Below are positions 1 to 32,856 of a DNA stretch of 32,856 nt, in pieces. This DNA comes from Williamsia sp. (lineage in GTDB: Bacteria > Actinomycetota > Actinomycetes > Mycobacteriales > Mycobacteriaceae), in NCBI RefSeq assembly GCF_016462415.1, contig NZ_JAEMTF010000052.1:1-32856 (forward strand), given 5' to 3'. Within the stretch, counting starts at the first letter, position 1. The number at the start of each line of letters is the position of its first letter. The notes under the pieces are model-generated. The model made no database searches. It had not been told where the DNA came from and saw only the letters and a list, made by a program, of their open reading frames with translations. Both the position numbers and the translations under genes were made by a program.

Positions 1-91
1 GTACGACCGACCGCCCACCCGGATCGCCGTGGCGTTCTATCGCCACGTCGAGGACACCGGCACGCACCGTCATGGTTCCCATGACGTCCAT
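1..91 (-). CDS. alpha/beta hydrolase, partial (5' end only)
   Basis: The reverse strand opens a frame that runs off the left edge. It begins at ATG 91, 82 or 73 (all in frame) and reads ...MTVRAGVLDVAIERHGDPGG, then RSVV at the edge. A short beta-strand run with a charged H-G-D-P-x-G turn and a following V-V pair is how many alpha/beta hydrolases begin just before their LLHG oxyanion-hole motif; that motif would lie outside the window. The start lies 18 to 36 bases downstream of the stop of the LuxR-type regulator gene, so it could be cotranscribed with it. Only about 30 codons are visible. The family call is inference from N-terminal pattern alone, and the exact start is undecided. Confidence 0.45.
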   Translation of the reverse strand, partial: MDVMGTMTVRAGVLDVAIERHGDPGGRSVV

Positions 92-109
92 CGTGCCCGT
101 GAACCGCGC

Positions 110-2869
110 TCAGATCGACCCGATGCGAGCTCCGAGCTCGGCACGGGAGTGGATCCCGAACTTGCGATAGATGCGCGCGAGATTGGCTTCCACCGTTTTG
201 GGACTGATGAAGAGCGCGGACGCGATGTCCCGGTTGATCATCCCGGCGGCAGCGAGCTCGGCCACGCGCTGCTCGGACGGGGTGAGCGCATCGGTCGAGC
301 GCGCACCCACACCCACCCGGGCGATGGCCTCATCGGCCCGGGCAGCCCACAGCGCACCACCCAGCGCGCTGAACGTCGTTCGCGCCTCCGCGAGAAGCGA
401 CGCCGCCTGCTCCTTGTGTCGGGCGCGACGATGCACCTCCCCCACCACCAGTTGCGTGCGGGCCAGTTCGAACGGCATCGCGAGCCGGGCATGCGCCGTC
501 AGCGCCCCGGTACCGGCCGCGAGTGCCGCGGGCAGATCACCACGCGCCGCCGACACCGCACTGCGGCACCGTGATCCGACGGCGAGCGTCCAGGCGCGGT
601 CGTGGCGGCGCCCGGCACGCTCCAGCATGCCGGTGAGCTCATCGGCCTCGTCGAGCCGCCCGAGGTGGACCAGCGCCTCGATCGCATCGGGCAAGAACGA
701 CGCGGTGATGATCTCGATGGTTCCGGGATCGGCCCGGATGTCGGCGATCATCGGTGCGAGGATGTCGAGGGCGTTCTCGTGACGCCCTGTGGACACCTCG
801 AGGAACCCCAGAACCGTTCGCGGCCAATCGGACAACGTCGACGACCCCCACCGGCGCGCGACCTCCAGTGCCGCGAGCGCGTCACGGCGCGCGGGCTCCG
901 CGACACCGGCGTACGCCGACGCCATGGCGCCGATGGTGCGTGCCACGAACTCCGGCATCTCCCCGCCGAGCTGTCGGGCGCGTTCGGCCATCTGGGCGGC
1001 CTCGCGCCTCGCCGCGCCGAGGTCCCCGCGCCAGATGTCGATGATCGCCGCGTGGAAGGCGATGAACGCGAGCTCGATCTCCTCTCCGTGCTCCGCGCAC
1101 TCGCGACGCATCGCCTCGAGTCCACTCCGTCCGATGTCGAGGTCACCCACCCATGCCGAGAGGATGGCGTGCTGCGCCCGAGGCCGGAACGCGATCGGCA
1201 CGCCCGGCGCCCGACTCTCGGTCTCGATCGCCCGGCGCAGACCGATCGTGTCCAGGCCGTCACCACGCATGAAGCGCAGCGTGGTTCGCATACCCAGCGC
1301 GCGGCTCTCGAGGTCGGCACGGGCGATGCGACGCGCGAGTTCGACGGCGTCGTCGGCACTGCGGACCCCGGCGTCGACCCGCTGGGAGTTGGCGAACGCG
1401 AATGCCTGGGCGATCAACAGCTCCGCGCGCACCGGGGAGGCACCGTCCTCGAGGGCCAGGGCCTGCCCCAGCAGATCGAGCGCGTCGTCGAGGCTGTCGT
1501 CGAACATCCGGACCACCGCGAGCAACCCCAGTGCTGCGACGCGGTGGACCCCGGTGTCGGTGCGGGTCACCAGATCGTCGAGCAGCTCGCGGGCCTGCGC
1601 GATGTCGCCGGCGTTGAAATGGTCCTGAGCGAGCACGATTCGTCGCCCGGGGGTGTCGCCGCCCAGCCGCAGCGCCAGACCGAGCAGCTCCGCCGCGGTG
1701 TCCGGCGCACCGCGGCGGCGGGCGAGGTCGGCGGCGACATCGAGTGCGGTCACGGCCTGTTCGTCACTGCCGGTGGCGGCCAGCGCGAGGTGCCGTGCGC
1801 GTAGTTCGGGCTGTTCGACGACATCGGCGAGCCGTCGGTGCATCGCCCGCCGACGGCCGGGGTCGGCACCGGCGTACACCCCGCGCGCGAACAACGGGTG
1901 GTCGAACCGCAATCGCGAGCCGTCAACGGCCAGTATCCCGTCGGACTCGAGGTCGTCGACGCGACGATCGACCTCGGTGGTCGTCAGATCGAGCACTCGC
2001 GCCACGAGCCCCACGGTGGGTTCGGCAACGCACGCCGCCACGAACAACACCTCGCGTCCCTCCTGCGCGATGGCGTCGATCCGATCGGCGACCAGTTCGA
2101 CGAGTGTCCCGGGGAAAGAAGCGTCGTTCACCCACGATCCTGACGAGAGGGCCAATTCGATTGCGTAAAAGGGGTTCCCACCCGATATCCAATGGATCCG
2201 GGCGACGGTCGACAGCGTGAAGGTGCGCCCGAACCGGGCGGCCAGGACACGATGCAGCGCCGTCCGATCGAGCGGACCGAGCTCGACCCGGACGAGGGCG
2301 CCGGGCCGACTCGTCTCCAGCCATCCCGCACCGACGGCGAAATCGTCACTGCGCACGGCGCAGACGAGTCGGACCCGATCGGAGAAGCGACGTGCGGCGA
2401 AGCCTATGACGCTGCGGGTGGGGGCGTCGAGCCATTGCAGATCGTCGATCGCGACCAGTACCGGCGAGGTGGCCGCCAGACGCTCGACGATCGCGAGGAA
2501 GCCGGCGCTGACCGCTCGCCGATCAGTCACGCCGGCGGTGGTGTCGATCCGTAACAGCGCGCGATCGATCGCAATCCGTTGCGGATCGGGCAGTTCCGAT
2601 GACATGTCGTGCGCGATGTCGCCGAGGAGGTCCGCCAGCGAGGCGAACGGGAGCACCGACTCGGTCGGCACAGGGCGCGCCGCCAGAACCCGAAACCCCT
2701 GTGCGCGTGCGGTGTCGACCACATCGAACCACGCGGTCGTCTTGCCGATACCCGGGTCGCCGGTGATCACCACGGCCGCCGTCGCGCCGTCGTCGGCCAA
2801 CACCGATCGCGCTGTCAGCCTCGTCTGCTGATCGCCGACGTCCACGCTCGATCGTCGTGAATGTTCCAC
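110..2869 (-). CDS. LuxR-family ATP-binding transcriptional regulator (LAL/MalT-like)
   Basis: This 919-residue protein starts at a GTG. A P-loop (GDPGIGKTT, residues 37-45) and a Walker B strand ending in IDD (137-143) mark a STAND/AAA-type ATPase domain at the N terminus. A long Ala/Leu-rich helical middle, probably TPR-like, follows. The last about 58 residues are a LuxR/GerE helix-turn-helix (LTPSEQRVAELAAAGMINRD then IASALFISPKTVEANLARIY). Length and layout fit large ATP-binding LuxR regulators, which bind a ligand or partner and activate promoters when ATP-bound. The segment before the P-loop is short (about 36 residues) and lacks the GRxxEL motif many family members carry. Neighbours give no firm target; the downstream hydrolase and upstream LamG/Vps62-like pair are on the same strand. 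Family confidence is high, ligand and regulon unknown. Confidence 0.93.
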   Translation of the reverse strand: MEHSRRSSVDVGDQQTRLTARSVLADDGATAAVVITGDPGIGKTTAWFDVVDTARAQGFRVLAARPVPTESVLPFASLADLLGDIAHDMSSELPDPQRIAIDRALLRIDTTAGVTDRRAVSAGFLAIVERLAATSPVLVAIDDLQWLDAPTRSVIGFAARRFSDRVRLVCAVRSDDFAVGAGWLETSRPGALVRVELGPLDRTALHRVLAARFGRTFTLSTVARIHWISGGNPFYAIELALSSGSWVNDASFPGTLVELVADRIDAIAQEGREVLFVAACVAEPTVGLVARVLDLTTTEVDRRVDDLESDGILAVDGSRLRFDHPLFARGVYAGADPGRRRAMHRRLADVVEQPELRARHLALAATGSDEQAVTALDVAADLARRRGAPDTAAELLGLALRLGGDTPGRRIVLAQDHFNAGDIAQARELLDDLVTRTDTGVHRVAALGLLAVVRMFDDSLDDALDLLGQALALEDGASPVRAELLIAQAFAFANSQRVDAGVRSADDAVELARRIARADLESRALGMRTTLRFMRGDGLDTIGLRRAIETESRAPGVPIAFRPRAQHAILSAWVGDLDIGRSGLEAMRRECAEHGEEIELAFIAFHAAIIDIWRGDLGAARREAAQMAERARQLGGEMPEFVARTIGAMASAYAGVAEPARRDALAALEVARRWGSSTLSDWPRTVLGFLEVSTGRHENALDILAPMIADIRADPGTIEIITASFLPDAIEALVHLGRLDEADELTGMLERAGRRHDRAWTLAVGSRCRSAVSAARGDLPAALAAGTGALTAHARLAMPFELARTQLVVGEVHRRARHKEQAASLLAEARTTFSALGGALWAARADEAIARVGVGARSTDALTPSEQRVAELAAAGMINRDIASALFISPKTVEANLARIYRKFGIHSRAELGARIGSI

Positions 2870-2972
2870 CGCAGCGCCCCCGGCCCGGTCGCGGCTTCGA
2901 TGGCCGCGTATGTGGCGCGAGTGTATCGCCCGAAACCGACGAAACCAACGGGGGAGAGTCGGGCGTCTCAGC

Positions 2973-5117
2973 TCATCCGGTCCGGGGGAAGAAGCCGTTC
3001 GACCGACCGTATTCGAGCGCGCCGAGGAACATCGTCACGAAATCTGGGAACAGCGGGCCGCTGCGGCGAGGTGTCGTGTCGGAGCTGACGCGTTGGCCCC
3101 ACCGACCGCGGTAACCCGACTCGCCATCGGTGCCCGGCCACCAGATCTGGCTGGTTCGGTCGACCTTCATGTCGTACCGGCGGCCGTCGACGACGAGATT
3201 CTGCCGCGTGGTCCACGCCTGCGTCGTCACAGCTCCCGGGACAGTCAATCCGGCCGGTGCCACCGTCGTCCCGCCGGCCGCAGTGCGATCGGGATCGGGG
3301 CTGTCCCCGGTCCCGACGATGTCGAGACCCGACGGCGTCGGCAGTCTCCCGGCGACTGCGGCGATCACCACACCGGCGGCGAAACCGAGTGACAACGAGG
3401 CGAGCAGGATCCCCAGCCACGCCCCGAGATCCTCGAGGAACGAGTCGTCGTCGCTGTCCTGGCCGAGCCCGGGCGGCGCCACGCTGGAGTTGTCGTATTC
3501 ACCACACCAGAGCGGCCCGTCGCGATACGGGAAGATCCGATGATCGCCGTCGCTCAGGTACAGCCCGTGGGATCCCTGGGCCACGAACAGCTGTGGGTGA
3601 CGGTCGATGTCGACCGGCAACCCGGCCGTCTGTCCTGTTGCCGGCTGCCACATCTCTACGCGCATGGCCACCTCGTTGTCCGGGTCGTTCTGGAACGGTC
3701 GGAACCCCTCGGCCGGTTCGGCCGACGGCTCCGGCCCGGGCGTGGTCGTGCCGATGAACTTCGGCTCCGAACCCGCGGCGGTCCCGTCGCCGTCGAGCAG
3801 GATGGCAACGCAGTGCCAGTCACCGGCGTGACTGCTGACCTCGGTGGCGCTGAGCTTTCCCTGGCAGAAGTCGCCGTCCTGGCTCACCGTCTGGCGGTGG
3901 TGTGGGAAGAACAGGTAATAGCAGAGCAACGACGGCGTGCTCAGACCGTATTGCAGTGTTTTGGTGTAGTTCGGTGCGCCGCCGGCCATGCGCATGAGCG
4001 TCGCGTTGTCGAAGTATTCGGCGTGATACCAGAACCGGCTGTCGCGCAACGATTGTTCGTCGCGGTAGCGCGTGGCGATCGCCTCCGCTCCGGAATATCT
4101 GTTGCTGCTGGTGTCGGTGATGTCGGGCTCGGGCATCTCCGATTCGTCCTTCCAGCCGCCGAGTTCGAGGAACAGTTCGGTGTCCGGCGGGCCCACGAGC
4201 AGGTTCTCGTCCCCCAGATACTTCCCCGGTTCCGAGATCGCGGCGGAGAGCTGGTCGCGGTCGACGAGCGCTCTGCCGCCCCAATTGTCGTTGTCGTCGT
4301 ACGGGAATGATGCCCGCCACAGTGCCGCGTGCTCGACGTAGCGCTTGGCGTCGACCGGCACGAACTGCTCCTCGGGATGCAGGTGCAGGATCGGTTCGAA
4401 CGCACGGATGAGCTGTTCGACGGGATCAGTGGCGACCGGCGGCACGACGGGTGCGACCACCGCGATCTCGACGCCGATCGCGACGGCATCACCGCTACCG
4501 GACCATCGCCAGGTGATCGACCCGACGGGCGGCGTGACGTCCTGCGTCTGCAGGGTGGCACCGCGGCCCACGGGTTGGTTGGGGCGTTGCTCGGCGATCT
4601 CGGTGAACCCGGTCGTCGTGTCCACCTCGCGGGGTGGGGCGTTGAAGCCCGCGACCATGACCGCGCCGACGGTGACATTCCGGGGACCGGCGGCGGGATC
4701 GAGCTGCAGCACAACCGTTTCACCACCGGCGCTTCCGGTGCGGCTACCCACCACACCCGACCGGTCGGGCGTGGACGCGAAGTCCACACCGGTGTATCCG
4801 ATCACCGACCAGGCGCAATAGTCCTGCTGTTGGGTGCCGAAGTCGATGGTGACGGCACTGTCCACAGGCGCGGTCGCCACGGCGCGGAAGCACGTGAGTC
4901 GGCGTTCGCCGAGTACGCCGGTGGTCAGGGTGGTCACCTGCTCCCAGGTCATGCCGGTCCCGGTCAGTGTCGGTTCGGCGGCGGTGGCGACCCCGGCGTT
5001 GCGTGCGCTGGCCACGAAGGCCAGCACCGCCATGTTCGCGGTGGGTCGCACCGTGCCGGTGTCGAACGCCCTGGCGTTGGTCGTCGAGTTCCCCTGTGCG
5101 AGCGAGATTCCCACCAT
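2973..5117 (-). CDS. Vps62-like (DUF946-like) protein with N-terminal beta-sandwich region
   Basis: This 714-residue protein has three parts. Residues 1 to about 225 are a Thr/Val/Gly-rich beta region resembling secreted or phage-like jelly-roll modules. A central part (about 235-560) has features of Vps62/DUF946 domains: HLHPEEQFVPVDA, LCYYLFFPHHR, SHAGDWHCVAILLDGDG and LFVAQGSHGLYLSDGDH. A hydrophobic stretch (LGAWLGILLASLSLGFAAGV and on) near residue 590 could be one membrane helix, followed by a polar tail. No signal peptide is visible. The start ATG lies two bases after the stop of the LamG-like gene, so the two are almost certainly co-translated. The role of bacterial Vps62-like proteins is poorly known; surface binding or membrane interaction is only a guess. 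Domain naming is from remembered motifs. Confidence 0.8.
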   Translation of the reverse strand: MVGISLAQGNSTTNARAFDTGTVRPTANMAVLAFVASARNAGVATAAEPTLTGTGMTWEQVTTLTTGVLGERRLTCFRAVATAPVDSAVTIDFGTQQQDYCAWSVIGYTGVDFASTPDRSGVVGSRTGSAGGETVVLQLDPAAGPRNVTVGAVMVAGFNAPPREVDTTTGFTEIAEQRPNQPVGRGATLQTQDVTPPVGSITWRWSGSGDAVAIGVEIAVVAPVVPPVATDPVEQLIRAFEPILHLHPEEQFVPVDAKRYVEHAALWRASFPYDDNDNWGGRALVDRDQLSAAISEPGKYLGDENLLVGPPDTELFLELGGWKDESEMPEPDITDTSSNRYSGAEAIATRYRDEQSLRDSRFWYHAEYFDNATLMRMAGGAPNYTKTLQYGLSTPSLLCYYLFFPHHRQTVSQDGDFCQGKLSATEVSSHAGDWHCVAILLDGDGTAAGSEPKFIGTTTPGPEPSAEPAEGFRPFQNDPDNEVAMRVEMWQPATGQTAGLPVDIDRHPQLFVAQGSHGLYLSDGDHRIFPYRDGPLWCGEYDNSSVAPPGLGQDSDDDSFLEDLGAWLGILLASLSLGFAAGVVIAAVAGRLPTPSGLDIVGTGDSPDPDRTAAGGTTVAPAGLTVPGAVTTQAWTTRQNLVVDGRRYDMKVDRTSQIWWPGTDGESGYRGRWGQRVSSDTTPRRSGPLFPDFVTMFLGALEYGRSNGFFPRTG

Positions 5118-5119
5118 GA

Positions 5120-6178
5120 TCAGGCCACCACCGGCGGGGTATCGGCGATCGCGGCGTTCAGGTCACCGATGAGACCGGTGAAGTCGGGGTCGCAGTCGAG
5201 TGATGGCAGTTGTCCTGCAATCGACTTGAGGCACGGGTCGCCGGCCAAGCGACGTACCGCGGGGTTGTCGGCGGGGTCGATCTGCGCGACGCGCAGCGTG
5301 TTCACGAGGTCGGTAAGAGCAGGCACCAGGCTTCCGGGATCTCCCTGCGTCCACGAACTCCGGTAGGACTCGGCCGCGGAGTCCCATGCCCGGCGAACAT
5401 CGCCACCTGCGAGATTGCCTGCGAGATGGAGGCTTCGAACGGCGTCGCGGATCTCGGTGATGATCCGATTCATGCAGTCCGGATCGTTCTTCGTCGCCGC
5501 GGCGAGGGCGTCGCTCCATCGCCGCCAACACTCGCGGACAGCCGGATCCGCGGGACGTCCGACGAACTCGTCGTCGACGCGATGGGGGTTGACGCGCCAT
5601 ACCTTGACGTCGTCGATGAGGCCGGCGAACGACCGCGGGGTGGCACCGCCGTTGGAGCCGATGGTCACGGTCCGGGTACGCCCCATGAGGATGTTGGCCG
5701 AGGCCAGGGAGAAGATGGGGTTGCCGTCCTGGGTCATGACCAGACGAGAGAACCCGTCGTGAACGAAGCCGAGAGTGGTCCAGGTGTCGAACGACAGGGA
5801 GATCGGTGCTGTGCGGACGACATCGCTCGGGATCCCGGTGTCGCCCGTCAGATACAGGTTGAGGTACCCGTGCGCGACGCTCAGCGAGAACTTGTCACCG
5901 GCGATGAGGGTGCCGCCGCGGTCCGGATCACCGAGACACGCCACCTCGACGCGCATGCCGTCGACGCGGCGCCAGCCCCCGCCCACCGAGGCCCGCACCA
6001 GTCCCCCGTTGCGGAAATCGATGACACCGGAGCCGGATTCGACCCCGTCCGGCAGGAAGTCGTTGTCGTCTATGTCGATGGCACGGCCGTGGGCGGCCCG
6101 ACCGGGAGAGGAATCGAAGACGACCCCCGGCGTGCCCGCATAGGAGTGGTGCAGGATCAGTTCCCAGGGCTCCGCCAT
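5120..6178 (-). CDS. LamG-like (concanavalin A-fold) domain protein
   Basis: Starting at ATG 6178 gives 352 residues. The first about 200 show alternating beta strands typical of LamG/ConA-like jelly rolls: LILHHSYAG, a DSSPGRAAHG segment (the common D-x-S-x-x-x-x-x-G), VRASVGGGWRRVDGMRVEVA, LSFDTWTTLGFVHDGFSRLV, and the closing FAGLIDDVKVWR. The remaining about 150 residues are helical, with several Cys (CWRRW, CMNR, CLKS, CDPD). No signal peptide is seen. An upstream in-frame TTG at 6250 would overlap the DUF1772 gene by 23 bases; I prefer the ATG because its first residues lead straight into the domain. The stop is two bases before the Vps62-like start, so they form a pair. Such folds usually bind carbohydrate or protein ligands; substrate unknown. 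Confidence 0.8.
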   Translation of the reverse strand: MAEPWELILHHSYAGTPGVVFDSSPGRAAHGRAIDIDDNDFLPDGVESGSGVIDFRNGGLVRASVGGGWRRVDGMRVEVACLGDPDRGGTLIAGDKFSLSVAHGYLNLYLTGDTGIPSDVVRTAPISLSFDTWTTLGFVHDGFSRLVMTQDGNPIFSLASANILMGRTRTVTIGSNGGATPRSFAGLIDDVKVWRVNPHRVDDEFVGRPADPAVRECWRRWSDALAAATKNDPDCMNRIITEIRDAVRSLHLAGNLAGGDVRRAWDSAAESYRSSWTQGDPGSLVPALTDLVNTLRVAQIDPADNPAVRRLAGDPCLKSIAGQLPSLDCDPDFTGLIGDLNAAIADTPPVVA

Positions 6179-6227
6179 GGTCGAAGACGGTAGGGGCCCG
6201 TCGGTCCGCGATGTATCGGGTGTTTCC

Positions 6228-6695
6228 CTATCTCGACCGGGCGACGACAATGCCCGAGGTGAGGACCATGAAGGCCGCGGTGTGCAGGACCGCGCGCACG
6301 ATGTTCCACCGCACCCATGCCGTCTCGAAGGCGGCGCGGGCCGCGTCCGGGTCGGTGGCCGACGCCAGTCGGTCGTTCAGCGGGATGTTGCACGCGATGG
6401 TCACGATCAGCCCGAGCAGATAGAGCACGACCGCAGCGATCGCCCAGGGCGCCACCGCGTCGTGTCGGTACACCCACGCGGCGAGCGCGGTGACGACGAG
6501 ACCGCCGAAGAACAGCACCAGGAACAGCGGGTTCACGATGGCGACGTTGATCTTCTGCATCGCGGTCACGAGCGTGCGCGCGTCAGCCCGGTGCAGTCCC
6601 GGCATCACCGAATAGGCGAAGGCACAGAACAGTCCGGCGATGAGCCCGGTGGTGGTCACCCCCAGCACGAGCACCGCCTGCCGCAGGACGGTCAT
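6228..6695 (-). CDS. DUF1772 family membrane protein
   Basis: The 155-residue product has four hydrophobic segments: about 7-27 (LVLGVTTTGLIAGLFCAFAY), 53-75 (PLFLVLFFGGLVVTALAAWV), 82-104 (PWAIAAVVLYLLGLIVTIAC) and 134-152. The FCAFAYSVMPGL entry and the NIPLNDRL motif after the third helix are characteristic of DUF1772, also called the anthrone oxygenase family. Family members are small integral membrane proteins, often beside NmrA/SDR-type genes, and their bacterial function is unproven. Its ATG overlaps the stop of the NAD(P)-binding gene in an ATGA (6692-6695), so the two are translationally coupled and probably controlled by the divergent AraC regulator. Family assignment is confident; activity is not. 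Confidence 0.88.
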   Translation of the reverse strand: MTVLRQAVLVLGVTTTGLIAGLFCAFAYSVMPGLHRADARTLVTAMQKINVAIVNPLFLVLFFGGLVVTALAAWVYRHDAVAPWAIAAVVLYLLGLIVTIACNIPLNDRLASATDPDAARAAFETAWVRWNIVRAVLHTAAFMVLTSGIVVARSR

Positions 6696-7534
6696 GACCG
6701 GACCTCGATCCGACCGGCCTCGCCGATGACGTCGGCAAGGTCGCGGGGCGGACGCCCGAGGACGGTCTGCACACCGTCACCGAGGGATGCGTTGCGACCG
6801 TCGAACAACGTCGCGAACAGGGCTGACACCAGGTCGACGATCGGTTGGGGCAGCCCGGCGTCGAGCAATCCCGCTCGATACTCCTGCGCGCTTAACCGCA
6901 CGAAGTCGACGTCGCGGCCGGTGGTGGCGGAGATGACGGCGGCGACGTCGGCAAAGGTGAGCAGACGCGGCCCGGTCAGTTCGTAGGTCTTGCCCGCGTG
7001 CGCGGGATCGGTCAACGCCGCGACGGCGACATCGGCGATGTCCTCGACGTCGACGAACGGTTCTCCCACCGGCCCGACGGGCAGGGCCAGCACCCCCTCG
7101 GCCACGGCCGCCGCGAGGTAGTCCTCCGTGAAGTTCTGGGCGAACCAACTGCATTCGATGATCGTGGCGTCGATACCGCTGTCGAGGACGATCTGCGCGC
7201 ACGCCTGCGCCTCCGGTTCGCCCCGGCCGGAGAGCAACACGAGCCTGCGCACCCCGGCCTCGCCCGCGAGCCGGACCAGTTCGGCGATGTCGTCCGCCGA
7301 CCCGGCGACCATGAGGTCGGGTTGGTAGGTGATGTACACCGATCCGGCACCACGCAGGGCCGGCGCCCAGGTGCCGCGGTCGGTCCAGTCGAAGGTGATC
7401 TCGGACGACCGGGATGCGCCCCGTGCGACGTGGCCGGAGGCGAGGAGGCGGGCGAGCACCCGGCTGCCGGTCTTGCCGGTGGCGCCCAGGATCAGGATCG
7501 GTTCGGTGGATGTGGTGGTGATGTGAGTTGTCAT
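6692..7534 (-). CDS. NmrA-like NAD(P)H-binding protein
   Basis: From ATG 7534 the product is 280 residues. It opens with a short polar tail and then a Rossmann dinucleotide-binding loop, LILGATGKTGSRV (GxxGxxG). The following parts are typical of atypical short-chain dehydrogenases of the NmrA/NAD(P)H-binding type: VYITYQPDL, a D-x-x-E-L-V helix, GVRRLVLLSGRG, the IIECSWFAQNF segment and the PFVDVEDIADVAVAALTD motif. The canonical YxxxK catalytic pair is absent, as expected for this group, which often senses redox state or reduces quinone-like compounds. A longer frame to 7645 would run back through the divergent regulator's promoter and is not used. It is coupled to the DUF1772 gene by an ATGA overlap. 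Confidence 0.9.
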   Translation of the reverse strand: MTTHITTTSTEPILILGATGKTGSRVLARLLASGHVARGASRSSEITFDWTDRGTWAPALRGAGSVYITYQPDLMVAGSADDIAELVRLAGEAGVRRLVLLSGRGEPEAQACAQIVLDSGIDATIIECSWFAQNFTEDYLAAAVAEGVLALPVGPVGEPFVDVEDIADVAVAALTDPAHAGKTYELTGPRLLTFADVAAVISATTGRDVDFVRLSAQEYRAGLLDAGLPQPIVDLVSALFATLFDGRNASLGDGVQTVLGRPPRDLADVIGEAGRIEVRS

Positions 7535-7605
7535 GAACTGAGTCAAGCCGCTGACAGATGGACAAAACATGGCGTATCGACTCATATTCATGTTCAATCG
7601 TCCAG
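7535..7605. promoter_or_regulatory. divergent promoter region between NmrA-like and AraC genes
   Basis: These 71 bases separate the two divergent start codons and are visibly AT-richer than the genes. They hold an interrupted inverted repeat, TGAGTC (7539-7544) with GACTCA (7579-7584), flanked by a second pair, TGAAC (7533-7537) with GTTCA (7592-7596). A small GTCA-N6-TGAC element lies at 7542-7555. An AraC-type regulator commonly binds here to control itself and its neighbour; that use is inference, and the arms are short enough to be chance. Confidence 0.45.
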
Positions 7606-8547
7606 ATGGACGCCCTCTCCGGCCTGCTCGACGGGCCCCGCGCACACACCCCGTTCCTGCTGCGGGTGGTGATGGAGTCGCCGTGGGCGATCGAGGTCCG
7701 CGACGAGGCGCCGCTGACGGTGGTCGTCATGGTCGCCGGTGACACCCACATCACCTATGACGACGGCGCGCGCTTCCACGCCGACGCGGGCGACGTCGTC
7801 ATCCTGCGCGGACCCGATCCCTACGTCTTCGCCGACGCCGAGGGCACCGACCTGACCGCGGTCATCCACCCCGATGGGGTCTGTCGCAGCGAGTTCGGTA
7901 CGACCCTGCCCGATCACATGTCGCTCGGGGTACGCACGTGGGGTAACGCGTCGCCGGGTACCGACGGGTCCGCGGTGATGCTCATCGGCACGTATGTGGC
8001 TGCAGGCGAGGTCAGTTCGCGACTGTTGTCCGCCCTGGACCGCACGATCGTCGTGCCCGGCGTACACAGCCCGCTCGCCGACGTCCTGGACGCGGAGATG
8101 CTCCGGGATGCGCCCGGTCACGAGACCGTGGTGAACCGACTGCTGGACCTGATCCTGATCACCAGTCTGCGCGAATGGTTCGACCGGCCCGATGCCGCGG
8201 CACCCCGGTGGTACACCGCGCAGTCCGATCCGGTTGTGGGTCACGCGCTTCGGTTGATCCACAACAACATCGCGCTCCCGTGGTCGGTGGCCGGCCTGGC
8301 GTCGGCGGTCGGTGTCTCACGAGCCGGACTGTCGCGTCGGTTCACCGATCTCGTCGGCGATCCGCCGATGACCTACGTGACCGACTGGCGCCTGTCGATG
8401 GCAGCCGACCTACTCGCCGATCCGGCCCGCACCCTCGACTCGGTGGCGCGAGAAGTCGGCTACAGCGGTGCGTTCGCCCTCAGTGCAGCGTTCAAACGCA
8501 GCCGCGGAGTCAGCCCCCGCGAGTTCCGCCGGTCGCTGTCGGCGTGA
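7606..8547 (+). CDS. AraC-family regulator with N-terminal cupin domain
   Basis: The 313-residue product from ATG 7606 has an N-terminal cupin-type sensor (about 1-180; motifs LTVVVMVAGDTHITYDDG, FHADAGDVVILRGPDPYVFA) and a C-terminal AraC double helix-turn-helix (about 210-310; WSVAGLASAVGVSRAGLSRR, FTDLVGDPPMTYVTDWRLSM, VAREVGYSGAFALSAAFKRS, then GVSPREFRR). The sensor resembles the cupin_6 domain of RclR-like regulators, which respond to reactive chlorine or electrophiles in some bacteria. A start 16 codons upstream (7558) is possible but would begin in AT-rich promoter sequence, so the inner ATG is preferred. It is divergent from the NmrA-like/DUF1772 pair, its most likely target. Confidence 0.92.
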   Translation: MDALSGLLDGPRAHTPFLLRVVMESPWAIEVRDEAPLTVVVMVAGDTHITYDDGARFHADAGDVVILRGPDPYVFADAEGTDLTAVIHPDGVCRSEFGTTLPDHMSLGVRTWGNASPGTDGSAVMLIGTYVAAGEVSSRLLSALDRTIVVPGVHSPLADVLDAEMLRDAPGHETVVNRLLDLILITSLREWFDRPDAAAPRWYTAQSDPVVGHALRLIHNNIALPWSVAGLASAVGVSRAGLSRRFTDLVGDPPMTYVTDWRLSMAADLLADPARTLDSVAREVGYSGAFALSAAFKRSRGVSPREFRRSLSA

Positions 8548-8563
8548 GGAACTCCGCCCGCGC

Positions 8564-9130
8564 TCACATGTCGAGGTGCGGGTCGTCGGCCACCGACGGT
8601 CGGGCCTCGCGCTGCACACCGGCCCCCTGGACGTAGGACAGATGACCGCCGAGCGCACCGGAGACACCCGTCACCGACAGGCCGGCCAGCGTGAGGCCCA
8701 TCGCTGCGAGGCGTCGCCCCTTGCGACGCACCAGCATCGAACCGACGAGCAGGGTCATCGCCACCGAGTTCGATGACGCGTGCACGACGGCCACCCGACG
8801 TTGCGGGGTGTCGAGAGTGGTGAACTCCGCGAGGCCGGTGACGGCCGCGGGCATCGCGGCGCCCAGCCCGATCAGGACCAGGCGTTGCGCGGCAAGCGGC
8901 TGCCGGAGCAGGTCGAACACCGGCGCCGCGGTCCAGACCCCGATGGGCACGGTGACGGCCACCGGGTGCAGCGGGTGGCCGAGCCAGGATCCACGCAGCA
9001 CGTCACCGATGCCGTTGTCGAGCAGTGCGCGCAAAGGTCCGGCGACCGCCTCGGCGGGAGCGTCGAGCGCAGACACCCCCTCGACGGCGGCCAGTGCGCG
9101 GGAGATGGGGGACGAATGGGATGCAGTCAT
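8564..9130 (-). CDS. DUF2231 family membrane protein
   Basis: This 188-residue protein carries the DUF2231 hallmark GHPLHPVAVTVPIG (around residues 51-64). Four hydrophobic segments follow: VAVTVPIGVWTAAPVFDLL, LVLIGLGAAMPAAVTGLAEF, VHASSNSVAMTLLVGSMLV and LAAMGLTLAGLSVTGVSGAL. The last runs into GGHLSYVQGAGV, which is also typical of the family. Members are small inner-membrane proteins sometimes linked to haem or ferredoxin-dependent redox chemistry; the conserved His residues could bind a cofactor, but no function is established. It is convergent with the AraC gene (16 bases apart) and stands alone, with about 110 bases to the next gene upstream. Confidence 0.87.
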   Translation of the reverse strand: MTASHSSPISRALAAVEGVSALDAPAEAVAGPLRALLDNGIGDVLRGSWLGHPLHPVAVTVPIGVWTAAPVFDLLRQPLAAQRLVLIGLGAAMPAAVTGLAEFTTLDTPQRRVAVVHASSNSVAMTLLVGSMLVRRKGRRLAAMGLTLAGLSVTGVSGALGGHLSYVQGAGVQREARPSVADDPHLDM

Positions 9131-9244
9131 GGGGGGACCTCGCCGTGTCGTGTGGGCTGATAGACGCGTCCACCCGGTGACTGCAGGTGCGGAACTCAGT
9201 GTTCTGAGGGTACCGAGACAACGGCGTCGAACAAGGGGAATCGC

Positions 9245-9859
9245 TCAGTCGATCGAGGCCGACAGGACCGCGATGGTCGCCTCGGTCGCGGCGTCGACGA
9301 TGTCCTCGATGTCGGAGACGTCACCGCTGTCCTCGACGTGGATCGCCAGCAGTTCACGGAGCCCGCCGACCAGGATGATCGACACGTACCGGGACACCGG
9401 CTGGGGATGCTCGCTGGTGTAGGTGGGAGAGTCCAGCAGATCGGCGATCAGGGAGTAGAACTCGGCCATCGACTCGCGCTGCTGGGCCCGGGCGGCCGTC
9501 CCGAGACCGGGGGTGTCGAGGATCCACGCCAGGGTGATCGCGGGTCGCGACAGGGACCCGCCGATCCAGGCCTCGATGGCCTGGCGTACCTGCGCACGCC
9601 ACGGCAGACTGCGGTCGACCGCGGCCGTGATGTGTGCGATGAGTTCACCGTTGACCCGCGCGAGCAGCGCGAGGAAGCAGTCGTCTCGGCCGGAGAAGTG
9701 TTCGTAGAACGTGCGCCGCGATGTCCGCGCGATCCGGACCACGTCGGCGACGGTCGTCGCCTTGAAGCCGCGTTCGTCCACCGACATCGCCATGGCCTCG
9801 AGCAACCGGACGACCGTGTCGTCACCCGGCGCGATGTCGGTGTCGGTCGGGGGCGCCAT
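9245..9859 (-). CDS. TetR-family transcriptional regulator
   Basis: From ATG 9859 the product is 204 residues. The N-terminal TetR helix-turn-helix is clear: LLEAMAMSVDERGFKATTVA, then DVVRIARTSRRTFYEHFSGR and DDCFLALLARV. The rest is an all-helical ligand-binding/dimerisation domain without a family-specific signature I recognise. A TTG three codons upstream (9868) is an alternative, but a GATAGG motif lies about nine bases before the ATG and almost touches the TTG. The gene follows the VOC gene by 18 bases on the same strand, so both are probably one transcript and the regulator may control that unit. Confidence 0.9.
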   Translation of the reverse strand: MAPPTDTDIAPGDDTVVRLLEAMAMSVDERGFKATTVADVVRIARTSRRTFYEHFSGRDDCFLALLARVNGELIAHITAAVDRSLPWRAQVRQAIEAWIGGSLSRPAITLAWILDTPGLGTAARAQQRESMAEFYSLIADLLDSPTYTSEHPQPVSRYVSIILVGGLRELLAIHVEDSGDVSDIEDIVDAATEATIAVLSASID

Positions 9860-9877
9860 GGTGGTCAAGCCTATCGG

Positions 9878-10660
9878 TCAGTGCATCACCGAGATCACGT
9901 TGCCGGACGGGTCGGTGAACCAGGCGATGTCCGGACCCATCTGCGCGCTGCGGCCGCGCAGCACGCCGCGGTCGTCGCACGGCAGACCGTCGTAGCGCAG
10001 GAGTCGCACCCCCTTGGCCTCGAGGTCGTCGATCGCGGCGTCGATGTCGGCGACCGGGATGTTCAGAACCGTGAACGACGCCGGTACGTGGTCGTCCTTC
10101 GGGTACATGACCACCCGGGTGCGGCGGTCGAGGTGCAGGGCCAGCAGACCCATCGGGTTGCGGTCCACCCGCAGACCGAGGACATCGGAGTAGAACGCCG
10201 CGGCGGCATCCACATCGCGCACCGCGAAACCGCTGAACGGGGTCATCGACGCCTCGGACGCCTCGCGCTGCATCTCTTCGTCGAAACCGATGAGCTGCAC
10301 GTAGTTTCCGTCGGGGTCGAGCGCGGTGCCGAACCACCCCGCGTCCCGACGCTCGAGCGCGCTCAACCACCCGTAGCCGAGTTCGTCCACCCGCGCGGCG
10401 GTGGTCTGTGCGCAGTCGACCTCGGCGTTGACGATGAGACGTGCCGCCTCGGCCGCCGGTCCGCGGACGTCCGGGCGCGAATCGATCATCAGGTAGAAGC
10501 CGTCGAGATCGACCGTGAAATACACCGGTTCACCGGGGTCATGGCCGGGCTCACCCGGCGTTCGTTCGATCGACGCGTCGAACACACGCGCATACCAGTC
10601 GCGCAGGCGTTCGGGGTTGTCGCTGGAGAGCAGTGCACTGGAGATCGTCGCGGTGGCCAT
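9878..10660 (-). CDS. VOC (glyoxalase/dioxygenase-fold) protein, two domains
   Basis: The 260 residues contain two vicinal-oxygen-chelate modules. The first is about 1-125 (ISSALLSSDNPERLRDWYAR, VFDAS, VYFTVDLDGFYLMI, FGTALDPDGNYVQLIGF). The second is about 140-258 (FSGFAVRDVDAAAAFYSDVL, GLRVDRN, ASFTVLNIPVADIDAAIDDL, DIAWFTDPSGNVISVMH). Each ends with the usual D-P-x-G-N strand. VOC proteins include glyoxalases, extradiol dioxygenases and antibiotic-binding proteins; metal ligands cannot be assigned reliably here, so the reaction is unknown. It lies 18 bases before the TetR gene, suggesting a regulated detoxification or resistance unit. Start ATG 10660 leads directly into the first strand. 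Confidence 0.88.
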   Translation of the reverse strand: MATATISSALLSSDNPERLRDWYARVFDASIERTPGEPGHDPGEPVYFTVDLDGFYLMIDSRPDVRGPAAEAARLIVNAEVDCAQTTAARVDELGYGWLSALERRDAGWFGTALDPDGNYVQLIGFDEEMQREASEASMTPFSGFAVRDVDAAAAFYSDVLGLRVDRNPMGLLALHLDRRTRVVMYPKDDHVPASFTVLNIPVADIDAAIDDLEAKGVRLLRYDGLPCDDRGVLRGRSAQMGPDIAWFTDPSGNVISVMH

Positions 10661-10700
10661 GCAGATACCGACTCGTCATCCGACGAGAACTCATCGGAGC

Positions 10701-11657
10701 TCAGCCCGGGATACCCGGCGCAACCGGAACGCACGGGACCCGAACCGGATGCGCGGGGTCGAGGGCGGTGCGGACAAATGCTGCCGTGCGCGGTGACGAC
10801 ACCAGCGACAGGTGGTCCGAACGGTCGGCCGCGCACGTGTCCTGGACGACGATGTTCGTCGTCCGCGGGCCGGGCACGAAGCCGTCGGTCCACGGTTCCA
10901 CGACGCCGTCGTTGCGGGTCATGATGTTGGTGTAGGTGACCGCGGGGTCGTACGGGCTGCCGCCGGCATTGATCGCGCGCATGAACGGACTGCCGTACTG
11001 CTCCTCGGCGCACTCCGGGCAGGGCAGCACACGCTTCGGATCGAGTCCGATCGCGCGCGTTGCCCTCTCGAGTGCGAGATAGCCCGAGCTGTCCTGCCCC
11101 TTCCAGTACGGGGCCAGCGAGACGTACCGCGCCACGACACGCGAGCCCCCGAGGTAGCGCACGTAGTACTCCGGCATCAGCGTGCCCTCGGAGTGCCCGA
11201 CGATGTCGATCTTCGCCGCGCCGGTCGCGGTACGAACCCAGTCGACGAACGCGCCCAACTGCTTGGCGCTGGGGATCATGCTGGTCAGGCCGCCGAGCGC
11301 GTTGATCGGATAGGGCGTGCCGGGCAGCGTGCCGTAGGTCAGCGCGAACACGCAGTAGCCCGCGTTGTGCAGCACCGGCCCCAGCGTCGCCCAGTTCGTC
11401 TGACGGTTGCCGCCGGTGCCGTGCACCAGCACCACCGGGTTGGGGTGGGCCGCGGTGGGGCGGCAGGAGAAGTCGTTGGTCCCCGGCGCCGACGCACCCG
11501 GTCGTGCGAGCGCGTCGCGCGCACCGGCGAAGAAGTCGTAGGTCACCGGGAGAACCGGACGGCCGGGGGCACCCGAGGCCGGAGCGGCGAGCACGAGGCA
11601 GGCCGACGCGGCCGCGACGACGACGATCAGCCGAAGAACGGCGGGACGAACTGACAT
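10701..11657 (-). CDS. secreted alpha/beta-fold lipase (lipase class 2/EstA-like)
   Basis: The 318-residue protein begins with a Sec signal peptide: MSVRPAVLRL, a hydrophobic core VVVAAASACLVLAAP, and a likely cleavage after ASGA near residue 30. The mature part shows an oxyanion HGTGG loop (79-83), the nucleophile elbow GHSEG with Ser156, a likely acid Asp250 in TRNDGVV, and His282 in SDHLSL. Cys pairs (for example CPEC, 213-216) may form disulfides outside the cell. This matches class-2 triacylglycerol lipases/esterases of actinomycetes. It overlaps the end of the upstream paralogous lipase gene by 31 bases, so translation is probably coupled. Physiological substrate (triacylglycerol, mycolate-type ester or polyester) cannot be told. 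Confidence 0.92.
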   Translation of the reverse strand: MSVRPAVLRLIVVVAAASACLVLAAPASGAPGRPVLPVTYDFFAGARDALARPGASAPGTNDFSCRPTAAHPNPVVLVHGTGGNRQTNWATLGPVLHNAGYCVFALTYGTLPGTPYPINALGGLTSMIPSAKQLGAFVDWVRTATGAAKIDIVGHSEGTLMPEYYVRYLGGSRVVARYVSLAPYWKGQDSSGYLALERATRAIGLDPKRVLPCPECAEEQYGSPFMRAINAGGSPYDPAVTYTNIMTRNDGVVEPWTDGFVPGPRTTNIVVQDTCAADRSDHLSLVSSPRTAAFVRTALDPAHPVRVPCVPVAPGIPG

Positions 11658-12652
11658 GGCACCTTCTCACTGCTGGACGGGTCGAGCGCGTTGAGCACGT
11701 GTCGCGCCGCGCGCGGGGACCCGCAGATACCCAGATGATCGCAGAAGTCCTGCGAACAATCATGCTGCACAACGATGTTCGTGACCTTCTGGTCGCTGCT
11801 GACCGCGGGGAGCTGACCGCTGGTGTACGGCCGGACGAACTCGTCGAAGCGGGTGGAGATGTTGACGTAGTCGATGCCCGGCACGTACGGCCCACCGTCG
11901 GCGTTCATCGCGGCGATGAAGTCCGAACCCCGCGCCATCTGCGCCACCGCGCGACACGGCAGCACCTTGAGCGGGTCGATCCCCAGCCGCAGGTCGACGG
12001 TGCGCAACAGACCGGCGCCGAACGCGGTGGTGCCCTCCCACAGCGGGGCCAGCGAGACGTAGCGTCCGATCTTGTCGCCGCCGCCGAGGAACTTCGCGTA
12101 GTGATTGGGCACCAAGGTGCCCTGCGAATGGCCCACGATGTCGACCTTCTCGGCGCCGGTCGAGGCAAGTACCTTCTCGATGAAGTCGCCGAGCTCGGCG
12201 GCGCTGTCCTCCATGAGCGTCATCCCGCCCATGGCCTTGAGCGGCCACGGCACGTGCGCGAGCGCGCCGTAGGTGAGCGTGAAGACCGAGTAGCCCTCCA
12301 GCGCGAGCAGCGGGACGTAGGTGCCCCAGTTGGTCTGACCCCCGCCGCCGGTGCCGTGCACCAGGATCACCGGGTTGGGGTGCGCCGGATCGACCGGGGT
12401 GTCCCACTCGTTCGCCCCCGGCAGGGCTCCACCGGGGTTGGCGATCTCGGGTCCGATGCCGGAGAAGAAGTTGTAGGCGACCTTCTGGCGGTCGTGCGCG
12501 GCGCCCCGCGGGGCGGGGTTGTCGACCTCCTGGTCGGGCGCGAGTTCACCGACATCGTCGGTCGAGTGCGTCAGCAATCCGCCCACGCGCAGCGGGATGG
12601 TCATCGCGTCGCCGAGCATGCGGATCATCGAACCCTTGGCCACGGTGATCAC
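11627..12652 (-). CDS. alpha/beta-fold lipase (class 2), paralogue without clear signal peptide
   Basis: The 341-residue product is paralogous to the lipase that follows it. It has the same HGTGG oxyanion loop (99-103), nucleophile GHSQG with Ser176, the RYVSLAPLW segment, a downstream STRFDEFV acid region and a CDHLGICGSPR histidine segment. The N terminus starts at GTG 12652 (alternatives GTG 12643, ATG 12628). It reads MITVAKGSMIRMLGDAMTIP and lacks a normal hydrophobic signal core. It may therefore stay in the cell, use another export route, or have a misjudged start; extending upstream is blocked by the divergent sigma factor promoter region. Catalytic assignment is strong, localisation uncertain. 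Confidence 0.9.
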   Translation of the reverse strand: MITVAKGSMIRMLGDAMTIPLRVGGLLTHSTDDVGELAPDQEVDNPAPRGAAHDRQKVAYNFFSGIGPEIANPGGALPGANEWDTPVDPAHPNPVILVHGTGGGGQTNWGTYVPLLALEGYSVFTLTYGALAHVPWPLKAMGGMTLMEDSAAELGDFIEKVLASTGAEKVDIVGHSQGTLVPNHYAKFLGGGDKIGRYVSLAPLWEGTTAFGAGLLRTVDLRLGIDPLKVLPCRAVAQMARGSDFIAAMNADGGPYVPGIDYVNISTRFDEFVRPYTSGQLPAVSSDQKVTNIVVQHDCSQDFCDHLGICGSPRAARHVLNALDPSSSEKVPCQFVPPFFG

Positions 12653-12749
12653 GATACGGCCGCGCGCCGATTCGGACCGGTTGCGGTCGTCGAACGCTCA
12701 TTTGCCGCGAGTCCGTCGGAAAACCGCGCTCACCGACGACTATGAGGAT

Positions 12750-13286
12750 GTGAGTGCTCACCCGGGGGCGCAGCTCCTGCTCGATGTGTACGACGACGCA
12801 CTGCCCGCCGTCTACGGGTACCTGCTGCGTCGGTGCCGCGACACCACCCTGGCCGAGGACCTGACGTCGGAGACGTTCCTGGCGGCGATGGACAGCGTCC
12901 GACGTGTCGACCCGCCCGACCCCACCGTGCCGTGGTTGATCGGGGTGGCCCGGCACAAGCTCGCCGACCACTGGCGACGCATGCAGCGGACCGCCGAGCC
13001 GGTGGGTGACGCACCCGAGACCGCCCACGACACCTGGGACACCGAGCTCGACCGACTGATCGCCGAATTCACGTTGGCGCAGCTCAGCCCGCTGCACAGG
13101 GCGATCCTCACGCTCCGATACGTCGACGACTGCACCGTCCCCCGCTGCGCCGAGGTCCTCGGGCGGACGGTGATGGCGACCGAGGCGTTGCTGACCCGGG
13201 CCAAGCGGGAGTTCCGGGCCAAGTATCCCGACGACGATCTCGACCACCACAGAACACCGCGATCCGGAGAGGAGACGCAGCGATGA
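12750..13286 (+). CDS. ECF-type RNA polymerase sigma factor
   Basis: From GTG 12750 the product is 178 residues. Region 2 is seen in DVYDDALPAVYGYLLRRCRD, then LAEDLTSETFLAAMDSV and PWLIGVARHKLADHWRR. Region 4 is seen in LSPLHRAILTLRYVDDCTVP, then EVLGRTVMATEALLTRAKRE. This is the minimal two-domain layout of extracytoplasmic-function sigma factors. Its stop overlaps the start of the VOC-fusion gene in an ATGA (13283-13286), so they are co-translated. No separate membrane anti-sigma factor is nearby; the downstream protein takes the place normally held by the anti-sigma gene. The start is uncertain: TTG 12702 and farther upstream codons are open, but GTG 12750 places region 2 at the usual distance. 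Confidence 0.9.
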   Translation: MSAHPGAQLLLDVYDDALPAVYGYLLRRCRDTTLAEDLTSETFLAAMDSVRRVDPPDPTVPWLIGVARHKLADHWRRMQRTAEPVGDAPETAHDTWDTELDRLIAEFTLAQLSPLHRAILTLRYVDDCTVPRCAEVLGRTVMATEALLTRAKREFRAKYPDDDLDHHRTPRSGEETQR

Positions 13287-14551
13287 CCGACCCGTTCACC
13301 CCCGATCCGTTCTCGGCCCTGCGCGCCGTCGATCGCGACACCGCCCCGACAACGGAATTCACCCGAGCGCTGCGTGCCCGACTCGAGCGCGGAGCCGACC
13401 TACCCGAAGGAGTCACCATGAGTGGAGTCACCACCGCCGAACCCGTCGCCCAGCCGCTGCTCGAACGCCCCGGTGCGCTGCCCTACCTCACCGTCACCGA
13501 CGGGATGGCGGCCATCGACTGGTATCTGGCCCATCTGGGTGCGCGCCTCCGCGACGAGCCGATCCTGATGGACGACGGCCGAGTCGGCCATGCCGAGTTG
13601 GAGATCGGCGGCGGCGTGATCTATCTGGCCGCGGCGTTCGACGAGATCGGCCTGGCCGCCCCTGCACCCGGCGCTGTCTCGGTGAGTCTCATGCTCGCTG
13701 TCGACGACGCCGACCGTGCGCTGTCCGCGGCCCGCGCGGGCGGCGCGACGGTACAGCGCGAACCCTACGAGGGCCACGGGTCGAGGACAGCGGTGATCAT
13801 CGATCCTTTCGGTCATCGGTGGATGCTGTCCGGGCCGGCGCGAACCCCTGCGCGTGTCGTCGACCCGGTCCGTCGCGGCGACGTCGTCTACCCGTCGCTG
13901 TGCACACCCGATGTCGAGCGCGCGGCCCGGTTCTACGGGTCCGTGCTCGGGTGGCGCTACGACGCCGAGACCCGTCAGGTCACCAACCTCGGTCACCGTC
14001 TCGGGTTGTCCTCGCTGGGCGATCTGCGGTCACTGTTCCTGGTGTACGCCGTCGCCGATCTCGACGGCGCTCGGGAGGCGATCGTTGCCGCCGGTGGCGC
14101 CGACGTCACCGAGCCCGACGGTCACCTGGGCTCGCTGGACGCGCGGGACGACCAGGGCGCCGGGTTCGCGGTATACGTCCCCGATCCCGATGAGGCCCGC
14201 GGAGAACAGCATCCGGCCGGTCACGGCGAGCTCACCTACATCACGGTGCACACCCCGGACAGCCGGGCGTTCCGCGAGTTCTACTCGCGCATCCTCGGCT
14301 GGGAGTTCACGGCCGGTCGCATCGACGACGGCTGGGAGGTCGACGACTCACGACCGCAGATCGGGATCGCCGGAAGTGCCGACGAGTACTCCGTGGTGGC
14401 GATGTGGTCGGTCGACGACGTCGAGCTGGCGGTCGGTCGCGTCGTCGAGATGGGCGGACGGGTCGTGTCGGGTCCGCGGCGCGAGCCGTACGCGACGGTC
14501 GCCGAATGCGTGGACGACCAGGGAGTGTTCTTCTACCTCGGACAGTACTGA
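13283..14551 (+). CDS. three-domain VOC protein with short DPFxALR-type N-terminal extension
   Basis: The 422-residue product has a 45-residue extension (DPFSALR, EFTRALRARLERG, LPEGVTMS) followed by three VOC modules. These are about 65-185 (LPYLTVTDGMAAIDWYLAHL to DPFGHRWMLSG), 198-302 (VVYPSLCTPDVERAARFYGS to GAGFAVYVPDP) and 315-422 (GELTYITVHTPDSRAFREFY to DDQGVFFYLGQY). I recall similar extensions in actinobacterial VOC proteins encoded beside sigma factors; whether they bind the sigma is unproven. ATG overlap with the sigma gene indicates co-translation. Unusually, a strong internal GAAGGAG lies five bases before Met46 (ATG 13418), which could yield a second isoform lacking the extension. 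A sensor or antibiotic-binding role is a guess; the enzymatic activity is unknown. Confidence 0.88.
   Translation: MTDPFTPDPFSALRAVDRDTAPTTEFTRALRARLERGADLPEGVTMSGVTTAEPVAQPLLERPGALPYLTVTDGMAAIDWYLAHLGARLRDEPILMDDGRVGHAELEIGGGVIYLAAAFDEIGLAAPAPGAVSVSLMLAVDDADRALSAARAGGATVQREPYEGHGSRTAVIIDPFGHRWMLSGPARTPARVVDPVRRGDVVYPSLCTPDVERAARFYGSVLGWRYDAETRQVTNLGHRLGLSSLGDLRSLFLVYAVADLDGAREAIVAAGGADVTEPDGHLGSLDARDDQGAGFAVYVPDPDEARGEQHPAGHGELTYITVHTPDSRAFREFYSRILGWEFTAGRIDDGWEVDDSRPQIGIAGSADEYSVVAMWSVDDVELAVGRVVEMGGRVVSGPRREPYATVAECVDDQGVFFYLGQY
13406..13420 (+). promoter_or_regulatory. strong internal ribosome binding site before Met46 of the VOC gene
   Basis: GAAGGAG at 13406-13412 sits five bases before an in-frame ATG (13418). 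It is one of the best Shine-Dalgarno matches in the window and is better than the sequence before the annotated start at 13283. It would give a 377-residue protein holding all three VOC domains but not the extension. Confidence 0.55.
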
Positions 14552-14622
14552 CGGAAATCGTCCGATATACGGTGCAGCGTCGGCATATTGCCCTCGATCG
14601 CACTCATATCGGACGATTTCCG
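14552..14622. terminator. 17-bp perfect inverted repeat between convergent genes, probable bidirectional terminator
   Basis: The left arm 14552-14568 (CGGAAATCGTCCGATAT) is exactly complementary to the right arm 14606-14622. The 37-base loop contains a further GTGC/GCAC pair that can extend the stem. It begins right after the VOC stop codon and lies 11 bases from the ferredoxin stop, where a shared terminator is expected. There is no long T-run, so it may act as a blocking hairpin rather than a classical intrinsic terminator. Confidence 0.65.
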
Positions 14623-14632
14623 CGCCGTTCGG

Positions 14633-14821
14633 TCACTCGATCAGGGTCAGCGCCTGGGTGGGGCATTCGATGAGTGCGCGGCGCACCTTGTCGGAATTGG
14701 CGTCGACCTGGTCGTTGTCGACCTCGACATCGCCGGAGTCGGCGAGCAGGAACACCTCCGGTGCGGTCATCTCACACATTCCCGATGCGCAGCACAGCTC
14801 GCGGTCCACGGTCACCTTCAT
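14633..14821 (-). CDS. 3Fe-4S ferredoxin (P450-associated type)
   Basis: This 62-residue acidic protein has the signature of single-cluster ferredoxins that feed cytochrome P450s: Cys10-x5-Cys16 in the N-terminal loop (LCCASGMC, with an extra Cys11) and a last ligand in ECPTQAL near the C terminus. The residue where a fourth ligand would sit is missing from the motif, which favours a 3Fe-4S cluster, as in the ferredoxin Rv0763c next to CYP51 in M. tuberculosis. It is the last gene of the SCP2-P450-SDR-ALDH unit, 25 bases after the aldehyde dehydrogenase stop, with GAAAGG about eight bases before its ATG. No ferredoxin reductase gene is nearby. Confidence 0.93.
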   Translation of the reverse strand: MKVTVDRELCCASGMCEMTAPEVFLLADSGDVEVDNDQVDANSDKVRRALIECPTQALTLIE

Positions 14822-14846
14822 GGTCGAACCTTTCGTCTCGGGGGTG

Positions 14847-16250
14847 TCAGAGCATGCGGCGCAGTAACTTCACCGCGCGATCGCTGTAGGGCGGATAGAT
14901 CAGCGACAGATCGGGTTTCGCCGGCTTCGACAGCACCGCCTTGCGGTGACTGAGGGCCTCGAAACCCCAGCGACCGTGGTAGGCACCCATGCCGCTGGCA
15001 CCGACACCGCCGAACGGGAGCTGCGGGATGAGGCAGTGCATCGCGATGTGGTTGACCACCGCGCCACCCGACGGGATCGCATCGATCATTTTCGCGGCCA
15101 ACGACTTCGACGAGGTGAAGACGTAACTGGCGAGCGGCTTGGGTCGGGAGTTGATGAACGAGATCGCGGCCTCGGGCGACTCGACGGTCAGCACGGGCAG
15201 GATCGGTCCGAAGATCTCGTTCTCCATCACCGCGTCGTCGGGATCGGGGTCGACGACCACGGTGGGTTCGATCCGCAGGTTCTCACGATCGATGCCGCCG
15301 CCGAGGACGACGCGTCCGGTGGTCGCCTCGAGGTAGGAGGCGAGACGATCGAACTGACGGCTGTTGACGATCCTCACCGTGGACTCCGGCTGGTCCCTGC
15401 GGAACTCGGCGATGGTGGCGCCGATCTTGGTCACCAACTCGTCGACCACCGCGCGGTCGGCGAGCACGTAGTCGGGCGCGATGCAGGTCTGGCCCGAGTT
15501 CAGCAGTTTGGTCCAGGCGATCCTGCGTGCGGTGACGTCGAGATCGGCGTCGGCGGCCACGTAGACCGGACTCTTGCCGCCGAGTTCGAGGGTCACCGGG
15601 GTGAGCGTCGGCGCCGCAGCGGCCATGATTTTCTTGCCGACCTCGGTGCCGCCGGTGAACACGGCGTGGTCGAAGCCCAGGGCCAGCAGGTCCTGGGTGG
15701 TCGACGCGTCGCCCTCGATCACCCGGAATGCCGCGGTGTCGAGGTATTCCGGCACGATCCGGGCCAGCAGCGCCGACGACGCCGGCGCCATCTCCGACGG
15801 CTTGAGCACGGCGCAGTTGCCCGCTGCGATCGCGGCGACGAGCGGTCCGAGCGTCAGGTAGACGGGGTAGTTCCACGGGCCGATGACCAGCACCACGCCC
15901 AGTGGCTCGTACTGCACCCAACCGCGGGCCGGCCGCTGCGCGAGCGGCAGCGACTGGCGCTGTCGCTTCATCCACTTCTTCAGGCTCTTGCGAGCGAACG
16001 TCGCCTCACCCTTCGTGGATGCGATGTCGCCGAGCCAGGCATCGAACCCGGCACGGCCCAGATCGGCGTCGAGCGCCGCGACGATGTCGGACTCGCGCTC
16101 GTCGAGCATCCGCTCGAGTGCGGCCAACTGATCTGTGCGCCAACCGATGTCCCGCGTCACACCGGACGCGTGGTACCGGCGCAGCTCGGCGAGCACCGAT
16201 GGGTCGACCGATCCGACGACGGGGGTGGTGGGCAGTGTGGGTGCGGCCAT
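14847..16250 (-). CDS. aldehyde dehydrogenase (NAD(P)-dependent)
   Basis: The 467-residue protein oxidises an aldehyde to an acid. Conserved parts are the oxyanion Asn127 in GPWNYP, the cofactor segment AVLKPSE, the general base Glu222 in LELGGKSP, the nucleophile Cys256 in GQTCIAPDY, and the late ENEIFGPILPVL and LPFGGVGASGMGAYHG motifs. The length (shorter than the about 500 of many ALDHs) and the C-terminal tail resemble the class-3/fatty or coniferyl aldehyde dehydrogenase group. The gene lies 11 bases after the dehydrogenase gene, preceded by AGAGGA. It probably completes the alcohol-aldehyde-acid sequence begun by the P450 and dehydrogenase. Substrate unknown. Confidence 0.95.
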   Translation of the reverse strand: MAAPTLPTTPVVGSVDPSVLAELRRYHASGVTRDIGWRTDQLAALERMLDERESDIVAALDADLGRAGFDAWLGDIASTKGEATFARKSLKKWMKRQRQSLPLAQRPARGWVQYEPLGVVLVIGPWNYPVYLTLGPLVAAIAAGNCAVLKPSEMAPASSALLARIVPEYLDTAAFRVIEGDASTTQDLLALGFDHAVFTGGTEVGKKIMAAAAPTLTPVTLELGGKSPVYVAADADLDVTARRIAWTKLLNSGQTCIAPDYVLADRAVVDELVTKIGATIAEFRRDQPESTVRIVNSRQFDRLASYLEATTGRVVLGGGIDRENLRIEPTVVVDPDPDDAVMENEIFGPILPVLTVESPEAAISFINSRPKPLASYVFTSSKSLAAKMIDAIPSGGAVVNHIAMHCLIPQLPFGGVGASGMGAYHGRWGFEALSHRKAVLSKPAKPDLSLIYPPYSDRAVKLLRRML

Positions 16251-16261
16251 GGTGGTGTCCT

Positions 16262-17053
16262 CTAGATCTCGGGTGCCGGTACGACGCCGGTCAGGATGCC
16301 TCCGCTGAGACCGCCGTCGACGACCATCGCGTGGCCGTTGATCCAGCGGGCGGAATCGGTGACCAGGAAGATGATCGCGTCGGCGATGTCGTCGGGCTGG
16401 GCGTGTCGGCCCAGCAGACCCCGGACGCCGTCGAGATTATCCTTGCCCATCGACTCCTCGAAGTCGGGCAGAATCGGGGTTTCCACAGGTCCGGGCAGTA
16501 CCGCGTTGATGCGCAGCCCCATCTCCACCAGGGCCAACGACATCGACATCGCGTAGACCGTGGCGACCTCCTTGGAGAAGTTGTAGGTGTTGCCCTCCTG
16601 CGGGTTGGCCTTGAACCAGGCCGCACCCTCGTCGAAGGTGTCGGTGGCCAGTAGGTCGCGCACCTGCTCGAGACGCAACGGCCAGTTCATCCCGGCGATC
16701 GACGAGACCACGACGATCGAGCCACCTGTGCGCAACCGGCCGAACATCGCCTCGGTGAGGTGCCGGACGGCCAGCGCGTTCACCGCGAGCACGAGATCGC
16801 CCGGCGCGGTACCGGGGATACCCGCCACGTTGATCAGTCCGTCGTACTCGCCGTCGAGCCTCTCGACCGCGGCGTCGATGCTGCGCGGATTGGCCAGGTC
16901 GACCTCGACGTGCGAGGTGACCGCCGCGGTGGGGGTGTTGCGGTCGAGGCTGTGCACCTGAGCACCGGCCGCGAGCAGCTTGTTCGCCACCACGCGGCCG
17001 ATCCCCGACGCGGTCCCGGTGACGACGAAGCTCCTCCCAGCCAGATCGCTCAT
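16262..17053 (-). CDS. short-chain dehydrogenase/reductase (alcohol dehydrogenase type)
   Basis: From ATG 17053 the product is 263 residues, normal for classical SDRs. It shows the cofactor loop TGTASGIG (12-19), the NVAG motif (75-78), VVVSSIAG with the catalytic Ser around 117, and Tyr157/Lys161 in YNFSK. The C-terminal INGHAMVVDGG motif is also standard. A long insert between the Ser and Tyr (residues 122-156, rich in Trp and acidic residues) resembles 3-alpha-hydroxysteroid or coniferyl-alcohol dehydrogenase relatives. The start codon overlaps the P450 stop in an ATGA (17050-17053), so the two enzymes are made together. It most likely oxidises the alcohol produced by the P450. Confidence 0.95.
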   Translation of the reverse strand: MSDLAGRSFVVTGTASGIGRVVANKLLAAGAQVHSLDRNTPTAAVTSHVEVDLANPRSIDAAVERLDGEYDGLINVAGIPGTAPGDLVLAVNALAVRHLTEAMFGRLRTGGSIVVVSSIAGMNWPLRLEQVRDLLATDTFDEGAAWFKANPQEGNTYNFSKEVATVYAMSMSLALVEMGLRINAVLPGPVETPILPDFEESMGKDNLDGVRGLLGRHAQPDDIADAIIFLVTDSARWINGHAMVVDGGLSGGILTGVVPAPEI

Positions 17054-18312
17054 GACTGCCGCTCCAGCGTGTACGGCAGCGACCGGACGGCGTGGACGAA
17101 GTTGCCGACCAGGAACTCCGGCTCGCCGAGTTGCAGGTTCGGCGCTCGGGTCAGCAACTGGCCGAACAACTCTCGGAGCTGCGTCTTGGCGAGAAAGGCA
17201 CCCATGCAGAAGTGGGGGCCGCCGCCACCGAACCCGACGTGCGGGTTGGGCGATCGCGTCACATCGAAGCGGTCGGGGTCGGTGAACACCTCGGCGTCGC
17301 GGTTGGCCGACGGGTAGAGCATCAGCAGCCACTCCCCCGCGCGGATCGGTTGTCCACCGACCTCGGTGTCCACCAGGGCCGTCCGACGGAACGTCATCAC
17401 CGGGGTGGCGTATCGGATGAACTCGTCGATGGCGGTGGGGATGGTGCCGTCGAAGTCGTCGACGAGCAGACGCCTCTGATCGGGGTTGTCCTGCAATGCC
17501 TGTGCGACCAGGCTGATGGTGTTGCGGGTGGTGTCGTTGCCGGCCACCGACAGCAGCACGAAGAACGCGGCGATCTCGTCGTCGGTCAGCTTCTCGCCGT
17601 CGACCTCGGCCTGCACCAGGTTGGTCATGAGGTCGTCGCGGGGTTCTACGCGGCGGGCCTCGGCCAGCTCGAGCGCCATGGTCAGCAACGCGACCAACGA
17701 CTCGTTGAGTACTTCGCCGGGCTCGCGTCCGGCGGCGACGGCCGGGTCGTTCCACGACACCAGCCCGTCGGCGTGGTGCGCGGCGTCGTCCCGATGGCTC
17801 TCGTCGAGGCCCATCATCTCGTAGATGGTCCACATCGGTAGGCGCTTGGACACCTGCATGACGAAGTCACCCTCGGGGTTGGCCAGCAGATCGTCGACGA
17901 TGCGCTCGGCCTGGCTCTGGATCTGCTCGGTGATCGTCTTCACCTGGCGCGGGGTGAACGCGGCGCTGACCAGCCGACGAAGCGAGGCGTGGCGCTTTCC
18001 GTCCATGGCCAGGAACGACATCGACGCCTCGAGCAGCTCCTCGGGGAGCTCCTCGACCATCACGCCCTGCGCCGAGGTGAACAGCTCCGGGTGCTTGCTG
18101 ACGTAGGTGATGTCGGCGTGGGTGGCCACCGCCCACACGCCGGGTTGCTCCGGCGGGATCAGCGCGCCCTCGATCGGGGGATGCCAACTGATCGGCGCCG
18201 TGTCGCGCAGCAGTCGGAAGGTCGCCTCGCGGTCGTCGGCGGTGGCCGCCCAGAACGACTGCGGCGAGATGCTCGCGGGATGGAAGGTCCGGTCGGCGGT
18301 CGGTGCACTCAT
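17050..18312 (-). CDS. cytochrome P450
   Basis: The 420-residue soluble P450 has all core motifs: I-helix AGNDTTRN (257-264) with the oxygen-activating acid/Thr, ExxR at Glu297-Arg300 (EFIR), and the haem loop FGGGGPHFCMGAFLAK with Cys369 as iron ligand. Overall pattern (DGKRHASLRRLVSAAFTPRQ, WNDP, RRTALVDTEVGG) resembles actinobacterial CYP124/125/142-like families that hydroxylate sterol side chains, branched lipids or terpenoids; the exact family cannot be set by eye. It follows the SCP2 gene by 40 bases and is coupled to the dehydrogenase gene. Electrons would come from the ferredoxin at the end of the same unit. Confidence 0.96.
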   Translation of the reverse strand: MSAPTADRTFHPASISPQSFWAATADDREATFRLLRDTAPISWHPPIEGALIPPEQPGVWAVATHADITYVSKHPELFTSAQGVMVEELPEELLEASMSFLAMDGKRHASLRRLVSAAFTPRQVKTITEQIQSQAERIVDDLLANPEGDFVMQVSKRLPMWTIYEMMGLDESHRDDAAHHADGLVSWNDPAVAAGREPGEVLNESLVALLTMALELAEARRVEPRDDLMTNLVQAEVDGEKLTDDEIAAFFVLLSVAGNDTTRNTISLVAQALQDNPDQRRLLVDDFDGTIPTAIDEFIRYATPVMTFRRTALVDTEVGGQPIRAGEWLLMLYPSANRDAEVFTDPDRFDVTRSPNPHVGFGGGGPHFCMGAFLAKTQLRELFGQLLTRAPNLQLGEPEFLVGNFVHAVRSLPYTLERQS

Positions 18313-18352
18313 GAGAGAAGTCCTTGTCTTCAGAACGGGGCTGGGCTGGGCG

Positions 18353-18772
18353 TCAGACGAGCAGGTCGTCGCGACCGTCGGCCTTCAGGCGCTCGACGTA
18401 GGTGGGGAAGAGCTTCTTCGACAGAGGTGCCAGCTTGAGCAGCGCCGCGACGTTGCCGTCGACCGAGATCTTCTTCTTGGCCATGGCCATCGGGAGGTTC
18501 ACCTTGCCCTGCCAGTAGGCACTGCCGACGTCCGCGGTCATCGACATCGTCGCGCCGGGTGTGGGTGCGGCGTCGAGTCCACCGGGCAGCCCATCGCCGA
18601 ACACCTTCTGGTTGGCGGCATCGACCACCACGTGCGCCTCGGGCTCGGAGAACGCGAACTCGAGGATGATCCCCGTTCCGGCCAGCTTCGGACCGATCTC
18701 GTCGTCGGCGAACGCCGTCTCGAAGATCCCTCCGATGTAGGTACACACCTCGTCGGCATTGGCGAAACCCAT
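18353..18772 (-). CDS. SCP2 sterol-carrier-like lipid-binding protein
   Basis: The 139-residue single-domain protein has the SCP2 pattern: an amphipathic N-terminal helix, LEFAFSEPEAHVVVD strands, a TMSMTADVGSAYWQGKVNLP stretch and the DGNVAALLKLAPLSKKLFPTYV helix at the end. SCP2 domains bind fatty acyl chains, sterols or similar hydrophobic ligands in a tunnel. As first gene of the operon (GGAGGA five to six bases before the ATG), it may deliver or store the hydrophobic substrate of the P450. It is divergent from the TetR regulator, with a palindromic site in between. Confidence 0.87.
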   Translation of the reverse strand: MGFANADEVCTYIGGIFETAFADDEIGPKLAGTGIILEFAFSEPEAHVVVDAANQKVFGDGLPGGLDAAPTPGATMSMTADVGSAYWQGKVNLPMAMAKKKISVDGNVAALLKLAPLSKKLFPTYVERLKADGRDDLLV

Positions 18773-18836
18773 GATGTCCTCCGTCGTCGCAGTTCAGGGC
18801 TGACCCCACCGCGCAGATGAGGTGTGGATCACAGTA

Positions 18837-18856
18837 ACCATAACTTAACTTATGGT
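18837..18856. promoter_or_regulatory. 20-bp palindrome, probable TetR operator
   Basis: ACCATAA-N6-TTATGGT has perfectly complementary 7-bp arms, and two of the three inner pairs also match, giving 18 of 20 symmetrical bases. It is a strikingly AT-rich island in the 141-base gap between the divergent SCP2 and TetR starts, 64 bases from one and 57 from the other. The size and symmetry fit a TetR dimer site that could silence both promoters. Binding is inferred. Confidence 0.75.
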
Positions 18857-18913
18857 CAAGGGAATCGGACGTCCGTCCGTGGCTGCGTGCAACCGACGAC
18901 CTAGGCTGGGTGG

Positions 18914-19477
18914 GTGGCGACCACGACAACGCGCCAGGCGTACCTGGAGACCGGACTGGATGTACTCGCCGATCTCGGGTACGGCGGACTGAAGCTCGCC
19001 GAGGTGTGTCGACGACTCGGTGTCACATCGGGGTCGTTCTATCACTTCTTCGACAACTGGGGTCACTACACCGGGGAGCTGATCGAGCACTGGCGGACCG
19101 ATCGGTCGGACACGTTGATCGAGCAGGTCCGAGCCGAACCGGACCCCCGCGAACGCATCGCGGCCCTGCAGGCGATCGGCATGTCGCTGCCCTATCGTGC
19201 GGAGTCGGCCATCCGGACGTGGAGCAGCCTGGATCCCGCCGTTCTCGCGGTGCAGCAGGAGGTCGACGCCCAGCGCGCACAGGTCCTGCACGACGCAGCC
19301 CTCGCCATCGTCGGCAACGAGCGCGGTGCGGAGATGTTCGCCAAGTGGGCGATGTACCTGCTGGTCGGATACGAGCAGATCACCCTCGAGGCCGATCGTG
19401 ATGCGCTGGAGTGGATGTTCAACCGCGCCGAGATCGCGCTCGACTCAGGCGAGCTGGCAGACCTGCCCCCGGCGTGA
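18914..19477 (+). CDS. TetR-family transcriptional regulator of the SCP2-P450 operon
   Basis: The 187-residue protein starts at GTG 18914. It has a TetR helix-turn-helix: RQAYLETGLDVLADLGYGGL, KLAEVCRRLGVTSGSFYHFF and DNWGHYTGELIEHW. The GSFYHFFDNW recognition-helix end differs from the commoner YYHFxxK form. The C-terminal part is helical, with EVDAQRAQVLHDAALAIVGN and a Trp-rich AEMFAKWAMYLLVGYEQ segment, similar to TetR proteins near lipid and sterol catabolic genes. Position, divergence and the nearby palindrome make it the probable repressor of the SCP2-P450-SDR-ALDH-ferredoxin unit. The inducer is unknown, perhaps a substrate or CoA ester. Confidence 0.92.
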   Translation: MATTTTRQAYLETGLDVLADLGYGGLKLAEVCRRLGVTSGSFYHFFDNWGHYTGELIEHWRTDRSDTLIEQVRAEPDPRERIAALQAIGMSLPYRAESAIRTWSSLDPAVLAVQQEVDAQRAQVLHDAALAIVGNERGAEMFAKWAMYLLVGYEQITLEADRDALEWMFNRAEIALDSGELADLPPA

Positions 19478-19484
19478 ACGTGCT

Positions 19485-20759
19485 TCAGGCGGGGGCCAGG
19501 AACGCCTGCAGGGCAGCGGAATAACTCGCGACATCGTCGGCGCCCATCATCTCCCGAGCGCTGTGCATGGCCAGCTGCGCGGCACCGACATCGACCGTGC
19601 GCAGCCCGGTCCGGGTCGCGGTGATCGGTCCGATGGTCGATCCGCACGGCAGGTCGGCACGGTGGACGTATCGCTGCAGCGGCACCCCGGCCTGCTCGCA
19701 GGCCAACGCGAACAGTCCCTCGCCCTCGGCGTCGCTGGCGTAGCGCAGGTTCTGGTTGACCTTGAGCACCGGGCCGCCGTTGACCGCGATCCGGTGGGCG
19801 GGCTCGTGACGCTCGGGGTAGTTCGGATGCGTCGCGTGCGCCATGTCGCCCGACGCGCAGACGCTCGCCGCCATGGTCTGGAGGTAGTCGCCCCGATTCC
19901 CGCCGCGCGCCAACACGATTCGCTCGAGAGTGCTCGCGAGGAAGTCCGACGCCGCGCCGCGCTCGGATCCGCTACCGACCTCTTCGTGGTCGAACAACGC
20001 CAACACCCGCGTCGGTCCGGTCGAGTCCGCGGCGTCGAGCAGGCCGCGCAGCCCGGCGTAGCAGGTGCCCTGGTTGTCCAGGCGTGGAGCGCTGAGCAGA
20101 TCGGAATGCGCGCCGATCGGCGAGCTGGGCACGAGGTCGTGGGTCATCAGTTCCCAGCCGACCAGATCGGCGAGGTCGAGATCCTGACCGGCGCACAGCC
20201 ATTCGAGGAACTGCGCCGACGTGCCGTCGTCGACTCCCCAGATGGCGTTGACGTGACGCTGCGGGTCGAGGGTCACGCCCTTGCGGTCCTCGGACAGGTG
20301 GATGGCCAGCTGCGGCACCCGCAGGACCGGGTCGTCGACCCGGATGAGCCGCTGCTCGAGGCCGTTACCGCGACGGAGCGAGAGGCGCCCGGAGACCCCG
20401 AGGTCCCGGTCGAGCCAGGAGTTCAGCCACGCACCGCCGTAGGGCTCGAGGCCGACCATGCGCAGCCCGGCCGAACGCAGTTCCGGGTGTTGCTTCAGAC
20501 GCAGGTTGGGGCTGTCGGTGTGGCCGCCGACGATTCGAAAGGCCGTGTCGGTGCCGCGGGCGTCCCAGGCGATGATCGATCCGCCGCGGACGACGTAGTG
20601 CGCCCCGGTGACATCGGCCCACGCCTGCGTCTCGTGCAGTTCGGTGTAGCCGGCGGATTGCAGTTCGGCCGCGACCGTCGCGCACACGTGAAACGGCGAC
20701 GGCGAGGCGTCGACGAACGTGCACAGGCCGACCGCGGTCGCCGACGTCGGGATCGTCAT
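19485..20759 (-). CDS. apeB: M18 family aminopeptidase
   Basis: The 424-residue product matches bacterial M18 (aspartyl aminopeptidase-like) zinc enzymes. Visible metal and catalytic motifs are [12 protein letters not shown] (His80), SAPRLDNQG (Asp227), [17 protein letters not shown] (Glu259/Glu260) and a C-terminal [14 protein letters not shown] and [11 protein letters not shown] region with the last His. The enzymes form large cytoplasmic dodecamers and remove N-terminal residues from peptides. The start is only five bases after the purQ stop, making it the third gene of a purS-purQ unit; M. tuberculosis keeps an M18 gene in this neighbourhood as I recall. The gene symbol follows common practice. 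Residue preference cannot be read from sequence. Confidence 0.94.
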
Positions 20760-20764
20760 ACGAC

Positions 20765-21445
20765 TCAGGCCGTGGCCAGGACCGCGTCGATCGCGGAGAA
20801 GAACAGCCCGAGTCCGTCGTCACTCGGGCCGGTCAGCGGCTCGGTGGCGTGTTCGGGATGGGGCATGAGACCCACGACGCGTCCGTCGGCGCTCGCGATA
20901 CCCGCGATGGAGCGCAGGGACCCGTTCGGGTTGTCGCCGGCGTAGCGGAACACCACGCGACCCTCCCCCTCGAGCTCGTCGAGCACCTCCTCGGAGGCGA
21001 CGAACCGTCCCTCGCCGGATTTGAGCGGAACCAGGATCTCGGCGCCGGGCTCGAATCGGCTGCTCCACGCCGACGTCGTCGACTCGACCTTCAGCCACTG
21101 GTCGCGGCACACGAAGTGCAACCCGGTGTTGCGGGTCAGTGCGCCGGGCAGCAGACCGGCCTCGCACAGCACCTGGAAACCGTTGCAGATACCCAGGATC
21201 GGGGTGCCACGGGTGGCCGCCTCGACGACGGCGCCCATCATCGGGGCGAAGCGGGCGATGGCGCCGGCGCGCAGGTAGTCGCCGTAGGAGAAGCCGCCGG
21301 GCACGATGACCGCGTCGACGCCCTGCAGGTCGGCATCGGCGTGCCAGAGTTCGACCGGCTGCGCACCGGCGAGACGGACCGCCCGTGAGGCGTCGACGTC
21401 GTCGAGGGTGCCCGGGAAGGTGATGACCCCGATGCGGGCCGTCAC
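20765..21445 (-). CDS. purQ: phosphoribosylformylglycinamidine synthase, glutaminase subunit
   Basis: PurQ hydrolyses glutamine and passes ammonia to PurL to make FGAM in step four of purine synthesis. The 226 residues form a class-I amidotransferase: the opening [15 protein letters not shown], the oxyanion strand [16 protein letters not shown], nucleophile Cys87 in GICNGFQ, and the His196/Glu198 pair in MPHPEHA. Length is normal for the small actinobacterial PurQ of the PurS-PurQ-PurL three-part enzyme. It overlaps purS by an ATGA (21442-21445). PurL is not in the window. Confidence 0.98.
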
Positions 21446-21681
21446 TGCTCGGCCCTGGAGACGGTGAAGTTCTCGATCACGGTGTTGGCCAACAGTTCCG
21501 CAGCGATGCGATCGAGGGCCGCGTCGTCGACCGAGCCGTCGACCTCGAGCTCGAAGCGCTTGCCCTGCCGGACGTCGGCGATACCGGAGAACCCGAGTCG
21601 ACCGAGCGCTCCGACGATCGCCTGCCCCTGCGGGTCGAGGATCTCCGTCTTGGGCATCACGTCGACAACCACACGCGCCAT
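21442..21681 (-). CDS. purS: phosphoribosylformylglycinamidine synthase subunit PurS
   Basis: This 79-residue protein is the small linker subunit that joins PurQ to PurL. It shows the expected [40 protein letters not shown] and [11 protein letters not shown] segments. An AGGAG lies nine bases before the ATG. It opens the purS-purQ-aminopeptidase unit; a promoter would lie in the 65 bases before it, where no clear element stands out. Confidence 0.97.
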
Positions 21682-21746
21682 CTTGTTCGCTCCTGTATCA
21701 CCGGGGGCTGATTCTCGTGGTCAGCTTACCGGCTGTCGCGCCTGCT

Positions 21747-22454
21747 CTACGCAGCGCTGCGCCGTGCGCCCGAGTGCGTCAGCTCACGGTAGGTGACCGG
21801 CGCGAGGCCGTGGTGCAGCGCGAGGTCGACGCAGTCGAGGATGGTCGAGCGCGCCATCGGGTTGTCGAGGTGTTTGGCGGCGATCGACAGTCGCACGACC
21901 CCGCCCTTGCGCGCGGTGCGGTTCGATACGACGACCACCATCCGACACCACCAGGCGTCGGCCCGGAACCCGTCGCCGAACCCCAGCACCCGTGAGCGGT
22001 GGAACGACCCGGTCGACAGATCGTTCCAGCCGGAGAACCCGAGGTTGACCCGGAACCCGGCCTGCGGCAGCGCCTCGATGGCGCCCGCGGACGCGGACCA
22101 GCGAGGGGCGGCGAAGATGCGCGTCCGCAGACCGCTGCGCTCGAGGACCCGGTCGGCGGCGGTCAGCCGCAGCGCCGCCTCATGGGCGGCGATGACCGCG
22201 AACTCGGCGCGACGACGCTTGGTGGCCGCCTGGTCGTAACCGTGCAGCACGATGGCGTCGTCGCCGGACCGGCGGTCTCGTAACCAGCCGACGGTGTCGG
22301 TGTCGTCGAGCAGCCGGTAGCCGTGCTTGAGACGCGGCGCGACCAGCAACGACACCGGGACCTCACGCGCGGCGAGCGTCTCGGTGAAGTCGCGGACCGC
22401 GACCGCGGTCTCGGTACGGATGCCGGAGATCGATACGTACAGCTGTCCTGCCAT
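21747..22454 (-). CDS. DUF2334 polysaccharide-deacetylase-like protein
   Basis: The 235-residue protein resembles DUF2334, a branch of the NodB/polysaccharide deacetylase fold. Features are the first strand LYVSISGIRTET, VPVSLLVAPRL (beta strand and loop), the DAIVLHGYDQ motif with a candidate metal His, RIFAAPRWSASAGAIEALPQ (the common F-x-x-P-x-W-x-x-S segment) and VRLSIAAKHLDNP near the end. The usual N-terminal DD metal pair seems changed to SG (SISGIRTE), so activity may be altered. It lies 65 bases after (downstream on the + map of) the purS start, in the position where M. tuberculosis has another hypothetical gene (Rv0787), though I cannot confirm they are orthologous. No signal peptide, so presumably cytoplasmic. 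Confidence 0.75.
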   Translation of the reverse strand: MAGQLYVSISGIRTETAVAVRDFTETLAAREVPVSLLVAPRLKHGYRLLDDTDTVGWLRDRRSGDDAIVLHGYDQAATKRRRAEFAVIAAHEAALRLTAADRVLERSGLRTRIFAAPRWSASAGAIEALPQAGFRVNLGFSGWNDLSTGSFHRSRVLGFGDGFRADAWWCRMVVVVSNRTARKGGVVRLSIAAKHLDNPMARSTILDCVDLALHHGLAPVTYRELTHSGARRSAA

Positions 22455-22559
22455 GGGACCCAGTGTCGACCGTGCAGGTGTTGCGACGGTGGAGTCGACG
22501 TGTACGGCGATCGAACTACCCGTGTGACATGTGCCGCGTCGCGCCGGCGCGCGAGTCGA

Positions 22560-23042
22560 TCAGAGAACGGCCTCGATCGCCTCGATGACCTCGGCGGCAT
22601 CGGGCTCGGTGCGCGGGCGGAAGCGTCGGACGACGGTCCCGTCGGCGTCGAGCAGGAACTTCTCGAAATTCCATTGCACATCGCCCGCCTCACCGGAATC
22701 ATCGGTCGCCTGCGTCAACTCGACGTAGAGCGGGTGCCGGCCGTCGCCGTTGACGTCCACCTTCTCCATCAGGGGGAAGGTGACGCCGTAGGTGGTCGAA
22801 CAGAACGTCTCGATCTCCTCGGCGGTGCCGGGCTCCTGGCCCATGAACTGGTTACACGGGACACCGACGACCGTGAGGCCACGGTCGCGGTAGTCCTCGG
22901 CGATCTTCTCGAGGCCGCTGTACTGCGGGGTCAGGCCGCACTTGCTGGCCACGTTGACCACGAGTACCGGCCCGGCGAACTCGCCGAGGGTGGTGTCGGC
23001 GCCCTGAAGGGTGGTGAGGGGAATGGCGTTGATGGAGGTCAT
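22560..23042 (-). CDS. glutathione peroxidase family thiol peroxidase
   Basis: From ATG 23042 the protein has 160 residues. It shows the family tetrad: peroxidatic Cys35 in NVASKCGLTPQY, Gln69 in MGQEPG, and Trp124-Asn125 in WNFEKFL. A further Cys63 (VPCNQF) and Cys81 (ETFCSTTYGV) are placed as in the Cys-type enzymes that form an internal disulfide and are recycled by thioredoxin, so thioredoxin (or mycoredoxin) rather than glutathione is the likely reductant in an actinomycete. A much longer frame upstream to 23702 merely runs antisense to the divergent MarR gene and is rejected. It is a single gene divergent from MarR. Confidence 0.95.
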   Translation of the reverse strand: MTSINAIPLTTLQGADTTLGEFAGPVLVVNVASKCGLTPQYSGLEKIAEDYRDRGLTVVGVPCNQFMGQEPGTAEEIETFCSTTYGVTFPLMEKVDVNGDGRHPLYVELTQATDDSGEAGDVQWNFEKFLLDADGTVVRRFRPRTEPDAAEVIEAIEAVL

Positions 23043-23120
23043 CTGATGAGAGTAAGTCGTTCGACCGACCGCGGCGAAGTGACCCGGACCACTGGTTTTC
23101 CGAGAGTGTGTTCGATCCCA

Positions 23121-23134
23121 CAACAATTGCGTTG
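23121..23134. promoter_or_regulatory. CAAC-N6-GTTG dyad in the GPx-MarR intergenic gap
   Basis: A 14-base dyad with four-base arms (CAAC at 23121-23124 and GTTG at 23131-23134) lies about 35 bases before the MarR start. A second GTTGCG half-like motif follows at 23144-23149. It could be a MarR autoregulatory site, but short arms make chance likely. Confidence 0.3.
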
Positions 23135-23168
23135 GCGACGATAGTTGCGTGTGCGTTACCTTTTTTCG

Positions 23169-23693
23169 GTGACTCTCACCCACCCGCAGCCTGCGCTCTC
23201 GGCATCGGTGTCGGAGGAGCAGACGTTCGACGTACTCGTCGATTTCCTCAACCGTCTGCTCTGCACGACCGAGGTCGACGCGCTCGACAGCATGATGAAC
23301 ACCGAGATCTCGTTCTCCCATTTCCGCACCCTGATGATCCTCTCCGGGCGTGGGCGGGCGTTGTCGTTGAACGAACTCGGCGACGCGTTGCACCTGTCGC
23401 TCGCGGCGGCCGGACGCAACGTCGACAAGCTGGTGGGTCTGGGACTGGTGGACCGGCGCGAGGACAGCCAGGACCGCCGGGTCAAGCGGGTGTCCCTCAC
23501 CGACGAGGGGCACGCGATGGTCAGCGCACATCTCGACAACAAGGAAGACCAGTTCCGCAGCTTCGTGGGCCGGTTGCCCGAAGACCTGCGGGACGGACTG
23601 CACTCCGTCCTGAACTCGATAGTCAGCGGCGACTATCTCTCCGAATCCGATCCGGTGTTCGCGCACCGGAAGAGCCAGAAAGTGAACGGATGA
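23169..23693 (+). CDS. MarR-family transcriptional regulator
   Basis: From GTG 23169 the product has 174 residues; GTG 23151 and TTG 23145 are alternatives and none has a clear ribosome site. The winged helix shows in ISFSHFRTLMILSGRGRALS, LNELGDALHLSLAAAGRNVD and KLVGLGLVDRREDSQDRRVK with VSLTDEG, the D-x-R-x-x-R wing typical of MarR. The C-terminal helices (HLDNKEDQFRSFVGRLPEDL) form the dimer. The stop overlaps the transporter start in an ATGA (23690-23693), a standard MarR-efflux arrangement in which the repressor senses the exported compound. Confidence 0.93.
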   Translation: MTLTHPQPALSASVSEEQTFDVLVDFLNRLLCTTEVDALDSMMNTEISFSHFRTLMILSGRGRALSLNELGDALHLSLAAAGRNVDKLVGLGLVDRREDSQDRRVKRVSLTDEGHAMVSAHLDNKEDQFRSFVGRLPEDLRDGLHSVLNSIVSGDYLSESDPVFAHRKSQKVNG

Positions 23694-25186
23694 CCTCACC
23701 AATCAAGGCCTCCGCAGAAGGGGCAGGCGCGGAGAGCGGCGGTCTCGACGCGCGGGTTCTGAAGATCGCCGCCGTGGTCGTGCTCGGCGCGATCATGTCC
23801 ATCCTCGACACCACCGTGGTCGCGGTGGCGCAGAACACCTTCCAGGACGTCTTCAACACCTCCGCCGCCAGCGCCGCGTGGACCGCGACGGGCTACACCC
23901 TGGCCCTGGCCGCAGTCATCCCGCTGTCTAGCTGGGCCGCAGCACGTTTCGGCACCAAGAAGGTCTACCTGACCTCGCTGGTCCTGTTCGTCATCGGATC
24001 CATCCTCTGTGCTTTCGCCTGGAACATCGGCTCGCTCGTCGCGTTCCGCATGCTGCAGGGCGCGGGCGGCGGCATGTTGATGCCCGTCGGCATGATGATC
24101 CTGACGCGCGCAGCCGGACCGGAGCGTGTCGGCTCGGTCATGGCCGTGCTCGGTGTCCCGATGCTGTTGGGCCCCATCGCCGGCCCGATCCTCGGCGGCG
24201 TGCTCATCGAGTACGTGTCGTGGCACTGGATCTTCCTGATCAACGTCCCGATCGGCATCCTCGCCTTCCTGTACTCGGCCTGGATCCTCGAGGACGACGA
24301 CGAGAAGTCGAGGCCGCCTTTCGACTTCGTCGGGCTGCTGCTGCTCTCACCGGGTCTCGCGCTGTTCCTGTACGGCGTGTCGTCGTCGAACGACGCGGGC
24401 ACGTTCATCGCGGCCAAGGTGCTGATCCCCATGGCGATCGGTGCCGCCCTGATCATCGCGTTCGTGTTCCACGCCCTGCGTGGCAAGAACAACAACCCGC
24501 TGATCGACCTGCGGCTGTTCAAGAACCCGACGCTGAGCTGGACCGTGGTCACGTTCAGCTTGTTCCTGATCGCGTTCTTCGGTGCCTCGCTGCTGTTCCC
24601 GCAGTACTTCATCGGTGTGCGCGGCGAGTCCACCCTGATGGCCGGATTGCTGGTCGCACCACAGGGTCTCGGTGCGATGATCACCATGCCCATCGCGGGT
24701 CGCATGACCGACAAGATCGGGCCGGGCAAGTTCGTGCTCACCGGCATCGTGCTGATCGCCTTCGGACTGGGGACGTTCATGTTCCTCGGCGCCGGGACGT
24801 CCTACTGGATCCTGGGTGCGGCGCTGTTCGTGCAGGGCCTCGGTATGGGTATGTCGATGATGCCGATGATGTCGGCCGCGTTGGCCACCCTGTCGGCCGA
24901 CAAGGTCGCCGACGGCTCGACGCTCGTCAACGTCGTCCAGCAGACCGCCGCGTCGGTCGGTACCGCGGTCATCTCGGTGATCCTCGCGAGCAACCTGAAG
25001 TCGGTGTCGCCGCCGACGCCGTCCGGCCTCGCCGGGGCGTTCGGTGACACGTTCGTCGTCGCCGTGGTGCTGATCATCCTGTGCCTGGTGCCTGCGTTCT
25101 TCCTGCCCCGCAAGAAGGTGTCGGTGCACACCGAGATCGGTGCCGACGGCGAGCCCGTCAAGGCCGCTCCGGTGATGATGCACTGA
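23690..25186 (+). CDS. MFS drug:proton antiporter, DHA2 (EmrB/QacA) type
   Basis: The 498-residue integral membrane protein has about 14 hydrophobic segments. Diagnostic motifs are SILDTTVVAVAQNTF in helix 1 (motif D1 of the DHA2 family), RFGTKKVY (motif A region), FRMLQGAGGGMLMP (motif B, with the Arg), and the antiporter motif C in GVPMLLGPIAGPILGG. The ATG overlaps the MarR stop. EmrB-type pumps export drugs, dyes or toxic metabolites. As I remember it, an EmrB homologue (Rv0783c) lies next to the S9 peptidase genes in M. tuberculosis, so this is likely the syntenic counterpart. A strong hairpin follows the gene. Confidence 0.95.
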   Translation: MTSPIKASAEGAGAESGGLDARVLKIAAVVVLGAIMSILDTTVVAVAQNTFQDVFNTSAASAAWTATGYTLALAAVIPLSSWAAARFGTKKVYLTSLVLFVIGSILCAFAWNIGSLVAFRMLQGAGGGMLMPVGMMILTRAAGPERVGSVMAVLGVPMLLGPIAGPILGGVLIEYVSWHWIFLINVPIGILAFLYSAWILEDDDEKSRPPFDFVGLLLLSPGLALFLYGVSSSNDAGTFIAAKVLIPMAIGAALIIAFVFHALRGKNNNPLIDLRLFKNPTLSWTVVTFSLFLIAFFGASLLFPQYFIGVRGESTLMAGLLVAPQGLGAMITMPIAGRMTDKIGPGKFVLTGIVLIAFGLGTFMFLGAGTSYWILGAALFVQGLGMGMSMMPMMSAALATLSADKVADGSTLVNVVQQTAASVGTAVISVILASNLKSVSPPTPSGLAGAFGDTFVVAVVLIILCLVPAFFLPRKKVSVHTEIGADGEPVKAAPVMMH

Positions 25187-25200
25187 GCTGATCTCGACCC

Positions 25201-25240
25201 GAGAGGCCCCGCTGGTAGCACCACACCAGCGGGGCCTCTC
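25201..25240 (+). terminator. 15-bp perfect hairpin after the MFS gene
   Basis: GAGAGGCCCCGCTGG (25201-25215) pairs perfectly with 25226-25240 across a 10-base loop, starting 14 bases after the MFS stop. The stem is GC-rich and stable; no T-run follows. It most likely ends the MarR-MFS transcript. The repeat array starts 14 bases further on. Confidence 0.8.
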
Positions 25241-25253
25241 CCTGTGCGGTCCC

Positions 25254-25379
25254 CGCCAGTTGGGCACGTAACGACGCCAGTTGGGCACGTAATCTCCGCA
25301 GTTGGGCACGTAACGACCGCAGTTGGGCACGTAACGACCGCAGTTGGGCACGTGATCTCCGCAGTTTGGAATCAGCAGG
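25254..25379 (+). repeat. left 21-bp tandem array (five full units plus one decayed)
   Basis: Units start at 25254, 25275, 25296, 25317 and 25338 with no spacers; a sixth, decayed unit begins at 25359. The shared core is CAGTTGGGCACGT. The last six bases vary between TAACGA-like and (A/G)ATCT-like ends, so units are not all identical. The period equals two turns of B-DNA, which would put each core on the same helix face. The same unit occurs in the opposite orientation after the next gene, and again at the right edge of the window. No comparable repeat was noticed elsewhere in the window. Confidence 0.93.
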
Positions 25380-25383
25380 CCCA

Positions 25384-25427
25384 GACGTCGGAGACCTCGG
25401 TGAAACCACCTGGCGCCTGCCGACGTC
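25384..25427. promoter_or_regulatory. GACGTCGG inverted repeat just before the DUF559 gene
   Basis: GACGTCGG (25384-25391) and CCGACGTC (25420-25427) are exact complements separated by 28 bases. The right arm ends nine bases before the ATG, so it overlaps the region where ribosomes bind. It could be an operator bound by the winged-helix part of the encoded protein, or an RNA hairpin. Each arm contains the palindrome GACGTC. Confidence 0.45.
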
Positions 25428-25436
25428 GAAGCTCTC

Positions 25437-26342
25437 ATGACGCATGAACAACACACTTTCTGGGGCACCGAGTCTGCCTTGATCCGTACCGACTCCGCCG
25501 CAAACGCGGTCCGCCGCGAATTCCGCAGACTCCAACGCGGCGTCTATGTCGATCCGACGGCGGCGGTCGACGCAACGCATCTCATCAGAGCCGCAGCGCT
25601 GCGGGCCGGACCGGGCGCAGTGGTCGCCGGCGTGAGTGCGGCGATCCTGCACGGCGTGACCTACGTGGACCACGACCCTGACATCGAACTGATCCGCGAC
25701 CTCAACGGGCAGGGCCGCCGTTTCGACTCCGTCCGCATCACACGCACCGATCAGCTCGATCCGGCCGACGTCACGATGATCGACGGTCTGGCCGTGACCA
25801 ATCCCGTGCGAACGGCGTACGACCTGGGTCGCCGCACCCCCGACTGGCGCGCCCTCGGCCGGCTCGACGACCTCGCCCGACACACCGATCTCGATCTTCG
25901 ACAACTCTGGGCCTACACACGCGATCACCCACGCACCAAAGGGATCCGTCAGCTGCGCGAACTGTCGGCCCTCGTCGACCCGAAGGCGGAATCACCGGGC
26001 GAGAGTTGGCTCCGCCTGTTGATGATCCGGCACGGCCTTCCTCGGCCAGAATCGCAGATCATCATCACCGATCACAACGGCCGTGAGATCGCACGGTTCG
26101 ACCTGGGCTACCGGCGCTACAAGATCGGCATCGACTATGACGGCGTCGACTTTCACACCTCCCCCACGGACCGCGCCCACGACATGAGGCGCGACATGCG
26201 TACTCGCGATCTGGGGTGGGAACCCCTACGCGTGACCGGCGAGCGCATGTCTGCCGATCCCCACGGGGTCACCGATCGTATCGCCGAAGAACTCGCGATC
26301 AGAGGCTTCGAATCGTCGACTCGGGCAGCGCGACCCGCGTGA
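25437..26342 (+). CDS. DUF559/Vsr-like predicted endonuclease with AbiEi-like N-terminal region
   Basis: The 301-residue protein has two parts. The N-terminal half (about 1-180) resembles the AbiEi antitoxin-type region found in many actinobacterial proteins: RREFRRLQRGVYVDP, AALRAGPGAVVAGVSAAILH, DGLAVTNPVRTAYDLGRR. The C-terminal part (about 185-290) looks like DUF559, a restriction-endonuclease fold: GESWLRLLMIRHGLPRPESQ, ARFDLGYRRYKIGIDYDG, then DRAHDMRRDMRTRDLGWEPL. Glu (GES), Asp (RFDLGY) and the acidic IDYDG are plausible metal ligands. No partner toxin gene is adjacent. The first codons are AT-richer than the neighbours, hinting at transfer. The gene is flanked on both sides by inverted 21-bp arrays. 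Function is unknown; DNA cleavage is predicted from fold only. Confidence 0.83.
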   Translation: MTHEQHTFWGTESALIRTDSAANAVRREFRRLQRGVYVDPTAAVDATHLIRAAALRAGPGAVVAGVSAAILHGVTYVDHDPDIELIRDLNGQGRRFDSVRITRTDQLDPADVTMIDGLAVTNPVRTAYDLGRRTPDWRALGRLDDLARHTDLDLRQLWAYTRDHPRTKGIRQLRELSALVDPKAESPGESWLRLLMIRHGLPRPESQIIITDHNGREIARFDLGYRRYKIGIDYDGVDFHTSPTDRAHDMRRDMRTRDLGWEPLRVTGERMSADPHGVTDRIAEELAIRGFESSTRAARPA

Positions 26343-26349
26343 CCGACCC

Positions 26350-26433
26350 GCCGCAGGTGCCCAACTGCGGCTGTTACGTGCACAACTGGCGTGACTACGT
26401 GCCCAACTGGCGTCGTTACGTGCCCAACTGGCG
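26350..26433 (-). repeat. right 21-bp tandem array, inverted relative to the left array
   Basis: Four contiguous 21-base units (starting 26350, 26371, 26392, 26413) read on the minus strand with the same CAGTTGGGCACGT core as the left array. The unit at 26413 is an exact reverse complement of the left unit at 25254; the one nearest the gene is the most decayed. The array begins seven bases after the nuclease stop and ends 35 bases before the convergent peptidase stop, so it fills the gap. No target-site duplication was seen beyond the two arrays. Confidence 0.93.
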
Positions 26434-26468
26434 GGTCGGCGGGTTGGTTTGTGCGGGGGCAGGGGCGG

Positions 26469-28577
26469 TCAGACGGCACCTGTCTGGCGGAGGACCCAGG
26501 CGTGTTCGAAGGCGACTTCCTCCCACTGCTTGTACCGACCACTCACACCACCGTGCCCGGCGGACATCTCCGTCTTGAGCAGGATCGCGTTGTCCGACGT
26601 CGAGTTGTCCTGCAGCCGCGCCACCCACTTCGCCGCCTCGGTGTACATCACTCGGGTGTCGTTGAGCGACGTGAGCGCCAGGATCGCCGGGTACTCGAGC
26701 GGCGCGACGTTCTCGTACGGCGAGTACGACCGCATGTACTCGTAGACCTCTTTGTCCTCCAGCGGGTTCCCCCACTCGTCCCACTCGATGACGGTCAGCG
26801 GCAGCGACGGGTCGAGGATCGACGTCAGCGGGTCTACGAAGGGCACCACCGCCAATATCCCGCTGAACAACTCGGGCGCGAGGTTCGCGACCGCACCGAT
26901 CAACAGACCGCCGGCCGAGCCTCCCTCCCCCACCAGCTGCGCCGGGGTTGTCGCCCCGGTCTCGACGAGATGCCGCGCGGAATCGACGAAGTCGGTGAAG
27001 GTGTTCTTCTTGGTGAGGGTCTTGCCGTTCTCGTACCAGTGCCTGCCCATCTCGCCGCCGCCGCGGATGTGCGCGATGACGAAGACGACACCGCGGTCGA
27101 GCAGCGACAACCGCGCGATGGAGAACCCGGGATCCATGCTCGCCTCGTACGAGCCGTACCCGTAGAGCAGCGTCGGCGCCGGCCGCGACACGCCTTTGCG
27201 ACTCACGATCGACAGCGGAATCTGCGTGCCGTCACCGGCGGTGACCCACTCGCGCTTCTGCTCGTAGTCGGCCGGGTCGTAATCGCCCAGCACCACTTGA
27301 CGTTTGAGCAGGATTCGCTCACCCGAGGTCACGTCGAGGTCGATGATCTCACTGGGTTCGATGAAGCTGGTGTAGCCGATCCGCAGGCGCGGGGCCGCCC
27401 ACTCGGGATTTCCGGCCAGGCCGACCGACGACAACGGTTCGTCGAACGTCAGTTCCTGAAACGACACGTCCGACGAGCTCGCCGCACCGCGGATGTCGGC
27501 GATCGCGATCCGCGGGGTCGCCGCACGTCGGTAGCTGAGCACCAGTTGATCGGCGAACGCGTCGACGCCCTCGATCCGCGACTCCGCGTCGTGCGGGATC
27601 AGGACGCGGGTCGCGGTCGGATCATCGACCGGGGCGTCGAGGAGCTCGAAGTTCTCGGCGTTCTCGTTGTGGGTGATGAGGAATCGGTCCTCGCCACCGA
27701 TCACGGCGTGCTCTACGTCGTACTCGACACCGTCGCGGCGTGGCCAGATCACCTGGAACTCACCGGTCGGATCGTCGGCCGGGAGGACGTGCACCTCGGA
27801 CGTGATCTTCGACCCGAGCCCGATCAAGAGGTACTTGTCGCTGCGCGTTCCGCCGATGCCGACCCAGAACCGCTCGTCGGGCTCGTGGAACACCTTCACG
27901 TCGTCGGTACCGGCGCCGAGATCGTGGCGCCACACGGTGTCGGGACGCCACGCGTCGTCGACGGTGAGGTAGAAGATGTGGCGACCGTCGTGCGACCACG
28001 TCGCGCCCGGAGCGGTGTTCTCGACCGTCTCGGCGAGTAGCTCACCGCTGCGAAGATCCTTGAAGCGCAGGGTGTATCGCTCGTCGCCCACCTTGTCGAC
28101 GCTGTAGGCCAGCATCGTTCCGTCGTCGGTGACCGAGAATGCGCCGAGGCTGTAGAAGTCGGTGCCTTCGGCGTCGAGGTTGGAGTCGAGGAGCACCTGT
28201 TCGCCGGGCAGCGGGTCGTCGCCGGACACTGTCGGCGGATCCCAGTCGTCGTCGGCGGTGATCGGCGCACGGCACCGCAGTGCGTACTGCTGCCCCTCCA
28301 CCGTCCGGGCGTAGTACCAGTACTGCCCGCGACGCGACGGCACCGACATGTCGGTTTCCTGCGTGCGCGACTTGATCTCGCCGTAGATCGCGGCGCGCAG
28401 GTCGGCGAGCTCGGCGGTGTCGGCCTCGGTGAGAGCATTCTGCGCCTCGAGATACGCGATGACCTCCGGATCGTCCTTCTCACGCAGCCACTCGTAGTTG
28501 TCGACGACCTCGTCACCGTGGTGCACCCGAACGCTGGGCACCTTCTTCGCGACGGGCACGGCCTGCTTCTCGGTCAC
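26469..28577 (-). CDS. ptrB: S9A prolyl oligopeptidase family protein (oligopeptidase B-like)
   Basis: The 702-residue cytosolic serine peptidase has an N-terminal seven-bladed propeller (about 80-420) that screens out large proteins, and a C-terminal alpha/beta hydrolase domain. Catalytic residues are Ser554 in GEGGSAGG, Asp640 in SLNDTRV and His675 in GHGG. The acidic pair region ([17 protein letters not shown]) and [16 protein letters not shown] are typical of oligopeptidase B, which cuts after Arg/Lys in short peptides. Length matches the family. Its start overlaps the purC stop in an ATGA (28574-28577), an arrangement like purC-ptrB in M. tuberculosis, where ptrB is split into two genes; here it is a single intact frame. 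Confidence 0.95.
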
Positions 28578-29467
28578 TGTTCTCCCTCCGGCCAGTCGGC
28601 GAACGACAGACCTGAAATACGTTCATAGGCTTCGATGTAGCGCGCCCGGGTGCGCTCGGCGATGTCGGCGGGCAGCGGGGGCGGCGGGCCGTCGGCGCGA
28701 CGGTCCCATCCCGAATCCGGACCGGTCAGCCAGTTGCGCACGATCTGCTTGTCGAAACTGGGCTGCACCTCCCCCGGACGATAGGTCTGTGCATCCCAGT
28801 ACCGCGAACTGTCAGGGGTCATCACCTCGTCGGCGAGCACCAACGACCCGTCGGCCGCGGTTCCGAACTCGAACTTGGTGTCGGCAAGGATGATCCCGCG
28901 CTGCGCGGCGAGCTCCGAACCGCGCGAATAGATCTCGAGCGTGGCGGTTCGGGCGGCCTCGGCGACCTCGGCACCGACCTTGACGACGACGGTGTCGTAG
29001 TCGATGTTCTCGTCGTGGTCACCGAGATCAGCCTTCGACGCCGGGGTGAAGATGGGTTCGGGCAGCTGCGAGGCCTCGCCGAGACCGCTCGGGAGCGCGA
29101 TCCCGCAGACCTCGCCGGACGCCTGGTAGTCCAGCAGGCCCGACCCCGTCAGGTACCCACGGGCAACACATTCGACCGGCAGCATCGGCAGCCGACGGAC
29201 CACCATCGACCGTCCCAGGAGTTCGGCGGGGATGCGCTCGTCGGTGGGACCGCCGGCCAGGTGGTTCGGCACGCCGAGGGCGTCGAACCAGAAGAACGTC
29301 ATGGCGGTCAGGACGCGGCCCTTGTCCGGGATGGGCGTGGACAGGATGTGGTCGTAGGCCGAGATGCGGTCCGACGACACCATCAACAACGTCTCGTCAT
29401 CGACTGCGTAGAGCTCGCGGACCTTTCCCGACGCCACGTGCTGATAGGACTCCAGTGATGGACGCAT
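28574..29467 (-). CDS. purC: phosphoribosylaminoimidazole-succinocarboxamide synthase
   Basis: PurC joins aspartate to CAIR using ATP, giving SAICAR in purine synthesis. From ATG 29467 the product is 297 residues, normal for the family. Motifs are the start [30 protein letters not shown], the [15 protein letters not shown] strand-loop, and the late [27 protein letters not shown] and [12 protein letters not shown] signatures. The frame is open 22 codons further upstream, but that stretch runs into the divergent Rdx gene and has no family similarity. It is coupled to the oligopeptidase gene. Confidence 0.98.
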
Positions 29468-29504
29468 GGCTCCGAGGTTAGTCAGGGCGTGGCAGGCTGG
29501 AAGC

Positions 29505-29837
29505 GTGGACCATGCCCCCGCCGTGCGCATCACCTACTGCACGCAGTGCAATTGGCTGCTCCGCGCCTCGTGGATGGCGACCGAACTGCTGTCGACCTTC
29601 GGCTCCGATCTCTCCGGCGTGACCCTGATTCCGGGTACCGGCGGGATCTTCACCGTGGAGGTCGACGACAATTCGGTGTGGGACCGCAGACGCGACGGCG
29701 GCTTTCCGGACATCGTCACCCTCAAACAACGGGTTCGCGACGTGGCAGATCCGGATCGAGACCTCGGGCACGGCGACCGCAGCCGGCCTGCGGCGGCCAC
29801 CGTCGACCACTCACCGAGCACTACGGAGGACACATGA
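29505..29837 (+). CDS. Rdx (SelT/SelW/SelH-like) family protein
   Basis: From GTG 29505 the product has 110 residues. It carries the thioredoxin-like Rdx fold with a CxxC redox motif right after the first strand ([20 protein letters not shown]) and the second-half [36 protein letters not shown]. In selenoproteins of this group the second Cys is selenocysteine; here both are Cys. The C-terminal tail (about 25 residues) is longer and less ordered than in small members. It is divergent from purC (37 bases) and its stop overlaps the DinB gene start, so the pair is co-translated. It is probably a thiol-redox protein; partner unknown. Confidence 0.88.
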
Positions 29838-30364
29838 CAGACCAGGGGACATCAGGTGAGATCGTCGCGGCGCGCGAGTTGCTCATCGACTGCTTCGGGC
29901 GTATCGACGAGCTCGTCGGCGAGCTGACCGGCGATCTCGACACCCAGACTGCGACCTTCCGCCCCGAGCCGGAGGCCAACTCCATCGCGTGGCTCATCTG
30001 GCACTCGGCGCGTGTGCAGGACGACCACGTCGCCGGTGTCGCCGACGTCGACCAGGTGTGGCCGAAGTGGCGTGACCGCTTCGACCTCCCGTTCGACGAT
30101 TTCGCGACCGGCTACGGGATGAGCTCGGAGGACGTCGGCAAGGTCGTCGTCGACGCGGAACTGCTGGCCGGGTACCACCACGACGTGCACGAGCAGACCG
30201 TCAACTATCTCGAGAAGCTGACGCTGGCCGAGCTCGAGCGGGTCGTCGACGAGAACTGGGATCCGCCGGTCACCGTGTCGGTGCGCCTGGTCAGCGTCAT
30301 CAACGACGCGACGCAGCACATCGGCCAGGCCGCCTACCTCAAGGGCCTCGCCGCCAACTTCTGA
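29834..30364 (+). CDS. DinB/DUF664 family protein (mycothiol-dependent enzyme candidate)
   Basis: The 176-residue product has the four-helix DinB fold with three His positions expected to hold a metal: WHSARVQDDHV, GYHHDVHEQTVNYL and NDATQHIGQAAYLKG. The N-terminal REVL-like helix and SIAWLIWH segment match the DUF664/DinB_2 group, several of which transfer mycothiol or bacillithiol to electrophiles. An excellent GGAGGA lies three bases before its ATG, and the start overlaps the Rdx stop (29834-29837). Coupling to a redox protein fits thiol chemistry, but the substrate is unknown. Confidence 0.88.
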   Translation: MTDQGTSGEIVAARELLIDCFGRIDELVGELTGDLDTQTATFRPEPEANSIAWLIWHSARVQDDHVAGVADVDQVWPKWRDRFDLPFDDFATGYGMSSEDVGKVVVDAELLAGYHHDVHEQTVNYLEKLTLAELERVVDENWDPPVTVSVRLVSVINDATQHIGQAAYLKGLAANF

Positions 30365-30392
30365 CGACACCCCGGCCGGAGTCGGCTCGACG

Positions 30393-30848
30393 TCAGGCGG
30401 CCAGGGCGGTCGCGAGGTTGTCGAACGTGCTGCCCCAGCCGCGGCGTGCGCCGTCCTCGGGTGAGATCGGTCCGGGCGCGCGGAGGTGGAAGGCCATCGT
30501 CGTCTGATCGTCGCCGGCGGCGGTCAGCGTCACCGTGCACACCGACACCGACGTGGGGTCGGTCGGATCGGCCCAGGAGAACACCAGCTTCTCCGGCGGC
30601 GTCACCTCGAGGTACTCCCCCGACGTGACACACTCCCAGCCGGCCGTGTCATCGACCATCACAGCCGAGAAACGTCCGCCCACACGGACATCGGACGTCG
30701 CGCGATCTGGCGGGATGCTCATGCCGACGGGGCACATCCACCCCATCTGCTCGGATTCGGTCCACGCCGCCCAGACGTCCGCGCGGCGTGCGTCGAAGGT
30801 GCGGGTGATGGTGAACTCGCGGGTCTCGGTTGCGGTGTCCTGATTCAT
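30393..30848 (-). CDS. SRPBCC/AHSA1-family protein
   Basis: From ATG 30848 the protein has 151 residues. It shows the AHSA1-like START fold: ITRTFDARRADVWAAWTESE (first strand and helix), DVRVGGRFSAVM, a TSGEYLEVTPPEKLVFSWAD segment, TVTLTAAGDDQTTMAFHLRA, and the closing GWGSTFDNLATALAA helix. Such proteins have a hydrophobic cavity; most bacterial members have no known ligand. It is translated from an ATGA overlap with the ArsR gene (30845-30848), a very common ArsR-AHSA1 pair in actinobacteria, so it is presumably derepressed with it. Convergent with the DinB gene, 28 bases apart. Confidence 0.92.
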   Translation of the reverse strand: MNQDTATETREFTITRTFDARRADVWAAWTESEQMGWMCPVGMSIPPDRATSDVRVGGRFSAVMVDDTAGWECVTSGEYLEVTPPEKLVFSWADPTDPTSVSVCTVTLTAAGDDQTTMAFHLRAPGPISPEDGARRGWGSTFDNLATALAA

Positions 30849-31207
30849 TTCCGGGTGTCCTCTCGATGTGCTGTGGGTCGTGCGGGTTGTCGTCGTGCCA
30901 GTTGTGCGTCGAGGCGATCGAAACTTCTCGACCAGAAGACCCGGTAGCGCTCGATCCAGTCGTCGGCCGCCGAGAGCGGGGTCGCATCCAACGTGCACGG
31001 CCGGTACTGCGCGTCCCGACCGCGATTGATGAGCCCGGCGGCCTCGAGCACCTTGAGGTGCCGCGAGATGGCCGGAAGGCTGATGTCGAACGGCTCGGCC
31101 AGCTGCGACACCGTCGCCGATCCTCCGTCGGCCAGCCGGGCGAGAATCGCCCTGCGGGTCGGGTCGGCCAACGCGGCGAACGTCGCGCTGAGCGTGTCGG
31201 TGGCCAT
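30845..31207 (-). CDS. ArsR-family winged-helix regulator
   Basis: The 120-residue protein has the standard ArsR winged helix: ATFAALADPTRRAILARLAD, VSQLAEPFDISLPAISRHLK, VLEAAGLINRGRDAQYRPCT. It lacks the ELCVCDL-type cysteine metal site; the only Cys is in YRPCTL, so it is probably not a metal sensor. The C-terminal WIERYRVFWSRSFDRLDAQL helix is typical of ArsR proteins paired with AHSA1 genes. A 30-bp palindrome sits 14 bases before its start codon and is its likely operator, giving autoregulation of the two-gene unit. Confidence 0.95.
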   Translation of the reverse strand: MATDTLSATFAALADPTRRAILARLADGGSATVSQLAEPFDISLPAISRHLKVLEAAGLINRGRDAQYRPCTLDATPLSAADDWIERYRVFWSRSFDRLDAQLARRQPARPTAHREDTRK

Positions 31208-31221
31208 TCCCGCTCCTTCGA

Positions 31222-31251
31222 TAACCGATCAGTTAAATAACTGATCGGTTA
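31222..31251. promoter_or_regulatory. 30-bp palindrome, probable ArsR operator
   Basis: TAACCGATCAGTTA (31222-31235) and TAACTGATCGGTTA (31238-31251) are exact complements separated by AA. The site lies 14 bases upstream of the ArsR start and is AT-rich against a GC-rich background, so it also likely overlaps promoter or leader elements. Size and symmetry fit an ArsR dimer site. Confidence 0.85.
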
Positions 31252-31290
31252 AATATGCGCCGACTGCCACAGGCTGTCAACACCTGGGTG

Positions 31291-31319
31291 AAAACTCCCC
31301 GGTCGCTCTTGCGGCGACC
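31291..31319 (-). terminator. possible intrinsic terminator of purB
   Basis: Reading the minus strand after the purB stop, GGTCGC-N7-GCGACC forms a six-base-pair stem (31301-31319). A GGGGAG spacer and four T residues (31291-31294) follow. The T-run is short and displaced, so efficiency is doubtful, but it is the only such structure between purB and the ArsR promoter. Confidence 0.4.
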
Positions 31320-31329
31320 CGCGGCCGAT

Positions 31330-32769
31330 CTACAGGATCGGCGCTGGCGCGTAGCTCGCTGCGTCCGGATACCGCGCGACCAACGTCCCGACCGCGTCGA
31401 CCACGTCGGCCACCTGCTGTTCGGCGGCCCCGATGAACGCGGCCTTGTCGGCGAGCGCGGCGTCGAGCGCGGCCCGGTCCAACGGGAGCCGGTCGTCGGC
31501 GGCGAGACGGTCGATGAGGTCGGGCTCGCGACCCTGCTCACGCATCGCGAGTGCGACGGCGACCGCGTTCTCCTTGATCGCCTCGTGCGCGGTCTCGCGT
31601 CCCACGCCCGCACGCACGGCGGCGATGAGGACCTTGGTGGTCGCGAGGAACGGCAGGTAGCGCGCGAGTTCCTTCTCGATCACGGCCGGGTACGCACCGA
31701 ACTCGGCCAGCACGGTCAGGAAGGTCTCCATCAGCCCATCGATGGCGAAGAACGCGTCCGGCAGCGCGACGCGGCGCACCACGGAGCAGAACACGTCTCC
31801 TTCGTTCCATTGCGCGCCTGCGAGTTCGGCGGCCATGGAGCCGTACCCGCGCAGGATCACCGCGAGGCCGTTGACCCGCTCGCAGCTGCGGGTGTTCATC
31901 TTGTGCGGCATCGCCGAACTGCCCACCTGGCCGGGCTGGAAGCCCTCGGTGACGAGTTCGTGTCCCGCCATCAGCCGGATGGTGTGCGCCAGCGACGACG
32001 GGCCCGCGGCGACCTGCACCAGCGCCGAGACGACGTCGTGGTCGAGTGAGCGCGGGTAGACCTGCCCCACCGAGGTCAACGCGTGCGAGAAGCCCAGGTG
32101 CGCAGCGACCTTCGACTCCAGCTGCGCCAGCTTCGCGGTGTCGCCGTCGAGCAGGTCGAGCATGTCCTGCGAGGTGCCCATCGGCCCCTTGATACCGCGC
32201 AACGGGTACCGGTCGATCAGCTCGCGCAGCCGCGTCAGCGACACCAGCAGCTCGTCGGCGGCCGACGCGAAGCGCTTGCCCAGCGTGGTGGCCTGCGCGG
32301 CGACGTTGTGGCTCCGTCCGGCCATCACCACCGACGAGTACTCCGCTGCACGGTCGGCCAGACGGGCCGCAACGGCGACACCGTGGGCGTGCACGTGCTG
32401 CAGCGACCGCAGGATCTGCAACTGCTCGACGTTCTCGGTGAGGTCGCGGCTGGTCATGCCCTTGTGGATGTGTTCGTGGCCGGCGAGGTCGTTGAACTCC
32501 TCGATGCGCGCCTTCACGTCGTGCCGGGTGACCCGTTCGCGGTCGGCGATCGACGCCAGGTCGATCTGGTCGACGACGCGCTGATAGTCCTCGATGACAC
32601 CGTCGGGCACATCGACACCGAGTTCCCGCTGCGCCGAGAGCACCGCAATCCAGAGCTGACGCTCGAGGGAGATCTTGTGCTCGGGCGACCACAGCGACAC
32701 GAGATCGGCCGATGCGTAGCGGCCGGCCAGGACATTGCTGATGCGGGGTTTGTCAGACACGCCGCTCAT
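31330..32769 (-). CDS. purB: adenylosuccinate lyase
   Basis: PurB removes fumarate from SAICAR and from adenylosuccinate. From ATG 32769 the product is 479 residues and fits the fumarase/aspartase superfamily: early NVLAGRYASADLVSLWSPEH, DVKARIEEF, GMTSRDLTENVEQLQI (substrate loop with catalytic His region), GRSHNVAAQATTLGKRFA, and the signature GSSAMPHKMNTRSCERVNGL with the catalytic Ser. GTG 32760 is an alternative start. The open frame continues upstream to 32820, but that part is translated repeat DNA (RTSTGQL heptads) and is excluded. The leader consists of a 21-bp repeat array, which is unusual for a housekeeping gene. Confidence 0.97.
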   Translation of the reverse strand: MSGVSDKPRISNVLAGRYASADLVSLWSPEHKISLERQLWIAVLSAQRELGVDVPDGVIEDYQRVVDQIDLASIADRERVTRHDVKARIEEFNDLAGHEHIHKGMTSRDLTENVEQLQILRSLQHVHAHGVAVAARLADRAAEYSSVVMAGRSHNVAAQATTLGKRFASAADELLVSLTRLRELIDRYPLRGIKGPMGTSQDMLDLLDGDTAKLAQLESKVAAHLGFSHALTSVGQVYPRSLDHDVVSALVQVAAGPSSLAHTIRLMAGHELVTEGFQPGQVGSSAMPHKMNTRSCERVNGLAVILRGYGSMAAELAGAQWNEGDVFCSVVRRVALPDAFFAIDGLMETFLTVLAEFGAYPAVIEKELARYLPFLATTKVLIAAVRAGVGRETAHEAIKENAVAVALAMREQGREPDLIDRLAADDRLPLDRAALDAALADKAAFIGAAEQQVADVVDAVGTLVARYPDAASYAPAPIL

Positions 32770-32779
32770 TCTGCCCTGC

Positions 32780-32856
32780 TGCCCAGTCGACGTCCGTAGC
32801 TGCCCAGTCGACGTCCGCAACCGCCCAGTCGACGGGGTTACGTGCCCAACTGACGG
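32780..32856 (-). repeat. third 21-bp array in the purB leader, cut by the window edge
   Basis: GCCCA recurs at 32781, 32802, 32823 and 32844, exactly 21 bases apart. The first two units share CCCAGTCGACGTCCG; the third is intermediate. The fourth, at the edge, contains on the minus strand the exact canonical core CAGTTGGGCACGTAAC of the arrays around the DUF559 gene. So one array grades from a diverged type to the canonical type. It begins 11 bases before the purB start codon and is oriented like the right array. It continues outside the window. Confidence 0.85.

What the first reader, a model, noticed from the sequence alone, without database searches (positions are those of the whole stretch)
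25254..26433. Predicted nuclease gene bracketed by inverted arrays of one 21-bp repeat
A DUF559/Vsr-like gene is flanked within 57 and 7 bases by tandem 21-bp arrays that share one core (CAGTTGGGCACGT) in opposite orientation. The whole 1.18-kb unit sits between an EmrB-type gene and an S9 peptidase gene that, as I recall, are neighbours in M. tuberculosis without it. The layout resembles REP elements around RAYT transposases, but with a restriction-fold protein instead. It could be a new mobile element, a repeat-targeting nuclease with its own binding sites, or a domesticated defence or competition locus. Seen directly: repeats, orientation and gene. Inferred: mobility and cleavage.
Basis: partly seen in the sequence, partly recalled or inferred. 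Interest (0 to 1): 0.85.

Follow-up and report, generated by a model that had tools for sequence, protein, structure and literature searches.

The report
Nuclease with private dispersed repeat arrays
A bacterial gene predicted to make a DNA-binding, DNA-cutting protein sits between mirror-image arrays of a short repeat, copies of that same repeat lie between genes elsewhere in the genome, and many relatives in the same bacterial phylum show the same pairing, each lineage with its own repeat; this points to an unrecognised type of repeat-spreading or repeat-keeping system.

Summary
The 301-aa gene (25437-26342) lies between inverted arrays of a 21-bp unit. The genome is a Williamsia, not a Gordonia. 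The unit is dispersed: 28 exact cores at 14 places here, 53-75 in three other Williamsia, none in four. All 19 close homologs in 8 Williamsia genomes have their own 21/22-bp arrays; seven paralogs of 26-34% identity have REP-like palindromes instead. Flank matching was found in 33 of 60 phylum-wide family members (2 of 142 control ORFs) and 55 of 79 named loci (0 of 57). Unit sequences turn over completely, yet two-turn spacing is kept, both sides of a locus match, and three tested unit types occur in number only in genomes carrying the cognate gene group. Two dispersed arrays occupy convergent junctions that are 13-35 nt (or gapless) in genomes without that gene. The predicted fold joins an AbiEi-like half to a Vsr/homing-endonuclease-type nuclease with conserved acidic residues; no Y1/RAYT transposase was found. 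It works like REP-RAYT with unrelated parts. Best reading: a nuclease that recognises its private repeat and drives its spread and homogenisation. Pairing is shown; binding, cleavage and spread are inferred. Some families are not dispersed.

The parts
25437..26342 (+). 301-aa protein: AbiEi-like N-terminal half (about 1-180) plus Vsr/homing-endonuclease-type C-terminal domain (about 184-291), with E189, D222 and D235 conserved
25257..25376 (+). upstream array: five 21-bp units with core CAGTTGGGCACGT plus a decayed sixth
26355..26433 (-). downstream array: four units of the same repeat, inverted
25401..25427 (+). promoter-like motif TGAAAC-N17-CGTC, 9 nt before the ATG, shared with Williamsia/Gordonia homologs (ECF-sigma-like by recall)
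   Evidence: read; 22 of 28 homologs vs 34 of 3950 random 93-mers (motif first spotted)
25201..25240 (+). 16-bp perfect hairpin after the MFS gene and before the array
   Evidence: I11; no T-run terminator was called
32778..32852 (-). dispersed array at the window end: units of a second 21-bp flavour, then one exact core of the same unit
23108..25186 (+). MFS transporter gene on the left (ORF as called from the first start; the MFS domain begins near residue 225)
26469..28577 (-). S9 prolyl-oligopeptidase gene, convergent neighbour on the right

Best explanation
The locus is a two-part genomic repeat system. Part one is a gene that stays at its locus and looks vertically inherited; its product has an AbiEi-like DNA-binding half and a Vsr/homing-endonuclease-type nuclease domain. 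Part two is that gene's private repeat: a short core reiterated about every two helical turns (21 or 22 bp here; 19-bp steps in paralog families), as inverted arrays on both sides of the gene and, in several gene groups, as inverted or single arrays between genes elsewhere. Shown: the pairing, the private and concerted repeat sequence, the dispersal, array-free orthologous junctions, and the predicted fold. Inferred: the N-terminal half binds each unit on one DNA face; the nuclease nicks or cuts at or near arrays; repair from other arrays homogenises units, changes unit number and sometimes seeds an array at a new intergenic junction. It works like REP-RAYT but uses a different enzyme and a different repeat. 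Promoter motifs suggest stress or DNA-damage expression (inferred).
For: All 19 homologs (E<=1e-40) in 8 Williamsia genomes have arrays: 15 on both sides by TRF, 3 by TRF on one side plus two units visible on the other, 1 with an assembly gap on one side. Seven of 7 distant own-genome paralogs are bracketed by matching palindromes. Phylum-wide 33 of 60 vs 2 of 142 control ORFs; named loci 55 of 79 vs 0 of 57. Unit A counts 28/53/56/75 in four genomes and 0 in the other four; unit C 75/58/15 vs 0-2 in the other five; unit B 2/5/5 vs 0 in five: each set is the genomes carrying that gene group. A locus's own two arrays match (median 104) while unrelated loci score about 21. Period 21/42/22/44 in 53 of 54 arrays. 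Array-free junctions at two sites. Fold. Y1 transposase family in 0 of 8 genomes.
Against: No binding, cleavage or mobility was observed. 27 of 60 and 24 of 79 family members showed no flank repeat above the threshold. One paralog's repeat is not dispersed, and unit B's two exact hits in the own genome lie beside its gene. Between two about 91%-identical genomes all 5 A-sites in 200 kb keep their places, so spread is slow or old. G107 carries the group C gene yet has only a 57-bp gap with one unit-like stretch at site 1. Arrays in G062/G044 also bracket an unrelated oxidoreductase-like gene. The protein-repeat correlation over all pairs is weak (Mantel rho 0.23). Gain versus loss at the empty sites rests on parsimony over two sites, and no target duplication was defined.
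Confidence: 0.6

Rival explanations
1. The arrays are host-useful structures at gene ends (bidirectional terminators, mRNA 3' protection or chromosome-organisation sites), and the protein is an architectural or regulatory binder that no longer cuts or spreads them.
For: In G062 12 of 17 array sites that overlap no called ORF lie between convergent called genes against 24-26% of neighbour pairs in two other Williamsia; one dispersed +/- array folds as RNA with z -9.9; site positions are stable between G079 and G120.
Against: Acidic active-site positions are conserved; unit sequence turns over with the gene lineage; the MFS gene already has its own hairpin before the array and no T-run terminator was called at the locus; relatives do without arrays at the same junctions.
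Confidence: 0.22
2. An AbiEi-type autoregulator or abortive-infection relative: the flanking repeats are operators of the gene itself, and dispersed copies are incidental.
Against: Neither flanking gene is an AbiEii-type nucleotidyltransferase; repeats sit downstream as well as upstream; dozens of copies lie far from the gene.
Confidence: 0.08
3. A self/non-self or decoy arrangement: the nuclease attacks foreign or damaged DNA, and chromosomal arrays hold or restrain it.
For: Nuclease fold; DNA-damage-type promoter motif (by recall) in some relatives, 13 of 51 vs 0 of 3913.
Against: No defence gene beside the window gene; array number varies from none dispersed to 75 cores.
Confidence: 0.07
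4. Chance or assembly artefact.
For: Six of 14 places lie at contig ends in this draft genome.
Against: Same arrays in other, better assembled genomes; pattern control reads 0; control ORFs 2 of 142 and 0 of 57.
Confidence: 0.01

Closest known systems
REP/REPIN-RAYT (TnpA-REP) systems
   Same: Gene beside copies of a short repeat; the repeat is dispersed in extragenic space, often as inverted pairs; several independent families per genome
   Different: Enzyme is not a Y1/HUH transposase (family found in 0 of 8 genomes); in the window's group the repeat is a direct array of 21-bp units rather than a palindrome; the GTAG tag of REPs was not searched for
Homing endonucleases of the EDxHD/Vsr type (I-Bth0305I)
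   Different: No intron or intein seen around it; gene keeps its place; tied to arrays of short sites dispersed in the genome; carries an AbiEi-like half
AbiEi antitoxins of type IV toxin-antitoxin systems
   Same: N-terminal half in fold and profile
   Different: Fused to a nuclease; no AbiEii beside it; dispersed repeats
MTES_1575 / DUF559 Vsr-like restriction-endonuclease families
   Same: The C-terminal domain belongs to this superfamily (48 of 52 members hit PF18741)
   Different: The paper passages seen describe the domain in large HEPN fusions (PMC3710099), not in a repeat-bracketed small protein
CGTC-tagged REPs, reported to lack a dedicated transposase (PMC3733652, passages seen)
   Same: Dispersed extragenic palindromes without a RAYT partner
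   Different: Not tested here whether they neighbour DUF559 genes; a lead only

Membership tests
REP-RAYT (REPtron/REPIN) | Y1/HUH tyrosine transposase gene | tested here: not met
   PF01797 found in 0 of 8 Williamsia genomes while controls ring in 5 of 14; the protein folds as AbiEi plus Vsr-like
REP-RAYT (REPtron/REPIN) | Gene flanked by the repeat on both sides | tested here: met
REP-RAYT (REPtron/REPIN) | Repeat dispersed in extragenic space, frequently as inverted pairs | tested here: met
   36 of 42 examined clusters of two or more units overlap no called ORF, gene calls crude; one paralog family is not dispersed
REP-RAYT (REPtron/REPIN) | Each repeat unit palindromic with a conserved tag tetranucleotide | tested here: inconclusive
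   Units of the window's group are direct repeats that change sequence between lineages, but distant paralogs have palindromes; the tag was not searched for
Homing endonuclease gene | EDxHD/Vsr-type nuclease fold with conserved acidic residues | tested here: met
Homing endonuclease gene | Gene inserts into its cleavage site, in an intron, in an intein or free-standing | tested here: inconclusive
   Gene found beside the S9 gene in 7 of 8 Williamsia genomes and absent from the S9-MFS junction of Tsukamurella; cleavage site unknown
AbiE type IV toxin-antitoxin | AbiEi with an adjacent AbiEii nucleotidyltransferase | tested here: not met
   Neighbours of the window gene are MFS and S9 peptidase; other loci were not scanned for AbiEii
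MTES_1575 / DUF559 Vsr-like family | Profile match of the C-terminal domain | tested here: met
   48 of 52 members at E<=0.001; the window protein is just below Pfam's cut-off, 34.4 vs 38.2 bits
Insertion sequence | Transposase gene with terminal inverted repeats, element moving as a unit with target duplication | tested here: inconclusive
   Inverted arrays present, but the gene stays at an orthologous junction and no duplication was defined

The most novel reading that the evidence does not exclude
A homing-endonuclease-type enzyme with an AbiEi DNA-binding half evolved, independently of RAYTs, into the keeper and spreader of its own REP-like repeats; many such nuclease-repeat pairs coexist per actinobacterial genome, each with a private code read in two-helical-turn steps, and the nuclease is induced by DNA damage.
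Probability: 0.5. Interest if true: 0.95.

Novelty: categorically new. Interest (0 to 1): 0.88.

Why it matters
Dispersed extragenic repeats of bacteria are explained so far mainly by RAYT transposases, and one large REP class has been described as lacking a partner (PMC3733652, passages seen). A second, unrelated type of enzyme tied to its own repeats, with several pairs per genome (nine bracketed genes in the window's own genome) and relatives across a phylum, would give orphan repeats a candidate owner. It would also supply matched protein-DNA pairs whose recognition code has changed repeatedly, and show a nuclease kept with its targets inside the chromosome. It also warns that profile searches label these genes AbiEi, which may inflate counts of AbiE defence systems.

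Tried and rejected
Mobile 1.18-kb cassette: weakened, since the gene holds an orthologous junction in 7 of 8 genomes; the junction in the eighth (G062) was not examined. RAYT-driven repeats: Y1 family in 0 of 8 genomes. Rfam: only one sub-threshold hit, to a snoRNA family. Sigma-70 promoters and T-run terminators: none called in 25150-26500. PHROGs: no hit for three members. Nonomuraea gerenzanensis homolog L160: no flank repeat seen, with the gene bounds set by hand. Recent transposition between G079 and G120: none of 5 A-sites differs in place. Paralog core GCGCTCCACTTNC: not dispersed.

Selection and dropped rows. The 60 phylum genes were picked by me from 139 listed matches (stand-alone frames away from contig ends, 23 genomes, none from Williamsia). 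L154 may not belong to the family and the frame the script took for L156 does not look like it; both were kept in the count as misses. The score limit of 34 was chosen after seeing the controls and then used unchanged. The 79 named loci are the best kept of 112, and several are the same loci as the 19 homologs. L182 (192-aa frame) was kept as a miss. Alignment A1 used 30 of the 60 phylum genes and left out L010, L013, L014 and L017. One search used 28 named loci (without L182), the window and three others. One search covered five of the seven paralogs; all seven. One search dropped single-unit sites. Both promoter motifs were spotted by eye before being counted.

Literature searches that found no description of this pairing; I saw listings, plus passages of PMC3733652, PMC3710099, PMC3116915, PMC6789036, PMC5656591 and PMC5087735. 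The letters of the RecA-NDp motif and the ECF-promoter likeness are recalled, not read. That emrB and ptrB are neighbours in M. tuberculosis was not tested.

Full report
Observation. The window holds a 301-aa gene at 25437-26342 between an upstream array of five CAGTTGGGCACGT cores spaced 21 bp (25257-25353, + strand) and a downstream array of four inverted cores (26355-26430), two exact and two with one mismatch. With up to two mismatches the core occurs 13 times in the window; shuffles give 0.99 on average and none of 100 reaches 13. The left neighbour is an MFS transporter and the right, convergent neighbour an S9 peptidase.

The repeat is dispersed. In the window's own draft genome the exact core occurs 28 times (reversed-pattern control 0), at 14 places on 11 contigs, 6 of them within 300 bases of a contig end. 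Printed sites show runs of the same 21-bp unit, in some places + units followed by - units, and sometimes joined to a second flavour or to units resembling those of the C218 paralog. In 301 genomes sampled from the family the core reaches 28, 53, 56 and 75 copies in four of the eight genomes of the genus and 0 in the other four; 41 other genomes have one or two.

Every close homolog has its own arrays. A search of the 8 Williamsia genomes gave 19 homologs at E<=1e-40, the window gene included. TRF found 21- or 22-bp arrays on both sides of 15; three (L034, L042, L044) had a TRF array on one side and two visible units on the other, and one (L010) has an assembly gap on one side. The unit sequence differs between gene groups. 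Blast of flanks shows that six homologs share both the MFS and the S9 flank and a seventh the S9 flank; at that one position the unit is CAGTTGGGCACGT-type in four genomes, GTCGAGTGGGCG-type in two and a 22-bp unit in one. So the repeats were replaced in place, on both sides, along the gene lineage.

Distant paralogs show the same layout with another repeat architecture. Seven own-genome paralogs at 26-34% identity (L011-L017) are each bracketed by matching REP-like palindromes (best scores 50-100). In five of them core copies stand 19 bp apart, facing inverted copies; the full pattern of two forward and two inverted cores on both sides is complete in two (L014, L015) and has missing or irregular copies in three (L012, L013, L016); the other two have one core each way.

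Statistics. For 60 members of PF18741 across the phylum, picked from 139 listed matches and none from Williamsia (search; stretches), I scored the best local match between the 300 bp before and the 300 bp after the gene (plus 60 and 30 nt inside it), direct or inverted. 33 of 60 exceed 34, against 2 of 142 neighbouring ORFs; above 47 it is 25 of 60 against 0 of 142. For the 79 named loci it is 55 of 79 against 0 of 57 ORFs, and above 47 it is 45 of 79; 28 of the 29 Williamsia/Gordonia-type loci (one record is labelled Kitasatospora) and 27 of the 50 others pass. Several of these named loci are the same as the 19 above. Two Tsukamurella tyrosinosolvens genes annotated DUF559 (EL451_RS09310, EL451_RS18665) score 95 and 91, and their palindromes recur, the genes' own copies included, in 20 places on 8 records and 12 places on 9 records of the plasmid collection, all Tsukamurella; one palindrome may be counted on both strands.

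Private code. Across 32 Williamsia/Gordonia-type loci, comparing upstream with downstream flanks only (so that orthologous flank DNA cannot help), a locus's two arrays match each other at a median score of 104 (minimum 44); different loci score about 21, 28 at 58-70% protein identity, 49 at 70-85% and 99.5 above 85%. The own partner array is the best of all 32 for 21 loci and second or third for the other 11. A Mantel test gives a weak rho of 0.23, with 17 of 5000 permutations as high. The sequence is free but the step is not: TRF found 54 arrays on the 58 flanks of 29 loci, and 53 have period 21, 42, 22 or 44, that is, about two helical turns. Three unit types were counted in all 8 genomes. 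Unit A: 28/53/56/75 and four zeros. Unit C: 75/58/15, other five 0-2. Unit B: 2/5/5, other five 0. In each case the genomes with copies in number are those that carry that gene group (in G107 the gene-flanking unit itself is a close variant of unit C). One paralog core is not dispersed, and the two exact unit-B hits in the own genome lie beside the gene.

Array-free junctions. Two dispersed C-arrays of G062 were followed in the other genomes. At site 1 the convergent genes are 277 bp apart in G062, 167 in G044 and 57 in G107 (one unit-like stretch), but 27 in G120, 34 in G079, 28 in G000 and without a gap in G094; G018 gave no usable match. At site 2 the gap is 258 in G062, 241 in G044 and about 270-299 in G107, but 13 in G120, 15 in G079, about 13-15 in G000 (read by eye next to an assembly gap), 31 in G094 and 35 in G018. 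The genomes with arrays are those with the group C gene. In 200 kb compared between G079 and G120 (about 91% identical) all five A-sites are shared and differ in unit number and sequence, so turnover within sites is faster than gain of sites. Of 42 clusters of two or more units examined in four genomes, 36 overlap no called ORF; in G062 12 of 17 such sites lie between convergent called genes, against 24-26% of neighbour pairs in G079 and G120; the gene calls are crude. Against a strictly gene-specific reading, arrays in G062 and G044 also bracket an oxidoreductase-like gene.

Expression hints. Williamsia/Gordonia homologs share [TGA]GA?AAC-N15-18-CGTC just before the start codon (22 of 28 against 34 of 3950 random windows; 2 of 51 other loci), ECF-sigma-like by recall. 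Among the 51 other loci, 13 have TGTCRGTG-N8-YA before or at the start, most at about -28, against 0 of 3913; by recall this is the PafBC/RecA-NDp DNA-damage promoter. PMC6789036 passages confirm that PafBC acts through a motif of that name, but its letters were not seen. Both motifs were noticed before they were counted.

Interpretation. The pairing of gene and repeat, the privacy of the repeat, its concerted turnover, its dispersal and the array-free junctions are shown. That the AbiEi-like half binds the unit, that the nuclease cuts at or near arrays, and that repair then copies and homogenises them, is inference. Of the known systems I considered, REP-RAYT has the same logic, and its defining enzyme was tested for and not found. 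Hence: works like REP-RAYT, is not a member.

Noticed in passing
L242 2572-3820; L243 2233-3378: Group C arrays, inverted, bracket an oxidoreductase-like gene (about 304 aa) in two Williamsia genomes; similar spacing to the nuclease loci but a different gene.
   Followed up: partly
window 32778-32834; L027, L029, L030: A second 21-bp unit flavour (CGACTGGGCGGTTGCGGACGT-like) adjoins the main unit; it resembles the unit of the orthologous gene in other Williamsia and may be a relic of an earlier code.
   Followed up: partly
upstream of 13 of the 51 loci outside Williamsia/Gordonia (e.g. L192, L193, L201, L202): PafBC/RecA-NDp-like motif (by recall) before members of the nuclease family, mostly mycobacterial, suggesting DNA-damage induction.
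   Followed up: partly
L174: A record labelled Kitasatospora arboriphila carries a Williamsia-type locus (53% to the window protein, arrays like those of W. muralis, L173); possibly a contaminated or mislabelled assembly.
   Followed up: no
alignment A1: A PADLOC AbiEi model hits 50 of 52 of these nuclease proteins, so defence-system surveys may count them as AbiE.
   Followed up: partly
L161, L162, L294 (Tsukamurella tyrosinosolvens NCTC13231): Records deposited as plasmids carry purB, purC, glf and other housekeeping genes and look like chromosome pieces.
   Followed up: no
PMC3733652: CGTC-tagged REPs are said to lack a dedicated transposase; a DUF559 partner could be looked for.
   Followed up: no
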